Shown here: piece by piece, positions 1 through 64,000 of the stretch | Numbering within the stretch: position 1 is the first letter of the stretch | Layout: each line of letters begins with the position of its first letter | The notes under the pieces: model-generated | The model's input: only the letters and a program-made list of their open reading frames with translations | Told to the model about the DNA's origin: nothing | The model's database searches: none | Position numbers and translations under genes: made by a program | Source: an uncultured bacterium | Lineage (GTDB): Bacteria; Actinomycetota; Actinomycetes; S36-B12; CAIYMF01 | Direction of reading: 5' to 3' | NCBI GenBank assembly: GCA_903826575.1 | Contig: CAIKEU010000085.1 | Span: forward strand, 1 to 64,000 | Length of the DNA: 64,000 nucleotides

Positions 1-1422
1 CGCATCGCCCGGCCAGCTGTAGGACGCAGTTACGGTACCAACGTTGGTGTTGGCTGAGTAGTTCGCATCGAAGGTGAGATTCAGTGCGCCGCCGTCGGTG
101 ACGGTGACGGTACATGGCGTCTGAGCCGTACCGGTGTAGACGACGGATGCGGGGCAGGTCACCGTGGTGGTCGACGCTGCGTGAATCTGGAAGGTGGCGG
201 TACCGGTTGAGGACGTGTGGTTCGCGTCACCTGGCCAGGTGTAGGACACCGAAGCGGTACCCGCGTTCGTGTTTGAGCTGTATGCGGTTGGGTCAGTCAA
301 CGCGAAGTTAAGGCTGAGCCCATCCGTTGCCGTGACGGCGACCGAACATGGCGTCTGCGCCTGACCGTTGTACGACACCGATGCCGGGCAGGTGACAACC
401 GTCGACGACGCGTTCGGGTCGATCGTGAAGTTGGCCGAACCGCTCGACGGTGCGTAGAGGGTGTCACCAGCGTATGAGTAGCTAGCGGTCGCGGTGCCTG
501 CGTTGGTGTTGTTCGTGTACGTCGGGGTGACGGACAGGTTCAGGCCGTTACCGGTAACCGTGGCCGTACATGGCGTCTGTGCCGAGCCGTTGTACGTGAC
601 GTTGGTTGGGCAGTTGACGGTCGTGGTGGTTGGCGTACCCACAACGGTCAGGGCCACGTCACCGTTGTACGTGGTCGACCACAGTGGATCGGCGTTGTAT
701 GCACAGTGGGCCTTGTACGAGCCAACAGGTGCCGTGAGACCTGCGTAGTTCGTACCGGTGTAAGTCGTGTCGGCGGCCGCGTAGATGCCACAGGTGGCGA
801 TCGGTGCAGCAGCGGAGATGCCGTTCTTCTTTACGCTTGTGTAACCAAGGGTGCTTGGGTAGCTGCCCAGTGTCGTCACAGCGTCGACTGACTTCAAGCC
901 TGGGTACGTGACGGTGAGGGTAGCTTCACCCTGAACAACTCCACGTCCGTTGACGTACGCGTTCGCGTAGCCAGCAACCGTGCTCGCTGCGGTGCAGCGG
1001 GTGACGTAGTTGGCCGGACCGGCGATCGTGCCGGTGAGCGGACGCCGGTAGGTCGTATCCGTGGCCGCGTAGAGCGCACAGGTTGCGGCGGGGAGAGTGA
1101 TGGTCGTCATGTCGACGGCCACACCGTTGGCGTCATACGCCTGCGCGACGACCGGGCTCGACGTGGTTACAGGGGTACCGGGAGTCCACGTACCGGCTGA
1201 GTACGTCTGCGGAGTGAGGGTGAACTGACCACTGCCCGCAACTGCGGTGATGGCCGTTCCGTAGGGGACGGCCATGGTTGGCGCGGTCCACGCGATCTGG
1301 TTGGCGAAACGGGGCACGGCTGAGGCCGTAGGTGCGATTCCCAGCGAGCCGGCCGCAACAACCGCGGCACTCGCTAACGCCGCAGCCCACCGTGTGAGCG
1401 GATGACGAGTCTTGAGGAGCAT
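1..1422 (-). CDS. Secreted tandem-repeat (Ig-like) protein, 3' end off the window
   Basis: This frame is open without a stop from an ATG at 1422 down to base 1, so 474 codons are present and the C-terminus lies outside the window. The N-terminus is a typical signal peptide: basic residues, an Ala/Val-rich stretch, then a PTASA cleavage-like site. Around residues 112 and 209 are two copies of a C-[GA]-[IL]-YAA-x-DTTY motif. From about residue 265 there are at least three tandem modules of about 75 residues that begin with CP and contain Y-[NT]-G-x-AQTPC, the third being cut by the edge. An AAGGGA ribosome-binding site precedes the ATG. Such modules are typical of extracellular beta-sandwich (Ig/MBG-like) surface or adhesion proteins. 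The ligand and exact role are unknown; the call rests on signal peptide and repeat structure only. Confidence 0.8.
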   Translation of the reverse strand, partial: MLLKTRHPLTRWAAALASAAVVAAGSLGIAPTASAVPRFANQIAWTAPTMAVPYGTAITAVAGSGQFTLTPQTYSAGTWTPGTPVTTSSPVVAQAYDANGVAVDMTTITLPAATCALYAATDTTYRRPLTGTIAGPANYVTRCTAASTVAGYANAYVNGRGVVQGEATLTVTYPGLKSVDAVTTLGSYPSTLGYTSVKKNGISAAAPIATCGIYAAADTTYTGTNYAGLTAPVGSYKAHCAYNADPLWSTTYNGDVALTVVGTPTTTTVNCPTNVTYNGSAQTPCTATVTGNGLNLSVTPTYTNNTNAGTATASYSYAGDTLYAPSSGSANFTIDPNASSTVVTCPASVSYNGQAQTPCSVAVTATDGLSLNFALTDPTAYSSNTNAGTASVSYTWPGDANHTSSTGTATFQIHAASTTTVTCPASVVYTGTAQTPCTVTVTDGGALNLTFDANYSANTNVGTVTASYSWPGDA

Positions 1423-1904
1423 GGAGGCAGATCCCTTCGAGGCTGACAATGCATGGGTACGCACCGTTAGAAGGAAGGGTGTGGTGCCGGATTTTTAATG
1501 TCAACGAATGAGGGGGGTGATTAGTCCAGGCCCTGCCATCCCCAACCGGCGCAATTTTTAACCATGTGTAACGGCGCACCTACGTTGCGCGCATGATCAT
1601 TGCGACCAGCCGAGTGAAGATCATTCGTTCAATTCCCTAAAACCGTTGATGTGCAAGGGATTGCGGGTTAGCCACCTGATTGGGGGGGGGTGTCGACACT
1701 CGTTCACGGTGGCTCTAAAAGACGAGAGTTAAATTTGAGTTTCGATAGGCCAGTTCTACACCCATTCGCCTTAAAGACTGCGCTGGGTTAGAAGCCACTA
1801 CGTTAAGTAATCAGCCCTCCCGTGAGGTTTCAGAGAGGTTGCGCTGACCGAGTGAAGATCTATTTCGTTGGCTAGACCATGTGAGGACTCGTCAGGTCAA
1901 GGTG
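1423..1904. other. Intergenic region without a recognisable gene
   Basis: About 480 bases with no convincing coding frame. It must carry the promoter of the secreted repeat protein; on the minus strand a TTGACA hexamer lies at 1504-1499, but no good -10 element follows at normal spacing. Other contents are G-runs (about 1511-1516 and 1682-1689) and a 13-base direct repeat described separately. I see no strong terminator hairpin and no RNA gene. Confidence 0.5.
1610..1860. repeat. 13-base direct repeat pair in the intergenic region
   Basis: CCGAGTGAAGATC occurs exactly at 1610-1622 and again at 1848-1860, with similar flanks (a GCG about 6-8 bases before, TTCG a few bases after). Start-to-start distance is 238 bases. 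Function unknown: it could be a pair of regulator sites or the trace of a small duplication. No integrase or transposase is nearby. Confidence 0.4.
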
Positions 1905-2360
1905 CTAACGCTTTCCAGCTTCAACCTCAGCCTGGCGGGCGGTGATGAGCGTGAGCAGAAGTCTTTCGCTCAGTGGTTCATCGATCGGGAAGCGCAAAGC
2001 ACCTTTTGATTGGGAGAAGCCAGCGAGTTCTCCCTCGAGCGCAGGTAGGACCGAGCCACTCATCGGGAAGTAGCTGCAGTGGTTCTTCCACGCGCCGATT
2101 CCGGCGATCGAATGGCCGTCCACCTTCCAAGTTGGAAGGGCATAGGTGATGCATTCGTCCGCGCGTGGCAGCAACCGACGAATTCGATCTCGCACGACGA
2201 TCAACGTGGACCGCTGTGGCTCTGGTGCCGCATCAAGGTATGTGTCGATCAGATTGGCGGTCAAAGCCCTCTCATCCTCCGTTGGGTTTGAGCCGCGCGC
2301 GGTGTTGCTGTGTGTGCATGCTCTGTCATCGTTCTCAGGTGATTCATACGCGCTGATCAC
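1905..2360 (-). CDS. DUF1801 domain protein
   Basis: A small cytoplasmic protein whose body matches the DUF1801 (YdhG-like) family: an N-terminal helix with DTYLDAAPEPQR, then ITYALPTWKVDG, a Cys-Ser-Tyr-Phe-Pro stretch and a C-terminal KGALRFP segment. The biochemical function of the family is not established. The frame extends upstream to a GTG at 2384, but that would overlap the divergent lipoprotein gene. I prefer the GTG at 2360, which has GGAG four bases upstream. A TTG at 2264, preceded by GGAGG at longer spacing, would give a 119-residue protein close to the family core. The gene is divergent from the transporter operon and its neighbours do not suggest a role. Confidence 0.7.
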   Translation of the reverse strand: MISAYESPENDDRACTHSNTARGSNPTEDERALTANLIDTYLDAAPEPQRSTLIVVRDRIRRLLPRADECITYALPTWKVDGHSIAGIGAWKNHCSYFPMSGSVLPALEGELAGFSQSKGALRFPIDEPLSERLLLTLITARQAEVEAGKR

Positions 2361-2375
2361 AGTTCTCCGCGTTTT

Positions 2376-3074
2376 GTGGCGCACACTAGTGAAATGCGAA
2401 TAAATCTTATGCAGGGCCGCGGATTTTCAGCTGCAACGCTCGCCATCGTATTGACAGGTGTCCTAGCAGCGTGCGGTAGCTCGAGCAGTCCTCAGGTAGC
2501 GAGTCTTGGCTCGGCCGGTGGGACGAACGCCAATGCTGCCGCCCCGTCCCCCTCTAGCTCAGTGGATAGGGAAGCAGCCGCGCGAGGCTTCGCGTCGTGC
2601 ATGCGCAAGAACGGCGTCACCACATTCCCCGACCCGACGGTTGACAGCAACGGGAATGTGCAGATGGGGCTAGGGCCCAATAGTGGCATCAACCGAGACG
2701 ACCCAACCGTACGCAAGGCGTTCACAGCTTGTCGCTCGACGTTGCAAGCGTTACGTCCGCAGTTCACCCCGGAACAGCGGCAGCAGTTACAAGATGCTCT
2801 GCTGAAGTACGCGCAGTGCATGCGGACTAACGGTTACCAGATGGCAGATCCTAACTTCTCTGGTGACGGTGGGGGATTCAGAGCTCTTGGGCAGATCAAC
2901 CGGCAGGACCCTGCCTTCCAGAAGGCCGATGCCGTTTGCCGTCCACAGACATTGGGTAATTTGTCGTTCGGTCCCGGTGGCGGTCCCGGTGGCGGTCCCG
3001 GTGGCGGTGGTTTTGGTGGCGGTAACAGGCCAAGCAACGCGCCTACGCCGACGGCCTCAGGGGCTGCAGCATGA
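2376..3074 (+). CDS. Putative lipoprotein, first gene of a MacAB-like efflux operon
   Basis: The N-terminus is a lipoprotein signal: a hydrophobic stretch ending VLAAC followed by a Ser-rich linker, so the protein is probably lipid-anchored outside the membrane. The mature part has two related cysteine motifs, FASCMRKNG and YAQCMRTNG, each followed by an Asp-Pro segment, plus further cysteines after each copy; this is the pattern of an internal duplication that could be disulphide-bonded. It ends in a Gly/Pro tail (GPGGG repeats) and a low-complexity Thr/Ala end. Three starts are possible (GTG 2376, ATG 2394, ATG 2409) and none has a clear ribosome-binding site. The stop overlaps the start of the adaptor gene by four bases, so it is probably part of the export system. 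The family is common in Actinobacteria and its role is unknown. Confidence 0.75.
   Translation: MAHTSEMRINLMQGRGFSAATLAIVLTGVLAACGSSSSPQVASLGSAGGTNANAAAPSPSSSVDREAAARGFASCMRKNGVTTFPDPTVDSNGNVQMGLGPNSGINRDDPTVRKAFTACRSTLQALRPQFTPEQRQQLQDALLKYAQCMRTNGYQMADPNFSGDGGGFRALGQINRQDPAFQKADAVCRPQTLGNLSFGPGGGPGGGPGGGGFGGGNRPSNAPTPTASGAAA
2970..3005 (+). repeat. Three perfect copies of a 12-base repeat in the lipoprotein gene
   Basis: GGTCCCGGTGGC occurs three times in tandem in frame and encodes the Gly-Pro-Gly-Gly tail. It is a likely site of replication slippage, adding or removing four residues per unit without a frameshift. Confidence 0.85.
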
Positions 3075-4258
3075 GCGAGCAGGCTGAGATTCAAACCCGG
3101 CCACTGCCGTCCGACACTGCAGATTTCGCGGAGCCTGAAAAGTCACGTCGCTGGGTGCTTCCCACGATTGTGGGTCTCGTTGCGGCCGCGATTGCCGGAG
3201 CAATCTTGTGGCACAACACCTCAACGAACAACGCTAATCAGCCGGTTGCTGCGTCGACAAGTACCGCGACGGTTAAGACCACCGACCTCGTCGAGACGAC
3301 CACCTACGACGGTGTACTCACGTATGGAGATAGTCGCACCGTCAAGTCGAAGGCGATGGGCACCGTGACGTGGTTGCCGGCGGCGGGCGCGAAGGTGAAA
3401 CAAGGTGAACGCCTCTACGACGTAAACGAAACGTCCAGTTACCTGATGATCGGCAAGATTCCGATGTATCGAACTTTGCAGAACGGCGTCGCAGATGGTG
3501 CGGACATCAAACAACTCGAGACTGACCTGCATGCACTTGGGTTCGATCCAGACGGCATGACGATCGACTCAACGTTCACCAGCGCGACTACCGCGGCAGT
3601 CGAAGCCTGGCAGAAACACATTGGGGTGACTCAGGACGGCATCGTCACTCCGGCCCTAGTGCAGTTCCTACCGAGTGAGCTTCGAATCCAGTCGTTATCT
3701 GCGCAAGTAGGAGATTCAGTCGCGGCTGAGTCCGCGCTCTACAGTGCATCGGGTACTGGCCGGGTTGCCACAGTCACGCTTTCGGCGGCTGACAGTACGG
3801 TTGCCAAGACCGGTGAACAGGTGTCGATCAGCCTGCCTAATGGTGAATCCGTTCCCGGTGTGATCGCGTCGATTGCGACTGCCGCTGCCTCAAGTAGTTC
3901 TACCGGTGGTGGGTCCGGTGGTGGGTCCGTCAATCAGCAGGGTGCGAGCTCTACGGCGAGCAGTTCTTCGGTCGACGTAACGGTGTCAGTCACCGATCCC
4001 AAGGCTGCGACCGAACCTGATCAGACTCCGGTCTCGATCGCGTTCACCTCCAATGGTGCCAAGGGTGTTCTCGCCGCTCCGGTGACAGCTCTGATCGCAC
4101 TTGCCGGTGGTGGATACGCACTTGAGGTTCAGGACTCCAGCGGCGCCACGCATCTGGTCGCGACGAAGCCAGGGCTCTACGCCGTGGGCGGCCTCGTGGA
4201 GGTAACTGGTGACGGTATTGCTGACGGCACCACCGTGGTAATCCCAGCCGGTGCGTGA
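3071..4258 (+). CDS. Membrane-fusion (HlyD/MacA-like) protein with peptidoglycan-binding domain
   Basis: Periplasmic-adaptor-type subunit of the ABC exporter encoded next to it. After a short cytoplasmic N-terminus there is one transmembrane segment at about residues 30-47, then a biotinyl/lipoyl-like half motif, a peptidoglycan_binding_1 domain at about 145-200 (LETDLHALGFDPDG ... AVEAWQKHIGV), and a C-terminal barrel-like part interrupted by a Gly/Ser linker around 275-300. Adaptor plus peptidoglycan-binding domain is a common arrangement in Gram-positive MacA-like proteins, where it may position the exporter in the wall. ATG overlaps the lipoprotein stop and the stop overlaps the ATPase GTG, so the four genes should be translationally coupled. 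Substrate unknown. Confidence 0.85.
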   Translation: MSEQAEIQTRPLPSDTADFAEPEKSRRWVLPTIVGLVAAAIAGAILWHNTSTNNANQPVAASTSTATVKTTDLVETTTYDGVLTYGDSRTVKSKAMGTVTWLPAAGAKVKQGERLYDVNETSSYLMIGKIPMYRTLQNGVADGADIKQLETDLHALGFDPDGMTIDSTFTSATTAAVEAWQKHIGVTQDGIVTPALVQFLPSELRIQSLSAQVGDSVAAESALYSASGTGRVATVTLSAADSTVAKTGEQVSISLPNGESVPGVIASIATAAASSSSTGGGSGGGSVNQQGASSTASSSSVDVTVSVTDPKAATEPDQTPVSIAFTSNGAKGVLAAPVTALIALAGGGYALEVQDSSGATHLVATKPGLYAVGGLVEVTGDGIADGTTVVIPAGA

Positions 4259-4986
4259 CGGCCGTGGTGACTTCAGTTCAGCCTGACGCCCCGTCGGACG
4301 CCGTTATGGAGTTGGTGGGCGTTCGTAAAACCTATCCCGGTCCCGTCGAAGTTCTCCACGGCATCGATCTGACCATCGGACGTGGGGAACTGCTGTCGAT
4401 CGTCGGTCCGTCGGGTTCTGGAAAATCAACGATGCTGCATCTGATGGGCACCCTGGATCTGCCGACGACTGGCTCGGTGTTGATCGATGGTGTCGATGTT
4501 GCCACGTTGAGTGATCGTCAGTTGTCATCTTTCAGGGCCCGCACCCTTGGTTTCGTCTTTCAGCAGTTCTACCTGATCGATGGGGTCAGCGCGGTCGATA
4601 ACGTGGCCAATGGGTTGCTCTACTCCGGTGTTGCTCTCGGTAAGCGTCGATCTGCTGCGGTTGCAGCGTTGAAGCGCGTAGGGCTTGGTCATCGCCTTTA
4701 CTCACCACCGGCGAAGTTGTCCGGTGGCGAGCGCCAACGCGTGGCTATTGCTCGAGCGCTGATCGCTCGACCGGCCATCGTTCTTGCAGATGAGCCGACG
4801 GGAAGCCTCGATACGCAGACCGGACAGGAGGTCCTGAGCCTCTTACGTGAACTCAATGGCGATGGAACTACCGTCATCGTGATCACTCACGACCCGGCGG
4901 TAGCCAAGGCGATGGATCGTCAAGTCACGATTCGCGACGGGCTCATCGTTTCTGATGTCGCACGCACTTTGGAGGTGGCGCGATGA
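4255..4986 (+). CDS. ABC transporter ATP-binding protein (MacB/LolD type)
   Basis: Nucleotide-binding subunit of a MacB/LolD-class ABC transporter. All motifs are present: Walker A GPSGSGKST at residues 51-59, the Q-loop region FVFQQFYL, signature LSGGERQRVAIARAL, Walker B IVLADEPTGSLD and the H-loop VITHD. The start is a GTG overlapping the adaptor stop; a later ATG would trim the first 17 residues, which precede the conserved start of the domain. It should pair with the FtsX-like permease encoded immediately downstream. Lipoprotein, adaptor, ATPase and permease together suggest export of a peptide, lipid or drug, but nothing in the sequence identifies the substrate. Confidence 0.95.
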   Translation: MTAVVTSVQPDAPSDAVMELVGVRKTYPGPVEVLHGIDLTIGRGELLSIVGPSGSGKSTMLHLMGTLDLPTTGSVLIDGVDVATLSDRQLSSFRARTLGFVFQQFYLIDGVSAVDNVANGLLYSGVALGKRRSAAVAALKRVGLGHRLYSPPAKLSGGERQRVAIARALIARPAIVLADEPTGSLDTQTGQEVLSLLRELNGDGTTVIVITHDPAVAKAMDRQVTIRDGLIVSDVARTLEVAR

Positions 4987-6188
4987 GTACCGCAGCAGCG
5001 GTTCGTCCCGCCCGGCTATCTCTTACCGACACTGTCCGGGTCGGGGCTTCAGGTTTATCAGCGCGTCCACTGCGGTCATTGCTGTCTGCGCTCGGAATCG
5101 CCATTGGTATTGCGGCGGTCACAAGTGTGCTTGGTATTTCCGCGTCGTCACAGGCGGCGCTTATTGCCCAACTCGATAGCCTCGGAACGAATCTGCTGCA
5201 GGTGCAAGCCGGCCAAACGTTCGGTGGCTCAACATCGTCACTGCCGTTGACTGCCGAGCCGATGATCAGTCGAATCGCCCCCGTGCAGGTGGAGTCATCG
5301 GTCGCTACGGTGTCGGCGAATGCCTATCGCACGCACTACATTCCCTCAGGGGAAACCAACGGGATCCAAGTCAAGGCCGCCAAAACGAATTTGCTGCAGA
5401 CGTTAGCGGGCAGCATGTCTGAAGGGTCGTTTCTGACTTCGGCGACGGAGAACTATCCCGTTGTGGTGCTCGGCGATGTGGCGGCACAGCGATTGGGTTT
5501 TGACCACTGGATCCCAAACTCCTTGGTTGATATTGGCGGTCAGGAATACGTGGTCGCTGGAATTATGTCGCCGATGCCGCTCGCACCTGATATCGATCGC
5601 TCAGCGCTCATGGGATACCCGCAGGCGACCAAGGCGTTTGGTATGTCATCGGCGCCGACGACCGTTTACGTGCGAACAAGTCCTGATCAGGTCGACGCGG
5701 TAGGTGGGGTTTTACCGGCGACGGTCAACCCGCCCAATCCCAACGAGGTGACGGTGAGCCAGCCGTCTGATGCGCTGTCCGCACGGATCGCGGCTAATGA
5801 TGCGTTCAACTCTCTGTTCCTGGGTCTCGGAGCGGTGGCACTCCTTGTCGGTGGTGTAGGTATCGCCAACGTCATGGTCATCAGCGTGCTGGAACGTCGA
5901 AGCGAGATTGGTTTGCGACGAGCACTCGGTGCGACGAAGGGCAATGTGCGTAATCAGTTCCTGGCCGAGTCACTGCTACTGGCCGGTGCCGGTGGTGTAG
6001 CTGGTGTCGCACTTGGCATCATCATCACGTTGATTTATGCGACAACGCGCAATGTGCAACTGGTTGTGCCGGTGTCTGCGGTTGCGGGCGGCATCGCGAT
6101 ATCACTACTACTAGGCGGTATCGCCGGCCTGTATCCGGCAATCCGCGCGGCGCGGCTATCGCCAACTGACGCACTTCGTTCGGTGTAG
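4983..6188 (+). CDS. ABC transporter permease (MacB/FtsX family)
   Basis: Integral membrane subunit of the exporter. One transmembrane segment lies near residues 28-55 (LLSALGIAIGIAAV), followed by a large extracytoplasmic MacB_PCD-like domain at about 60-270, then three C-terminal transmembrane segments with the conserved LERRSEIGLRRALGAT motif that contacts the ATPase. Length (401 residues) and topology match MacB-type permeases lacking the fused ATPase. It overlaps the ATPase gene by ATGA. It ends three bases before the stop of the convergent ornithine-cyclodeaminase-like gene, leaving no room for a separate terminator. Confidence 0.92.
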   Translation: MSTAAAVRPARLSLTDTVRVGASGLSARPLRSLLSALGIAIGIAAVTSVLGISASSQAALIAQLDSLGTNLLQVQAGQTFGGSTSSLPLTAEPMISRIAPVQVESSVATVSANAYRTHYIPSGETNGIQVKAAKTNLLQTLAGSMSEGSFLTSATENYPVVVLGDVAAQRLGFDHWIPNSLVDIGGQEYVVAGIMSPMPLAPDIDRSALMGYPQATKAFGMSSAPTTVYVRTSPDQVDAVGGVLPATVNPPNPNEVTVSQPSDALSARIAANDAFNSLFLGLGAVALLVGGVGIANVMVISVLERRSEIGLRRALGATKGNVRNQFLAESLLLAGAGGVAGVALGIIITLIYATTRNVQLVVPVSAVAGGIAISLLLGGIAGLYPAIRAARLSPTDALRSV

Positions 6189-6191
6189 GCG

Positions 6192-7103
6192 TTAGCTCAT
6201 TCGACTGCTGATCGCCTCGGCAATCGTCAGGTCTTCCCACGCATCTCCTACCGACTTAAAGATCCGGCGTCCCGTCGACGGTGCGTGGCTGCTCGTTACG
6301 AGCTCTTGGAGGTCGGCGTTAATCACGCCTGTCTTGAGTTCGGCTTCGGCAAGGACGATGTCACCTGCTTCGCGACGAGCGTTCGTGAATGACTCGACCA
6401 CGACAAAACTATCGACGAACAAATCAGCGGCAAGTTCACGCGCGGTTGGTTCGTGGCTGCCAATGGCGACGATGATGACGTCCGTCTGTACGTCACTGGC
6501 ACCGATCACCGGATCGCGGCTCGTCGTGCAACACACGATCACGTCAGCTGAGCTGAGCGAATCGTGATCGGCAGCGACAACGGTGATCCCTTCGTCGATT
6601 GCATGTCGAATCAGCTGCTCCTGCGCTGCGTGATTGCGGGCTAAGACAGCGATCGATGACGGATCGAGCAGCGTGGATGCCCGACAGTGTGCGAGTGCTT
6701 GTGGACCGCTTCCTATGACGATGACGCTCGGACGCGATGGGGGATTGAGATGGGTGGCCGCGAGCATTGAGACCGCAGACGTACGGGCACAGGTGAGTTG
6801 GGCGGCATCAAGTAGCGCACGAGGGGAGAGCGTCTGCGCATCCATGAGCAGGTAGATGCCCTGAATTGCCGGGAGTGAATGGGACGGATTCGCGCGGGCG
6901 ATGGACAGAAGTTTGAGCCCGACGCAAGATTCGGATTCGTCAGGCATGACGAGTAATTCACCGGCGTGCACGGAGATGAACGTGCGGCCTGGCCGGTCAG
7001 CGTGGGGCGGGTCGTTTACCAGGCGCTGCTGCAAAGCGGCAACAGCCTGCGCTGGTGAGAGCGTCCGTCGAATCTCGTCTGCGGTAATGAAGGGAAGGTT
7101 CAT
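6192..7103 (-). CDS. Ornithine cyclodeaminase / mu-crystallin family protein
   Basis: NAD(P)-dependent enzyme of the ornithine cyclodeaminase/mu-crystallin superfamily. The Rossmann motif GSGPQA is at 131-136, with the conserved VGLKLLS lysine (about residue 64) and the CART arginine (about 107). Members include ornithine cyclodeaminase, alanine dehydrogenase and the Delta1-pyrroline-2-carboxylate reductases of hydroxyproline catabolism. Its start overlaps the stop of the proline racemase/epimerase-family gene by four bases. That coupling favours an imino-acid reductase in (hydroxy)proline metabolism over true ornithine cyclodeaminase; this is inference from context and the substrate is not proven. 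Confidence 0.85.
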   Translation of the reverse strand: MNLPFITADEIRRTLSPAQAVAALQQRLVNDPPHADRPGRTFISVHAGELLVMPDESESCVGLKLLSIARANPSHSLPAIQGIYLLMDAQTLSPRALLDAAQLTCARTSAVSMLAATHLNPPSRPSVIVIGSGPQALAHCRASTLLDPSSIAVLARNHAAQEQLIRHAIDEGITVVAADHDSLSSADVIVCCTTSRDPVIGASDVQTDVIIVAIGSHEPTARELAADLFVDSFVVVESFTNARREAGDIVLAEAELKTGVINADLQELVTSSHAPSTGRRIFKSVGDAWEDLTIAEAISSRMS

Positions 7104-8107
7104 CGCAACTGAAATCCGTTGCCCAACGAATCTCGCGGGTCGAGGACAAAGGAATGTTCGCCGGTTCGAAACGCGCTGCCCTGAACTTGGGTGATAACTG
7201 CCTTGCGACTGCCTTCGGTGGTTGAGCGCAGCAGAGTTCCGACGAACTGGGTGCCAATAATGCTTTCGTGCACAAGGGTCTTCGCCGCGCTAACTCGTCC
7301 CTGCGCTTCGAGTAGCGCCAGCCGGGCGCTCGTGCCGGAGCCACAGGGCGACCGGTCGACCTCACCGTCTGCGAACACCGTGCAGTTGCGTTGATGTAGA
7401 ACGGTGTCGCTATCACTAACGTCGTCAAACCAGATGGTTCCGTAAACTCCGGAAAGTCTTGCATCAGTTGGATGTTGCGCGGATACATGGTCGTTTAACG
7501 CCCATTTGATGTGGCGTCCTATTCGGATCAATTCGGGTAGATGTGCTGGCGTAACCTGCAAGCCCAGATCAGTCGCGCACACACTTGCGTAGATTGCACC
7601 GCCATACGAAAGGTCTGCATTGACTGGTCCGAGATCGGTTTCAACTCGGATCTGCGTGGCGCAGACGTAGGAGGGCACGTTGACGAAGCGGACGTGCTCG
7701 ACGACCCCATCGACGCGGTGGACAATCGCATTGACCCGACCGCTGGGAACATCAATGACGACGTTGGTATCGCCCGATTCCTCGGCGAACACCAAACCTT
7801 CGTCGACCGCGTACGTTGCTAGGGCGATAGTCCCGTGGCCGCAGGCGGTCGAGAACCCGTCCTTGTGCCAGAACAGGACGCCAAGATCTCCGTCGGCGTC
7901 ATCGGCTGGAACTAGGAATCCGCCATACATGTCGGCGTGACCACGCGGCTCGTTGCAGAGCAATGCTCGCAGTCCGTCCAATTCGCCCGTGGCCGCATTG
8001 GTGCGCCGATCCAGCACCGATGAACCGTCCGGAACAGGTGCGCCATCCACCACGATTCGGAATGGCTCACCGGCCGTGTGGTAGTCGATAGTCCTGAGCT
8101 CATCCAT
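7100..8107 (-). CDS. Proline racemase / 4-hydroxyproline epimerase family protein
   Basis: Cofactor-independent racemase family enzyme of 335 residues. Both catalytic cysteines are present, Cys89 in ACGHGT and Cys255 in SPCGSGT. This fits proline racemase or 4-hydroxyproline 2-epimerase and argues against trans-3-hydroxyproline dehydratase, in which the second cysteine is Thr. I place the start at the ATG at 8107, which has GGAGGT seven bases upstream and begins at the conserved MDELRTIDYHTAGEP; the longer frame to 8164 would overlap the divergent peptidase gene. It is coupled to the cyclodeaminase-like gene downstream. With the divergent Xaa-Pro peptidase it suggests use of proline- or hydroxyproline-containing peptides. 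Confidence 0.9.
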   Translation of the reverse strand: MDELRTIDYHTAGEPFRIVVDGAPVPDGSSVLDRRTNAATGELDGLRALLCNEPRGHADMYGGFLVPADDADGDLGVLFWHKDGFSTACGHGTIALATYAVDEGLVFAEESGDTNVVIDVPSGRVNAIVHRVDGVVEHVRFVNVPSYVCATQIRVETDLGPVNADLSYGGAIYASVCATDLGLQVTPAHLPELIRIGRHIKWALNDHVSAQHPTDARLSGVYGTIWFDDVSDSDTVLHQRNCTVFADGEVDRSPCGSGTSARLALLEAQGRVSAAKTLVHESIIGTQFVGTLLRSTTEGSRKAVITQVQGSAFRTGEHSFVLDPRDSLGNGFQLR

Positions 8108-8138
8108 CCTGTTACCTCCGGGCATTAGCATCGCGTAT

Positions 8139-9545
8139 ATGACCAGTTCCGAGCCATCTGCCACTCAGAGTTACGACCCACCTGTTTCAGACGCACTTGC
8201 GGTATTTATGTCCGATGGGTGGGATAGCGCACTCACCAAGCCTGCACGGATGGACGTTTCGGACCGTACCGCCCAACGTCGTCAACAGGTGAGCGCCGCG
8301 TTCAATGGGAAGCGGCTGGTGATTCCGGCGGGAGCGCCACCCCGTCGTTCAGGTGATCAGGCGTATCGATTCCGTCCGGAGTCCGATCATGTGTGGCTCA
8401 CTGGAATCGGCGAGCAACATTCAATCCTCGTCATCGACGGATCATTGCCCGAAGGGGCCGCGCTGTACCGCCTCGATGGCGGGCGACGCGACACCGACGA
8501 ATTTTGGCGCAGTCGTACTCGAGGTGAGTTTTGGAACGGCAGACGCCTGGCCCACAGCGTCGTTGAATACATGACCGGCATTCCATGTCGGGATCTCGAC
8601 GAGGTTTCCACGATGCTCACGCCGGACACTGTCGTACTTCGCGGGGTTTCAGCACATGTCGATCGTTCCGTGAGTGTCTCGCCTGATGATGCTGACCTCG
8701 CCCGCGTGCTTTCCGATTTACGACTCATCAAGGACGATCACGAGATCGCCGAACTAACGGCGGCCGTGGAAATCACGATGCGCGGCTTCGACGATGTTGT
8801 TGCGCAGTGGGCTCAGGTCCGTGAGCATGGAGAGCGCTGGATTGAAGGCACTTTCGCACGTCGAGCTCGGCTCGAAGGCAATGGAGTTGGCTACGCGAGC
8901 ATTGCTGCGGCTGGCTCGCACGCGACCTCGTTGCACTGGATCGACAACTCAGGCTCGGTACCTGATGATCAACTTGTCCTTATGGACATGGGAGTCGAAG
9001 CGCACTCTCTTTACACCGCAGATATAACGCGAACGATCCCTGCCAACGGCGTCTTCAGCGATGCCCAGCGGGTTGTCTACGAAATCGTCGAGCGGGCCCA
9101 GGATGCTGGGATGGCCGCGGTGCGTCCTGGTGCAAAGTTTCGCGCGTTCCACCATGCAGCAACCGACGTACTCGTCCGTGGCCTAAACGACCTAGGGCTG
9201 CTGCCATGTTCAGTTGATGAGGCTTTAGATCCAGAAAGTCAGGTGTATCGACGCTGGACACTATGCGGCACGGGCCACATGCTCGGTCTCGATGTTCACG
9301 ATTGCGGAAATGCAACCTTCGATCGATACCCCGAAGGTGAACTGGCACAGGGACACGTCTTGACCGTAGAACCCGGTTTGTACTTTCAAGAAGATGACCT
9401 GCTTGTTCCGCCGGAGTTACGTGGGGTCGGCATTCGGATCGAGGACGATCTCGTTGTCACAGCACAAGGTTCGGTGAACTTGAGTGCCGCCTTGCCTAGG
9501 ACGGTCCCAGACATCGAGTCGTGGTTTTCGTCGTCAGGATCCTAA
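8139..9545 (+). CDS. Xaa-Pro aminopeptidase (M24B family)
   Basis: Metallopeptidase that removes the N-terminal residue before proline. It has an N-terminal creatinase-like domain and a C-terminal pita-bread domain. The five metal ligands can be assigned: Asp283 in LMDMG, Asp295 in YTADITR, His380 in GTGHMLGLDVHD, Glu411 in VEPGLYF and Glu435 in IRIEDD. Its 468 residues fit bacterial aminopeptidase P. The start codons of this gene and the divergent epimerase are only 31 bases apart, and there is no obvious ribosome-binding site here. The transcript may be leaderless, or a later ATG at 8208 may be used. Its product would feed proline into the two neighbouring genes. Confidence 0.9.
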   Translation: MTSSEPSATQSYDPPVSDALAVFMSDGWDSALTKPARMDVSDRTAQRRQQVSAAFNGKRLVIPAGAPPRRSGDQAYRFRPESDHVWLTGIGEQHSILVIDGSLPEGAALYRLDGGRRDTDEFWRSRTRGEFWNGRRLAHSVVEYMTGIPCRDLDEVSTMLTPDTVVLRGVSAHVDRSVSVSPDDADLARVLSDLRLIKDDHEIAELTAAVEITMRGFDDVVAQWAQVREHGERWIEGTFARRARLEGNGVGYASIAAAGSHATSLHWIDNSGSVPDDQLVLMDMGVEAHSLYTADITRTIPANGVFSDAQRVVYEIVERAQDAGMAAVRPGAKFRAFHHAATDVLVRGLNDLGLLPCSVDEALDPESQVYRRWTLCGTGHMLGLDVHDCGNATFDRYPEGELAQGHVLTVEPGLYFQEDDLLVPPELRGVGIRIEDDLVVTAQGSVNLSAALPRTVPDIESWFSSSGS

Positions 9546-9578
9546 GTTACACGAGGTGATTACAGGCCCGTCCGGCGA

Positions 9579-12500
9579 TCAGGAGTGCGTTACCTGTAGT
9601 GCGCTCGTGTAGCCAAACACATTGGGTACCTTCGCGCTGGGATAGGCCATCACTTGGTAGCGAGTTGGGCCTCCCACAAGTGCGATCCCGTTGAGCGTGA
9701 ACGCTCCCTGAGCATTGGTTTTTGCGGAGGCGACGATCTTCCAGGAGCCAGCATCCCAATGTCGCAGTACGACTTGTAAACCAGCGAGGCGAGGGCTGGT
9801 GACTCCAGCGAAGGTCGGCTTCGAACCGGCTGCAATGGTTGGAATTCCGGAGGTCGATGTTTTGGATACAACATGAGCCGCGACGCCCAGTTGCACCTTT
9901 GCTGAACCGGAGACAGATGCCGCGAGACGGGTGAAGCCATCGGCGGGAAAGATGACGCGCCAGTCGTAGTTTGATGTTTGCGCAGGAACTGCACTGGTGA
10001 ATGTGCCGTGTGTAGTGGCTGTCGTCCTGGCGACCGTCAACCATGTCGCTGCACCGGCCTTCTTGATCTGAACTGTCAAGGGTGCCGCGACGGGCATAGC
10101 TCTGAAGGTGATCGTGCCGGAGACGGGGTTTGCACTTGACTGATTGACAATTGGTTTAGCCAATGCCGTCGCCAATGGCCGGCTCGCGATGCCCGTCGAT
10201 CCCTGAGTAGACGAGGTCAGTTGCAGATTTCCATTGCCAGGAACGGTGAACTTCCATGAGAAGTCTGTGACTTGTGCGGGAATCGTCAGGGTGACTTTGC
10301 CGTCGACTCCAGTGCGTACCTGGCCTACGGGGGTCCAGGTTGTCGTGCCCGCGCGTTGAATTGAGGCAGTCACAAGCACATTGGGTACTGGGGCGTGATG
10401 GAACTGCACTACTGCTGAGGTCGAGATGACCGTGCCCGGAAGCGTTGCTCGAGGGACGGTTGGAGTGAGTACTAACGGTGAGGGGACGTCGGTTGACCCG
10501 CTGACGGCAGTGTCGCTCCTTGCCCATCCATCACCAATAGCGGTGGCTCGCCATGCGTAACTACTCGGCTGTGCGGCGATCGTTGTGCTGAAATTTCCTG
10601 ATGAGTCGGTACGCGCGATCGTGGCCGATTTCCAGTTTTGTGTACCTGCCTCGCGTACCTCGACAGCAACCGCTGCAGACGCAAGCGGTGCGCCCTTGAA
10701 CGTGACTGAGCCAGTTACCTTCGCCGGCTGCCCAACTCCGAGTTTGATCGGCGATGTAACAGTCACCGTCGATGGCACAGAGGCTATTTGCTTTGCGAAG
10801 GTTGTGATTCCTGTCCACTGAGTGGTGTCTTCACCACCGATCGTCCATTCGGCGATCCCGCCGAGGTGGTACTTATTGACGAGTTTGGCGGTCGCGTTCG
10901 CGGCTTGCGCCTCGGCGTACCAGCCACGACGAGACGCTGTACATGTCACCGATAGGGGAGCGGGCGTGAAGGTGATCGCACCGCTGATGGTCGACGGGTT
11001 GAGCTTTGACAACGTGACGGTGTGACCGGATACAGCGGTTACGGTAGTTCCGCTGGCCAGGTGAGTTCCCTTGGCTGCGGCACCAACCGTGATTCCCGAG
11101 ACTGAATCCACCAGAACGGTATTGACGCCGCTGACGCCGCCGACTGCCGAGGCGAGCTTAGTCGTCGTGAAGGTCACGGTCGACGAAACTGCAGCGGTGT
11201 TCGCAACGCTGAGTGTGATTACGTTTCCGGTCACTGCTGTGACAACGGCTTTGGCGCCAATTGATGCACCGGCAACCGAGGCGCCCACCGTGATGCCGGC
11301 GGGGTTGGTAACCGTGACTGTTGTTGCTTTAGCAACACCAGTGGCCGCAGCGGCCACAGACGTCGTGCCGGTGATTGTTCCGGTCACTGTGCCTGTATTA
11401 CGGGGACTGACCACGAGCGCATTGGGACGCAGTGCAGTGACGGTAGCTGCGGTTGCCATACCCGAGCCACTGACGTGTGTACCTACGATAAATCCATCAG
11501 TGGATGTCACGCTGATGGTGTTGCCCGTCGCAATGCCGCCAACGGCGGCCGCGCTGATCGTTGGCTTTTGATAGCGGCCAGAGAATCCGACTTTGTACGT
11601 ATACGTGCGTTCCTTAGCGGTGTCATCCCACGATGAGACGGCCCGCTGAATAAGGGAGATACCGGGAATTGTGGCGGCCGCATCGACGAAAAGATTCGTG
11701 ATGAATGATGACGAATACCGCGCATCGAATTCGTGCTTGCGTGATGCCCAATCCAGTTTGTTGAACAGGCTGCTTGATTGGCTGGATGATGCGCCGACGG
11801 GGGCTCGGTTGGGGCAGGTGCCGGTAAGCGAGGTTAACCAGTCGCGGCCGTAACTCGGAACGCCGATCTGAATTTTTGCAGGGTCGACTTGAGTGACAGC
11901 GTGAGCCACAACGGGATCAACCCAGTACATCGGCGCAATTGGTCCAGCGGAACTGACGGCGTAGTCATAGGCCATGATCCGCAGGCGATCGACGTAAGGG
12001 CCGATTGCCCCCCAGGCGTAGACCCAGTACCCGGTGGAATCCGATTGGGTTTGGAGCCCCGCCGGTGCGGTCACGGAAAGCACTTTGCCGCGAGCATGCA
12101 GAGCGGTTGACAGGTCGTGGATAAACGAGACCCAGCGAGGGCGCGTCGTCGCCCAGGTGGATGAGCCGTCATTGAATGCGAACTGTTCCCAGTCCAAGTC
12201 GACGCCGTCGTAATTGTTCGCGACCACGACGTTCACCAACCTCGAGACAAGTGCGGCCCGGTTTGGACTTCCGGACATCTGTGTCGACATCTGCATCCAG
12301 TGAGTGCCGTCAGTAACTGTCGGAATTACCTGGATGCCCAAGGAGTGCAGTTTGTTAACGACGCTCTTGACATCGATACCTGAGGTCTGGCTGTTGATGT
12401 GGACCGAAGGTGCTGTGCCGGAGGCGCTGTACCAAAACGGCGAAACATCCGTGAAAACCCTGGCGTTGGACGTCACCGATGCCATTGCCGCAGACATATT

Positions 12501-12683
12501 CCAATACGGCAGCCACCCGGTGACCATACGTCGTGGCGGCTGCACGGCTGGGGGACCGCTGGTGACGACCGTTGTCACAACGGCTGCCGGACCGACTGAT
12601 GCGGCTGTGGCCGGGTACAGGTATGCGCTGGCTAGTGCGGTCGCCGATGCGATCACCGCCGCTGTACGAACACCAATGCGCAC
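9579..12683 (-). CDS. Secreted glycoside hydrolase family 18 protein with interrupted barrel and Ig-like tail
   Basis: A signal peptide (about residues 1-28) is followed by a GH18 catalytic barrel starting near residue 52 (VTGWLPYWN). The catalytic motif DGVDLDWE lies at 159-166 with Glu166 as general acid, and MAYDY is at 238-242. The last part of the barrel (RRGWYAEAQAA, then GGIAEWTIGGED) appears only after residue 585; residues about 371-578 are an insertion of three Thr/Val/Gly-rich repeats. Residues about 635-1034 form four Ig-like modules of about 100 residues. The organisation is closest to spore or cell-wall GH18 proteins of the YaaH/CFLE type, so cell-wall or extracellular glycan cleavage is likely. 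The start is a GTG with GGAGG eight bases upstream. Transcribed alone. Confidence 0.88.
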   Translation of the reverse strand: MRIGVRTAAVIASATALASAYLYPATAASVGPAAVVTTVVTSGPPAVQPPRRMVTGWLPYWNMSAAMASVTSNARVFTDVSPFWYSASGTAPSVHINSQTSGIDVKSVVNKLHSLGIQVIPTVTDGTHWMQMSTQMSGSPNRAALVSRLVNVVVANNYDGVDLDWEQFAFNDGSSTWATTRPRWVSFIHDLSTALHARGKVLSVTAPAGLQTQSDSTGYWVYAWGAIGPYVDRLRIMAYDYAVSSAGPIAPMYWVDPVVAHAVTQVDPAKIQIGVPSYGRDWLTSLTGTCPNRAPVGASSSQSSSLFNKLDWASRKHEFDARYSSSFITNLFVDAAATIPGISLIQRAVSSWDDTAKERTYTYKVGFSGRYQKPTISAAAVGGIATGNTISVTSTDGFIVGTHVSGSGMATAATVTALRPNALVVSPRNTGTVTGTITGTTSVAAAATGVAKATTVTVTNPAGITVGASVAGASIGAKAVVTAVTGNVITLSVANTAAVSSTVTFTTTKLASAVGGVSGVNTVLVDSVSGITVGAAAKGTHLASGTTVTAVSGHTVTLSKLNPSTISGAITFTPAPLSVTCTASRRGWYAEAQAANATAKLVNKYHLGGIAEWTIGGEDTTQWTGITTFAKQIASVPSTVTVTSPIKLGVGQPAKVTGSVTFKGAPLASAAVAVEVREAGTQNWKSATIARTDSSGNFSTTIAAQPSSYAWRATAIGDGWARSDTAVSGSTDVPSPLVLTPTVPRATLPGTVISTSAVVQFHHAPVPNVLVTASIQRAGTTTWTPVGQVRTGVDGKVTLTIPAQVTDFSWKFTVPGNGNLQLTSSTQGSTGIASRPLATALAKPIVNQSSANPVSGTITFRAMPVAAPLTVQIKKAGAATWLTVARTTATTHGTFTSAVPAQTSNYDWRVIFPADGFTRLAASVSGSAKVQLGVAAHVVSKTSTSGIPTIAAGSKPTFAGVTSPRLAGLQVVLRHWDAGSWKIVASAKTNAQGAFTLNGIALVGGPTRYQVMAYPSAKVPNVFGYTSALQVTHS
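10950..11573 (-). repeat. Threefold repeat inserted within the GH18 domain
   Basis: Encodes about 208 residues in three related copies of roughly 65 residues. Each has a pattern of T-x-[VI]-x-V followed by GI/GF-x-VG, a short Ala/Gly segment, VTA and a T/V-rich strand. It lies between the segment ending YTYKVGFSGR and the final barrel elements of GH18, so it is an intradomain insertion, not a terminal appendage. Confidence 0.75.
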
Positions 12684-12878
12684 GACCTCGTCCTCCCTAA
12701 GTGGATATTTTGCCCATATGACCCACGGTCACCACAAGTTACATAGGGAGTATCGGCAGGACGGGCCTTCAAGTTGATCCCGTTTGCAGGATTTATGTGC
12801 GGTGAGGGCCGCATATCAGGCCGGCAGTGCCTGGCGGCTCGGCACGTCAGACGTCTGTGACCTGCGCAAACATGCCGA

Positions 12879-13670
12879 CTATCGATCGAGGACGTCCCAC
12901 CAGATGGTGGCGGTGTGACGGGGCGCTGGCGCGGGGGCTGCGGATATGAATGCTGCAACGTCGGATTCGCGTTCCGGCGGCAGACATAGACGAATCCGCA
13001 TGTAGCGGGCCTGTTCCTCGGTGGTAAGTAATGCTCTCGCGCTGAAGTCCTCGTCAACCCAGATGTCCATGTTGGCCTCGATGCCCGCCGAGCGAATCAC
13101 ATCACGCGCGTCATCGGCTGTGGGCCCGTTGGGTCGCTCGAGAGCCCAGAACTCCCGCCAGAGCGGAGCCATGTGCGTCAACGGGTGCGTCGTCGGAATT
13201 TCGATCACGACTCGGTGACGAGCGTGAGCGTCCAGGGCACGGACAAAAGGAACCAGATCCGAAACGTTGTAGAGGACGTGGTGACAGACCGCGACGTCTG
13301 CCATGGGTGCCAGCGACTCGACGCTTGGCCAACGGCCGAGCACTTCGCGGTGGGTGACACCGCTATCGACGACGGCATTTCTATAGGAGTCCAACATGGC
13401 TGGCTCTTCGTCCACGCCGGTGACGTCCGCAGCTGGCGGAATCAGTGCGACTGTGGCTCGGCCACCTCCGCAACCAACGTCAATTAGTGAACCGTTCGTC
13501 GGGAGCGCTTCTCGGGCGCGCTCATGCGAGAGGGAATCAGTCACCCTGCCCGTCACCGTAAACATTTTTACCGGGTGAATCCATGGGGATTCTGGAGCGC
13601 TTGCGAGGATATCGGCGGGAATGGCCCACGACGCCAAGTCGCTCGACCAACGTTCCGCAGCGGATGTCAT
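12879..13670 (-). CDS. SAM-dependent methyltransferase (class I)
   Basis: Class I methyltransferase fold of 263 residues. The glycine-rich SAM motif LIDVGCGGG lies around residues 68-76, followed by an acidic VTGVDEEPAML at the end of the next strand and VAVCHHVLYNV at motif III. The substrate cannot be told from sequence. About 195 non-coding bases separate it from the GH18 start downstream on the same strand, so the two are unlikely to form an operon. It is divergent from the phosphate transporter gene. Confidence 0.82.
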   Translation of the reverse strand: MTSAAERWSSDLASWAIPADILASAPESPWIHPVKMFTVTGRVTDSLSHERAREALPTNGSLIDVGCGGGRATVALIPPAADVTGVDEEPAMLDSYRNAVVDSGVTHREVLGRWPSVESLAPMADVAVCHHVLYNVSDLVPFVRALDAHARHRVVIEIPTTHPLTHMAPLWREFWALERPNGPTADDARDVIRSAGIEANMDIWVDEDFSARALLTTEEQARYMRIRLCLPPERESDVAAFISAAPAPAPRHTATIWWDVLDR

Positions 13671-13868
13671 GGCCTCAATCTACAGCCATTTCGCCTGAGA
13701 AGCGGGTGCGTCTTACCCGCAGTCAGCCGATGCAAAGACACATCAAATGCAGACGGAAATTAACGTAGTGTTCACTGGCAAAAGTGCCGCATTGCTCTCG
13801 GTTTAGCGCGTTTTACGATTTTATGTCATGTGGTAGTCGACCTCGCCCCCCGAGAACAGTGAGCTGAA

Positions 13869-15077
13869 ATGAATGCGGTTCTGATCGCCACCCTCGTCAC
13901 GGTGGCTCTTGCCATCCTGTTCGACTTCACCAACGGATTCCACGATGCCGCGAACGCGACGTCGACGGTTATCGCGACGCGTTCGTTGAAGCCAAAGCAG
14001 GCTGTTGCCCTGTCGGCCGTCTTCAACTTTCTGCCGGCCTTCGTTGTGGGCACCGCTGTGGCAAACACAATTTCTAAGACGGTCAATCTCGACTCCCTTC
14101 CCGCTGTTGCCGCTGGAGGTGTTCCTTATGGCATCCGCGTGACACTGGCCGCACTGGTCGGTGCGATTTTCTGGAATTACCTCACGTGGCATTTCGGATT
14201 GCCGTCGTCTTCGTCGCACGCGCTGATCGGGGGTCTCATCGGAGCGGGTGTCTCGGCTGGGGGTATGGACGCTGTCAGTTGGGACCAGGTGAAGAAGACG
14301 GTTCTGGCAATTTTTGCCTCGCCGGCGGTCGCGTTCACTATTGCGTTGGTCGCGTCGTTGATCATCCGGGCGATCATCAAGGCTTTTAAGGCTGATGAAG
14401 ATTCGGAGTTCTTCCGCTGGGCGCAAGTGGCGTCGTCCGCATGGGTCTCGTGGGGTCACGGTTCGAACGATGCACAAAAGACGATGGGCGTTATCGCGGC
14501 GACGTTGTACTCAGGTGGATACCTCGCGGCAGAAAGTGCCAAGTCCCTCGAGCCTCCGTTTTGGGTGATTCTGTTGGCGCATGCCGCTATCGCTTTCGGC
14601 ACCGTGTGGGGTGGTTGGAAGATCATCGAGACGATGGGTTTGAAGATCACGAAGATCACTCGTGCATCTGGCTTGTCCGCGAACATTGGTGCGATCACTG
14701 CCATTGACGGTGCTACCCATTTCGGAATTCCGATCTCTACGACCCAGGCCGTCACCTCGTCGATCGTGGGATCTGGTGTTGGTTACCGTCGGCGCGTCAA
14801 CTGGCTTGTCATGCGCGACATGCTGATCGCATGGTTCGTTACTCTTCCGGCCGCTGCACTCGTCGGGTTTGTCATCTTCAAGCTCACGGTACTCCCGGGA
14901 GCCCTTGCATGGATCGCAACCGTCGGGGCAATCGCCGCGCTACTGATCTGGGCTGGGCGACTCATGATGAATGCCATGACCGCAGAAGACATCGCCGCAG
15001 AACTTCCGACCGACGAAGAGCGTCGTTCCGAGAGCTATGGCATCCAGGTAAGCCAGCCTGACGAACTCAACAAATAG
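13869..15077 (+). CDS. pit: Inorganic phosphate transporter, Pit family
   Basis: Low-affinity cation-coupled phosphate permease (PHO4 family), 402 residues with about ten transmembrane segments. Family signatures are seen in the two inverted halves: DFTNGFHDAANA near the N-terminus and SWGHGSNDAQKTMG in the second half, plus GIPISTTQAVTSSIVG. No PhoU-like (DUF47) partner gene is adjacent, which is common elsewhere. The 198-base leader contains a short hairpin (13702-13720) and a single GTTCACT that resembles half of an actinobacterial PhoP box. One half-site is not enough to call PhoP control. Confidence 0.95.
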   Translation: MNAVLIATLVTVALAILFDFTNGFHDAANATSTVIATRSLKPKQAVALSAVFNFLPAFVVGTAVANTISKTVNLDSLPAVAAGGVPYGIRVTLAALVGAIFWNYLTWHFGLPSSSSHALIGGLIGAGVSAGGMDAVSWDQVKKTVLAIFASPAVAFTIALVASLIIRAIIKAFKADEDSEFFRWAQVASSAWVSWGHGSNDAQKTMGVIAATLYSGGYLAAESAKSLEPPFWVILLAHAAIAFGTVWGGWKIIETMGLKITKITRASGLSANIGAITAIDGATHFGIPISTTQAVTSSIVGSGVGYRRRVNWLVMRDMLIAWFVTLPAAALVGFVIFKLTVLPGALAWIATVGAIAALLIWAGRLMMNAMTAEDIAAELPTDEERRSESYGIQVSQPDELNK

Positions 15078-15081
15078 CACC

Positions 15082-15132
15082 TACAACAGCTGAGGCGGTC
15101 GCGGTTCTGTCGCGGCCGCCTCAGCTGTTGTA
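15082..15132. terminator. Bidirectional terminator hairpin between pit and the amidohydrolase
   Basis: A 22-base inverted repeat (15082-15103 against 15111-15132) with one G-U-type mismatch and a 7-base loop, located between two convergent genes. Its right arm includes the stop codon and last codons of the amidohydrolase gene. There is no long T-run on either side. Confidence 0.8.
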
Positions 15133-16734
15133 AACGATGCTTCCGCCGAGGACAGTTGTCTCGACCTTTGTATCGAGCAAAGCCGCAGGTTCACATTCGA
15201 GGACGTTCTCGGACAGCACGGCAAAATCGGCTAAGTATCCCAACTTGAGGGCGCCTCGATCGTCTTCAACGAAGTTTGCATAGGCCCCTCCAACTGTGTA
15301 CGCGCGCAGGGCCGTCTCAACATCGACACATTCTTCGGGAACCCAAGAGCGGGTACCGTCAAGTGACGCCCGCGTCACTGCCGTGTATATCCCAATAAGT
15401 GGATCCATCTCGGCCACATTCCAATCACTTGAAAATGCCAGAGTGGCGCCAGTGGCGGCCAAACTATTCATGGGCCATGCGTATCGCCATCGATCAGGGC
15501 CAACATTGTCACGCCATTCTTCGATGATCTCGGGAGCGCAATGTCGAGGCTGCATACATGCGACCACACCGAGTTCGGCGAAGCGCGGGATATCGGTTGG
15601 CTTAAGACATTCCACGTGCACAATCTGGTGCCGTGAATCGCGAACGCCGTTAACACCGCGGGTGTGTTCGAAAGCGTTGAGCACCATGTGATTGCCGCGA
15701 TCACCTGTAGCGTGAACGAAGCACTGCAGCCCCCGAGCATCGAGGGTGCTGATGACTCGATTGAATTCTGACTGCTCGTAGTAGCTCCGTCCGTTCGTGT
15801 CTGGCTTGTTTGCATACGGTTCAAACATGGCTGCGGTGTGCGGCTCGATGATGTCGTCGATATACAACTTAATCGGGCCGAGTCGGATGTCGTCGCCCTG
15901 ATGAGTAGCGATGATCTGGCTGAATTCGTCGAGGTCTTGCGCCGTCGTGCCGACTGGATGGAACAGGGTCGCGATCACGCGGGCGCGTAGATCGCCGCGT
16001 TCACGGGCTTTAACAAACAGTGAAATATCGTCAGGGGAGTTCTGCGGTTCTACTACCGTCGTGATGCCAAATGAGGCTGCCATGGCCAATCCGGCCCGTA
16101 CTCGCTCGTATTGAGCAGGGTTTCCGTAGGCGGGAATGAGTTTCTCTAGAGTGGACAATCCAGCTCTCGAGAGGCCGAAAGTGGCGAAATCTGCGAGGTA
16201 GCCAGTCAGTTCTCCGGTGTCGGAGTCATGTTCGAAATGCCCGTATGGAACGGCATAGGTTGTGCGGTCCACGCCGAGTGCAGTTAGCGCTTCGGAATTG
16301 AACCAGGCCGCATGCACGCTGTAGTCGAGGAGCATGGCCGGTAGTCCTCGACAGGCGCCCGCAAGATCTTCGGACGTCGGATGACGATGTCCAGGAAGTG
16401 CGGCGTAGTCGAATCCCTCGCCGAAAACCCACGTCGCATCGGGGTGCGCGTCGAGCCATTGGCCTATCCGCCAGTGGATCTCGGTGAGCGATTTTGCGCC
16501 TGCCAATTGAACTGCCTGCGAGCCAGAGCCCAATCGCACGTGATTGTGGCTGTCGATGATGCCCGGAATGATGAGCCGACCACCCGCGTCGATCTCCTCA
16601 ACTGATCTGTTTACCGTGACGTCGTCGCAGGATCCCATGGCGGCGATCCGACCGTTCTGAACTGACAGAGCCTGCGCCCAAGGGCGCATTGGGTCGGCCG
16701 TCCAGATGTTGGCATTACGTACAACGAGGTCCAC
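15121..16734 (-). CDS. Amidohydrolase, YtcJ-like (amidohydrolase_3)
   Basis: Metal-dependent hydrolase of 537 residues. Typical elements are the N-terminal beta-sandwich start (VVRNANIWTAD ... GRIAAMG), the metal motif PGIIDSHNHVRLG, a mid-protein His in CFVHATGDRGNH, a later HVECL histidine, and the C-terminal FSSDWNVAEMDP aspartate. YtcJ-type enzymes act on amides or N-acyl compounds; the substrate here is unknown. The gene is monocistronic: a 227-base spacer separates it from the divergent formate dehydrogenase operon and it ends in the bidirectional hairpin. Confidence 0.87.
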   Translation of the reverse strand: MDLVVRNANIWTADPMRPWAQALSVQNGRIAAMGSCDDVTVNRSVEEIDAGGRLIIPGIIDSHNHVRLGSGSQAVQLAGAKSLTEIHWRIGQWLDAHPDATWVFGEGFDYAALPGHRHPTSEDLAGACRGLPAMLLDYSVHAAWFNSEALTALGVDRTTYAVPYGHFEHDSDTGELTGYLADFATFGLSRAGLSTLEKLIPAYGNPAQYERVRAGLAMAASFGITTVVEPQNSPDDISLFVKARERGDLRARVIATLFHPVGTTAQDLDEFSQIIATHQGDDIRLGPIKLYIDDIIEPHTAAMFEPYANKPDTNGRSYYEQSEFNRVISTLDARGLQCFVHATGDRGNHMVLNAFEHTRGVNGVRDSRHQIVHVECLKPTDIPRFAELGVVACMQPRHCAPEIIEEWRDNVGPDRWRYAWPMNSLAATGATLAFSSDWNVAEMDPLIGIYTAVTRASLDGTRSWVPEECVDVETALRAYTVGGAYANFVEDDRGALKLGYLADFAVLSENVLECEPAALLDTKVETTVLGGSIVYNS

Positions 16735-16911
16735 GTCGTGGTCACTTTCGTCGGGTCGGATCCGGGCTCGTACTCGGTGGGTGCAGGTTACTCCTACCCG
16801 TCGTCAGAGGCGTTTCACATGGGAAAACACTGGAGCAAATCGGCGGGCCTCAGGTCGCCCCAAGTCTCAAGACTCACCCATTGTGACGTGGGCAAACGCT
16901 GTTCGGACCCC

Positions 16912-16917
16912 TAGAAT
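16912..16917 (+). promoter_or_regulatory. fdsG: Possible -10 element of the formate dehydrogenase operon
   Basis: TAGAAT lies 45 bases before the chosen fdsG start and matches the sigma70-type -10 consensus well. No matching -35 hexamer is at standard spacing, so this is tentative. The rest of the 16735-16961 spacer shows nothing recognisable. Confidence 0.35.
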
Positions 16918-16961
16918 GCGAAGCGATAGTTTGATTGTTTCCCTGGTGCAAAGGAGCCCTT

Positions 16962-17447
16962 GTGACGTCGCGTCATGCCACCTGGTCGGTTGAGGCCGGC
17001 CAACAGGTGCTCGACTCATTGCCGGTCGATGAACGTCTGATCCTTCCGGCGTTGCAAGCCATCCAGCATGAGTTCGGATACGTGCCCCGCGAGGCCGTCG
17101 CAATCGTCGCGTCGTTTGTCAACGTGTCGGTTGCAGACACTCATGGTGTGCTGACCTTCTACCACGAACTGCGCACCACGCCGCCAGCTGCGGTGACGGT
17201 CTCGCTGTGTATGGCGGAGGCCTGCCAAGCCGTGGGCGTGCGCTCACTAGCACAGGACGTTGCTCAGGCAATCGCTCCGGTCGGACAGCGTTCAACTGAC
17301 GGAACGGTAGATGTGGTTGAGGTGTTCTGTCTTGGTAACTGTGCCCTTGGTCCAACTGCTCTTGTTAACGAGCGATTGATCGGCACGGTCACGGCAGAGT
17401 CCCTTGTGCGCGCCGTTGCTTCAGCCCGTGAAGGAGTCAACGCATGA
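16962..17447 (+). CDS. fdsG: NAD-dependent formate dehydrogenase gamma subunit (NuoE-like)
   Basis: Thioredoxin-like [2Fe-2S] subunit homologous to NuoE. The four cluster cysteines are in SLCMAEACQ and FCLGNCALGP. It accepts electrons within the FdsGB diaphorase module. The start is the GTG at 16962, with AAAGGAG just upstream; the longer frame from 16935 has no ribosome-binding site and begins outside the family alignment. It overlaps fdsB by ATGA. Order G-B-A matches the soluble NAD-linked Mo-formate dehydrogenases of aerobic bacteria, and the 162-residue length is normal. Confidence 0.9.
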   Translation: MTSRHATWSVEAGQQVLDSLPVDERLILPALQAIQHEFGYVPREAVAIVASFVNVSVADTHGVLTFYHELRTTPPAAVTVSLCMAEACQAVGVRSLAQDVAQAIAPVGQRSTDGTVDVVEVFCLGNCALGPTALVNERLIGTVTAESLVRAVASAREGVNA

Positions 17448-18973
17448 CCCGGGTATACGTACCGCGTGACAGCGCGGCTCGCTCAATCGGCGCTGACGAG
17501 GTCGCAGTGGCGATCCTCACCGAAGCCGCTGTTCGAGGCATTGACATTGAGCTTGTTCGCAATGGTTCGCGCGGCATGCTCTGGTGTGAGCCACTCGTGG
17601 AAGTTGTCACCGAGGATGGACGCGTCGGGTACGGCAGCGTCTCGGCTGACCATGTTGCCGACCTATTTGACGCAGGATTCTTGACGGGTGGCGAGCACTC
17701 TTCGCGACTTGGAGTCGTAGACGACATCGCCTGGCTCAAAGATCAGCAGCGAGTGACCTTTGCTCGCATGGGCATTATCGATCCGGTAAACCTCGATGAT
17801 TACCAAGCACACGGAGGTCTGCGCGGTTTGCGTCGTGCACTTGAGCTTGGCCCAGAGGCAACTGTGGAAGAGGTGCTCACCTCCGGCCTTCGTGGTCGTG
17901 GTGGCGCCGGATTCCCCGCGGGTATCAAGTGGCGCACCGTTATGCAGGCGCAGGCAGATCAGAAGTACATTGCCTGCAACGCCGACGAAGGCGATAGCGG
18001 GACGTTCGCGGATCGCATGCTGATGGAGGGCGACCCGTTCACTCTCATCGAGGGCATGACGATCGCAGGCGTGTCCACGGGTGCAACTGTTGGTTACATC
18101 TACTCACGCAGTGAGTATCCCGACGCAAACAACACTGTGCGTGAGGCACTGGCCGTCGCATACGAACGTGGCGTTCTTGGATCCGACGTTCTTGGCAGTG
18201 GCAAGACCTTCGACCTGCGCTTGCGAGTCGGTGCCGGTGCTTACATCTGTGGCGAAGAGACTGCGATGATCGACAGTCTCGAGGGTTTGCGAGGAATGGT
18301 GCGCGCAAAGCCGCCAATCCCTGCACTAGAGGGTCTGTTCGGAAAGCCAACTCTCGTTAACAACGTGATGACACTTGGGTCAGTCCCGGCGATTTTGGCC
18401 GACGGCTCGGCGGCGTACCAGTCCTACGGCACCGAACGCTCACGTGGCACGCAAATCTTCCAAATCGCGGGCAATGTCGCGCGCGGTGGCATCGTCGAGA
18501 CCGGCTTTGGCGTGTCCCTTGCCGAACTCGTCGAAACCTATGGCGGTGGAACACGTAGCGGTCTTCCCGTGCGGGCCGTTCAGGTTGGTGGGCCGCTCGG
18601 AGCGTACTTCCCGGCGGACAAACTCGACGTATCCCTTGATTACGAATCAATGATTGCGGCCGGGGGAATGGTTGGGCACGGCGGAATCGTGATCTTTGAC
18701 AAAACCGTGGATATGTCACTCCAGGCACGATTCGCCATGGAGTTCTGTTCGAAAGAGTCGTGCGGTAAGTGCACACCGTGCCGAATCGGTTCCACACGCG
18801 GAGTCGAAACTATCGACAAAATCCGTGAGGGTGTCGATAGGGCAAACAATCTCGTACTCTTAAATGACCTGTGTGAACTAATGACAGACGGTTCGCTCTG
18901 CGCGATGGGTGGGCTCACTCCGATGCCTGTTCAAAGCGCCCTGCGGCACTTTCCGGAGGATTTTCAGCGATGA
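17444..18973 (+). CDS. fdsB: NAD-dependent formate dehydrogenase beta subunit (NuoF-like)
   Basis: FMN- and NAD-binding subunit that passes electrons from formate to NAD+. It has an N-terminal thioredoxin-like part (about 1-100), then the NuoF core with the glycine-rich GRGGAGFPAGIKW that binds FMN/NADH, YICGEETA, and the C-terminal [4Fe-4S] motif ESCGKCTPCRIG. Its 509 residues correspond to FdsB, which is NuoF with an N-terminal NuoE-like extension, and not to plain NuoF. It is translationally coupled to both neighbours through ATGA overlaps. Only three respiratory-type subunits are present, so this is formate dehydrogenase and not complex I. Confidence 0.93.
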   Translation: MTRVYVPRDSAARSIGADEVAVAILTEAAVRGIDIELVRNGSRGMLWCEPLVEVVTEDGRVGYGSVSADHVADLFDAGFLTGGEHSSRLGVVDDIAWLKDQQRVTFARMGIIDPVNLDDYQAHGGLRGLRRALELGPEATVEEVLTSGLRGRGGAGFPAGIKWRTVMQAQADQKYIACNADEGDSGTFADRMLMEGDPFTLIEGMTIAGVSTGATVGYIYSRSEYPDANNTVREALAVAYERGVLGSDVLGSGKTFDLRLRVGAGAYICGEETAMIDSLEGLRGMVRAKPPIPALEGLFGKPTLVNNVMTLGSVPAILADGSAAYQSYGTERSRGTQIFQIAGNVARGGIVETGFGVSLAELVETYGGGTRSGLPVRAVQVGGPLGAYFPADKLDVSLDYESMIAAGGMVGHGGIVIFDKTVDMSLQARFAMEFCSKESCGKCTPCRIGSTRGVETIDKIREGVDRANNLVLLNDLCELMTDGSLCAMGGLTPMPVQSALRHFPEDFQR

Positions 18974-21900
18974 CACTCATGCGTGATACCGATTACGGAA
19001 CACCAGCGTCGAACGCGAGCGAGACGATCAGCGTCACCATCGACGGGCATCCCGTCGATGTGCCGGCTGGCACGTCGATCATGCGTGCCGCGGCCGAGGT
19101 TGGCTTGCCAGTCCCGAAGTTGTGTGCGACTGATTCGTTGGCAGCATTCGGCTCCTGCCGACTCTGCTTGGTCGAGGTCGACGGCCGCCGCGGCACCCCC
19201 GCGTCGTGTACGACGCCGTGTGAGCCCGGCATGGTGGTCCACACTCAGACTGCGAAGTTGGACAAGCTTCGCAAGGGCGTCATGGAGTTGTACATCTCCG
19301 ATCACCCTCTCGACTGCCTTACCTGTCCGGCCAATGGCGACTGTGAACTTCAGGACATGGCCGGCGTCGTTGGTCTGCGCGATGTTCGCTACGGCTACGA
19401 GGGCAAGAATCACCTCGATGCACCCACGGACGACAGCAACCCGTACTTCTCGTTCGATGAGTCCAAGTGCATCGCATGTAGCCGTTGCGTGCGCGCCTGT
19501 GGTGAGGTTCAGGGAACCTTCGCTCTGACGATTCAGGGTCGCGGATTCGAGTCCAAGGTTAGCCCCGGTGGCAACCTGTTCATGAACAGTGAATGTGTTT
19601 CCTGCGGTGCCTGTGTTCAGGCGTGCCCCACGTCGACCTTGCAGGAAAAGAATGTCATCGAGCTCGGTACGCCCACGCGTTCGGTTGAAACTACCTGTGC
19701 CTACTGCGGTGTCGGCTGTTCGTTCCGCGCCGAAATGCGTGGCGACGAGGTCGTTCGCATGGTTCCATCCAAGAAGGGTGGAGCCAACGAGGGTCACTCC
19801 TGCGTTAAGGGCCGCTTCGCTTGGGGTTATGCCTCCCACGATGACCGCCAGCTGGAGCCGATGATCCGCGAAAAGATCACTGACGATTGGCGCGTTGTGT
19901 CGTGGGACGAAGCAATCGCTTACGCGGCTGCCGGCCTCAAGAAGATTCAGGACGCCTATGGCGTCAACAGCATCGGTGGCATCACGTCCTCACGCTGCAC
20001 CAACGAAGAGGTCTTCGTTGTTCAGAAGATGATTCGTGCTGCCTTCGGTAACAATAACGTCGATACGTGTGCACGCGTTTGTCACTCGCCAACCGGTTAC
20101 GGTCTCAAGCAGACTTTCGGTACGTCGGCCGGCACGCAGGACTTCAAGTCCGTTGCTAAGAGCGACGTCATCATGGTGATCGGTGCCAACCCAACCGATG
20201 CCCACCCGGTGTTTGCCTCGCGAATGAAGCGTCGACTACGCCAGGGTGCGAACCTCATCGTCGTCGATCCCCGTCGTATTGATCTGGTGAAGTCTGCTCA
20301 TATCGAGGCCGATTACCACCTGCCGTTGCAGCCGGGCACCAACGTTGCTGTTATCAACGCGCTGGCACATGTAATCGTGTCCGAAGGCCTGCATGATCAA
20401 GCCTTCATCGACGAGCGTTGCGACACCGAGTCGTTCGCCGAATGGGTCGACTTCATCAAGCGACCAGAGAACAGTCCAGATGCAATGTCGATTGCCTCTG
20501 GTGTTCCGGCCGAAGACATTCGAGCGGCGGCTCGCCTATTCGCATCCGGTAAGAACGGAGCGATCTACTACGGCCTCGGCGTCACAGAGCACAGCCAGGG
20601 CTCGACCATGGTTATGGGTATGGCCAACTTGGCGATGCTCACGGGCAACATTGGTCGCGAGGGCGTGGGTGTTAACCCGCTTCGTGGACAGAACAATGTT
20701 CAAGGCTCATGTGACATGGGTTCATTCCCGCATGAGTTCAGTGGCTACCGTCACGTGTCGGATGACACCGTTCGTCTCCAGTTCGAAGAACTGTGGGGCA
20801 CCGCTCTTCAGTCCGAACCAGGTTTGCGCATTCCGAACATGTTGGACGCCGCCCTCGTTGGCGAGTTCCGCGGTATCTACGTTCAAGGCGAAGACATCGC
20901 TCAGTCTGATCCGAATACTAAGCACGTCATGGCAGCGCTTGCGGCGATGGACATGGTGATCGTGCAGGACTTGTTCTTGAACGAGACTGCTTCATTCGCT
21001 CACGTATTCCTGCCCGGTACGTCGTTCCTTGAAAAGAACGGAACCTTCACCAACGCCGAACGTCGCATCAACCGCGTTCGCCCGGTGATGGCACCGCGCA
21101 CAGGCATGCATGAGTGGGAAGTTACGTGCGCTCTTGCTACCGCTGTTGGTTACCCGATGCACTACGACCACTCGTCGCAGATCATGGACGAGATCGCTGC
21201 ATCAACGCCGACGTTCAAGGGTGTGTCCTTCTCGCGTCTCGATGCCGCGGGCAGCCTTCAGTGGCCCGTCACCGACGTCGAGCATGGTGGAACGCCCATC
21301 ATGCATAAGGAAGCGTTCGTGCGTGGCAAGGGTCGCTTCATGGAGACGCAGTATGTACCGACAATGGAGCGCAGCAACCGCAAGTTCCCGCTGCTGCTCA
21401 CGACTGGTCGCATCCTGTCGCAGTACAACGTCGGGGCCCAAACCCGTCGCACTCCGAACATCGAGTGGCACGGTGAAGATCTGCTGGAAATTCACGAGTC
21501 CGACGCTCAGATGCGTGGAATCACCAATGGCTCCTGGGTCGAGCTGAATAGTCGCGTTGGTAAAACGATTATGCGCGCCACGGTCACTGACAGGGTTCCC
21601 GCGGGTGTTGTCTACACGACGTTCCACTACCCAACCTCAGGTGCAAACGTCATCACGACTGACTACTCGGATTGGGCAACTAACTGTCCCGAGTACAAGG
21701 TGACCGCAGTTGAAGTTCGTCCCACGTTGACCGAGGGCGGACTTGCCTCACCGGCAGATCTTGGCCTTGAAATCCACGAGGGTTCTGCACGTGCACACGC
21801 GATCGAAGCTCTCGTGCGCATGGCGAATCAGATCGCGACTCACAACGAATCGGAGTCATTCGATATCGCGGTGGAAGCTGTCTACACACACCTGACAATG

Positions 21901-22053
21901 TTCTGGACGCCAAGTATGAAGGCGGACATCATCGAGTATGCATCGACGGGTGCGAGTGACATCTCGCCAGCGGTTTATGCAGCACTCGAGCGAGTCACTC
22001 CAGAGCAGCCGGCCTTCGCTGATTCATCGGTATTCGCCGGCGAGGACGGCTAA
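18970..22053 (+). CDS. fdsA: NAD-dependent formate dehydrogenase alpha subunit (molybdenum)
   Basis: Catalytic subunit that oxidises formate to CO2 at a bis-MGD molybdenum centre. Domains in order: a [2Fe-2S] ferredoxin domain (Cys52, Cys63, Cys66, Cys80), a NuoG-type His/Cys [4Fe-4S] site (PLDCLTCPANGDC), two [4Fe-4S] motifs (CIACSRCVRAC and CVSCGACVQAC), the [4Fe-4S] of the Mo domain (CAYCGVGC), then the large molybdopterin domains. The metal-ligating residue is cysteine (about residue 372, in CARVCHSPTGYG), not selenocysteine. The C-terminal MopB-binding domain is present. No fdhD/fdsC sulphuration gene or fdsD follows; an intrinsic terminator does. The likely role is disposing of formate with recovery of NADH. 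Confidence 0.95.
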   Translation: MTLMRDTDYGTPASNASETISVTIDGHPVDVPAGTSIMRAAAEVGLPVPKLCATDSLAAFGSCRLCLVEVDGRRGTPASCTTPCEPGMVVHTQTAKLDKLRKGVMELYISDHPLDCLTCPANGDCELQDMAGVVGLRDVRYGYEGKNHLDAPTDDSNPYFSFDESKCIACSRCVRACGEVQGTFALTIQGRGFESKVSPGGNLFMNSECVSCGACVQACPTSTLQEKNVIELGTPTRSVETTCAYCGVGCSFRAEMRGDEVVRMVPSKKGGANEGHSCVKGRFAWGYASHDDRQLEPMIREKITDDWRVVSWDEAIAYAAAGLKKIQDAYGVNSIGGITSSRCTNEEVFVVQKMIRAAFGNNNVDTCARVCHSPTGYGLKQTFGTSAGTQDFKSVAKSDVIMVIGANPTDAHPVFASRMKRRLRQGANLIVVDPRRIDLVKSAHIEADYHLPLQPGTNVAVINALAHVIVSEGLHDQAFIDERCDTESFAEWVDFIKRPENSPDAMSIASGVPAEDIRAAARLFASGKNGAIYYGLGVTEHSQGSTMVMGMANLAMLTGNIGREGVGVNPLRGQNNVQGSCDMGSFPHEFSGYRHVSDDTVRLQFEELWGTALQSEPGLRIPNMLDAALVGEFRGIYVQGEDIAQSDPNTKHVMAALAAMDMVIVQDLFLNETASFAHVFLPGTSFLEKNGTFTNAERRINRVRPVMAPRTGMHEWEVTCALATAVGYPMHYDHSSQIMDEIAASTPTFKGVSFSRLDAAGSLQWPVTDVEHGGTPIMHKEAFVRGKGRFMETQYVPTMERSNRKFPLLLTTGRILSQYNVGAQTRRTPNIEWHGEDLLEIHESDAQMRGITNGSWVELNSRVGKTIMRATVTDRVPAGVVYTTFHYPTSGANVITTDYSDWATNCPEYKVTAVEVRPTLTEGGLASPADLGLEIHEGSARAHAIEALVRMANQIATHNESESFDIAVEAVYTHLTMFWTPSMKADIIEYASTGASDISPAVYAALERVTPEQPAFADSSVFAGEDG

Positions 22054-22070
22054 GTCAGACCCAGTTTGCA

Positions 22071-22110
22071 AACGGAGGGTGATGTCAATCGTCACCCTCC
22101 GTTATTTTTT
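22071..22110 (+). terminator. Rho-independent terminator of fdsGBA
   Basis: A 12-base perfect inverted repeat (22071-22082 and 22092-22103) with a 9-base loop, followed immediately by A and a run of six T. It lies 18 bases after the fdsA stop. Confidence 0.9.
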
Positions 22111-22176
22111 CTCGCCTCTGCTTCCATTTGGGAAACTTTCGCGCATTCCTATTGCTCTGGTGCGAGACCTCCGGTA

Positions 22177-22206
22177 GTAACGGGTTACCTGTGTAGACAA
22201 CTACAC
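22177..22206 (+). promoter_or_regulatory. Two adjacent inverted repeats upstream of the secreted-protein gene
   Basis: GTAAC-GG-GTTAC at 22177-22188 is followed two bases later by GTGTAG-ACAA-CTACAC at 22191-22206. They end about 20 bases before the start codon. Either repressor operators or a structured 5' leader would explain them. The second resembles the short GT...AC palindromes bound by GntR/FCD regulators, and a GntR gene is the next regulator along; this link is inference. Confidence 0.45.
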
Positions 22207-22227
22207 TCCCGTCGAGAGGAAGTCTCT

Positions 22228-24060
22228 ATGCGTAAGCTAATCGCGGTTATCGGAGCCGCGGCGGTGATCGCCTCCGGTTTGGTCATTGGTGGTGCAAATG
22301 AGGCTGCGTCTGCCGCCGGAAACACACCGCTGACGTTCCGTGGAACCTCGGTTTTGTCGAAGGTGTCGACTCGTCAAGGCACACCGACGTGGTCGCCGAC
22401 GAATGAGTTCGCCGTGGACCACGAGTACAGCCGCGCTGCCGCACCGATTACCGATCAGCCCGGTGGGGCGGTTGTTCCGCGACCCGCCACTACTGCGGTC
22501 GGCTCAGGCTCGAGCGCTCTCAAAGTTAGCTTTGAGGGCCTGAATCACTTTGATCAACGGTACGCCAATGGTGGGAACCAGTTCAGTCTCGAGCCACCGG
22601 ATCAGGGTCTATGTGCCGGTCCTGGTGGAATCATCGAGGGGGTCAACACCGCTATTCAGGTCTACTCGGCCAAGGGCGCTCCACTCTCTGGAGTTGTTGA
22701 TGTCAACTCGTTCTTCGGGCTTTCGGCCGAGTTCGATCGCACTACCGGGGTGGTCGGGGAGTTCACCTCAGATCCGAAGTGCTACTACGACACCGATACT
22801 GGCCACTACTTCATGACGATCCTTGAACAGGATGCCGCGCCAAGTACCAACACGTACACCCTGATCGCCACGTCAGTCACGGGCGATCCGACGGGTGCTT
22901 GGAATATATACTGGTTGAACACAACCAACGATGGCACGGGCGGAACGCCGAGCCATGCGAACTGCCCATGCTTTGGTGATCAACCATTGATTGGTGCCGA
23001 TCGCTACGGCTTCTACGTCAGCAACAACGAGTTCGGTGTAGCCGGCGGTTTCAACGGAGCCCAGCTCTACGCGATGTCTAAGGCTGCCCTTGAGCGAGGA
23101 CAGTCACCAGCCGTCCAACTGTGGGACAACGTCCCGCTGGGCGCCTATCCTGCCTATTCTGTTCAGCCGGCCACCTCACCGACGTCGGCAAGTTACTCGT
23201 CTGCCAACAACGGCACTGAGTACCTCATGTCGGCCCTCGATTACACCGGTACGGTTGATAACCGTATTGCTGTGTGGTCGCTCACCAATACTCGTTCACT
23301 GACGACCGCTCATCCGAACGTCACTCTGACCAGCCGGGTGATCCCCAGCGAGAGCTACGGGCAGCCTCCAGTTGCCGACCAGAAGGACGGCAGCCGTCCA
23401 TTCGGTACGTGGGGTGATAACTACTTCTACGGTGACCCGGCGAACCAGCCAATGAACACCCTGAACACCAACGACGACCGTATGCAGCAGGTCGTCTACG
23501 CGCATGGACGGCTGTGGGCCGGTCTCAACACTGTGGTGTCCCAAGGCAGTGCCCAAAGGGCCGGCGTAGCGTGGTTTAGTGTTTCGGCACAGGCCGAGCA
23601 GACCGGATCCACGGCCAAGTTAGCGGCCCAGGTGCAGGATCAGGGCTACATCTCGATTGCCGGCAACAACGTATTGTTCCCGTCAATCGGAGTTACCCCG
23701 GCAGGCAAGGCTGTCATCGCGGTCACTCTGTCCGGTCACGACTACTACCCAAGTGCGGCCTATGCGGTCTACGGGGGTAGTGCATTTGGTCGTCTGCAAA
23801 TCGCTGGTGCGGGTGCGGGTCCGGCCGACGGATTCACCGGCTACGCAGCGGGCTTCCCGCCAGGTGTGCCTGCTGATGGTGTGGAGCGTTGGGGTGACTA
23901 CTCAGCTGCGGTCTCCACTCCAAGTGGCACGATTTGGGTGGCAAATGAGTACATTGCCCAAACGTGTACCGTCGAAGAGTTCATGGTCGACAGAACTTGT
24001 GGCGGAACCCGCACCACGTTGGCGAACTGGTCAACGCGTGTAAGCGCCATCGTTCCCTAG
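22228..24060 (+). CDS. Secreted protein of unknown function
   Basis: I do not recognise a characterised family. The ATG at 22228 follows GAGAGGAAG and opens a clear signal peptide: MRK, a hydrophobic Ala/Ile/Val core, then an ASAAG cleavage-like site near residue 30. The longer frame back to 22066 crosses the fdsA terminator and is rejected. The 611-residue product is rich in Gly, Asn, Tyr and aromatic turns (for example DQPLIGADRYGFYVSNNEFG, and VERWGDYSAAV near the end), a composition seen in extracellular beta-rich, possibly beta-propeller proteins. A few cysteines (CPCFG; a C-terminal pair) could form disulphides. It is monocistronic, with terminators before and after. Confidence 0.8.
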   Translation: MRKLIAVIGAAAVIASGLVIGGANEAASAAGNTPLTFRGTSVLSKVSTRQGTPTWSPTNEFAVDHEYSRAAAPITDQPGGAVVPRPATTAVGSGSSALKVSFEGLNHFDQRYANGGNQFSLEPPDQGLCAGPGGIIEGVNTAIQVYSAKGAPLSGVVDVNSFFGLSAEFDRTTGVVGEFTSDPKCYYDTDTGHYFMTILEQDAAPSTNTYTLIATSVTGDPTGAWNIYWLNTTNDGTGGTPSHANCPCFGDQPLIGADRYGFYVSNNEFGVAGGFNGAQLYAMSKAALERGQSPAVQLWDNVPLGAYPAYSVQPATSPTSASYSSANNGTEYLMSALDYTGTVDNRIAVWSLTNTRSLTTAHPNVTLTSRVIPSESYGQPPVADQKDGSRPFGTWGDNYFYGDPANQPMNTLNTNDDRMQQVVYAHGRLWAGLNTVVSQGSAQRAGVAWFSVSAQAEQTGSTAKLAAQVQDQGYISIAGNNVLFPSIGVTPAGKAVIAVTLSGHDYYPSAAYAVYGGSAFGRLQIAGAGAGPADGFTGYAAGFPPGVPADGVERWGDYSAAVSTPSGTIWVANEYIAQTCTVEEFMVDRTCGGTRTTLANWSTRVSAIVP

Positions 24061-24079
24061 CAGGGGATCAGAATGAATG

Positions 24080-24111
24080 ATGGTGGGGCCGGAAGTCTTC
24101 GGCCCCACCAT
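24080..24111. terminator. Hairpin between the secreted-protein gene and the GntR gene
   Basis: Perfect 12-base inverted repeat (24080-24091 and 24100-24111) with an 8-base loop, between convergent genes. Very GC-rich and without a T-run, it probably ends transcription in both directions. Confidence 0.75.
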
Positions 24112-24126
24112 GCTGATCAGAGAGGT

Positions 24127-24858
24127 TTACGTTCTGGTGGTCACTTGCTCCATGGCGGCTCGCACGAGCATCGGCTCGTGTCGAGGGTCAATCATGGCCA
24201 TCAGCGTCAAACCGGCGCGACCAAGGTGCTCGGCGAGAATATTGACTGCGGCGTCGGCGTTACGATTCGCGCATTCCTGCGCTACGAGAAGATGCTCGCG
24301 CGAGCCGAGAATCCACGCTCCGGAACGATCTGCAACGTAAACACGACGATAGCGTTCGGTGAAGTCGCTCCACAGCGTCAATGAGGTCTGGAGACTGGAA
24401 CCGCAATGAGCGATGAGAAGCTGATGGAATTGTTCGTGCAGGCTTTCCCACTCGTCGAATTTTTCGGGCTTTGAGCTTGCGATTGCCTGGGCAAGTTCGT
24501 CTAGGCGTTCTAGTTCATCGGCACTAAAACGAGGCACGCTCACCCGCAGCGCCAAGGCTTCGTTAACCACCCGAAGTCCGTAGAGATGATCCACTTCCTG
24601 CGCCGATAACTCCGAGACCCGGGCCCGAATGTTCACTTGGGAGACGATCAGGCCTTCTCGCTGAAGCAGCCGGAAGGCTTCTCGTACCGGTCCTCGACTT
24701 ACTCCGAATTCCGCCGCGACCTTGGCTTGGACAAGGTCCGAGCCGGCCGCGATCTGACCAGACAAGATCGCACGTCGTAGGACGTCATAGATCGCTTCGG
24801 GTGAGTTGTCGGGCGCGACCTCTACGTCGTCTGGGATGAGGGGTTGGGTGGCCGCCAC
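24127..24858 (-). CDS. GntR family transcriptional regulator (FCD subfamily)
   Basis: DNA-binding regulator with an N-terminal winged helix (residues about 20-80; VAAEFGVSRGPVREAFRLLQ is the recognition region) and an all-helical FCD effector domain (about 90-225) containing the usual metal-binding acidic and His residues (LHEQFHQLL and EHLLV). FCD regulators typically sense carboxylic acids. The start is a GTG at 24858, five bases after the stop of the upstream aldehyde dehydrogenase gene, so it is the last gene of the minus-strand set of PPOX protein, FAD monooxygenase and dehydrogenase and probably controls it. The effector is unknown. Confidence 0.88.
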   Translation of the reverse strand: MAATQPLIPDDVEVAPDNSPEAIYDVLRRAILSGQIAAGSDLVQAKVAAEFGVSRGPVREAFRLLQREGLIVSQVNIRARVSELSAQEVDHLYGLRVVNEALALRVSVPRFSADELERLDELAQAIASSKPEKFDEWESLHEQFHQLLIAHCGSSLQTSLTLWSDFTERYRRVYVADRSGAWILGSREHLLVAQECANRNADAAVNILAEHLGRAGLTLMAMIDPRHEPMLVRAAMEQVTTRT

Positions 24859-24863
24859 GGCAA

Positions 24864-26306
24864 TCAGATCCGAACCACAACAGACTTGACTTGGGTGTAA
24901 CCGATGATCGCCTCAACGCCCTTTTCGCGTCCATGGCCGGACTTTTTTACACCACCGAACGGCAGTTCGACGCCACCGCCAGCACCGTACGTATTGACGA
25001 ACACTTGGCCAGCTTCAATTCCGCGGGCCATGCGATGTGCGCGACCAATGTCACGAGTCCACACCCCAGCGATGAGTCCGTAATCGGTTGAGTTAGCGAG
25101 TTTCAGGGCCTCGCCTTCGTCAGCGAAACTCGTGACGACCAAGACGGGTCCGAAGACTTCGACTTGTGCGATCTGTGCCGTGGGATCAACATCATCAATG
25201 AGAGTCGGCTCAACGAAATAGCCTTGCTCTGCCAGGTGCGGTGGCACTGAGCCGCCGGTGCGTACAGTGCCCTGATTGTCGGCTACAACACCAGCAATGA
25301 GCGAAAGCACCCGATCTCGCTGCTTGGCTGAGATGAGTGGACCAAGCTCTGGATCGTCGAGGCCGACTCCGACTCTGATGTTGGTGAAGGCTGTAGTGAG
25401 CCGGGCGATAACGTCGGCGTGGATCGACTGCTGCACGAGCAGGCGAGACCCGGCGGAACAGGTTTGACCCGCATTTTGCACAATCGCGTTCACGATCATT
25501 GGAATCGCTGCATCAAGGTCTGCGTCCTCGAACACAATGTTCGGGGACTTGCCACCAAGTTCCATGACAACGGGCACATGGTTGTGTGCCGCAGCAATTG
25601 CCACCAGTTCGCCGACCTCGTTGGAGCCGGTGAAGGATAAGTGGCTGATTCCAGGGTGCGCGGATAGTGCCGCGCCGGCCTCGTGTCCGTATCCAGTAAC
25701 GACGTTGAAGACACCCGCAGGAACACCGGCATCTCGTGCGATCTGCGCCAACATGATCGCGCCCATCGGCGCTTCCTCTGCGGGCTTAAGGACAGAAGTG
25801 TTCCCGGCCGCAAGCGCCGGCGCTACTGTTCGCGCACTGATTTGAAGCGGGTAATTCCACGGAACGATATGCCCGGCAACGCCGAACGGCTGACGAATCG
25901 TGTAGGCAAAGTGATCTGGATTTATCGACATCGTGTCGCCGAACAGGGTTTCTCCAGCCGCAGCGTAGAACTCGAAATATCGCGCGGTTACGTCCACATC
26001 GGCGCGTGCCTGACGCAGTGGCTTGCCCGTGTCGGTGCTCTCCATGATCGCGAGCTCTTCGCGGCGTTCAAGAATGAGTCGAGCCATCTCTCGCAGAAGT
26101 CGTCCTCGAACCGCAGGGGGAGTCGCTGCCCAATCCGGTGCCGCTGCCCGGGCTGCCTTTACAGCGGCATCAATGTGATCTGCTCCGGCGGCGGGTACTC
26201 GGGCGAACGGAATTGCGGAGGCCGGGTTGAGAACCTCGATCCACTCGTGCGCTGTGACGTCAGCCCCATTGATGATCGAGGCGTAATCGCGAATTGTTTC
26301 AGTCAT
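24864..26306 (-). CDS. NAD(P)-dependent aldehyde dehydrogenase
   Basis: Oxidises an aldehyde to the acid. Hallmarks are WNYPLQISARTVAPALAAGN with the cofactor-binding KPAEEAP, the general base in MELGGKSPNIVFEDADLD, the catalytic cysteine in NAGQTCSAGSR, and FGPVL plus FGGVKKSGHGREKG near the C-terminus. I place the start at the ATG at 26306, two bases after the FAD monooxygenase stop, where the family alignment begins; the frame extends to 26351 but would overlap that gene. The substrate is unknown. Coupling to a FAD hydroxylase and a CoA-transferase/ThDP pair suggests a catabolic aldehyde. Confidence 0.92.
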   Translation of the reverse strand: MTETIRDYASIINGADVTAHEWIEVLNPASAIPFARVPAAGADHIDAAVKAARAAAPDWAATPPAVRGRLLREMARLILERREELAIMESTDTGKPLRQARADVDVTARYFEFYAAAGETLFGDTMSINPDHFAYTIRQPFGVAGHIVPWNYPLQISARTVAPALAAGNTSVLKPAEEAPMGAIMLAQIARDAGVPAGVFNVVTGYGHEAGAALSAHPGISHLSFTGSNEVGELVAIAAAHNHVPVVMELGGKSPNIVFEDADLDAAIPMIVNAIVQNAGQTCSAGSRLLVQQSIHADVIARLTTAFTNIRVGVGLDDPELGPLISAKQRDRVLSLIAGVVADNQGTVRTGGSVPPHLAEQGYFVEPTLIDDVDPTAQIAQVEVFGPVLVVTSFADEGEALKLANSTDYGLIAGVWTRDIGRAHRMARGIEAGQVFVNTYGAGGGVELPFGGVKKSGHGREKGVEAIIGYTQVKSVVVRI

Positions 26307-26308
26307 GT

Positions 26309-27496
26309 CTAGTGTCCCGGGGCGTAGAGTCCGAAGATCAGGGTCGGCCAATCAGGACCGAAAGTACCGTGCACCTGTGACGCTTCACCGGTGGCCTTGG
26401 TTCGGGCCACGAGGTTTCGGCCCATTTCCAATTGCCGGGACTGCCACACATTGAGGGCTGCTGGCACATCGCCGTTGGCGCGCTCTAACTCTTCGGCCAA
26501 TGCCCATGCATCCTGCGCGGCCTTCGCCGTTCCCGCAGCCGCATGTGGACGAGCCGCGAAGCCTGCGTCACCCATGATGCACGCCCTGCCGAAGGCCATC
26601 TGCGGTACTTCGATGTCGAAGACTGCCTGCAAAAAGATGTCGTCAATACTCGTGACGACCTCAGCCAACTGTGGTGCCAAGACGGACGATGCGAAGTCCT
26701 TGACCTCTTGTTGAACATCGAGATCGAGGAAGCCCGGTGGCACTGAGACACCCTGACGAAAACCCGTACGATCGGTCAACAACCGGGGCAGTTGGGTCTG
26801 CTCATCGGCGTTGTAGTACCACACGATGTTCATGAGGCGGTGCCCTGGACGGATGTCACCGGTCTCATCGGGGATGGGGTAAATCAGGATGTGGCCATGA
26901 TCAATCACCTGATACGAGATGGAGTCGTGCAGTGCCGCATAGGTGGCACCTGAAAGCTGTGATTCTGGAACTGTGCCACGCCAGGCCACATAGCCGGCGT
27001 ACTCAGGTTTGACACCTGGCAGCGACGCCGCACGTGCCATCGATCGGATGCCGTCAGCGCACACAAGTAGGTCAACATCGCGGGAGCTTCCGTCAGAGAA
27101 GTTCACGGTGACCGCGCCCGGAGTGTTTTCAAAACTCGCGACCTCGACACCCATTCTGTATCTGTCATCGCCGAATGCGCGATGGAGCAGCCGATAGATC
27201 GTGTTCCATGCGGCGAAGTGATAGCGGTGGGGGATGGACTTCTCGATGCTTCCATCAGCGTGAAAGAACGTAATGTTGTTGGTACTCGAGCAGAACGAGT
27301 CAACGGGCATTCCGAGTCGTTCCTCGAGATAGCGCGAGGTCTGCGCCAGCACGGCAATACCGGCTCCTGGAGCTGTCAGAACAGCCTCTGACCGTTCGTA
27401 CACATCCACATCACAGCCAAGGTCTCGCAGTAGGAGTGCTGCTGTTAGGCCCCCGAGGCTCCCACCTGCAATTGCCACCTGCGGCCACGTCGTCAC
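26309..27496 (-). CDS. FAD-dependent monooxygenase (class A aromatic hydroxylase family)
   Basis: Single-component NAD(P)H-dependent flavin hydroxylase of the salicylate/6-hydroxynicotinate hydroxylase type. The N-terminal dinucleotide fold carries GGSLGG (a slightly altered GxGxxG), followed by VDVYERS. A DLLVCADGIRS motif (the DG fingerprint) is mid-protein and CIMGDAGFAARPHAAAGTAKAAQDAWAL is the GD motif that binds FAD ribose. I choose the GTG at 27496, which has AGGAAA nine bases upstream, over the GTG at 27514. It is followed within two bases by the aldehyde dehydrogenase. The aromatic substrate cannot be named from sequence. Confidence 0.87.
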   Translation of the reverse strand: MTTWPQVAIAGGSLGGLTAALLLRDLGCDVDVYERSEAVLTAPGAGIAVLAQTSRYLEERLGMPVDSFCSSTNNITFFHADGSIEKSIPHRYHFAAWNTIYRLLHRAFGDDRYRMGVEVASFENTPGAVTVNFSDGSSRDVDLLVCADGIRSMARAASLPGVKPEYAGYVAWRGTVPESQLSGATYAALHDSISYQVIDHGHILIYPIPDETGDIRPGHRLMNIVWYYNADEQTQLPRLLTDRTGFRQGVSVPPGFLDLDVQQEVKDFASSVLAPQLAEVVTSIDDIFLQAVFDIEVPQMAFGRACIMGDAGFAARPHAAAGTAKAAQDAWALAEELERANGDVPAALNVWQSRQLEMGRNLVARTKATGEASQVHGTFGPDWPTLIFGLYAPGH

Positions 27497-27535
27497 GTAT
27501 CTCACTTTCCTCACATGTTGGGGATTACTAGCGGA

Positions 27536-27574
27536 TGAGGGGTCGCCCGTCGCACTGCGACCGACGACCCCTCA
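27536..27574 (-). terminator. Stem-loop between the PPOX gene and the FAD monooxygenase gene
   Basis: Ten-base inverted repeat (27536-27545 and 27565-27574) with a 19-base loop. No T-run follows on the minus strand, so it may be a partial terminator or an mRNA processing/stability element within the gene set. Confidence 0.5.
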
Positions 27575-27602
27575 ACAATGTTGAAAGTGCTCAACCCTCG
27601 AT

Positions 27603-28124
27603 TTACGGGACACCGAAAGTTGCGATTTGCGTGACATCCAACTCGAACAGCACGCGACGCTCGTTCATGCCTGGATCGCGCAACATGTACTCGTCGCCCT
27701 GACCGATGTACTTACGCCAGATGCTGTTCAGGTGCTCGGTCACGCGGGCGCCCTCTTCGGGATCGTCCTCGTGGATTTCCCGTGCGACGGTGCACTTGAG
27801 GCTCAACCAGTGATACGCATTATTCGGGTTCACCAGCAGGTACGTAACGTTCGGGTTGATACGAATCCAGTCGGTCTTCTTGCGGTGCTCGGCAAGGTTC
27901 AACAGCACCTTGTCGCCCGCGTACGAGAACCAGACCGGAGTCAGGTTGATCAGGCCGCTCGGGCTGATAACTCCGATGGCGGCCGTGACCGGGTCGTCGA
28001 TCAACATCTTGAAGGTAGGGTCCAGGTCCTCAAGACTGTGGACCTGCTCGCGGTCCCCAATCATGAACTGACCCGGCTGCGTGCCCGCAGACACATCCCG
28101 GAATTTGGCTACTTTAATTGCCAT
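27603..28124 (-). CDS. PPOX-type flavin/F420 split-barrel protein
   Basis: A 173-residue pyridoxamine-5'-phosphate-oxidase-like split barrel. Core signatures are LIDDPVTAAIGVISPSGLINLTPVWFSYAGDKVLLNL-type strands, HRKKTDWIRINPNVTYLL, and the C-terminal RVLFELDVTQI. Actinobacterial members of this group often use F420 or bind it, and the F420 biosynthesis gene fbiC is 3 kb away, so F420 use is plausible but not shown. GGGAG lies upstream of the ATG. Divergent from the CoA-transferase gene. It could be a reductase partner for the neighbouring catabolic enzymes. Confidence 0.8.
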   Translation of the reverse strand: MAIKVAKFRDVSAGTQPGQFMIGDREQVHSLEDLDPTFKMLIDDPVTAAIGVISPSGLINLTPVWFSYAGDKVLLNLAEHRKKTDWIRINPNVTYLLVNPNNAYHWLSLKCTVAREIHEDDPEEGARVTEHLNSIWRKYIGQGDEYMLRDPGMNERRVLFELDVTQIATFGVP

Positions 28125-28148
28125 ACGTAACTCCCGTTTTCAACGACA

Positions 28149-28162
28149 TCTGCGAATGCAGA
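28149..28162. promoter_or_regulatory. Inverted repeat in the divergent PPOX / CoA-transferase promoter region
   Basis: TCTGC-GAAT-GCAGA is a perfect 5+5 palindrome 24 bases upstream of the PPOX start, in the only spacer between two divergent genes. It is a reasonable operator candidate for the local GntR regulator; no direct evidence. Confidence 0.35.
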
Positions 28163-28221
28163 CACTTGCGTGGACTCTAAACCCATTCGATCCGTCGCGC
28201 TAGACCTAGCGTGCCCGTGTC

Positions 28222-29481
28222 GTGACCAGTAGCCTAGCGGAGCCCACCTCAAAGTGTAGACAGTTTGGATCAACCGTGCCCGGTCCTCTCGATGGATTGC
28301 GAGTGCTCGACCTGACACAGGTCTTATCGGGCCCCTACACGACCATGCTTCTAGCCGACATGGGCGCTGACGTCATCAAGGTCGAGCCACTTACTGGGGA
28401 TGTAGCACGACTATGGGGCCCGTTTCCGAACGGGGCAGCAGGTAGCGATGAGTATGGCGGTTACTTCGCCAGTATGAATCGCAACAAACGCAGTGTCGCA
28501 CTTGACCTCAAGGACCCCGTCGACCAGCAGGTGCTGTGGGACCTCATCGCCAAAGCCGATGTGCTGGTTGAGAATTTCAGGTCAGGGGTGATGGACCGAT
28601 TCGGATTTAGCTATGAAGAAATCCACGAGCGTCACCCGAGTTTGGTCTACGCGTGCATTAGAGGTTTTGGTGATCCGCGCACCGGCAAGAGTCCCTACGA
28701 CGACTGGCCAGCATTCGACATCATCGCCCAAGCAATGGGTGGAATCCTTGGCGTGACGGGAACGGATGCGCAGCATCCCGTGAAGGTCGGCCCTGGAGTC
28801 GGCGATATTTTCCCGGCGGCCCTGGCCGCCACTGGCATTCTCGCGGCAGTGCGTCATGCCGAGCACACGGGTGAAGGTCAGCTCGTGGACGTTGGGATGT
28901 ACGACGCCGTTCTTTCACTAACTGAAAGAATCATCTACCAGCATTCGCTGACCGGACGCGATCCCGAACCTCAGGGCAACACGCACCCATTGCTGTGTCC
29001 CTATGGCGTCGTGTCCACTTCCGACGGATTCGTTGCACTCGCAGCGCCTTCTGATCATCACTGGCGATTGCTCACCGACATCATGGGCAAACCAGAGTAC
29101 GGATCTGACCCTGACTTTGCGACGAATAATCAACGTCTAGCGCATTCAGCCCGCACGTACGACCTCGTCGAGTCGTGGTCGGCATCGCTCACTACAGCCG
29201 GCGTGGTGCAGGCGCTGGCCGGCGTCATCCCATGTGGCCCCGTCAACAAGGCCTCAGACATAGCCAACGACCCACACGTGGCAGCCAGGGACATGGTGGT
29301 GACTGTCGAGCATCCTGATGGCGTGGACATGCAGATCGTTGGTTCGCCGGTTAAGTTCAGTTCAACAATCCGTGGCGAATTCACGCGTGCCCCTTTACTG
29401 GGAGAACATTCCCGGGACGTTGAATGGTTGCCCCGGGCGGATCGTTTGAGTCCGTCGACCGATCAAGGAGTGGACGAATGA
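28222..29481 (+). CDS. Class III CoA-transferase (CaiB/BaiF family)
   Basis: Moves CoA between carboxylic acids through an aspartyl-CoA thioester intermediate. The conserved start GPLDGLRVLDLTQVLSGPY, KVEPLTGDVAR, and the catalytic aspartate in VGPGVGDIFPA are all present, followed by GEGQLVDVGMYDA. GTG 28222 is the longest start and lacks a ribosome-binding site; GTG 28276, just at the family alignment start, is an attractive alternative. The end overlaps the ThDP enzyme start by ATGA. Coupling to a ThDP enzyme recalls the formyl-CoA transferase/oxalyl-CoA decarboxylase and 2-hydroxyacyl-CoA lyase systems. The acid donor and acceptor are unknown. Confidence 0.88.
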   Translation: MTSSLAEPTSKCRQFGSTVPGPLDGLRVLDLTQVLSGPYTTMLLADMGADVIKVEPLTGDVARLWGPFPNGAAGSDEYGGYFASMNRNKRSVALDLKDPVDQQVLWDLIAKADVLVENFRSGVMDRFGFSYEEIHERHPSLVYACIRGFGDPRTGKSPYDDWPAFDIIAQAMGGILGVTGTDAQHPVKVGPGVGDIFPAALAATGILAAVRHAEHTGEGQLVDVGMYDAVLSLTERIIYQHSLTGRDPEPQGNTHPLLCPYGVVSTSDGFVALAAPSDHHWRLLTDIMGKPEYGSDPDFATNNQRLAHSARTYDLVESWSASLTTAGVVQALAGVIPCGPVNKASDIANDPHVAARDMVVTVEHPDGVDMQIVGSPVKFSSTIRGEFTRAPLLGEHSRDVEWLPRADRLSPSTDQGVDE

Positions 29482-31043
29482 GTCGCGACCTAGCCCACGT
29501 GTGGGCGCAAGAGTTAGCTGACGCGGGGGTTAGACGGATATTTGGTGTGCCCGGCGGCGGCCCAAACCTTGACATGATCGGTGCGGCAGCCGAACACGGC
29601 ATTGCCTTTACCCTTGCGCACGGCGAAACAGCTGCCTGCATCATGGCGGGCACGTTCGGACGACTCACCAACACTCTCGGTGTCGCCATTGTGACGCGTG
29701 GCCCTGGCTTTACCAGTGCGTACAACGGGCTTGCCCAGGCCACACTCGATCGCTATCCCTTAATGCTCGTGAGCGACACCGTGTCGCAGGCGGCTGCCCC
29801 ACGAGTGGGCCACCAACGCCTAGATCAGGTTGCTGCGGCAGGCGCGATTGCCAAGTGGAGTGGAACTCTCGGCTCGCATGAGCCTGCGGCCACGGTTCGT
29901 GCCGCCATTGAGGTTGCGCGAGCGGCTCCGGCGGGCGGCGTTCACGTGGCCTTCGATGCGACGGCCACGGGGACTGTGGCTCCGGATAGCGATCATCCGA
30001 TGGATTCACCTAACGACGAGATCCTACGTGCACATGAGCTGATCGCGTCTGCGCGTAAACCCTTGTTCATCGTGGGTGAGGATGCGGTGCATCATCACGA
30101 CGTTGTGCGACAGGCACTTTCAGGAGTGCAAGCCCCGATCATGTCCACCTATCAGGCGTTGGGCGTGATTCCAGCCGACTGGCCATCCAATGCAGGGCTG
30201 TACACCGGAGTGAAGGCTGACTCGCCCCTGTTGGAAGAGGCGGATCTGATCGTCGGGGTTGGCCTTGATTCGATCGAACCCATGCCCGGCGGCTGGCCAT
30301 CGCAAGCGCCGGTGGTGATCTTTCACTCAGCACATGCGGATATCGGTTACTTTGGCGGCGCACAACTCGTCGTTGGGTCCTATGCGCAAACCTTGCCGGC
30401 ACGCGATGCCTCGTATGACACGGCGTGGTCGCCAACGGCTGGCAACGACTGGTGGGCGGGACGTGTTGACGCGCTGGTTACCGACGATGCCAGCCTGACG
30501 CCTCAGAATCTCGTGCTGGCGGTTCGTGAGTGCGCGCCTAACGCCCGCGTGACCGTCGACGCAGGTGCGCACATGCTGGCTGTCATGCCGTTATGGCCAG
30601 CTGATGAGCCGAACCGCGTACTCATTTCCAACGGCTTAGCCACGATGGGATTTGCGCTACCCGCCGCGATTGGTACTGCCTTTGCGCATCCAGGTGAACG
30701 AGTGATTGCGTTCACGGGTGATGGCGGAATAGGGATGGTACTTGCCGAGTTGGAAGTTCTCGCACGGGCAAATCTTCCGATCACGGTCGTGGTTTTCAAC
30801 GATGCAACCTTGACCCTGATTAAGTTGAAACAGGAGGCGAACCAAGGCGGTGCTGGTGCGGTCAACTACGCGCGTGTGGACTTCGCTGGAATTGCGCGTG
30901 CAATGGGCGTGCCATCTGTCACCGTAACAACAGTTGAGGACGTTACTATCGCGTGTGAATCGATGGGTGATGGGCCTCTGCTTATCGATGCTCGAATCGA
31001 TCCTGATCACTACACACACATCATGAAGGCGGTTAGAGGATGA
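29478..31043 (+). CDS. Thiamine-diphosphate-dependent enzyme (acetolactate synthase-like)
   Basis: ThDP enzyme of the AHAS/oxalyl-CoA decarboxylase/2-hydroxyacyl-CoA lyase superfamily, 521 residues. The activating glutamate is Glu50 in HGETAA; the ThDP/Mg motif begins [15 protein letters not shown] and ends with [10 protein letters not shown]. The start is the ATG at 29478, which overlaps the CoA-transferase stop; the longer frame from 29424 lies inside that gene. It overlaps fbiC by ATGA. There is no acetolactate synthase small subunit nearby, and the CoA-transferase partner argues for C-C bond cleavage or formation on a CoA thioester. The exact reaction is not determined. Confidence 0.85.
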
Positions 31044-33592
31044 CAACCACCGGGATGCGCCGGGCGCTGGCTCGTGCTGAGTCTGGCAAGACCCTCGATG
31101 TACATGAGGTTGCAGAGCTTCTCAGCGCCCGGGATGAAGACCTCGAAGCGCTCTCTGCCGTCGCCGCGCGTTTGCGCGATCAGGGTCTGGAATCGGCCGG
31201 ACGGCCCGGGATCATTACCTACTCGCGCAAGGTTTTCATCCCGCTCACTCGGCTGTGCCGTGATCGTTGTCACTACTGCACGTTCGCCACTGTTCCAGGC
31301 AGGCTGCCGGCACCGTACCTTTCCGAGGATGAGGTCTTGGAGATCGCTCGAGCTGGGGCTGCCATGGGGTGCAAGGAGGCGCTCTTCACCCTGGGGGATC
31401 GTCCCGAGGAGCGTTGGTCGCAGGCCGCTGAATGGCTTGAGGAACAGGGATACGACGACACCCTTTCTTACGTGCGAGCCATGGCAATTCGTGTTCTTGA
31501 AGAAACCGGTTTGCTTCCGCACCTCAACCCGGGCGTGATGTCATGGTCGGAATTGCAGCGACTCAAGCCCGTTGCTCCGTCGATGGGCATGATGCTTGAG
31601 ACAACGGCAACACGGTTATGGTCAGAGCCGAGTGGTGCGCACTTTGGTTCACCTGACAAGGAACCAGCAGTGCGCATCCGAGTTCTGGAAGATGCTGGTC
31701 GTCACACAATTCCGTTCACGACGGGGATTCTCGTTGGTATCGGCGAGGATCTGACCGAGCGTGCTGGATCACTCATTGAACTTCGACGCATTGCGCGTGC
31801 CTATGGTCATATCCAAGAGGTCATCGTGCAGAATTTCCGCGCGAAGCCCGACACTGCCATGCGTTCGGCTGACGACCTGGAACTTCAGGAGTACATCGCT
31901 GCGGTGGCTACGGCTCGTGTCGTGCTTGGACCGAAAATGCGCCTTCAAGTTCCGCCGAATCTCACTGATACCAACGAACTTGAGCGGCTCATCGCAGCAG
32001 GAATTGACGATTGGGGTGGCGTTTCACCGCTCACACCTGATCACGTCAATCCTGAGCGGCCCTGGCCACATCTTGATGATCTAACGGCCCGCACCGCGGC
32101 CGCTGGGTTCACCCTGCGCGAGCGGTTAACCGCGCACCCAGAGTTCGTCCGTCGTGAAGAGCCGTGGATCGATCCACGCGTTGTGCCACATGTCCGGGCA
32201 CTTGCGGACGAATCAGGTCTGGCCGTGGAAGGTCGCAATCCCGTCGGCCTGCCTTGGCAGGAGCCAGACGCCGCTCTCGAATCAACGGGTCGTACCGATC
32301 TGCACACCGAGATTGATGCAGAGGGTCGTCGAACCGACCGCCGTGAAGACTTCGATGAGGTGTACGGAGATTGGGCCGCGCTCAGCGAGACCAGTGCCCT
32401 AATTGACCGATCAGCTCCCGAACGCATCGACGGTGACATGGCGGCGGCGCTGCGCAGTGCCGAGCGTTCACCGTCGGGCCTGACGTTCGATGAGGGCTTA
32501 GTGCTCATGAACGCCGAAGGTGACGCGCTCGAAGCACTGTGTTCGATAGCTGATGATGTTCGCCGTGATCGCGTCGGTGATGAAGTTACGTACGTCGTCA
32601 ATCGAAACATCAACTTTACGAACGTGTGCTACACCGGTTGTCGCTTCTGTGCGTTTGCGCAGCGCCGGACGGACGCAGATGCATACAGCCTGTCGCTTGA
32701 CGAAGTCACGCAGCGGGCTGCTCAGGCGTGGGAGGTTGGTGCAACCGAAATCTGCATGCAGGGTGGTATCGATCCGCAGCTTCCAGGATCGGCGTACTTT
32801 GACTTGGCTAGGGCCATCAAGGCGGGAGCACCTGACATTCACCTGCATGCCTATTCCCCGATGGAGGTCATCAACGGGGCGGCACGAGCTGAACTGTCGA
32901 TCGAAGAGTTCTTGATCGCAGCTAAGGAAGCTGGAGTTAACTCCCTTCCAGGTACCGCGGCGGAAATCCTCGATGACGAAGTCCGCTGGGTTTTGACGAA
33001 GGGCAAACTCCCCACCGCCCAGTGGATCGAGGTCGTACAAACCGCTCACCGTGTAGGGATTCCCACGACAAGCACGATGATGTACGGCCATGTCGATGCG
33101 CCCCGACACTGGGTTGCACATTTGCAATTGTTAGCCCGGCTGCAGTCTGAGAGCGGGGGATTCAGCGAGTTCGTCGCACTGCCATTCATCCATACGAATT
33201 CCCCTATCTACCTGGCTGGTTTGGCCCGTACAGGCCCGACGATGCGTGATAACCGAGCTGTTCATGCCATGGCCAGGCTGATCCTCGATGGTCAGATCAA
33301 GAACATTCAGACGTCGTGGGTGAAATTGGGTGAGGACGGTTGTCGTGTTGTTCTCAATGGTGGGGTCAACGACCTTGGCGGGACGTTGATGGAGGAGACG
33401 ATTTCCCGAATGGCGGGCTCTGAGTTCGGATCAGCGAAGACTCCGAGAGAAATCGCTGAGATCGCAGCGGGAATTGGTCGTCCGGTTCGTCAGCGCACCA
33501 CTGACTACGGCTATGTCTCCGAGGAACGCCAGAGGGCCGCGGAAGAAAAGGGCGCTTCACTGGCGGCTTTACTGCCTGTCGTCCCAGCCTGA
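31040..33592 (+). CDS. fbiC: FO synthase, fused CofG-CofH (F420 biosynthesis)
   Basis: Builds the deazaflavin chromophore FO of coenzyme F420 from tyrosine and 5-amino-6-ribitylamino-uracil. Two radical-SAM domains are fused in one 850-residue chain, as in Actinobacteria: the CofG half has Cys73, Cys77 and Cys80 (CRDRCHYC) and the CofH half has Cys530, Cys534 and Cys537 (CYTGCRFC). The start overlaps the ThDP gene stop, so it is expressed with that catabolic pair. This is unusual for a cofactor gene and may mean that an F420 enzyme works in the same pathway. The convergent hydrolase gene begins 51 bases after the stop. Confidence 0.97.
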
Positions 33593-33643
33593 TTCGCATC
33601 GTTGCCGCAACCGCACGTGTGTGGCGCCCACCTGAGCAGCAGA

Positions 33644-34477
33644 TCAACCGTTCAGCGTTTGGCCGAGAAAATTGCGAACGAGGGCGTTGAACTCTGCGGT
33701 GTATTCGATCTGCGTCCAATGGCCGCATTTGCCGAAGATGTGCAATTGGGAGTTGGGAATCACGGACGCCAGGTGCTGTGAGCATGTAACGGGGATGACC
33801 TCGTCCTCGCGGCCATGAATGACCAGCGTCCGATGTGGCAGCTGGCAAAGTAACGCGTCGTCGGTAACCATCGCGTCAACCGAATCCTGTCGTGGTGCGG
33901 GGAACATCGCACTGAAGGCTTCCTGCACTCCGGTTTCGATACTTGCGTGGTAGCGCAATTCAGCCAGTTCCTCAGTCGCGATGTTCTTGTTGTAGGCAAA
34001 TACGTCTAACAGTGCTCGCATATTGACCACACTGGGCTGGTAACCCCAAATTGCATCAAGGCCTGAAGTCAGCGTGAATGGCGCACCCACGCTACCCATG
34101 AGCACGAGGTGCCCGACTCGATCGGGGTGAATGGCTGCCGTTCGCAATGCGAGACCACCGCCGAAGCTGTTACCTACGAAGTGCGCTTGGGGCAGACCCA
34201 AAGCGTCGAGGAAACCAATGAGATGCTCGACCCACGTGTCCATGGAGTAGACGATGTCCGACGGCCGATCTGTAAAGCCGAAGCCCACGACATCCGGCGC
34301 ATAAACGGTGAAATCCTCGGCCAGGGCAGGAAGGGTTAATCGCCAGTTCGAATACGCGGACACCCCAGGCCCGGAACCATGAATGAGCACCACGGGATCG
34401 CCGGCGCCAGCTGTCAAATAGTTGGTGACGATGCCATTGGCAATTACGCTCGTGCCGATTTCAGGACGACTGCTCAT
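33644..34477 (-). CDS. dmpD: 2-Hydroxymuconic semialdehyde hydrolase-like alpha/beta hydrolase
   Basis: C-C bond hydrolase of the meta-cleavage pathway (DmpD/XylF/TodF group). The triad is clear: Ser104 in GNSFGGG, Asp225 in HGREDEVIP and His253 in GKCGHWTQIE. The oxyanion region is IHGSGPGVSAYSNW. Long matches to the family (VLMGSVGAPFTLTSGLDAIWGY, MRALLDVFAYNK, MFPAPRQ) support a hydroxymuconic-semialdehyde substrate more than a generic hydrolase. The start is ATG 34477 by alignment; the frame continues to 34552. The gene lies apart from the rest of the pathway, downstream of DUF7455 and DUF456 genes on the same strand. It supplies the hydrolytic branch for ketone-type ring-fission products such as those from 3-methylcatechol. 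Confidence 0.88.
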   Translation of the reverse strand: MSSRPEIGTSVIANGIVTNYLTAGAGDPVVLIHGSGPGVSAYSNWRLTLPALAEDFTVYAPDVVGFGFTDRPSDIVYSMDTWVEHLIGFLDALGLPQAHFVGNSFGGGLALRTAAIHPDRVGHLVLMGSVGAPFTLTSGLDAIWGYQPSVVNMRALLDVFAYNKNIATEELAELRYHASIETGVQEAFSAMFPAPRQDSVDAMVTDDALLCQLPHRTLVIHGREDEVIPVTCSQHLASVIPNSQLHIFGKCGHWTQIEYTAEFNALVRNFLGQTLNG

Positions 34478-34563
34478 GACCTCACTGTGCCAAAGCGTTC
34501 CCCAGGTGTCTGCACGTGTCCCGTATTGCGGATCCGCAGCCCGTGCGTCCACGATCGGCGTCG

Positions 34564-35049
34564 TTAGGTTAGAACGGCCGCAATGGCCCAGATGGTTGTT
34601 GCTAGTCCTGCCGCGGTCAGACAGATCGCGGTCGAAACAATTGCACCCTTCACGGCCTCAATCGTTGATGGAGTTGCGTCATTGTGGGAACGCAGCCGAA
34701 TCACCTCGGTGCTATAAACCCCGAGAATAAAGAACAGCGGTAGCCCAACGACGGGCACGACAAACATGCCGAAAATCCCTGCGACAGAACCGATCAGAAT
34801 TGTTGTCCCAGGTACACCGGCCTCGTTCATGCGTTTACCGGGGATGAGGTACGTCAACACTGACCCGACAAGTAAGACCGCGATTGCGCAGGCTGCGACC
34901 GCACTCGAAACCCACGATCTTTCTACTATCGCCCAGATCGCTATTGCCGAACCGATAAGCAGATGTCCCGGCAGGATGGGAAGGATCGTGCCAATGATGC
35001 CGAAGATGCAAGCCACAAAAACTAGGGCTTCACCCCATGCGGGCATCAA
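34564..35049 (-). CDS. DUF456 membrane protein
   Basis: A 161-residue protein with about four transmembrane segments, matching DUF456: an N-terminal hydrophobic stretch with GIIGTILPILPGHLLI and the later GIFGMFVVPVVGLPLFFILGV glycine-zipper-like segment. The function of the family is unknown. It starts 15 bases after DUF7455, so the two are probably co-transcribed, and is followed after 86 bases by the hydroxymuconic semialdehyde hydrolase gene. Confidence 0.85.
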   Translation of the reverse strand: MMPAWGEALVFVACIFGIIGTILPILPGHLLIGSAIAIWAIVERSWVSSAVAACAIAVLLVGSVLTYLIPGKRMNEAGVPGTTILIGSVAGIFGMFVVPVVGLPLFFILGVYSTEVIRLRSHNDATPSTIEAVKGAIVSTAICLTAAGLATTIWAIAAVLT

Positions 35050-35064
35050 CTGCCCTCCTGTGGC

Positions 35065-35292
35065 TTACAGGTCGTCAGTTGACGGAACGCTTGGAGACGA
35101 CAGTTCAGCGGTCTGGTCGAGCACGTTTGAGGCTAGTGGGCGAATCCGTGCTTCGTGTTCGCGGAAGTGGTGGCCACAGAACAGCAAGTCACCACCGGCG
35201 GTCAACGTCACACGGACGTAGGCCTGCGCGCCACATCGGTCACAGCGGTCGATCGCGGTGAGCGGGGTGGACGGGCTGAGGGTGGTTGTCAT
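35065..35292 (-). CDS. DUF7455 small zinc-ribbon-like protein
   Basis: A 75-residue actinobacterial protein. CDRCGAQAYVRV is followed by LLFCGHHFREHE, giving a Cys-x2-Cys ... Cys-x2-His type metal site. It is commonly encoded next to the ParE-type topoisomerase gene in Actinobacteria, as here, where it is divergent from parE. ATG 35292 has GGAGG eight bases upstream; the frame extends to 35397 only through the promoter region. Function unknown. Confidence 0.85.
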   Translation of the reverse strand: MTTTLSPSTPLTAIDRCDRCGAQAYVRVTLTAGGDLLFCGHHFREHEARIRPLASNVLDQTAELSSPSVPSTDDL

Positions 35293-35610
35293 GGTGTTCT
35301 CCTCCAGATCGTCTTTATCCTCGCACGTTCTAACGCAGTGGGCAGCCCTGACATTCCCTGTTCGCCCATTGCGTAGTTCTATCGTGATGTACATCACCCA
35401 ACCACATGAACAGCGACACGGCCAGTAGCAGGGCGGTCACCTGTTTGCCCCGTGTCGTACTTTTTATATCGGCATCGGATCGGCGTGATTTAGTTGTTCC
35501 ACAATATGGACGTCACAGTGTCGTGGGGGTGTCACGTCGTGGTGGAGTCGGTGGCGAGCGTTAGATTGAGTCGGTCGCTGTAACCGAGAACTCAGGAGAG
35601 ATGCCCGACT
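35293..35610. other. Divergent promoter region between DUF7455 and parE
   Basis: About 318 bases without a gene. It holds a perfect 14-base palindrome (listed separately), a looser inverted repeat of GACGT...ACGTC around 35510-35540, and the AGGAGAG ribosome-binding site of parE at its right end. On the minus strand GATAAA lies upstream of DUF7455 as a weak -10 candidate. Confidence 0.6.
35384..35397. promoter_or_regulatory. CRP/GlxR-like palindrome upstream of parE and DUF7455
   Basis: GTGATGTACATCAC is a perfect palindrome and matches the core GTGA-N6-TCAC of CRP-family sites (consensus TGTGA-N6-TCACA; the outermost bases here are C). It is 92 bases upstream of the DUF7455 start and 214 upstream of parE. 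No CRP gene lies in the window. Confidence 0.5.
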
Positions 35611-37710
35611 ATGACCGCTGAAGCCGTTGATCGTCCAGCTAAGGGACGTGGTGCCGCACAGGGTGGTTATTCGGCCAAGAACCTTTCCGTCCTCGAGGGC
35701 CTCGATGCCGTGCGCAAGCGCCCTGGCATGTATATCGGATCCACCGACGGTCGCGGCCTGATGCACTGTCTGTGGGAAATCATCGACAATTCCGTCGACG
35801 AAGCGCTCGCGGGTCACGCGCACTCGATTGAGGTCATCCTTCATTCCGATGGTTCGGTGGAAGTGCATGATGACGGTCGCGGAATTCCCGTCGACATTGA
35901 GCCGAAGACGAAGCTCACCGGTGTCGAGGTTGTCATGACCAAGTTGCACGCGGGTGGGAAGTTTGGTGGCGGTTCATACACCGCGTCAGGTGGTCTTCAC
36001 GGTGTCGGTGCATCGGTGGTGAATGCCCTGTCGGAGCGGCTCGATGTCGAGGTTGATCGGGACGGCAAGATCCACACCATGTCGTTCAAGCGCGGGGTTC
36101 CTGGGATCTTCGCCGGTGACGGTCCTGACCCTGAGTTCTCGAAGAAGAGTGGGCTCGTCGTAGCGGGCCGAGCTAAAAAGGGAATGACTGGCACCCGGGT
36201 GCGGTACTGGGCTGACAGGCAAATTTTTATTAAGGAAGCCACGTTCGATGTAGACGCGTTACATGCGCGCGCTCGGCAGACCGCCTTCCTGGTGCCTGGC
36301 CTATCTATCGCGATTCGAGATCGTCGTGGGTCGGAATCGCTGGACGAGACGTACTGTTTCAAAGGTGGCATCACCGAGTTTGTCGAGCATCTGGCATCTG
36401 ATGAACCTGTGACCGGAGTTCTCCGGCTTACGGGCAGTGGCCACTTCACTGAGACAGTTCCCGTTCTTGACGACAAAGGTCATATGACCTCGCAGGAGGT
36501 CGACCGTGAGCTCGGTGTGGATATCGCGGTTCGTTGGGGCGTTGGTTACGAGTCGGAAATTCGCTCGTTCGTAAACATCATTGCCACGCCCAAAGGCGGA
36601 ACTCACCTGGCCGGGTTTGAACGTGCACTCACTAAAACGATGAATGACCAGTTGCGCGCGCAGAAGATCCTGAAAGTGAGCGAAGACAACGTCACCAAGG
36701 AAGACATCGCCGAGGGCCTCACAGCTGTGGTTACTGTTCGGCTCGCCGAGCCGCAGTTCGAAGGTCAAACTAAGGAAGTGCTGGGCACACCGTCCGCAAC
36801 GCGAATCGTTAGCTCTGTCGTCAGTAAAGAACTGGCAAAGTGGTTTACCAACCCACCACGAGGCGACAAAAACGCGACCAAAGCGCTGCTCGACAAAATT
36901 GCCAACGCTTCACGCGCCCGAGTGGCGGCGCGCACCCACCGAGACGTTCAGCGACGCAAGACCGCCCTCGAATCATCCGCGCTACCTGCGAAATTGGTGG
37001 ATTGTCGCAGCGATGATCTCGAACGAAGTGAACTCTTTATCGTCGAGGGCGACAGCGCGCTCGGCACGGCGAAGTTTGCCCGCGAGTCTGAGTTTCAAGC
37101 GCTGCTGCCTATTCGAGGCAAGATCTTGAACACGCAGAAGGCCACGGTGGCCGACATGCTGAAGAACAGCGAATGTGCGTCCATCATTCAGGTCATTGGT
37201 GCAGGCTCAGGACGTACCTTTGATCTTGAGCAGGTGCGCTACGGCAAGGTGATTTTGATGTCAGACGCTGACGTCGATGGTGCGCATATTCGCTGTCTGC
37301 TTCTAACACTCGTCCATCGGTACATGTATCCGCTCCTTGAGGCGGGACGTGTGTACGCAGCGGTTCCGCCGTTGCACCGCTTCGACATTACCAATCCAGG
37401 TAGCAAGGCGAACGAGGTCCTGTACACCTACTCCGAGGACGAGTACCGAAAGACGATGGCGGAACTCACCGCCAAGGGCCGGCCGTTTAAGACTCCGCAA
37501 CGCTACAAGGGTCTAGGTGAAATGAACGCCATCCAGTTGCGAGAGACGACGATGAATCCGGCGACCCGAACCCTTCGCCGCATCACCATCTCCGAGGTCG
37601 ACGCAGCCACGGCAGTGTTTGATTTGCTGATGGGCAACGATGTAGCGCCGCGTAAGGAATTCATTGTGGATGGCGCGAACTCCCTAGATGGGGCTCGTAT
37701 CGATACGTGA
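35611..37710 (+). CDS. parE: DNA topoisomerase IV subunit B / second GyrB
   Basis: ATPase subunit of a type IIA topoisomerase. The GHKL ATP site is clear (DNSVDEAL, DDGRGIPV, and GGLHGVGASVVNALS), followed by the transducer domain. The TOPRIM domain has IVEGDSALGTAKFA and MSDADVDGAHIRCLLLTL with the metal-binding DxD, then RYKGLGEMN at the C-terminus. Its 699 residues are normal for the actinobacterial second subunit B. Its partner parC lies 19 kb away on the opposite strand; the catabolic locus separates them. AGGAGAG precedes the ATG. It ends 19 bases from the convergent HAD gene. Confidence 0.95.
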   Translation: MTAEAVDRPAKGRGAAQGGYSAKNLSVLEGLDAVRKRPGMYIGSTDGRGLMHCLWEIIDNSVDEALAGHAHSIEVILHSDGSVEVHDDGRGIPVDIEPKTKLTGVEVVMTKLHAGGKFGGGSYTASGGLHGVGASVVNALSERLDVEVDRDGKIHTMSFKRGVPGIFAGDGPDPEFSKKSGLVVAGRAKKGMTGTRVRYWADRQIFIKEATFDVDALHARARQTAFLVPGLSIAIRDRRGSESLDETYCFKGGITEFVEHLASDEPVTGVLRLTGSGHFTETVPVLDDKGHMTSQEVDRELGVDIAVRWGVGYESEIRSFVNIIATPKGGTHLAGFERALTKTMNDQLRAQKILKVSEDNVTKEDIAEGLTAVVTVRLAEPQFEGQTKEVLGTPSATRIVSSVVSKELAKWFTNPPRGDKNATKALLDKIANASRARVAARTHRDVQRRKTALESSALPAKLVDCRSDDLERSELFIVEGDSALGTAKFARESEFQALLPIRGKILNTQKATVADMLKNSECASIIQVIGAGSGRTFDLEQVRYGKVILMSDADVDGAHIRCLLLTLVHRYMYPLLEAGRVYAAVPPLHRFDITNPGSKANEVLYTYSEDEYRKTMAELTAKGRPFKTPQRYKGLGEMNAIQLRETTMNPATRTLRRITISEVDAATAVFDLLMGNDVAPRKEFIVDGANSLDGARIDT

Positions 37711-37729
37711 TCGAAGGATGGACGACGAA

Positions 37730-38368
37730 CTACACGCCGAGTAGTTCGCGAAGCCCACTAACCGATCCGGCCGGATCGGTGGTTTCAAAGCGGAAGCCCT
37801 GCATGCCGGCGGCGATCGCGCCATCAATGTTCACGGTGAGATCGTCAATGAACAGCACCCGGCTCGGGTCGATATCGAGGATCCGTGCACACGCGCTGTA
37901 CGCCTCGACCAGAGGTTTGCGCACTCCAATGTCCAGCGAGTCGACAATGTTTTCAAAGTAGTGCGCTAGCTCCCATGTTGGCTTCCAGCCGTCGCCAAGA
38001 AACTTCGTAGCATCGTTGGTGAGCACCGCTTGGCGGTATGACTGTGGGATGTCGCCGAGTAGCCCCAGTACCACGGGTCGTCCGCGGCCTTCCCAACCGA
38101 GTTCCCGCAAGGATTCATAAATGTGCAGGCCCGGGACAGTTTCGCGTGCAAGGTTTTCGATGTCTCGCCAATACTCAGGCTCGTCTCGCTCACCGGAGTC
38201 AACCTGATCGTAGGCAGGGTCGCCCTCGGATGAGAATGGACCGCGTGGCAGCGTGCCGACGGGCATTCCGGTGTGCTCTTCGAGTTCGGTGAATCGCTCA
38301 AAGGGGCTTTGGTAAACAACCTGGCCGATGTCCCAAAGCACAACGTCGATCGAAGGGTTTTTTGTCAT
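37730..38368 (-). CDS. HAD-superfamily hydrolase, last gene of the minus-strand catabolic operon
   Basis: A 212-residue HAD-IA-like protein. The nucleophile aspartate is in VVLWDIGQV, the Thr/Asn of motif II in VLTNDATKF, a lysine in VRKPLVEAY and the acidic motif IV in VLFIDDLTVN. The Asp normally two residues after the nucleophile is Gly, as in some active HAD-IA phosphatases such as YihX, so activity is possible. It resembles the HAD protein at 53263-53910, including the N-terminal GPF...EYW region. It overlaps the Rieske ferredoxin gene by ATGA. A phosphatase role on a pathway phosphate ester is an attractive guess. Confidence 0.8.
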   Translation of the reverse strand: MTKNPSIDVVLWDIGQVVYQSPFERFTELEEHTGMPVGTLPRGPFSSEGDPAYDQVDSGERDEPEYWRDIENLARETVPGLHIYESLRELGWEGRGRPVVLGLLGDIPQSYRQAVLTNDATKFLGDGWKPTWELAHYFENIVDSLDIGVRKPLVEAYSACARILDIDPSRVLFIDDLTVNIDGAIAAGMQGFRFETTDPAGSVSGLRELLGV

Positions 38369-38730
38369 GAGCGTTCCTCACGTGCGGCGGCTAGGAGTGC
38401 TTCGCGGATAGATAGTTTTGGGGCCGGTGCTGGAACATCAATCACGATCGCATCACCAATGATTTCAACGTTGAATCGCGTCAATCGTGAACCGGGGGAG
38501 TGATGGCGCTCGCCCGTGCGTAAGTCGTAACGCCAGAGATGCGCTGGGCAGGTGACGATGCACTCGCGCAGAACACCCTGTGCAAGCGAGTTACCTCGAT
38601 GGCCGCACTCGTCCTGGTATGCGACGACCTCGCCATCAATGAGTGCGACGAGAACTGCCGTGCCCTCGCTGGACGTGGTGACACGCCCTTGTTGCATCAC
38701 CTCGTCGAGCGAGACCGACACCTCGGTCAT
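38365..38730 (-). CDS. Rieske-type [2Fe-2S] ferredoxin
   Basis: A 121-residue soluble Rieske ferredoxin that carries single electrons to an oxygenase. Cluster ligands are Cys42, His44, Cys61 and His64 (CGH and CPAH). It has no transmembrane segment and no catalytic iron domain, so it is an electron carrier. It is translationally coupled to both neighbours in the lower-pathway operon. The oxygenase it most probably serves is the Rieske alpha subunit at 51741-52997 in the divergent operon, with the reductase at 53936-55270. The residues after about 100 (APKLSIREALLAA) are a short non-canonical tail. Confidence 0.9.
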   Translation of the reverse strand: MTEVSVSLDEVMQQGRVTTSSEGTAVLVALIDGEVVAYQDECGHRGNSLAQGVLRECIVTCPAHLWRYDLRTGERHHSPGSRLTRFNVEIIGDAIVIDVPAPAPKLSIREALLAAAREERS

Positions 38731-40196
38731 GACGGGAACTGAACGACGACAGCCTTTGACTCAGTGAAGAACTCCTCTGAGTACTTACCGCCCTCGCGAC
38801 CGATACCGGAATCCTTGGCACCTCCGAAGGGAGCGCGGAGGTCTCGAATGAAGAAGCAGTTGACCCACATCGTGCCCGTACGGACCTCCTGGGCAACCTT
38901 GTGGGCGGTGTTGAGGTTGTTCGTCCAGATCTGTCCCGCGAGCCCGTATCGGTTGGCATTGGCCAATACGATGGCGTCGTCCACGGTGTCGAAAGGTACG
39001 ACCACTTGCACGGGCCCGAAGATTTCTTCTTGGGCGATACGCCACGAGTTGTCGACATCGGCAAAAACAGTGGGGGCGACGTAATTGCCTTTAGCAAGTT
39101 CGCCCGTCGTTACCCGCTGGCCGCCCGTCATGAGTTTGGCACCTTCTTGATGGCCTAATTCTATGTAGGACATGACTTTATCGAGGTGCTCGGTGGAAAC
39201 CAATGGACCGATCTGGGTTGTCGAATCGCGTGGATCGCCCACGATTAGTGCCTCAGTTGCTTCGATATAGCGGGCTAGGAACTCGTCGTAGATGGAGCGC
39301 TGAACGAGCAGCCGCGAACCGGCCAGGCACACTTCACCTTGATTACGGAAGATGCCATCGATGGTGCCCTTAATGGCACGATCCATGTCGGCGTCTTCCA
39401 TAACGATGGCCGCGCTTTTGCCACCAAGTTCGAACGACACTCGCTTGAGGGTCTGGGCCGCGTTGGCCATGATGATGCGGCCGGTAGCACTTTCACCTGT
39501 GAACGTAACGAGATCGACACCCGGGTGCGTCGTGAGTCGCTCACCGGCTGCGTCGGGGCCGAACCCCTGAACGACATTGAAGACGCCCTCGGGCATCCCT
39601 GCCTCAGCAAAACATTCCGCCAGAATTGACGCGGTGACGGGGGACTGCTCAGCGGGTTTGAGAACGACGGTGTTGCCAAAGGCGAGTGCCGGTGCAACCT
39701 TCCACGACGCGAGCATCATCGGGAAGTTCCACGGTGAGATACACGCCGAGACGCCTACCGGATCGCGGAGTGTGTAGGTGAAGACGTTCTCCCAGGGCTT
39801 GGGGAACGCTTCAGTGTGCTGCTGCTCGGCGAAGTCGGCGAAGAATCGGAAGTTGTATGCAGTGCGCGGTACATCTTTGGAGCGCGATTCAGCGATCGGC
39901 TTACCCATATCGCGGGTCTCCCACGCGGCGAGTTCATCAAGCCGTGCCTCGATGTTGTCCGCCGCCTTGTGAATGATTTTGCGACGCTGGGTGGGGCTCA
40001 TCTTCGGCCACGGGCCCTCGTCGAATGCCCGACGCGCTGCTTCAACGGCGCGATCAGCGTCCGCTGTCGATCCTTCTGCGACATGGGCGATGACGGCATT
40101 GTCGATCGGCGAAATCGATTCGAAGGTTTTGCCGTCGATACTGTCAACGAATTCACCGTTGATGAAGTGCTGGACGTTCTTGGGTTCGGTGGTCAT
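38727..40196 (-). CDS. dmpC: 2-Hydroxymuconic semialdehyde dehydrogenase
   Basis: NAD-dependent aldehyde dehydrogenase of the oxalocrotonate branch: it oxidises 2-hydroxymuconic semialdehyde to 4-oxalocrotonate. General dehydrogenase motifs are ISPWNFPMML, FELGGKSAAIVMEDAD and the catalytic cysteine in NQGEVCLAGSR. The C-terminal WVNCFFIRDLRAPFGGAKDSGIGREGG closely follows the DmpC/XylG signature, with the Arg-Asp-Leu-Arg loop that distinguishes it from betaine or vanillin dehydrogenases. The 489-residue length is typical. The substrate could carry a side chain, as for the homoprotocatechuate enzyme. Overlaps both neighbours by four bases. Confidence 0.9.
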   Translation of the reverse strand: MTTEPKNVQHFINGEFVDSIDGKTFESISPIDNAVIAHVAEGSTADADRAVEAARRAFDEGPWPKMSPTQRRKIIHKAADNIEARLDELAAWETRDMGKPIAESRSKDVPRTAYNFRFFADFAEQQHTEAFPKPWENVFTYTLRDPVGVSACISPWNFPMMLASWKVAPALAFGNTVVLKPAEQSPVTASILAECFAEAGMPEGVFNVVQGFGPDAAGERLTTHPGVDLVTFTGESATGRIIMANAAQTLKRVSFELGGKSAAIVMEDADMDRAIKGTIDGIFRNQGEVCLAGSRLLVQRSIYDEFLARYIEATEALIVGDPRDSTTQIGPLVSTEHLDKVMSYIELGHQEGAKLMTGGQRVTTGELAKGNYVAPTVFADVDNSWRIAQEEIFGPVQVVVPFDTVDDAIVLANANRYGLAGQIWTNNLNTAHKVAQEVRTGTMWVNCFFIRDLRAPFGGAKDSGIGREGGKYSEEFFTESKAVVVQFPS

Positions 40197-40423
40197 GACT
40201 CATCCTTGGCAGAGGCTTGGGCTGCGGCGTGGGCTGCGCGAGATACGGACATGGGGACGCCGGCGGTACTCCAGTCGTCACCGCTAACTTCGTACAGCGC
40301 AACACGTACGCTCTCGGGTTTGGAGCCGAGTGAATCGACGGCTGCTTGCGTGAGGGCGGCCATGAGCGCATGTTTCTGCTCGGTGGTGCGGCCCTCAATC
40401 ATCGTGACCTGAATAAATGGCAT
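40193..40423 (-). CDS. dmpI: 4-Oxalocrotonate tautomerase
   Basis: A 76-residue member of the 4-OT family that isomerises the dienol of 4-oxalocrotonate to its keto form. Pro1, the catalytic base after Met removal, is followed by FIQVTMIEGRT; the helix with EQKHALMAALTQAAVDSLG and the VRVALYEV strand complete the fold. The C-terminal tail is slightly longer than in the 62-residue Pseudomonas enzyme. AGAGGA precedes the ATG nine bases after the decarboxylase gene. Confidence 0.9.
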   Translation of the reverse strand: MPFIQVTMIEGRTTEQKHALMAALTQAAVDSLGSKPESVRVALYEVSGDDWSTAGVPMSVSRAAHAAAQASAKDES

Positions 40424-40432
40424 TGGATCCTC

Positions 40433-41209
40433 TTAGCGGCAGGCGAGCTCGACGGTGCCGAGCCGGTCGAAGCGGGCAACGACGGTATCTCCGGGGGCGA
40501 CGGGGATGGCTTCTGTGAGCGCTCCGGCCATAACTACTTGACCTTTAGTCAAGCCGCGCCCACGACGTGCCAGCTCACGTACGAGCCAGGCCACTGAGGC
40601 GGCCGGGTGGCCAAGTACTGCGGCCCCCGCAGCCGTGGCGATGAGCTCGCCGTTCTTCTCAAAGACACATCCGGTGAGACGTAGGTCGATACCTTTGGGG
40701 TCGATGTAGGTGCCGCCCAAGGTGAAGGCGGCCGACGAGGCGTTGTCAGCAACGACGTCATTGAATGTGAACGCGTACCCGGTGAAGCGTGAATCAAGTA
40801 CGTCGATAGCGCCAAAAACGGCCTCAGTCGCGGCCAGAACATGAGCGGCCGTGACGTCAGGCCCCTCAAGATCTCGGTTGATAAGGAACGCGATCTCAGG
40901 CTCGCAGCGCGGTTGGATAAATCGACCACACTCGACGCTCTGCCCAACATCGATCTGCATGTCGTCGGTGAGCCAACCAAAGAGTGGTTGATCGACTTTC
41001 ATCTGACGCTGTTTGGCTACGCTGGTGAGGCCAAGCTTGGCACCCACGACCTTAGCGCCGGAATCTACGCGGGCGTAGACAACTGCGTCTTGAACCGTCA
41101 GTGCCTCGTCGATGGTGAGATCTGGCCAGGTGTTAGTCAGCGGTTCAGTCGCGGTGCGATTGCGCACGGCGCTGAGTAGACGTTCAGCGATTGGGGCGAT
41201 GTCGTTCAT
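40433..41209 (-). CDS. dmpH: 4-Oxalocrotonate (2-oxo-3-hexenedioate) decarboxylase
   Basis: Mg-dependent decarboxylase giving 2-hydroxypenta-2,4-dienoate; 258 residues in the hydratase/decarboxylase family. Family parts are VVGAKLGLTSVAKQRQM, PRCEPEIAFLI, VVADNASSAAF, and GAAVLGHPAASVAWLV. I assign decarboxylase instead of hydratase because QPLFGWLTDDM and SRFTGYAFTFNDVVADNAS match DmpH, while the paralogue at 43168-43956 has the hydratase-type [15 protein letters not shown]. The two assignments support each other, but distinguishing the families by eye carries some risk. Overlaps the aldolase gene by ATGA. Confidence 0.85.
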   Translation of the reverse strand: MNDIAPIAERLLSAVRNRTATEPLTNTWPDLTIDEALTVQDAVVYARVDSGAKVVGAKLGLTSVAKQRQMKVDQPLFGWLTDDMQIDVGQSVECGRFIQPRCEPEIAFLINRDLEGPDVTAAHVLAATEAVFGAIDVLDSRFTGYAFTFNDVVADNASSAAFTLGGTYIDPKGIDLRLTGCVFEKNGELIATAAGAAVLGHPAASVAWLVRELARRGRGLTKGQVVMAGALTEAIPVAPGDTVVARFDRLGTVELACR

Positions 41210-42255
41210 GACGTTCCCTCCATCGCAGCATGCTTGCGAGCAAGTTCGACTGCGACATCGATAATCATGTCCTCTTGGCCACCCACTGCTTTGCGGGCAC
41301 CGAGTTCGAGCAGAATCTCTGCCTGTGACACGCCGTAGCGTTCGGCGGCCTTTTGCGCGTGCAGAAGGAAAGAGCCATAGACACCTGCGTAGCCGAGGAG
41401 CAGACCTGCACGGTCTACAACCTGAGCACGTGGCATGAGCGGACGCGTGATTTCTTCGGCAACGTCCATGAGTGCCAGTGGATTGACGCCACTGTTGATG
41501 CCGTTCTTCTCGCAGACCGCGGCCAGAATCTCCGTTGGGCAGTTACCAGCGCCGGCACCCAGCCCTGCACTGGTTCCGTCAAGGTTCCGGGCACCTTCTT
41601 CGTAAGCGGCTATCGAGTTTGCCACGGCAAGTTGGAGATTTTGGTGGGCGTGCACGCCGAGTGGAACGTTGATTCCACCTACAATTTCGGCGACGCGTGC
41701 GCGGACTTCATTTGTCGTCATGGCCCCGGCCGAGTCGGCGATGTAAATCGTGTCAGCGCCGTACGACTCAAGTAGTCGGGCCTGTTGGAGCAATCCCTCG
41801 GGAGTATTCATGTGGGACATCATCAAGAAGCCCACCGCTTCCATCCCGAGATCATGGGCGATCTTGATATGTTGCTCAGTGATGTCAGCCTCGGTGCAAT
41901 GCACCGCAATGCGAGCCACGCCAACGCCGAGATCACGAACGCGACGTAGATCGTCGACCGTGCCGATCCCTGGCACTAGTAGGCAGGCGATCTGCGCATT
42001 CGTTGTCGCGTTGACTGCGGCTTCTATGAGCTCGAGTTCGTTAACCTTGCTGAATCCGTAGTTGAAGGACGATCCACCAAGGCCGTCGCCGTGCGCTACC
42101 TCAATGACCTGTACGCCGGCGGCGTCGAGCCCACGCACGATCGCCTCCACCTGACTAACTTCGTACTGGTGTGAGATGGCATGTGATCCATCGCGCAACG
42201 TCGAGTCGATGAGCCGGAAGTCACGTGCGGGAGCTTCGGTTGCAACGGCGGTCAT
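41206..42255 (-). CDS. dmpG: 4-Hydroxy-2-oxovalerate aldolase
   Basis: Cleaves 4-hydroxy-2-oxovalerate to pyruvate and acetaldehyde. The HMGL-like TIM barrel has [12 protein letters not shown] with the catalytic Arg and metal-binding Asp, the His in SHQYEV, and a later [13 protein letters not shown] metal motif. The C-terminal communication domain ([17 protein letters not shown], then QEDMIIDVA) is the part that contacts the acylating dehydrogenase, into which acetaldehyde is channelled. The 349-residue length is normal. ATGA overlaps on both sides tie it to dmpF and dmpH. Confidence 0.96.
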
Positions 42256-43157
42256 GCCGATACCTCCTGGTGGGTTGCGATTGCTTCGCCCACGCGAACT
42301 GCGGCGGCGGTCATAATGTCGAGATTCCCTGCGTAGGTTGGTAGGTAGTCGCCGGCTCCCTCAACCTCGAGCAGAACGACGACACGATGCGGCACGACGC
42401 CACCAGGTGTGTTGAACGGACCCTCTTCAATAACGGGCTCCTGCTTGAGGCGGTAGCCCGGCACATACTTGGCCACGTCCGCGACCATGCTGATCACTGA
42501 TTCGCGGACGGCATCGTGGTCCGTGCCTTCCGGTAGTGCGCAAAACACGGTGTTGCGCATCAGGATCGGTGGCTCGGCTGGGTTCAAGATGATGATTGCT
42601 TTACCGATTTCAGCGCCGCCGATCTCCTCGAGGGCCTTGGACGTGGTGCGGGTGAATTCGTCAATGTTCTGACGTGTTCCCGGCCCCGCAGATTTCGAGG
42701 AAACGGTTGAGACCATCTCTGCGTAAGGCACCCGGGTAACGCGACTGACCGCAGCAACCATCGGTGTTGTCGCCTGGCCACCACACGTCACCATGTTGAC
42801 GTTCGGGGCGTCGAGGTGCTCCATCAAGTTCACCGGTGGAATTACCTTCGGTCCGCGAGCTGCCGGTGTGAGATCCACGGCCGTGATCCCAAGTTCTGCG
42901 AGCACCTTGGCATGACGAACGTGCACATAAGCGCTCGTCGCGTCGAAGACAAGCTTCACCGCATTGGGGTTTTCACTTACCCAATCGATGCCATTGGCTG
43001 GTGCCTCGTAGCCAAGCGCACGTGCTCGGGCAAGCCCGTCACTTTCGGGGTCGATCCCAATGAGGGCAACAAGATCGAGCTGATCCGAACGGCCAAGTTT
43101 GTACATCAGGTCGGTTCCGATGTTTCCGGAGCCAATGATGGCAACAGGTAATCCCAC
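42252..43157 (-). CDS. dmpF: Acetaldehyde dehydrogenase (acylating)
   Basis: Partner of the aldolase: converts acetaldehyde, NAD+ and CoA to acetyl-CoA. Rossmann motif [14 protein letters not shown] at the N-terminus, catalytic cysteine in [17 protein letters not shown], and the conserved PRGP-like [14 protein letters not shown] loop. 301 residues. The start is a GTG preceded by GAGAGGAAC. It follows the hydratase gene by ten bases and overlaps the aldolase gene. Together these finish the pathway to central metabolism. Confidence 0.95.
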
Positions 43158-43167
43158 GATGTTCCTC

Positions 43168-43956
43168 TCAGACGATCCGTGCAGTGACGGGGCCTAGTCG
43201 GTCGAACTCTGCTCGATATGTTTCGCCTGCTGTGATGGGCACAGCGGCGTGTAGTGCGCCGGTCATGACGATGGATCCGGCCGGAAGTTTCTCGCCGAAG
43301 CCAGCCAAGGTTCGTACGAGCCAGGCAACTGCCGCGGCCGGATCGCCAAGTGCAGCCGCCCCGGCACCCGTCGCGATGACCTCACCGTCGCGCGTGAACA
43401 CCATGCCCAGTAGACGCAGGTCCACATCAGCAATCGGGGTGGGCCGACCAGAGATGACGATGGCACCAGATGAGGCCATGTCAGCAACAGTGTCGGGCAG
43501 TTTGATCTTCCAATCAGCAACTCGACTATCGACGAGCTCCATCGCAGCCACGACTCCGTCAGTCGCGCGAATCACGTCAATTGCTGTGCAATCTGGACCT
43601 TCCAGATCCGCCCCGAGGGTGAGCGCGATTTCAGCCTCGAGTCGGGGTGCGATGTAATCGCCGACTGAGATTGCAACGCCATCGCGATTCACATGGCTTG
43701 CCATAACTGGCGCGAAGTCGGGAGAGTCGACGTTGAGCATCTGCTGCATCGGCTTGCTTGTCAGACCGAGTTTGTAGCCGATGATGCGATCGCCGTCAGC
43801 AAGGTAACGCCGGACGATGCCCTGCTGGACTAGATACCCGTCGGCCATCGTCAAAGACGGGTCGTCCTCAGTAAGTGGGGCAATCGGCACTCGGGTGCTT
43901 CGCGCCTCGTAAAGCGCGGCGGCATAGGCGTCTGCACGTTCAGCGGACAGGCTCAT
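43168..43956 (-). CDS. dmpE: 2-Oxopent-4-enoate hydratase
   Basis: Adds water to 2-hydroxypenta-2,4-dienoate to give 4-hydroxy-2-oxovalerate. Features shared with DmpE are [59 protein letters not shown] and [19 protein letters not shown] place the start at ATG 43956, overlapping the IclR stop as ATGAG; the frame extends to 43989 inside the regulator gene. It is a paralogue of the decarboxylase at 40433-41209 and takes the same product from both the hydrolytic and the oxalocrotonate branch. Confidence 0.87.
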
Positions 43957-44840
43957 CCGGATCCTTCCTGACGGGGAGAGTCGCGCCAACCGAGTCGACG
44001 GCTGATCGCAGCCGCCGCTTCGACGACGTGTCGGTTAAATCGACGAAGACTTGCTCCGTCGAGTCTTTGAATGGGGCCAGCTACGGAAAGCGCGGCGACG
44101 ACATTTCCGCGGAAGTCTCGAATCGGCGCGGCAATCGACGCGAGGCCGATCTCTGATTCGTTTACGTTCTCCGCATAACCTTGGCGACGCACCTGATCTA
44201 GCTGTTGGCGCAGAGTTGCCTGGTCGGACACTGTGTAGGGCGTTTGCTTCTTCAATTTCCAGCCGTGCAGGGTGGTGTCCAAGTCGGCTGTTGGTAGGTA
44301 TGCGAGGAGAATTTTTCCTGTCGATGTGCAGTGCGCATCATTTCGGTGACCAACCCGGCCAAAGAGGCGGATCGTCTGCGGGCTCTCGCGACGTTCGACG
44401 TAGACCACTTCGCGACCATCAAGGACGGCGATCTGAATCGTCTCCTGGGTGATGTTGCGAAGTTGATCCATCACCGGGCTCGCCGCAGTGTGAATGTCGA
44501 GTGACGCCTGCACATTCGCGCCGAGCTCATGCATGATCAGGCCGAGTCGGTAGAGACCGCTTTCTGGATCCTGTTCGAGAAGACGTTCCTCGGTCAAGGT
44601 ATTGAGTAGGCGATGGGCCGTGCTCTTGCCAATGTCGAGGCGACGAGATAACTCAGTGACACCCATCTCTCGTTCGCCGCGGCCGAATTCCTTCAAGAGT
44701 CGAGCCGCGTTGCTCACACTGGACAGCGTTGAGTGAGCCCGCTTCGGCTGATCGACCACTTCGTCAAAGTCCGGTGTTTCGGCGCTGACGGATAGTGAGG
44801 TGACTATTGGCTCGGTGGCATCAGATTTACGCGCTGCCAT
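43953..44840 (-). CDS. IclR family transcriptional regulator
   Basis: DNA-binding regulator of 295 residues. An N-terminal extension of about 30 residues precedes the winged helix (about 40-100; VTELSRRLDIGKSTAHRLLNTL), and the C-terminal IclR effector domain (about 115-285) ends in IRDFRGNVVAALSVAGP. IclR proteins such as PcaR, PcaU and PobR govern aromatic catabolism. It is the second gene of the lower-pathway operon and is coupled on both sides (TAATG with the unknown gene, ATGAG with dmpE), so it probably controls its own operon and the divergent one through the sites at 45577-45615. Confidence 0.92.
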   Translation of the reverse strand: MAARKSDATEPIVTSLSVSAETPDFDEVVDQPKRAHSTLSSVSNAARLLKEFGRGEREMGVTELSRRLDIGKSTAHRLLNTLTEERLLEQDPESGLYRLGLIMHELGANVQASLDIHTAASPVMDQLRNITQETIQIAVLDGREVVYVERRESPQTIRLFGRVGHRNDAHCTSTGKILLAYLPTADLDTTLHGWKLKKQTPYTVSDQATLRQQLDQVRRQGYAENVNESEIGLASIAAPIRDFRGNVVAALSVAGPIQRLDGASLRRFNRHVVEAAAAISRRLGWRDSPRQEGSG

Positions 44841-45553
44841 TACGACATCACCGTCCCGCTGCGCGATGGGCGTACAGCGTTTAGGAGCGCTCTGCGGATG
44901 GCATCGGTATCTGGGATGGCGTTGTTGGTAAGGGCAATGAGCTCATCGTTGTAGGGCGCGATCAACGCGGCCAAACAAGCTTGGGCGTAACGCAGGCCCG
45001 CAACATGAGCGCCGGCCATATCGTCCACGAGAGCCTCTCGCCCTTTGGCGTGCGCCCGGATGGCCTCGAAATCACGAGCGGCCGCAGCATGTGAATGTGC
45101 AAGTCCGGTACCAGCGTGCTGGGCGTGATGTGCGTCCAAGCCTCCGCCGGGCGCGACAGCTAGGTGATAGAGATTCGTACGAATTCCGAGAACACGACGT
45201 ACATCGTCCTGGCGGGGGCCGTCGCGTTCGTCGAGTAAGCCAACAGCCGGAAGTACAACGGGATCAACGAATCTCAGGGTCCACGAGATGTCCTCCATGG
45301 AGCCGGCGAGCTCGACCTCTTGGCCAGCGGGTGCCGGCAGACTTTCCACCGTTCCGACGACATGCAGGTAGCTGGTTCCTACAGCTACGACGGTCAGATG
45401 ATCGGCAGTGATGAGGGGGAGTCGGGCGCGCTCGGCGAGTGGGAGCAACGCTGCCGCATCGAGATAGGCGCCGTGGACGGCCGCTACATAGTTAGCCAAT
45501 GCTTGACGCATGGCCTCAGGCGAAGGGCGCTCGGTACGGATCTCGTCGCTCAT
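44840..45553 (-). CDS. Unknown protein, first gene of the lower-pathway operon
   Basis: I do not recognise the family. The ATG at 45553 gives 237 residues; the frame reaches 45616 but would run into the operator region. The first half alternates helix and strand (LANYVAAVHGAYLDAAALLPLAE; LTVVAVGTSYLHVVGTV), and the second half has a His/Ala-rich stretch (DAHHAQHAGTGLAHSHAAAA), then long helices (AGLRYAQACLAALIAPYNDELIALTN). The histidines could bind metal. Its stop and the IclR start share one base (TAATG), so it is made together with the regulator. The position suggests a pathway enzyme, binding protein or sensor, but no function can be assigned. Confidence 0.75.
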   Translation of the reverse strand: MSDEIRTERPSPEAMRQALANYVAAVHGAYLDAAALLPLAERARLPLITADHLTVVAVGTSYLHVVGTVESLPAPAGQEVELAGSMEDISWTLRFVDPVVLPAVGLLDERDGPRQDDVRRVLGIRTNLYHLAVAPGGGLDAHHAQHAGTGLAHSHAAAARDFEAIRAHAKGREALVDDMAGAHVAGLRYAQACLAALIAPYNDELIALTNNAIPDTDAIRRALLNAVRPSRSGTVMS

Positions 45554-45576
45554 GATGAGGATGACGTTAACATTGG

Positions 45577-45615
45577 TGTCCCGCGGATGGGAACAATGGT
45601 CCGATATGCGGGACA
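45577..45615. promoter_or_regulatory. Candidate IclR operator with three related half-sites
   Basis: Within the 133-base divergent promoter region, TGTCCCGC at 45577-45584 is matched by an exact inverted copy GCGGGACA at 45608-45615. A further near-copy GGGAACA lies at 45589-45595. Three half-sites combining inverted and direct orientation resemble the operators of IclR regulators such as PcaU and PobR. The site lies 24-62 bases upstream of the minus-strand operon start. Confidence 0.5.
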
Positions 45616-45686
45616 AGACGTTCTACCGTTCAGTCACTCGGTTACGGCTACGTATATCGAGCCTGACAACCTCGTGGAGGACACGC

Positions 45687-46595
45687 ATGGGGATCCTGCG
45701 GCTGTCGCACGTAGATGTAACGGTGGTCGATCTCGACCTTGCCGTTGCCTACTACACCGAAGTGATTGGGATGCTCGTCGTTGAGCGCGACGAGAATTCC
45801 GTCTACTTGAAGTGCTGGGATGAGCCCGATCACCATTCGCTTCGACTCGTTTACGCACCGCGCACGGGCATGGAGCAGATGTCATTCAAGGTGGAGAAAG
45901 AAGACGACCTGTCCAATCTTGAAAATGCTGTCGCCAAATACGGTTTCCCTGTCTCGCGCGTCAGCAAGGGAGAGTCGGTTGGCCAAGGTGAGTCGATTCG
46001 ATTCGAAACGCCCAGCGGTCACGTCATGGAACTAGTTCATGACATCGAGCGAGTTGGTCGGCTGAACGGATCGATCAACCCAAAGCCATTTGTCGAAGGC
46101 GTGCCGGGTATTGCACCACCGCGCATGGACCACATCCTTGTCACGGCTGAAGAGGTGAGTGAAGCAAGCAAGTTCTACATGGACGTCCTTGGTTTCCGGC
46201 TCACCGAGCAGTTGCTCGATGGTGACGGTCACCAAGTTGCGACGTGGATGGAGCGTTCACACTCACCGCATGACCTCGCTGTTGTCTCCGGCCCCAATGG
46301 TGGACTGCACCACTTCGCCTATTGGCTCGACGATTGGGATCACGTGCGTAAATCGGCCGATATCCTTGCCTACAACGGGATTTCGATCGATGTTGGTCCA
46401 ACGCGCCACGGAATTACACGCGGCAACACGATCTACTTCTTCGATCCACTGGGCACCCGCAATGAGGTATTCACCGGTGGTTACCGGCCGGATCCAGACT
46501 TCCCAACGATCACCTGGACCGAGGACAACATCGGCCGCGCAGTTTTCTACTACGAGGGTGAACTGAACAACCGCTTCATGAAGGTGCACACCTGA
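45687..46595 (+). CDS. Extradiol (catechol 2,3-) dioxygenase, copy 1
   Basis: Type I extradiol dioxygenase of 302 residues with two VOC domains. The C-terminal domain keeps the iron ligands His149 (PRMDHIL), His209 (GLHHFAYW) and Glu260 (RNEVFTGG), and the catalytic residues equivalent to XylE His199, His246 and Tyr255 (His195, His241 and Tyr250; TRHGITRGNTIY). It cleaves a catechol next to one hydroxyl. ATG 45687 has GGAGG eight bases upstream; the long frame back to 45510 crosses the promoter region and is rejected. First gene of the plus-strand operon; the next gene starts on its stop codon (TGATG). Confidence 0.93.
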   Translation: MGILRLSHVDVTVVDLDLAVAYYTEVIGMLVVERDENSVYLKCWDEPDHHSLRLVYAPRTGMEQMSFKVEKEDDLSNLENAVAKYGFPVSRVSKGESVGQGESIRFETPSGHVMELVHDIERVGRLNGSINPKPFVEGVPGIAPPRMDHILVTAEEVSEASKFYMDVLGFRLTEQLLDGDGHQVATWMERSHSPHDLAVVSGPNGGLHHFAYWLDDWDHVRKSADILAYNGISIDVGPTRHGITRGNTIYFFDPLGTRNEVFTGGYRPDPDFPTITWTEDNIGRAVFYYEGELNNRFMKVHT

Positions 46596-47506
46596 TGGGT
46601 CTGTTACGGATGTCTCACATCGAGATCATGGTTCCTGATCTCGAACTGGCTGCGGCTTATTACACCGAGGTTATGGGCCTGTTTGAAACGGGTCGCGCAA
46701 CTGATCGCGTGTTCTTGAAGTGCTGGGATGAGCAACAGCATCACTCAGTGATTCTGACGTTCTCCCCGTCCTATGGCCTCGGCCATATTGGTTGGAAGGC
46801 GGAGCACATAGACGACTTGGACTACTACCAAGCTCGTCTCGAGTCCGCTGGGGTAACAACGAAGCGGCTGGCACAAGACGAATGGGCTCCGGGACATGGT
46901 GAGTCGCTTCGCTTTGAGGCGCCAACCGGCCATCAGATGGAGATCGTCTACGGAATGCAGCAGGTCGGAAATCTGCTTCCGCTGACGAATCCACCGCCGC
47001 GCCCGTTGAACATGGTCGGGGTTGCGCCACCGCGGATCGATCACGTTTTCTTAACGGCCGAGGACGTGAACGCGGGCACCGATTTTTATAGCAACGTGCT
47101 TGATTTCCACCTCACCGAGCAAGTTCTCGGTGACGACGGATTCCAGATCGCCACCTGGATGGAGATCTCGCACTCGAGTCACGACCTGGCGCTTGTCACC
47201 GGCCCCGACGGTGGCTTACACCACTTTGCGTTCTGGGTTGATGACTGGACCGACATCCGCAATGCGGCGGACATCTTGGCTTACCACGGAGTTCGGATCG
47301 AAACGAACCCAACTCGGCACGGAGCAACCCGCGGCAATTGCATGTACTTCTTTGATCCGGCCGGCCACCGCAATGAGGTGTTCACCGGCGGATACTGGGT
47401 CGACCCGGATGAGCCGCCAGTCATTTGGACTGAGGGTGAAATGGGGCGCGCCCTGTTCTACTACGACGGTGTTGTTAACCAACGATTCTTGACGGTGCAC
47501 AGCTGA
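46595..47506 (+). CDS. Extradiol (catechol 2,3-) dioxygenase, copy 2
   Basis: Second extradiol dioxygenase of 303 residues, clearly paralogous to the preceding one along its whole length (about half the positions identical by eye), so the pair arose by tandem duplication. Iron ligands His150, His210 and Glu261 and catalytic His196, His242 and Tyr251 are all kept, so both copies should be active. The N-terminal domains differ more than the C-terminal ones, which may mean different substrates or subunit contacts; hetero-oligomers are also possible. Coupled to both neighbours by one-base TGATG overlaps. Confidence 0.93.
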   Translation: MGLLRMSHIEIMVPDLELAAAYYTEVMGLFETGRATDRVFLKCWDEQQHHSVILTFSPSYGLGHIGWKAEHIDDLDYYQARLESAGVTTKRLAQDEWAPGHGESLRFEAPTGHQMEIVYGMQQVGNLLPLTNPPPRPLNMVGVAPPRIDHVFLTAEDVNAGTDFYSNVLDFHLTEQVLGDDGFQIATWMEISHSSHDLALVTGPDGGLHHFAFWVDDWTDIRNAADILAYHGVRIETNPTRHGATRGNCMYFFDPAGHRNEVFTGGYWVDPDEPPVIWTEGEMGRALFYYDGVVNQRFLTVHS

Positions 47507-48633
47507 TGACTGCCATTGATGAACCGAAGGCGCAAGCCACCGATAGCGGAGTGGATCTTCCGCGTACCGAGCGCCCCGATGCGCCGGCCTACCTGCAGAA
47601 GTACTACGAACGTACGAGTCGTGGGGGCAAATCCCTTGAGGCTGAAGATCGCTCGTCCAATGACGAAGGTCCGTTGTATCTTCGTCGATTCCGCGAACGT
47701 CGTGATGATTCAGCGCTCAGTTCGGATATCGCAACGTATGACGGACAGGCGCTCAACACTAATAGGGCCTGGGGTGAGGTCACCCGCACTCGCGAGATCA
47801 TTCCCGAGCGTCGTGAGCAGTCCGCTCAGGTAACGACTGACGTCTACTTCGTCCGGCATGGTGAGACGCAGGGTTACTCGACTGAATCGGGGCTAACCCC
47901 GCTTGGATCATGGCAGGCTCATCGTCGCGGCCAGGAGCTGGCCCGCCGGGTTCTCAATGGCCACAAGGTCATCATGGGTTGTGCCGATACCAATCGCGCA
48001 CGCCAGACCGCAGAGCACCTGCGTCGCGGAATGCTTGATCAGATCGAACTCTTCGGTCGTGAGGCGGAGGTTGGCGAGATCACCACATATGAAGAGTTCC
48101 GCAACTTCCAAGTGAGCACGCCGGAAGGTATGCGTGATGTCACGCAGGCCTTCCGCCAGTACCACAAGGAAATGGAGCGCTACCAGCGCATCTCGCAAGG
48201 TGATCGTCCACTCTGGCTGGTCGAAGTCGATCGTTTCTGGGGGATCCAACAGGGTGGCGGTGACCCGATCACCCACTGGCTCACCATGCCCATGCTTTCT
48301 TTTGAGCCACCAGTGGCCTGTGTCCGTCGATTCTGGGCCGGCTTACTTCGGGCCCACTCGGAAACACCCGGCAACTCAATCGTGATCGCTACGCATTCGG
48401 GACCAATCCGGGCCTTTGCGACGTGGGCAATGGGATATGACCCAGGTGAGCCGTTCAACACTGAAGCAGTTCGTGTGCGACTTATTGAAGGCGGCAAGAC
48501 CGCATTAGTTCTCTACCGCAACCGAGTTCAGGAAGTTACCGTTCCCGATCTTGACCAACTGCCAGACTGGTGGGCAGGCCTTCCTAGCAACGCGGTTCCT
48601 CTAACAGTTCGCGAAGATCGGGAGCGTGCATGA
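47506..48633 (+). CDS. Histidine-phosphatase-family protein with N-terminal extension
   Basis: The phosphatase core starts at about residue 112 with VYFVRHGETQ (phosphorylated His118) and continues to ATHSGPIRAF (second catalytic His297). Members dephosphorylate small molecules or act as mutases. The first 110 residues are an unmatched, charged, probably partly disordered extension; the family core alone is usually about 200 residues. It is coupled by one base to the dioxygenase gene and by ATGA to the phosphotransferase gene. This context points to hydrolysis of an aryl phosphate, as proposed for CreD in the Corynebacterium cre pathway. That substrate is inferred. Confidence 0.85.
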   Translation: MTAIDEPKAQATDSGVDLPRTERPDAPAYLQKYYERTSRGGKSLEAEDRSSNDEGPLYLRRFRERRDDSALSSDIATYDGQALNTNRAWGEVTRTREIIPERREQSAQVTTDVYFVRHGETQGYSTESGLTPLGSWQAHRRGQELARRVLNGHKVIMGCADTNRARQTAEHLRRGMLDQIELFGREAEVGEITTYEEFRNFQVSTPEGMRDVTQAFRQYHKEMERYQRISQGDRPLWLVEVDRFWGIQQGGGDPITHWLTMPMLSFEPPVACVRRFWAGLLRAHSETPGNSIVIATHSGPIRAFATWAMGYDPGEPFNTEAVRVRLIEGGKTALVLYRNRVQEVTVPDLDQLPDWWAGLPSNAVPLTVREDRERA

Positions 48634-49730
48634 GTAGCACCATTACGTGGTTCGAAAGTTACTGGGCCGGAATCAAGCATGAGATGGGCGGCAAGGCGGC
48701 CTCACTCGGTGAGATGACAGGCGCTGGCTTGCCTGTGCCACCTGGATTTGGAATCAGCACGACGGCGTACCGACGCACCGCGCTGGAAGCTGATCTTGAT
48801 CAGCAACTTGCCCATCACCTCACTGGCATGGACGTCAACGACACCGATGATGTGTCGCGTCGCTGTGCCGCCATCCGCGACATCATTCGCACCATGCCGA
48901 TGCCGGTTGAGGTCGAAGAGGCGATCCGCGCTGGATATCAGGAACTGAGCGCTCGCTCTGGCGTTACAGACGTCCCCGTCGCCGTGCGTTCATCGGCCAC
49001 GTCAGAAGATTCGCCCGATGCGTCGTTCGCTGGTGAGCACGACACGTACCTGTGGGTGCGTGGCGGTGACGATGTCATCGACGCCGTTCGACGATGTTGG
49101 GCAAGTCTTTTCACAGATCGCGCTACCTGCTACCGCGTCGAGATGGGGTACGAACATCGCAGCGTCGAAATGTGCGTAGTCATACAGAAGATGGTGCGTC
49201 CCACCGCGGCAGGCGTTGCTTTCACGCTCAATCCGACCGATGGAGATAGGTCTCAGATTGCCATCGACAGTGCGTGGGGATTTGGTGAAGGTGTTGTCTC
49301 CGGCGAGATCACGCCAGACAACTTCCTGATTGACAAGGTTGTTCGTGAGATCGGCCGACGCGTGGTTTCGGTGAAGGAATGTGAATTCGCGCTGACTGAC
49401 CACGACACCGTCGAGAAGCGTCTGTTAGACGCAGATCGAGCGAGTGCTCCAAGTTTGACCGACGACCAAATCAAGGGCATCGCGGCTCTGGCACGTACAG
49501 CCGAGAAGCACTATGGATGTCCCCAAGATATCGAGTGGGCGGTCGATGCCGACCTACCCGAAGGCCAGAACATCATCCTGCTGCAGGCGCGGCCGGAGAC
49601 TGTCTGGAGTAAGAAGGCGCCGGCAGCCTCGTCGGTGGCGAAGAGTGGTGACTTCATGGCCAGCATTGTGTCGACCTTGATGTCCCCGCTGTACAGCCGC
49701 AGTTCTGCGGATGGCACGGAAGCGAAGTAG
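48630..49730 (+). CDS. PEP-synthase-like ATP-grasp subunit of an aryl phosphotransferase (CreI/PpsB-like)
   Basis: Stand-alone PPDK_N (ATP-grasp) domain of 366 residues. Motifs are GGKAASLGEM, VPPGFGIS, VAVRSSATSEDSPDASFAGEHDTYL, a QKMVRPTAAGVAFTLNP strand, WGFGEGVVSGEITPDNF, and the C-terminal QDIEWAV ... ILLQARPET. In PEP synthase this part transfers the beta-phosphate of ATP to a histidine on the mobile domain; here that domain is on a separate protein (49815-51629). No PEP/pyruvate barrel domain is attached, as in the two-protein phenylphosphate synthase and p-cresol phosphorylating enzymes. It overlaps the histidine phosphatase gene by ATGA. Confidence 0.88.
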   Translation: MSSTITWFESYWAGIKHEMGGKAASLGEMTGAGLPVPPGFGISTTAYRRTALEADLDQQLAHHLTGMDVNDTDDVSRRCAAIRDIIRTMPMPVEVEEAIRAGYQELSARSGVTDVPVAVRSSATSEDSPDASFAGEHDTYLWVRGGDDVIDAVRRCWASLFTDRATCYRVEMGYEHRSVEMCVVIQKMVRPTAAGVAFTLNPTDGDRSQIAIDSAWGFGEGVVSGEITPDNFLIDKVVREIGRRVVSVKECEFALTDHDTVEKRLLDADRASAPSLTDDQIKGIAALARTAEKHYGCPQDIEWAVDADLPEGQNIILLQARPETVWSKKAPAASSVAKSGDFMASIVSTLMSPLYSRSSADGTEAK

Positions 49731-49752
49731 TTAGTCAGGTAAGGAAATCACC

Positions 49753-49799
49753 AACCGTCAACAGGTGGCGGTACTGGTCCCAGTGAACCAATGACGGTT
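49753..49799 (+). other. Nested stem-loop between the two phosphotransferase genes
   Basis: AACCGTCA at 49753-49760 pairs with TGACGGTT at 49792-49799, enclosing a second perfect inverted repeat ACTGG-TC-CCAGT at 49773-49784. It fills most of the 84-base spacer, directly before the TAAGGAG ribosome-binding site of the next gene. No T-run follows, so it looks like an mRNA processing or stability element and not a terminator. Confidence 0.6.
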
Positions 49800-49814
49800 C
49801 GTTAAGGAGATCTG

Positions 49815-51629
49815 ATGGCAGACCGTTTCCCCAGCCCGTTCGACATCCCCACCCCTGAGGGTGCTGAAGGCTGGCAGGACCTTTACGCGTATTCATCGCT
49901 GTTTAGCGAAGATAGGCGTGAGTATGAAGACTCGATGTTCTGGTTCCAAGATGGCGTGCACTGGCCTCAGGTGCTCACGCCTTGGGATGCGACGTTCTTT
50001 GAGTTCGCGATCACCTCGCTCTCGCAGTACAACACCCGTCACCTTTTGGTGCCGCCGGCCAACGGCATCGACTACCGCATCCTTAATGGATACGCGTACC
50101 TCACGCCGGTACCGGCACCAGAGGCGGAGATCGGTGCCCGCGTCGAGCAGTTCATGCAGCGTGCTGGTCACTACTTCATGAACTGGAACGACCTCTACGA
50201 CAAGTGGATGGTCAAGATCCGCGATCTGGTTGCCGAGATGGAAGCACTCCATATCGAACCGCTGCCCGAGGTCGAAGACTTCGAGGCTGTCGTTGCCTCC
50301 GGTAAGGGTTCAGGTTCGGGTTACGCCTTGATTGACGCGTACTACCGACTGCTGAGTTCAGCACTCAAGTTGTGGCAGTTCCACTTTGAGTTCCTCAACT
50401 TGGGATACGCGGCTTATCTGGACTTCTTCGGATTCTGCAAGCAGGTGTTCCCGAGTATTTCGGACCTCGCCATCGCCAAGATGGTCGCTGGAGTCGACGT
50501 AGACCTGTTCCGTCCGGACGATGAGCTCAAGCGCCTTGCACGCATGGCTCGTGACACTGGCATCAGCGATGCTTTCGTTGCCGGCAACGTCGAGGCCACC
50601 TCGGAGAACCTCAAGGCAACTGACGCCGGCCGTGCATGGATCGCTTCGTTTCAGGAGTCTGCTGAACCGTGGTTCAACTTCTCCAATGGTTCAGGTTTCT
50701 ACCACACCGACAAGATTTGGATCGAGAACGTCGAGATTCCATTCGACTTCATCGGTAACTACATCAACCTCCTCAACGAGGGTGGCGATCTAGCACGCCC
50801 GGTTGCTGCGATTCACGCTGAGCGTGATCGCATCGTCAACGAGTACACCGAACTTCTTAACTCTGATGAAGATCGTGAGGCCTTCGCCGGTAAGCTCGGG
50901 CTGGCTCGCGTGGTGTTCCCGTATGTGGAGAACCACAACTTCTACGTCGAGCACTGGAGTCACTCGGTGCTGTGGCGCAAGATGCGTGGTCTGGGTCAGA
51001 TCTTTGCCGATGCCGGGTTCATCGCCGAAGCGAACGACATCTTCTACATGCAGCGTCACGAGGTTCCAGATGCCCTGTTCGATCTATACGCATCCTGGGC
51101 CACCCCAGCACCTGCCCGGGGACCGAAGTACTGGCCGGCAAAGATCGCCGATCGCAAGCGCATCGTCAGTGCTCTCAAAGCAGCCAAGCCGACCCCGGCA
51201 CTCGGTGTTCCGCCAGAGGTTGTCACCGAGCCATTCACCGTCATGCTCTGGGGTATTACCTCAGACTCGGTCGCAGCGTGGCTTGGTGGAGGCGCTTCCG
51301 GCGAGGGCGGGATCAAGGGCTTCGCGGCATCACCAGGTGTTGCTGAAGGTCCAGCCCGTGTCATCTTCTCGGCAGATCAGATCAACGAAATCCAGCAGGG
51401 CGAAATCCTTGTTGCTCCGTTGACCGCACCAAGTTGGGCACCGATCTTCGGCAAGATCGGCGCTACCGTCACCGATACCGGCGGCATGATGAGCCACGCG
51501 GCCATCGTGTGTCGCGAGTACGGCCTGCCTGCCGTGACCGGCACGGGTTTTGCAACATCGAACATCAAGACCGGTCAGCGCATCCGCGTTGATGGGTCAA
51601 ATGGAACGGTCACCATCCTCGAAGACTAA
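49815..51629 (+). CDS. PEP-synthase-like phosphohistidine subunit of an aryl phosphotransferase (CreH/PpsA-like)
   Basis: 604 residues. The last about 90 residues are the mobile swivelling domain (KGFAASPGVAEGPARVI ... TDTGGMMSHAAIVCREYG) with the phospho-accepting His561. The 500-residue N-terminal part has no PEP/pyruvate TIM barrel; it is rich in aromatic and acidic residues (YDKWMVKIRDLVAEMEAL; FHFEFLNLGYAAYLDFFGF), as in the substrate-binding half of phenylphosphate synthase. Together with the ATP-grasp subunit it should phosphorylate a hydroxyl acceptor, most likely a phenol, using ATP. The Thauera enzyme has a third stimulating subunit (PpsC); none is seen here, as in CreHI. Confidence 0.85.
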   Translation: MADRFPSPFDIPTPEGAEGWQDLYAYSSLFSEDRREYEDSMFWFQDGVHWPQVLTPWDATFFEFAITSLSQYNTRHLLVPPANGIDYRILNGYAYLTPVPAPEAEIGARVEQFMQRAGHYFMNWNDLYDKWMVKIRDLVAEMEALHIEPLPEVEDFEAVVASGKGSGSGYALIDAYYRLLSSALKLWQFHFEFLNLGYAAYLDFFGFCKQVFPSISDLAIAKMVAGVDVDLFRPDDELKRLARMARDTGISDAFVAGNVEATSENLKATDAGRAWIASFQESAEPWFNFSNGSGFYHTDKIWIENVEIPFDFIGNYINLLNEGGDLARPVAAIHAERDRIVNEYTELLNSDEDREAFAGKLGLARVVFPYVENHNFYVEHWSHSVLWRKMRGLGQIFADAGFIAEANDIFYMQRHEVPDALFDLYASWATPAPARGPKYWPAKIADRKRIVSALKAAKPTPALGVPPEVVTEPFTVMLWGITSDSVAAWLGGGASGEGGIKGFAASPGVAEGPARVIFSADQINEIQQGEILVAPLTAPSWAPIFGKIGATVTDTGGMMSHAAIVCREYGLPAVTGTGFATSNIKTGQRIRVDGSNGTVTILED

Positions 51630-51648
51630 GTTTTCGAACGCAACATTG

Positions 51649-51685
51649 CGTTGGGGAGGACTGAGGTCCTTGGTCCTCCCCAACG
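51649..51685 (+). terminator. Strong stem-loop upstream of the Rieske oxygenase gene
   Basis: A perfect 12-base inverted repeat (51649-51660 and 51674-51685) with a 13-base loop begins 19 bases after the phosphotransferase stop. No T-run follows. It could terminate part of the transcripts or mark an RNA processing site inside the operon; the next gene starts 56 bases further on. Confidence 0.6.
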
Positions 51686-51740
51686 TGTCATCTGAAAGAA
51701 TCACGAAACACAGCGTCGAATGCGGTGGAGGGAAACAGCA

Positions 51741-52997
51741 ATGCTAACCGTGGAACAGAATGAAGAACTCACAAAGGTCGGTCCTGGCACGCCCATGGGG
51801 GAACTCCTTCGCTACTACTGGTACCCGATCGCATTCGAAGAGGACTTCGACACTAAGCCGAGTAAGACTGTGCGCCTTCTCAGCGAAGACTGGACGCTCT
51901 ATAAGACGCCGTCTGGTAAGTACGGGATCATCGGCGAGCACTGCCCGCACCGCCGCGCCTCACTGACGTACGGTGTCGTGCACGAAGAGGGCATCCGGTG
52001 TGGTTACCACGGTTGGAAGTTCGACATGGACGGTAACTGCACTGAACAGCCTGCTGAAGCTGAGAACGAAAACTTCCGGGCTCGGGTGAAGGCTAAGGCA
52101 GGTCTGGCCGAGGCTATGGGCGGCATGATCTGGGTTTACGTCGGCGAAGCACCTGCACCCAAGCTCCCACGCTTCGACGTATTCGTTCTCGACGGTATCC
52201 GCGAAGCCGGTTACGCCACCCTGCCGTGTAATTGGCTCCAGATCATGGAGAACTCAGTAGATCCGCACCACGTCGAGTGGCTGCATGGCTACTACTTTGA
52301 GTTCCTTGGTCAGACGCAAGGGTTCGACGCGCCAAAGTCTTTCCAAAAGAAGCACATGAAGACCGCGTTCGATGAGTTCCACTGGGGCATTCTCAAGCGT
52401 CGCGTGCTTGAGGGCCACAGCGAGGCCGACGACGACTGGGCGATTGGACACCCGCTGGTATTCCCGCTGTTCATGCGCGTGGGCGGTCAGTGGATCGATC
52501 AAATGCAGATCCGCGTGCCGATCGATGACACGACCACGTGGACGCTCTTTTACTCACTTCACCACCCAGAGGGTGGAACGTGGGAACACCAGGAGCGCCC
52601 AGTGTTCTACCCATTCCCGTACAAGGACGAGAACGGTGAGTTCATCACCGACTACGTCGAGGGTCAGGACGTCATGGCGTGGGTCAGCCAAGGCCCGATC
52701 ATCGACCGTTCCCAAGAACACCTTGGTCGCAGCGATGCTGGTGTTGCGCTACTTCGCAAAATGTTCAAGGAAAACATGCGCAAGGTCGCCAACGGCGAGG
52801 ATCCGATCGCGATCATTCGCGAGGATCACGAGGTTATCGACCTTCCGTGTGAGCGCGATAAGTTTGGCGCTGGAACAGCGTTCACCGATCAGTGGATCAC
52901 CGGCGGCTCCATGCGCTACAGCCCATTGAAGGAGCAACTGCTGGTGTTGCATCGTGAAGCGGCCGTGGCTCGTGAAAAGTCTAAGAGCGGGGCCTAG
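51741..52997 (+). CDS. Rieske non-heme iron oxygenase, alpha subunit (phthalate-dioxygenase-like)
   Basis: Catalytic oxygenase component of 418 residues. The Rieske cluster ligands are Cys68, His70, Cys87 and His90 (CPHR and CGYHGW). The catalytic domain has NSVDPHHVEWLHG with Asp174 and iron ligands His177 and His182. The opening GTPMGELLRYYWYPIA and lack of a beta-subunit gene place it near the phthalate dioxygenase / O-demethylase group, homomeric enzymes that usually bind anionic aromatics. An aryl phosphate would suit such a site. ATG 51741 follows GGAGGG. Reductase and Rieske ferredoxin are encoded in the same locus. Whether it does dioxygenation, hydroxylation or demethylation is open. 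Confidence 0.92.
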   Translation: MLTVEQNEELTKVGPGTPMGELLRYYWYPIAFEEDFDTKPSKTVRLLSEDWTLYKTPSGKYGIIGEHCPHRRASLTYGVVHEEGIRCGYHGWKFDMDGNCTEQPAEAENENFRARVKAKAGLAEAMGGMIWVYVGEAPAPKLPRFDVFVLDGIREAGYATLPCNWLQIMENSVDPHHVEWLHGYYFEFLGQTQGFDAPKSFQKKHMKTAFDEFHWGILKRRVLEGHSEADDDWAIGHPLVFPLFMRVGGQWIDQMQIRVPIDDTTTWTLFYSLHHPEGGTWEHQERPVFYPFPYKDENGEFITDYVEGQDVMAWVSQGPIIDRSQEHLGRSDAGVALLRKMFKENMRKVANGEDPIAIIREDHEVIDLPCERDKFGAGTAFTDQWITGGSMRYSPLKEQLLVLHREAAVAREKSKSGA

Positions 52998-52999
52998 TC

Positions 53000-53257
53000 A
53001 TGGTTGACCCATCGCTCCTGCCTTTGGATCCGCACCGGTTACCCGATCGTGGGGAGTGGTTTTCTCCTGACGCCGAACGCCATCTGCTCGACCGTCCGAA
53101 GTTCTGCCCCACCTGTGGCGGCAGCTTGGACAACGGGATGATCACTGAGTACTGGCGCTCTGATGAGCGAGTTTTCTACACGTGGTGTCCGTCCTGTTCG
53201 TGGACTGGAAATGTAGTCAAGGTTGACCGAGCAACCATCTTCGAAGCGGAGCACTGA
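53000..53257 (+). CDS. Small zinc-ribbon protein next to the Rieske oxygenase
   Basis: 85 residues with two CPxC knuckles, Cys36/Cys39 (FCPTCGG) and Cys63/Cys66 (WCPSCSW), 23 residues apart, a spacing that fits a zinc ribbon. It is too short and lacks the extra aromatic core expected of a typical rubredoxin, but an iron site cannot be excluded. It starts two bases after the oxygenase stop and ends five bases before the HAD gene. I do not recognise the family. A role as assembly factor, small oxygenase subunit or electron carrier would fit the location. Confidence 0.75.
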   Translation: MVDPSLLPLDPHRLPDRGEWFSPDAERHLLDRPKFCPTCGGSLDNGMITEYWRSDERVFYTWCPSCSWTGNVVKVDRATIFEAEH

Positions 53258-53262
53258 GTCTG

Positions 53263-53910
53263 TTGGAGATTCACGCTCTGGTCTTGGATTTCGGTGGTCC
53301 GGTACTCAAGACTCCGTTTGAGTTGCGCTCTGTTGGCGAGCAACGAGCTGGACTCGAGCCAGGTACGTTGTCGTGGGCGGGCCCCTTCGATCCTGCGTCG
53401 GATGCGGACTGGCGCGACATGCAGGCCGAACTCATTACTGAGCGCGAGTATTGGCAGCGCAGAGCCAACGATTTTGCTGAGCTCACGGGTTCTGAGCCAA
53501 ACTTTCGCGGGATGATGGAGTACCTGTTCGACATCGACGAGGACGTCATGCTGCGTTCAGGTGCGCGAGCCTTGGTGGCGGACGCTAAGACGGCCGGATA
53601 CAAGGTTGCAGTTCTGACTAACGACATGAAGGCATTCCACGGTCAGGCGTGGGTTGACCGGATGACCATTTTGACCGAGTTGGACGCACTCGTGGATGGG
53701 TCCATTGAGCACGTCCTCAAGCCGAACCATGAGATCTATGAACTGATGGTGTCACGGTTGGGGATTGCGGCCGAGAACTGCCTGTTCGTTGATGATCAGC
53801 CAGCCAACGTGGCCGGCGCCGAGTCTGTCGGCATGCAAACGATATGGTTCGACGTGTTGGATCCGCAGGGTTCGTATAGCAAGATTCGCTCCACCCTGGG
53901 ATTGTCCTAG
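53263..53910 (+). CDS. HAD-superfamily hydrolase in the plus-strand catabolic operon
   Basis: 215 residues, TTG start. Motif I is LVLDFGGPV (nucleophile Asp, with Gly in place of the second Asp), motif II VLTNDMKAF, motif III lysine in HVLKPNHEIYELM and motif IV LFVDDQPANVAGA. It ends in the usual C-terminal helix. It is paralogous to the HAD protein at 37730-38368 at the end of the divergent operon. Together with the histidine phosphatase it makes three phosphatase-type genes in one aromatic locus, which supports phosphorylated intermediates. The true substrate is unknown. Confidence 0.82.
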   Translation: MEIHALVLDFGGPVLKTPFELRSVGEQRAGLEPGTLSWAGPFDPASDADWRDMQAELITEREYWQRRANDFAELTGSEPNFRGMMEYLFDIDEDVMLRSGARALVADAKTAGYKVAVLTNDMKAFHGQAWVDRMTILTELDALVDGSIEHVLKPNHEIYELMVSRLGIAAENCLFVDDQPANVAGAESVGMQTIWFDVLDPQGSYSKIRSTLGLS

Positions 53911-53935
53911 TTTCTGCAACTGAAGTGGTGTCGCC

Positions 53936-55270
53936 GTGAGTATGCGTGTAGCTGTTGTGGGCGCTGGCCCGTCCGGGCTTTATGCAACCGATGCTTTGGC
54001 TGCGGCTGGACATAGCGTCGATGTAATCGATCGTCTGCCAGTGCCTTTCGGCCTCGTTCGTTACGGGGTTGCCCCAGATCACCATTCGATCCGCTCTGTG
54101 CGCAACACCCTTGAAAAGGTGTTCCTCGAGCCAAACGTGCGGCTTCTAGCCGGGGTCGAGGTCGGTGTGGACGTAAGCGTCCAGGAACTTCTCGACGCTT
54201 ACGATGCAGTCGTGCTCACATATGGAGCGTCGCGCGACCGTTCCCTCGATATTCCTGGTGAGGAGCTTCCGGGCAGTATCGCAGCAACAGATCTCGTCGC
54301 TTGGTACTGCGGTCATCCGGGCGCCGATCGCGAGCGAATTGAAGCGGCCTTGGCCGCCGCCACGTCGGTAGTCGTCGTCGGGGTTGGAAATGTAGCGGTC
54401 GACGTCACCCGTATTTTGGTCGCTCCCGACGCACGTCTGGCCGAAACCGACATGCCACAGCATGTACTGGATGCATTAGCCGGTTCGTCGATCAGCGAGG
54501 TTCACGTGCTGGGACGACGCAGCCCCGCGCATGCCACCTGGACCACGAAAGAACTTCGTGAACTTGGCGAATTCGACGGTGTCGACGTCATCGTTGATCC
54601 GGACGCGCTTGAAATGGAAGCGTCGAGTGCCGCGCACATTGAATCGGATCGAGTTGTAGCCCGAAACGTGGAGATCATCCGTGAATGGTCATCACGCGAT
54701 GCGCACGCGGCACCGAAGTCAATCCGCCTTCATTTCCGCGCGCGTCCGGTTGAGATCGTGGGAACCGATCGCGTCGAACTAGTCAAAGTTGAGCGGACGA
54801 CGGTCGATGAGTCTGGCGCAGCGGTAGGAACGGGGGAGACGGTCGACATTGCGGCCCAATTGATCGTGCGATCGGTTGGATACCGCGGCACTCCCATTGA
54901 CGATGTGCCCTTTGACCCGCGCCGCAACGTTATCCCGAATGATCAAGGTCGGGTGCTTCCAGATGCGGGAGTGCCGATCAAGGGTCTCTACGTTGCCGGG
55001 TGGATCAAGCGGGGCCCCAGCGGAATCATTGGAACGAACAAGAAGGATGCAGCCGCGACAGTTGCCTCACTACTTCTTGACCTCGCCGACGAACCGGTCA
55101 AGGGTGGGAACGGCATCATTGATCTGTTGGCTGCCAAGGGAATTCAACCAATTGGTTTCGATGGTTGGAAGCGCATCGACGCGGCTGAACAAGCTCTAGG
55201 TGCAAGCCGAGGTCGTGATCGCACCACACTTCACTCGATCGAGGCACTCAACAGCGCCGCTAAATCGTGA
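53936..55270 (+). CDS. Ferredoxin-NADP+ reductase, FprA / adrenodoxin-reductase type
   Basis: FAD- and NADP-binding reductase of 444 residues. N-terminal FAD motif VVGAGPSGLYATDALA, then PVPFGLVRYGVAPDH, a second glycine-rich motif VVVGVGNVAVDVTRIL for NADP, VLGRRSPAHATWTTKEL, and the C-terminal GWIKRGPSGIIGTNKKDA. This type reduces ferredoxins. As the last gene of the oxygenase operon it should feed electrons through the Rieske ferredoxin (38365-38730) to the oxygenase, although Rieske systems more often use GR- or FNR-C-type reductases. The start is GTG 53936. Its stop abuts the convergent carbonic anhydrase stop with no gap. Confidence 0.92.
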   Translation: MSMRVAVVGAGPSGLYATDALAAAGHSVDVIDRLPVPFGLVRYGVAPDHHSIRSVRNTLEKVFLEPNVRLLAGVEVGVDVSVQELLDAYDAVVLTYGASRDRSLDIPGEELPGSIAATDLVAWYCGHPGADRERIEAALAAATSVVVVGVGNVAVDVTRILVAPDARLAETDMPQHVLDALAGSSISEVHVLGRRSPAHATWTTKELRELGEFDGVDVIVDPDALEMEASSAAHIESDRVVARNVEIIREWSSRDAHAAPKSIRLHFRARPVEIVGTDRVELVKVERTTVDESGAAVGTGETVDIAAQLIVRSVGYRGTPIDDVPFDPRRNVIPNDQGRVLPDAGVPIKGLYVAGWIKRGPSGIIGTNKKDAAATVASLLLDLADEPVKGGNGIIDLLAAKGIQPIGFDGWKRIDAAEQALGASRGRDRTTLHSIEALNSAAKS

Positions 55271-55783
55271 CTAGATGTCGATGATATTCAGGTTGCCAGT
55301 CTTGACATCGTAAATCGCTCCGCCCACGACAAGATCCTTGGGTAGCAGCGGGTAGGAACGAATACGGATTACGTCGTACTTTACGGCTGCAAGCTGATCG
55401 TCAACAGTGCGGAATTCCTCGCTTCGCGTGTCAACACCGAAATCGGCCATGATCTTGTCGTGGATGTCCGCTTCACTGGCGCTGGCCATTTTGCAGTCTG
55501 TGTGTGGCATGACAAGAACTCTGTTCACGCCGAGCAGGTAGGTTGCCAAGACCAAGGTCCGCAACACATCGTCGGTGACACGCGCGCCGGCGTTACGCAG
55601 AATCTTGACGTCGCCCGGTGCCATGCCAATGACGCTGAGTGGGGCGATGCGACTGTCCATGCACGTGACCATGGCAAGGCCTTTGAGAGCTCTACCCGTA
55701 AGCGACATACCCGCGTAATGCGCTGCGTATTCACGATTGCCATCGAGTACGTCGGAGAACTCGTCGAGGGGAAATCCGGTCAT
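55271..55783 (-). CDS. Beta-carbonic anhydrase
   Basis: Zinc enzyme that interconverts CO2 and bicarbonate; 170 residues. Zinc ligands are Cys41 and Asp43 (CMDSR), His94 and Cys97 (HTDC), with the conserved RNAGARV between them. It belongs to the short actinobacterial beta class. On its own strand it follows the sucrase/ferredoxin-like gene by 61 bases. A TAGGTT -10-like hexamer lies so close to the ATG that a leaderless transcript is possible. Confidence 0.93.
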   Translation of the reverse strand: MTGFPLDEFSDVLDGNREYAAHYAGMSLTGRALKGLAMVTCMDSRIAPLSVIGMAPGDVKILRNAGARVTDDVLRTLVLATYLLGVNRVLVMPHTDCKMASASEADIHDKIMADFGVDTRSEEFRTVDDQLAAVKYDVIRIRSYPLLPKDLVVGGAIYDVKTGNLNIIDI

Positions 55784-55844
55784 ACCCCCAACCTAGCAAA
55801 GCGGGGCTCGGGGCGAACGTGTGCTCGCATGAACACTCGCCCAA

Positions 55845-56819
55845 CTACAACCAGGCGGGCAGCGCCTGGATTGATTCCGCAGTCCAAGCGCTGATGGGCT
55901 TAGCTGCTTTACCGCAGGACTCTGGGCGAGATGCGAGCGTCGCTTGGGAAACGCTCACAGACCAGGCCCGGCCGTCGCGATGTCGCACCTCAATCTCTGC
56001 ATGCCCATCTTCGCCATCCCAGCGCAGCGGGAACGGAACAACCTTGTCTCCGACTTTGCGCAACACGTCAAGACTGTCGAGCCCCTCAATGCCGTAGCCG
56101 GTGCGGATCGCCACCGCTGCAGCCTGGGCTGGTTGCGCAGCTGAGGATCGTCCGCGTAGATGCTCGGGGTGCAAAAGCTTTCCACTTCGGGCGCCGACGA
56201 GTATAGAACGGGCCCTTTCGGCGTTGAGTCGCCCATAAACGTGGCCGGTTGGTAAAAGAAGCACCGTCGGTGCAAATCGATGGCCACCAATATGACTTAC
56301 CTCGAGGACGGAATCGGCTGTGGTCGGATCATCGGATAACGCCTGCGCAAGTGGTCGGCCTTCCAAGGCACAGCACAGATCTCTCTTGGAATTCGTACAG
56401 ACCAGCATCAGCGGATCACTGGTTCGCGTGCCCCACGCAGGAAGTTCACCGTGTGACGCAGCGATCAATACCTCGCGTAAATCTGGCCGGGTTAGTTCTG
56501 CGTCAGCAAGAACCCCAGAGCGCATCCTTGCGCCACCGGGGGCACAGTGCGCTAGCCAGAAGCGCCGGCTATCGCTGGCGACGTGGACATCTGCGTGTTG
56601 GCCGACACGGCGGGCCAACAGGACATTCGTCCCAGTCTCTTTACCTGCTTCGGCCAGGGCTAAGCGGACTTCCGCTGGCAGATGCGAATCACTGAGCGCG
56701 TCGAATCCGTACGGGCCACTCTGTTCAAGGACGAGCCATGCCCGCGCTCGTGGTGCGCTGCCGGCTAACGGCTCGTCGGCAGTCAGCGATTCAACTGCGC
56801 ACCTTGGATTCTCGTTCAC
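55845..56819 (-). CDS. Sucrase/ferredoxin-like family protein
   Basis: 324 residues matching the Suc_Fer-like family, which has a thioredoxin-like [2Fe-2S] fold. The cysteine-containing segment [19 protein letters not shown] and the downstream [25 protein letters not shown] are the family hallmarks. It may carry a cluster as a small electron-transfer protein; the physiological role is unknown. It overlaps the parC stop by ATGA, an arrangement common in Actinobacteria, so it is probably translated from the parC message. Confidence 0.88.
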
Positions 56820-59308
56820 GGGATGATCGTCTCATCCTGCGTAGGCGCCGGTGCAGGCCCACCGATGCTGATTGGGCCACTGACGGCTGCCACCGGCTTA
56901 GACGTTGGCAAACCAGACGCGTCTCGACGCTCGTCAACCGGCGGCAAAGGTGCTGGTGCTCCTTGCGGTGTGGCCGCGCGAGCTGGGGTGGGACCTACCC
57001 AACCAACCAACAGGACGTCCTCACCTTTGAGGAATCGCTGCACCCGCACGCCACTGGTGGCCCGACCCTTACCCGGATATTCAGACAGCGGCGTTACCTT
57101 CACTGATGCACCTGATGTGCCGGGTAGCGCACCGCTAGTTCCCGCGGCCGTCACCACCACATGATCGCGCTTCGTATCGACCGCACCAAAGTGGATCACC
57201 TTGGCCCCGTCACTCAATCGAATGCCCGCCATACCGCCGGCCGGGCGGCCCTGTGGTCGAACAGCGTCGGCAGCGAAATGCAGTAGTTGCGCATCACTTG
57301 TAATGAAGACCAACTCTTCGTCACCAGATGTGAGCTCAACTGCGCCAACGACAGAATCACCATCGTCCAGCCGGATGACAGACCAAGTGTCGGCCGAGGT
57401 TGGAACCTCGGGGTTGACTCGCTTGACTACGCCGTTGACAGTTCCCAGGGCGATCCCAACACCATCGCCGGTGACCGAGCAAAGCCCAACGGACGTCTCG
57501 GTTTTGTCCATCGTGACGAGGGCTCCTAGTGGAACGCCACCTGCAAGTGAAGGTGCCCCATGGGTTTGGGGGAGTGCTGGAAGCTCAATTACCGGAACGC
57601 GCAGCACCCTTCCCTGGCTGGTGACAATGCCGATGTGCCCACGGGCAGTTGACCTTACAGCCGCGACGATGACGTCATGCGCGGACCGCTCCCCGTCGAC
57701 GGGGATAGCTCGTTCGTCATTCGACCGAGCCAACAGACCCGTACTGGACATCAGCACCACGCATGGATCATCGGTAACTTCCAACGGAACCGCAGTGCTG
57801 ACGGGGGCGCCAAGCGATTCCAGTAGTACGGTTCGTCGTGGAGTGCCGTGCTCTTTAGCGACCTCGGCCAGTTCGCCGGAAACGACGGCGCGCAGCCTCT
57901 TGTCGTCATCAAGAATGGCAGATAGCTCACTGATCGTGGCGGTGAGTTCATCGCGCTCGGATTCGAGTTCGATTCGACTAAATTTCGTCAAGCGACGCAG
58001 CGGCATCTCGAGGATGTATGCCGCTTGCGTGTCACTTAGCTCAAAAACCTGAGTCAAACGGATGCGGGCAGCGGCCGCATCATCGGACGATCGAATTAGG
58101 GCAATGACTTCGTCGATGTCCAGAATCGCAACGAGGAGACCTTCGACGAGATGCAGACGTTCCTGCGCTTTGCGTCGACGATATGCCGAGCGACGCCGCA
58201 CAACCTCGAATCGATGGTCGATAAAGACGTGCAACATTTCGCTCAACCCGAGGGTTCGTGGTTGTCCATCGACGAGGGCGACCGCGTTAATGCCGAATGA
58301 ATCTTCCATCGGGGTCAGTTGGTAGAGCTGCTCGAGTATGGCTTCGGGATTAAAACCATTCTTAATCTCGATCACCAAATTGAGACCGTCGGATTCCATG
58401 TCTGTTAAGTCTGTGATCTCAGCGATACCAGCGATCTTTTTCGCCTCGACTGCATCCTTGATCTTGGCGATCACTTTCTCAGGGCCGACCATGTAGGGCA
58501 GTTCGCTGACGATGATGCCCTTGCGACGGGGGGAGACGCTTTCGATGCGAGTTGTTGCTCGAACTCGGAAGGTTCCCCGACCCGTTTCATATGCTTCACG
58601 GATGCCATCGAGGCCAATAATTCGACCACCTGTGGGCAAGTCAGGCCCTGGGATGAAGCCCATCAGATCGTCCAGGGTGGCCTTCGGGTGCGAGATCAGA
58701 TGCCTAGCCGCGGCAATCACTTCGACGAGGTTATGCGGAGCGATATTTGTAGCCATGCCAACGGCAATTCCCGATGCACCGTTCACGAGCAGATTCGGGA
58801 TCGCAGAAGGGAGCACGACTGGCTCTGTTTCGCGGCCGTCATAGTTGGGCGCGTAATCGACAGTGTCTTCGTCGAGTGACGTTGTCATCAGTTGAGCGGA
58901 AACAGCCGACCGACATTCGGTATACCGCATAGCTGCCGGGCCATCGTCGAGTGAACCAAAGTTCCCATGCCCATCGACCAGAGGAAGTCGCAGGGCGAAC
59001 GGTTGTGCCATACGTACGAGTGCGTCGTAGATGGCGCCGTCGCCATGGGGGTGCAGTTTACCCATGACATCACCAACGACGCGGGCACTCTTGACGTGTG
59101 GGCGATCGGGCCGTAGCCCCATCTCCGCCATTTGGTAAAGAATGCGGCGCTGAACGGGCTTTAGGCCATCCCGTGCGTCGGGAAGGGCCCGCGAGTAGAT
59201 CACCGAGTAGGCGTACTCGAGGAACGATCCACGCATCTCGTCCGCGACATCGATGTCGATGATGCGTTCAGGCCGCGGGGCAGTAGGGGTGGTTGGGCGA
59301 CGGGCCAT
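56816..59308 (-). CDS. parC: DNA topoisomerase IV subunit A / second GyrA
   Basis: DNA-cleaving subunit of the type IIA topoisomerase; 830 residues. The N-terminal [27 protein letters not shown], the [18 protein letters not shown] helix and the catalytic tyrosine Tyr129 in AAMRYTE are typical. The ParC-like C-terminal beta-pinwheel follows, with blades such as [13 protein letters not shown], and a Pro/Ala-rich tail. No GyrA box is obvious. It is the partner of parE 19 kb away on the other strand. Confidence 0.95.
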
Positions 59309-59443
59309 GGCGGTATCTAAAACTCCAAACAGCAGGGGACGTTCGCGTCCATCATCGCCCCCGGACGTGAGCCAGTGGGGCTAGGACGGGGGCGTGTCGC
59401 ACTTAGGCCACATATGGGCGATGTTCGGGCTACGTTGAGTCAT

Positions 59444-62197
59444 ATGCAGGACGCCGCACTGCTTGAACCGGTTGAACCCCCCTCCCACTGGGAGGCAGAT
59501 GTTGCCTTGCGCGATGGTCGTCCCGTCCACCTTCGTCCGATTCGTCCGGACGACGCCGAAGGCTTGGCAGACTTTCATCGGTCACTGTCAAAAGAGACTG
59601 TATACCTTCGCTTCTTTGCGCCCTATCCGGAACTGACCGAACGAGATCTGCACCGATTCACCCATGTGGATTACGTAGATCGAGTGGCACTTGTGGCAAC
59701 GATCGGAGATCAGCTCGTAGGCGTCGGTCGTTACGACCGAGTTGAGCCGGGTGAGGCCGAGGTTGCGTTCGTCGTCCATGACGATCATCAGGGACGCGGT
59801 CTCGGGTCAGTACTGCTTGAGCATTTAGCAGCGGCGGCTCGTGAACGCGGTATTTCGCGATTTGTGGCCGAAGTGTTACCGACCAACCGACGTATGCTCG
59901 CGACATTTCATGAAGCGGGTTATGAGCCCTCGGCTCGACTAGAGGACGGAGTCGTTCTACTGAGTTTTGATATCGAACCAACGCAGACGTCGATCGCGGT
60001 TCGATCGGCACGCGAACAGCATGCCGAGGCGCAGAGCGTCGCTCGATTGGTGGCGCCGTCATCGGTGGTCGTCATCGGGGCCGGACGTGAAGAGCGCTCG
60101 CTGGGTCGACAATTGCTTCGTCAGGTCATCGACGGCGGGTTCACCGGTGACATCGCCGCGGTGAATCGGTCTGCGATTGGTGACCGAATTGATGGCGTTG
60201 ATGTTTTCGGTCGGGTTACCGACCTTCCATTCACGCCGGGCTTGGCGATCGTTTCCGTTCCTGCCTCGGAAGTTCCATCCGTAGTGGACGATTGCGCCGA
60301 AGCGGGTGTGTCTGGTCTCGTGATCGTCAGTCGAGGGTTTGCTGAAACCGGCGCGGACGGTGCGGCTCTGCAGCGATCAATTGTGCGGCAAGCTCGTGGC
60401 AGTGGAATGCGGATCGTCGGACCGAACGCAATGGGCATCGTCAACACAGATCCGACCATCCGACTCAACGCTTCACTAGCGCCTGACCTACCGGCCACAG
60501 CACCGATCGGTTTCTTTTGTCAGAGTGGGGCTCTTGGCGGCACTATTTTGGACCGAGCTAGCCGGCGAGGACTTGGAGTGTCGACCTTCGTGTCCGCCGG
60601 CAATCGTGCGGACGTGTCTGGCAACGATCTTCTTCAGTATTGGCAGGATGATCAGGCGACAGATCTAGTACTTCTCTATCTCGAAAGTATTGGAAACCCG
60701 CGGAAATTCGCGCGGATCGCTCGTCGGCTATCGCGGGTCAAACCAATCGTGGCCATGCGATCTGGACGATCAACGCAGGCGTATCCGCTCGGTCATGCGG
60801 TACGCCGAACCACTCTGCCGCCGGCGGCGGTCGATTCCCTCTTCGCCCAAGCTGGAGTTATCGAAACTGACTCGCTCACCGAACTCTTTGATGTTGCGAG
60901 CGTTCTTAGCCATCAGCCATTGCCGCGGGGCGAGCGAGTGGCCATCGTCAGTAACTCTGACGCGCTCGCTGTGCTGATTTCTGATGCATGTGCTGGCTGG
61001 GGCTTGACTGTTGTGGCAGAGGGGACTGTTCTCGCCCATAACTGCTCGGCGCACGACATGGCCGATGCCGTGCGCCGTGCCGTTGTAGATGAGTCGACGG
61101 ATCTCGTGATTGTCACTCACGTCCCGGTCATCGGCCGGTCACATGATGAGTATCAGCGTGCACTCGCTCAGGTGTCAGCGCACTCGGAAAAGCCATGTGT
61201 TGCAGTGCTTGTGGCCGCTGTTGAAGAAAGTGGACTTATCTCCGACCCTGACTCCAACCGGGCTCTGCCCTTCTTTGGGACGGCGGAGGACGCGGTCCGG
61301 GCCATTGCCAGAGTTGTTAGATATGCAATGTGGCGCAGTCGAGATTTCGGGCAGATCGATGATCTTGAAGACGTGTCGCCGGTTGACGCAAAGGAGATAG
61401 TGGCCGATGAACTTCGTCGGGAGGCCGCAAATGCTGACGCGGTTTCCACCGCGGATTCCGATCTCGCCGCAGGCTCCAACGGTGACCCGGACTCAGAACT
61501 GCATGTGAGTGTCGCGCTGCGGGCCGCGTCGCAGGAATCGGCTCTCACTCGGCTCTTGGCCACATATGGAATTGAGGTATGGCCAGCAACAGAGGTCATG
61601 ACCGAGTCCGATGCCATCGCAGCCGCGGAATCGTTGGGATATCCGGTTGTCATGAAGTCCCTTGACCATCGTTACGCGACGCGCACCGATCTTGGCGGGG
61701 TGCGACTCAACTTGGAAAACCCAGGGGAGATATTGACGGCGTTTTCATCTATGGCGGCCACGTTGGAATCAACAGCTTCGATGCGTGTGGCCATTCAGCG
61801 AATGGCCACACCGGGTGTTGCCTGCGTCGTGGCATCTGCTGAGGATGAACTTTTCGGGCCCGTGGTGTCCTTTGGGTTAGCCGGCGTCGTCCCCGAGCTA
61901 CTTGGCGACCGCGGATATCGGATTCCGCCCCTTTCTGACGTCGATGCCGGTGATCTGATTCGTACTCCTAAGTCGTCTCCGCTCCTCAACGGCTACGACG
62001 GATCGCCGTCGGTGGACCAGGGGGCGCTGGCCGATCTGATTGTTCGGGTTGGTCTGCTGGCCGACGATATTCCCGAACTGGCCGAATTGCGGTTGGAGCC
62101 GGTCGTGGTTTCGACCGACGGATTGGCTGTATTGGGGGCGACGGCGGTGCTTCGGCAGGCACCGGCTCGTCATGACGACGAAGTTCGCCGGCTCTGA
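59444..62197 (+). CDS. GNAT acetyltransferase fused to ADP-forming acyl-CoA synthetase-like domains
   Basis: Large protein of the protein-lysine acetyltransferase (Pat) type. An N-terminal GNAT domain (VHLRPIRPDDAEGLADFHR; DDHQGRGLGSVLLEHL; PTNRRMLATFHEAGY) precedes the CoA-binding Rossmann domain (VVIGAGREERSLGRQLL), the succinyl-CoA-ligase-like domains (GPNAMGIVN; FFCQSGALGGTI) and a C-terminal ATP-grasp domain (GYPVVMKSLDHRYATRTDLGGVRL). GNAT first is the actinobacterial order; in Salmonella Pat it is last. Such enzymes acetylate acyl-CoA synthetases. Three starts are possible (GTG 59375, ATG 59414, ATG 59444), none with a ribosome-binding site; I use the last because TACGTT lies 7 bases before it, which would fit a leaderless mRNA. 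Confidence 0.88.
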   Translation: MQDAALLEPVEPPSHWEADVALRDGRPVHLRPIRPDDAEGLADFHRSLSKETVYLRFFAPYPELTERDLHRFTHVDYVDRVALVATIGDQLVGVGRYDRVEPGEAEVAFVVHDDHQGRGLGSVLLEHLAAAARERGISRFVAEVLPTNRRMLATFHEAGYEPSARLEDGVVLLSFDIEPTQTSIAVRSAREQHAEAQSVARLVAPSSVVVIGAGREERSLGRQLLRQVIDGGFTGDIAAVNRSAIGDRIDGVDVFGRVTDLPFTPGLAIVSVPASEVPSVVDDCAEAGVSGLVIVSRGFAETGADGAALQRSIVRQARGSGMRIVGPNAMGIVNTDPTIRLNASLAPDLPATAPIGFFCQSGALGGTILDRASRRGLGVSTFVSAGNRADVSGNDLLQYWQDDQATDLVLLYLESIGNPRKFARIARRLSRVKPIVAMRSGRSTQAYPLGHAVRRTTLPPAAVDSLFAQAGVIETDSLTELFDVASVLSHQPLPRGERVAIVSNSDALAVLISDACAGWGLTVVAEGTVLAHNCSAHDMADAVRRAVVDESTDLVIVTHVPVIGRSHDEYQRALAQVSAHSEKPCVAVLVAAVEESGLISDPDSNRALPFFGTAEDAVRAIARVVRYAMWRSRDFGQIDDLEDVSPVDAKEIVADELRREAANADAVSTADSDLAAGSNGDPDSELHVSVALRAASQESALTRLLATYGIEVWPATEVMTESDAIAAAESLGYPVVMKSLDHRYATRTDLGGVRLNLENPGEILTAFSSMAATLESTASMRVAIQRMATPGVACVVASAEDELFGPVVSFGLAGVVPELLGDRGYRIPPLSDVDAGDLIRTPKSSPLLNGYDGSPSVDQGALADLIVRVGLLADDIPELAELRLEPVVVSTDGLAVLGATAVLRQAPARHDDEVRRL

Positions 62198-62280
62198 TCG
62201 GGTCGTCGCTTCGAGGTTGATCGGCCCGTGGGTGAATATCTGGATGCGCCGACCACGACGCCTTGAATCAGTGACAGGAT

Positions 62281-62880
62281 ATGACCATGACGGATGTTGG
62301 TGAGACTCTCGCGCCTCGGCTACGGGCCGATATCGAGCGCAGCGGCTACTACCCGGAATTGGTCAGCGATACTCTCGACACAGCTCTGGCCAATGAGCCG
62401 GTGGTCTCGTACGTGGTTCATCACGAGGCCACGTTCGACCACGATGAACTGCGTCGTCACGTCACAGTTCTAGCGTTGACTCCAACGCGGCTTATCGTTG
62501 GTCACACAGATGAGCACCCGGCCGACGAGACGTCTGAAACTGCTTACGCCAGTGCATCGACCGAAGCGGTCCGACTTGAGCGAATCGACTCAGTTGTCGT
62601 GACGCGGGTGGCCGCGAATGCAGCGGCACATCGTCGCGGTACACCTGTTCGCGAGGCTGTTCTGACCATCGGCTGGGGTGCGGTAAGCCGGATCGACCTC
62701 GAGCCAGCCGCGTGCGGTGATCCACACTGCGAGGCAGACCACGGCTATACAGGCACCGCGTCGAACGATGACTTGGCGTTGCGGGTATCAGAGGCCGCGG
62801 ATGGCGCCGAGGTCGTGGGACAAGTTTTGGCCTTCTCCGCAGCGCTATCCCAAGCCACCGCTGGCCGCCGGCGTGATTGA
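62281..62880 (+). CDS. DUF5998 family protein
   Basis: 199-residue actinobacterial protein of unknown function, matching DUF5998: an N-terminal helix LRADIERSGYYPELVSDTLDTALA, then FDHDELRRHVTVLALTPTRLIVGHTDEHP, and a C-terminal part with CGDPHCEADHGYTG, whose Cys/His cluster could bind a metal. It is widely conserved close to the acetyltransferase fusion and sepH in Actinobacteria, as here. Convergent with sepH. Confidence 0.87.
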   Translation: MTMTDVGETLAPRLRADIERSGYYPELVSDTLDTALANEPVVSYVVHHEATFDHDELRRHVTVLALTPTRLIVGHTDEHPADETSETAYASASTEAVRLERIDSVVVTRVAANAAAHRRGTPVREAVLTIGWGAVSRIDLEPAACGDPHCEADHGYTGTASNDDLALRVSEAADGAEVVGQVLAFSAALSQATAGRRRD

Positions 62881-62922
62881 GTCGTGCGGCGCAACAACCC
62901 ACATCGCTGACTGCGTCGCCGA

Positions 62923-63882
62923 CTACTTGTCTGGTTGACCCTTACCGAACAGAATTTCGTCCCAACTTGGGACCGAGGCACGCGAACGGCCGCTCTTTTG
63001 TGCGTCACCACCGGTTGACCGTGGCTGCCGCTGTGGTGTTCGTCGTGATGTCTTGTGAGGAACTTCCAACCCCGGCAGGGTGTTGTACACGTCGTCTAGG
63101 GGTGCCTCGTCGATTGGCTCATCGGGCGGACCATCAGGCAAGTCCGTGAAATCCACCATGAGCGCTTCGTCGCGAGCAATGATCGCAGTTTCAGATAGGT
63201 CGACTTCGATCGAATCGTCGTCCCATACGTCATCGTTTGCCGGCACCGCAACGAGCAGGGGTCGCCCGGATAGGTGGGCGACGGAGTCATCGACGAGCGA
63301 CTCTTCGATGTCTGCACTTTCGCCGAGAAGCCACGCACTGGCTGGGTCGTCGGATTCGATGGTTCGGTCCGTGGGTTCGAAACTAAACAGAGCTGCGGTT
63401 GCGCCCTCAGCAACGAGATCCACCGGCTCCCAGGAAACCAGAACCGACCAGTGCGTATCGTCCCGGCGCCACGCGTCCCACTCCACACCATCGAGGTCTG
63501 CCCCTCCATGAGTGAGCGCATCGGTGACGATGGCGTTCAAGGTCCGTTCGTGTCCGGTGTCTCGAAGTGAGACTTCTTTTGCTTGATCGGCGACGTGTGC
63601 ACGTTCGGCCAGTACTGGTCCCGCGAAACGCAGAATCCGTTCAAGCTCAAGACCTGTGGTGGCTTCGATGTCTTCTGGGCTTTGGCCGTGCCGGATCCGA
63701 TTTTGAATGTCGCGTGGGCTTGCTCCTTCGAGAATCACCGGAGCTCGGTGACCGGAGCGATCGCGTCGGATTGCTGACTGTAGGCGCTCGTCGAGGGGGA
63801 CACTGAATTGAGCTCCATCAGTACTGCCCAGTAACAGCGTGGATCCGTCCTCTGACACGCTTATGAACGTTAGTTCTCGCAC
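62923..63882 (-). CDS. sepH: Cell-division regulator SepH (DUF3071)
   Basis: 319 residues. The conserved N-terminal DUF3071 domain spans about residues 1-165, with an HTH-like stretch in SPRDIQNRIRHGQSPEDIEATTG, the part known in Streptomyces to stimulate FtsZ assembly. The C-terminal half is acidic and low in complexity, ending in a basic tail (KTSRRTPQRQPRS) and SVPSWDEILFG, the conserved C-terminal patch. Start is a GTG with GGGAGGGG upstream. Confidence 0.9.
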   Translation of the reverse strand: MRELTFISVSEDGSTLLLGSTDGAQFSVPLDERLQSAIRRDRSGHRAPVILEGASPRDIQNRIRHGQSPEDIEATTGLELERILRFAGPVLAERAHVADQAKEVSLRDTGHERTLNAIVTDALTHGGADLDGVEWDAWRRDDTHWSVLVSWEPVDLVAEGATAALFSFEPTDRTIESDDPASAWLLGESADIEESLVDDSVAHLSGRPLLVAVPANDDVWDDDSIEVDLSETAIIARDEALMVDFTDLPDGPPDEPIDEAPLDDVYNTLPGLEVPHKTSRRTPQRQPRSTGGDAQKSGRSRASVPSWDEILFGKGQPDK

Positions 63883-64000
63883 TGGTCCCCTCCCTTCGTT
63901 CCCGCCGCGAAAGAGCGGCCAACTTTCAAGGTTCAGTCTTATCCCTCACTCTGGCGCAAAGGTGTATCGCCACGCACGCAAATCAGGATTTCCCTGACTA
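63883..64000. promoter_or_regulatory. sepH: Upstream region of sepH
   Basis: Contains the ribosome-binding site, a 5-base-stem hairpin GCCGC...GCGGC at 63904-63919 and, at the edge, an inverted repeat TCAGG...CCTGA at 63983-63997. A GATAAG hexamer on the minus strand is a weak -10 candidate. No gene is visible. Confidence 0.4.

Follow-up and report, generated by a model that had tools for sequence, protein, structure and literature searches.

The GH18 protein and its predicted barrel

The window, by which we mean the whole stretch of 64,000 nucleotides analyzed here, comes from what we infer to be a freshwater actinobacterium of "Ca. Nanopelagicales" and encodes on its minus strand a GH18 protein with the following parts.

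9579-12683 (-), ORF of the 1,034-aa GH18 protein, with a GTG start
Residues 1-28 of that protein, signal-peptide-like start, judged by eye only
11574-12536 (-), barrel strands 1 to 7 and the segment following strand 7, residues 50-370
12186-12209 (-), catalytic motif DGVDLDWE, residues 159-166, ending in Glu166
11814-11816 (-), Cys290 codon (C241 of the modeled construct), invariant in 39 aligned rows
11571-11612 (-), hairpin strand 1, the insert carrier, residues 358-371 (strand 309-322 of the 594-aa model)
10950-11573 (-), insert, residues 371-578, 208 aa
11364-11561 (-), unit 1, unit profile E 7.6e-20
11163-11363 (-), unit 2, unit profile E 4.0e-19, the best modeled of the three
10962-11162 (-), unit 3, unit profile E 2.7e-22
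10917-10955 (-), hairpin strand 2 including Cys581, residues 577-589 (strand 528-540 of the model)
10827-10862 (-), barrel strand 8 region GGIAEWTIGGED, residues 608-619, with Trp613
9582-10763 (-), C-terminal region, residues 641-1034; its DUF4198 match (641-703) falls short of the family cutoff

Judged by its sequence, the protein is a catalytically intact GH18 hydrolase, and it is probably secreted. The Pfam Glyco_hydro_18 match (73.7 bits; cutoff, 29.6) covers residues 137-328 and ends at profile position 279 of 317. The GH18 motif DxxDxDxE belongs to barrel strand 4, and DGVDLDWE conforms to it, its three aspartates and its glutamate being invariant in an alignment of 39 rows (the window protein and 38 related sequences). 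Also invariant in these rows are Y190, D191, and W564 in construct numbering, the last being Trp613; we take them to be the conserved GH18 Tyr-Asp of strand 6 and the Trp of strand 8. Construct residue C532 (Cys581) is conserved in at least 90% of the rows, and a disulfide between Cys290 and Cys581 at the base of the insert-bearing hairpin is possible.

The GH18 barrel is predicted to be interrupted by an intradomain insert. In a model of residues 50-643 (594 aa, built on the 39-row alignment; mean pLDDT, 70.6), the barrel strands are mostly confident, strands 1 to 7 coming before the insert and strand 8 after it; a strand at 222-226 and the insert are followed by a helix at 543-556 and by strand 8 at construct positions 560-563 (residues 609-612). 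The insert is placed at the tip of a hairpin between barrel strand 7 and helix 7, flanked by hairpin strands 309-322 (mean pLDDT of 93, 80, and 65 for blocks 301-310, 311-320, and 321-330) and 528-540 (means of 70 and 83 for blocks 521-530 and 531-540). The segment from strand 7 to the hairpin lies mostly below pLDDT 50 and most of the insert below 60, and the orientation of the units relative to the barrel is unsettled in this model. The solved structure 5jh8 aligned with the model over 310 of 317 residues (VIA-align; Z, 34.4; rmsd, 2.5; model range 2..584) and spans both sides of the insert, which puts the last strand-helix part of the barrel after it. In a phmmer search of the PDB, 4wiw, 5jh8, and 4q6t each matched in two stretches, strong before the insert and weak at or after its end, and a unit-free GH18 protein of the window's own genome (G000:C21) gave a single Pfam GH18 run reaching profile position 315 of 317.

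These results bear out a sequence-only reading of the locus, in which the catalytic half (DGVDLDWE, Glu166) and the final barrel element were taken to be separated by about 208 residues inserted within the barrel domain; the insert occupies residues 371-578, and GGIAEW starts at 608. That reading had named a complete barrel before residue 371 as the finding that would speak against it, and such a barrel is ruled out by strand 8 of the model together with the 5jh8 alignment. The insertion had also been placed near the catalytic end, and the predicted strand 7-helix 7 position agrees, as the beta-alpha loops of a TIM barrel lie on its catalytic face.

The insert, its units, and their copy number

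The 208 residues of the insert are 74% G/A/V/S/T and include no Trp, 1 Tyr, 3 Phe, and 10 charged residues, a composition without the aromatic binding platform of a carbohydrate-binding module (CBM); the inserts of four relatives that were counted have no Trp and 0 or 1 Tyr. The threefold repeat previously noted at 10950-11573 was recovered as three head-to-tail units of about 67 aa (about 64 to 67 aa across the GH18 and phage proteins). The profile that gives the E-values listed above includes these units; in pairwise alignments, the three units scored z values of 9.5, 10.2, and 11.9 over composition shuffles, with 0 of 1,000 shuffles as high in each case. Tandem Repeats Finder reported no DNA array of the unit period (only a 9-base one), so the repeat is visible at the protein level only and a recent DNA tandem expansion is ruled out. 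An assembly artifact is ruled out as well, as units recur across nine genes. Against the G004 ortholog, the insert has a dN/dS of 0.12, a rough value with a dS of 1.54 near saturation and no barrel dS to compare, which suggests that the insert is kept as protein.

Neither Pfam nor NCBIfam gave a match for the insert (a WS_DGAT_C line at E 0.51 was taken as chance), no CBM family was among the matches of the window protein and the units, and 0 of 38 units had a match at E<=0.01 in the Pfam copy searched. PHROG 10467, a family of unknown function, was matched by 29 of the 38 units, by the window insert (E 3.1e-4), and by the G017 insert (E 2e-9); unit 3 of the window protein, taken alone, gave no match. 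Sequence matches of the insert or unit in the PDB were weak and were set aside (RNA polymerase, 0.94; the tail tube 9n71, 0.045; V-ATPase lines), and polyubiquitin lines at E 0.036 to 0.94 were taken as chance.

A separate 241-aa model of the hairpin and insert (36 rows; mean pLDDT, 77.6; pTM, 0.53) predicts an all-beta insert. Block means were 94 to 98 over most of unit 2, 71 to 92 in unit 3, and 69 to 83 in unit 1 after a poor start, and the hairpin strands were weak. The 35 rows from phages line up with unit 2 (in the printed alignment, which has one row more than the folded one), so units 1 and 3 were modeled on less. Two predicted strands, 81-96 (from unit 1 into unit 2) and 146-158, each run across a unit boundary. 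Among solved structures, none clearly related to the unit fold was found: for a phage tail-tube or capsid beta-fold, the matches were the tail tube 9n71 (Z 8.8 over 76 residues; Foldseek E 0.072) and 8eci, from Arthrobacter phage Bridgette (one chain; Z 7.2 over 77 residues; Foldseek E 0.25), which both lie near the stated background of the tool, and V-ATPase and Uba1 rows were taken as a common arrangement and not as relatives. Predicted viral structures gave 24 matches at E<=0.001, the best at 1.4e-10, including structural proteins of uncultured Caudovirales and of Synechococcus phages.

GH18 relatives were present in 116 of 166 genomes of the order (E<=1e-20). The unit was found in 11 of 114 translated GH18 frames, a set in which some genes are present from two sources, and was absent from the other 103. 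The 11 frames represent nine genes, since G008 appears twice (L006 and L159) and the G004 gene is split over two contigs (L002 and L033). Three units are carried by the window gene and by those of G004, G006, G017, and G007, two by that of G008, and one by those of G002, G003, and G010. The repeat number of orthologs, which the sequence-only reading had offered as a check, thus varies at a single site. The hairpin tip measures 77, 77, 78, 149, 211, 211, 216, and 219 residues in the eight unit-bearing rows of alignment A2, compared with 9 residues in 3 of 3 unit-free A2 rows and in 30 of 37 A3 rows (0, 1, or 7 in the other seven), so that the lengths of 0 to 9, 77 to 78, 149, and 211 to 219 residues correspond to 0, 1, 2, and 3 units; both the insertion site and this ladder are seen directly. 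The segment from Cys290 to the hairpin (11612-11816 in the window) is 64 to 68 residues long in the eight unit-bearing A2 rows and in L159 and 27 to 53 in the unit-free rows of A2 and A3; that it changes together with the units suggests accommodation or shared descent. A unit-free GH18 is encoded both in the window's genome (G000:C21, L031) and in G004 (L039). Together with the 103 unit-free frames, the same-genome relative indicates that the insert is dispensable for GH18 function. With the GH18-unit profile, 15 of 162 genomes of the order were matched at E<=1e-6, and in an even phylum sample of 296 genomes, all from Actinomycetota, the unit was found in one, the window's own.

Several further occurrences were noted. 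A second, partial copy on G008:C358, outside the 114 frames, has two units and no GH18 match at E<=0.01 in its remainder. The orthologous G004 gene is cut over two contigs (the end of G004:C127 and the start of G004:C77) inside or just after the array, and as both contig ends hold units, the assembly appears to break at the array. Units also occur in non-GH18 frames of about 800 to 1,010 aa in genomes of the order (G154:C77, G064:C30, G088:C36, G103:C70, G102:C124, and both C70 and C477 of G056). In the window's own genome, one unit lies at G000:C58:83574-83771 (+), locus L040, in a 2,701-aa frame that also matches fibronectin III, TIG, and, less strongly, an SdrD_B-like domain, a large surface-type protein.

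Trees were built without L060 (segment missing), L098 (broken frame), and rows of 200 aa or less, with L002/L032 entered once as G004. In the 65-row tree, one clade (96/99, starred) comprises the window gene and those of G004, G006, G017, and G008; a second (94/95, not starred) has those of G002, G003, G007, and G010 interspersed with genes that lack units. The unit-bearing genes need three changes on this tree, with 0 of 500 shuffles as low, and the insertion may have had one origin followed by losses. G007 joins the one-unit G010 when the barrel part is used (100/97 in the 65-row tree; 85/96 in the tree of that half) and moves to the genes with two or three units when the following part is used (83/94), a shift that could reflect recombination. 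For positional orthology of units 1 to 3 between species there was no clear signal, the position-1 units needing four changes with 312 of 500 shuffles as low.

The unit in phage proteins

When 514 viral frames were scanned with the GH18-unit profile, 63 gave a match at E<=1e-5 (best, 1.7e-20), compared with zero for 514 frames that had been shuffled or reversed; the viral frames were gathered partly by likeness to the unit and some were entered twice, so the 63 is no frequency. A profile built from just the three window units matched 59 of the 514 at E<=1e-3 and no shuffled frame. The module is common to GH18 and phage proteins, and by these comparisons its homology goes beyond chance. In tblastn against phages, the G017 insert gave nothing at 1e-5, whereas a phage unit used as the query matched 113 records at 1e-3, of which 112 are named Synechococcus, Prochlorococcus, or cyanophage; 22 of the 25 phage unit rows listed are annotated as fiber. 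Viral contigs held 14 relatives of a G017 unit; an adaptor unit taken together with short flanking stretches had at least 105 relatives, 80 of which were kept. One copy per protein was found in 55 of 57 phage frames.

Two kinds of virion protein show the setting of the unit. A head-closure Hc3 protein, L201 (phrog_578; E 1e-49), has a match that spans the unit at 116-194. SU10-type adaptors (PF24175) also hold the unit, with L191 matched at E 2.1e-16, L192 and L198 also matched, and L196 giving no match. The adaptor part after the unit, used as a query, found at least 80 loci, of which 75 gave a frame and 5 did not; these frames were chosen via a short motif, the Pfam check not being made frame by frame. 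The unit is present in 7 of the 75, each time between YSLA and GDYxYL, and is absent from 68. In 48 of these 68, the only ones in which the empty site was measured as such, it consists of 11 to 16 residues (e.g., SLAVFPVAGGDYLYLL in L291); another 13 were unmatched by the site motif. The remaining seven unit-free frames (among L288-L367) have 28 to 62 residues at the site, perhaps other inserts or motif mis-hits. Adaptor L192 has at residues 208-303 a second, different glycine-rich insert, matching tail fiber and baseplate wedge PHROGs.

For the barrel part of the window protein (11573-12683, -) itself, the PHROG match is 3432, "minor tail protein" (E 4e-23). Matches to this part were also obtained in 172 phage records; 166 of these bear the name of a Microbacterium phage, and among the 15 listed, 14 have the annotation minor tail protein. 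GH18 domains are thus present in phage tails as well.

Possible role of the insert and related systems

In our best reading, to which we give a probability of roughly one-half, the insert is a modular wing that flanks the substrate cleft. On the catalytic face, the hairpin between strand 7 and helix 7 would bear the three head-to-tail beta-modules of about 67 residues at its tip. The first and last strands of a module would be adjacent, permitting one or several copies in the tip without breaking the host fold; the unit occupies a single tight site in both of two unrelated proteins, which suggests that its ends lie together and that the barrel can take 0 to 3. Tandem units would form a wing that the sharing of strands between them may make stiff. 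As the beta-alpha loops are on the catalytic face, the wing would begin there and prolong the wall of the cleft outward from the hairpin, and it would hold the enzyme against, or space it from, a polymeric or particulate substrate, with a reach set by copy number. Phages may have been the source of the module. More tentatively, we picture a nomadic hairpin-tip module that would be traded between virion proteins of aquatic phages and freshwater bacteria, settling inside unrelated folds and reaching as many as three copies within an enzyme barrel; their number there would set the reach of the wing over the cleft.

The insert could instead be a tolerated passenger, the tip simply accepting a spreading, hairpin-fitting module that stays because it folds by itself and does no harm. 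The variation from 0 to 3 copies among relatives, the bland composition, and the presence of the unit in unrelated phage proteins while it is missing from 68 of 75 adaptor frames would all suit a passenger. Such indifference sits poorly with the dN/dS of 0.12, rough as it is, and with the Cys290-hairpin segment of 64 to 68 residues with units versus 27 to 53 without, which suggests accommodation or shared descent, and we consider a passenger rather unlikely. As a lid, one of the two functions first imagined for the insert, the array would fold back above the cleft and gate access, and the enzyme would act on chain ends or small glycans. The hairpin does occupy the place where the chitinase insertion domain (CID) walls the cleft (PMC2805709). 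The models, however, place no units above the cleft, the orientation of units to barrel being unsettled, and the invariant catalytic residues are common to unit-free relatives. A lid is thus improbable, and docking or spacing is preferred over it because nothing puts units above the cleft.

The other function imagined at the outset was an anchor, which in its classical form would bind carbohydrate as in enzymes with a binding module inside the catalytic domain; SusG, whose catalytic domain holds the inserted CBM58, is one. A beta-rich module adjoining a glycan cleft fits this, as does the occurrence of the unit in cyanophage proteins annotated as fiber (22 of 25 listed), which touch host surfaces. 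With no Trp and one Tyr in 208 aa, no Trp and 0 or 1 Tyr in the inserts of four relatives, and no CBM family among the Pfam and NCBIfam matches, the scarcity of aromatic and charged residues counts against a sugar-binding module of the classical kind, which we regard as quite improbable; docking or spacing is preferred for this reason also.

The interest of the window GH18 protein lies in its copy ladder and its phage-shared module. Because a single position in a catalytic barrel naturally holds 0, 1, 2, or 3 copies, and a unit-free relative encoded in the window's own genome can serve as a control, what an insertion within a domain does to an enzyme can be tested directly. The module, absent from the Pfam copy searched and present or absent at one phage adaptor site, links a bacterial enzyme to phages and is relevant to the question of how a fold can take in a domain and stay intact. 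Among the matches listed in a literature search, for which subscription papers mostly lay outside the scope, such a GH18 insert or unit was undescribed, and for PMC5574706 the matches to chitin were two entries of its reference list.

Of known systems, the CID is the closest in location. It lies between strand 7 and helix 7 in subfamily A GH18 enzymes, forms a wall of the cleft, and has an alpha+beta FKBP-like fold in which one helix accompanies five or six antiparallel strands (PMC2805709). The idea that accessory modules normally sit at the termini was therefore too strong. The window insert shares the strand 7-helix 7 location on the catalytic face, but the CID of that account is a single domain, whereas here tandem beta-modules, 0 to 3 among relatives, sit at one hairpin tip. 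SleL/YaaH (4s3j, 4s3k), YdhD (3cz8), and Chromobacterium 5jh8 resemble the window protein in barrel fold and sequence; their solved chains, in contrast, are of 298 to 433 residues, with a barrel that has no 208-residue insert. Enzymes of the SleL/YaaH/CFLE type bear N-terminal LysM repeats, and LysM was absent among the five Pfam families found at E<=1 in the window protein. Ig-like domains are promiscuous beta-domains displayed on phage structural proteins, over unrelated virion proteins; the unit is similarly scattered but is embedded within host domains, and a Pfam match was obtained for 0 of 38 units. By profile, the PHROG 10467 unit of aquatic phage adaptors and cyanophage tail fibers is the same as that of the GH18 proteins, and in the adaptors it is likewise a single insertion within a domain, although phage frames mostly have one copy, outside enzyme barrels, and GH18 proteins have up to three within the barrel. 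GH18 enzymes with insertions between strand 7 and helix 7 are thus already known, and what sets the window protein and its relatives apart is the copy ladder at one hairpin and a module shared with phages.
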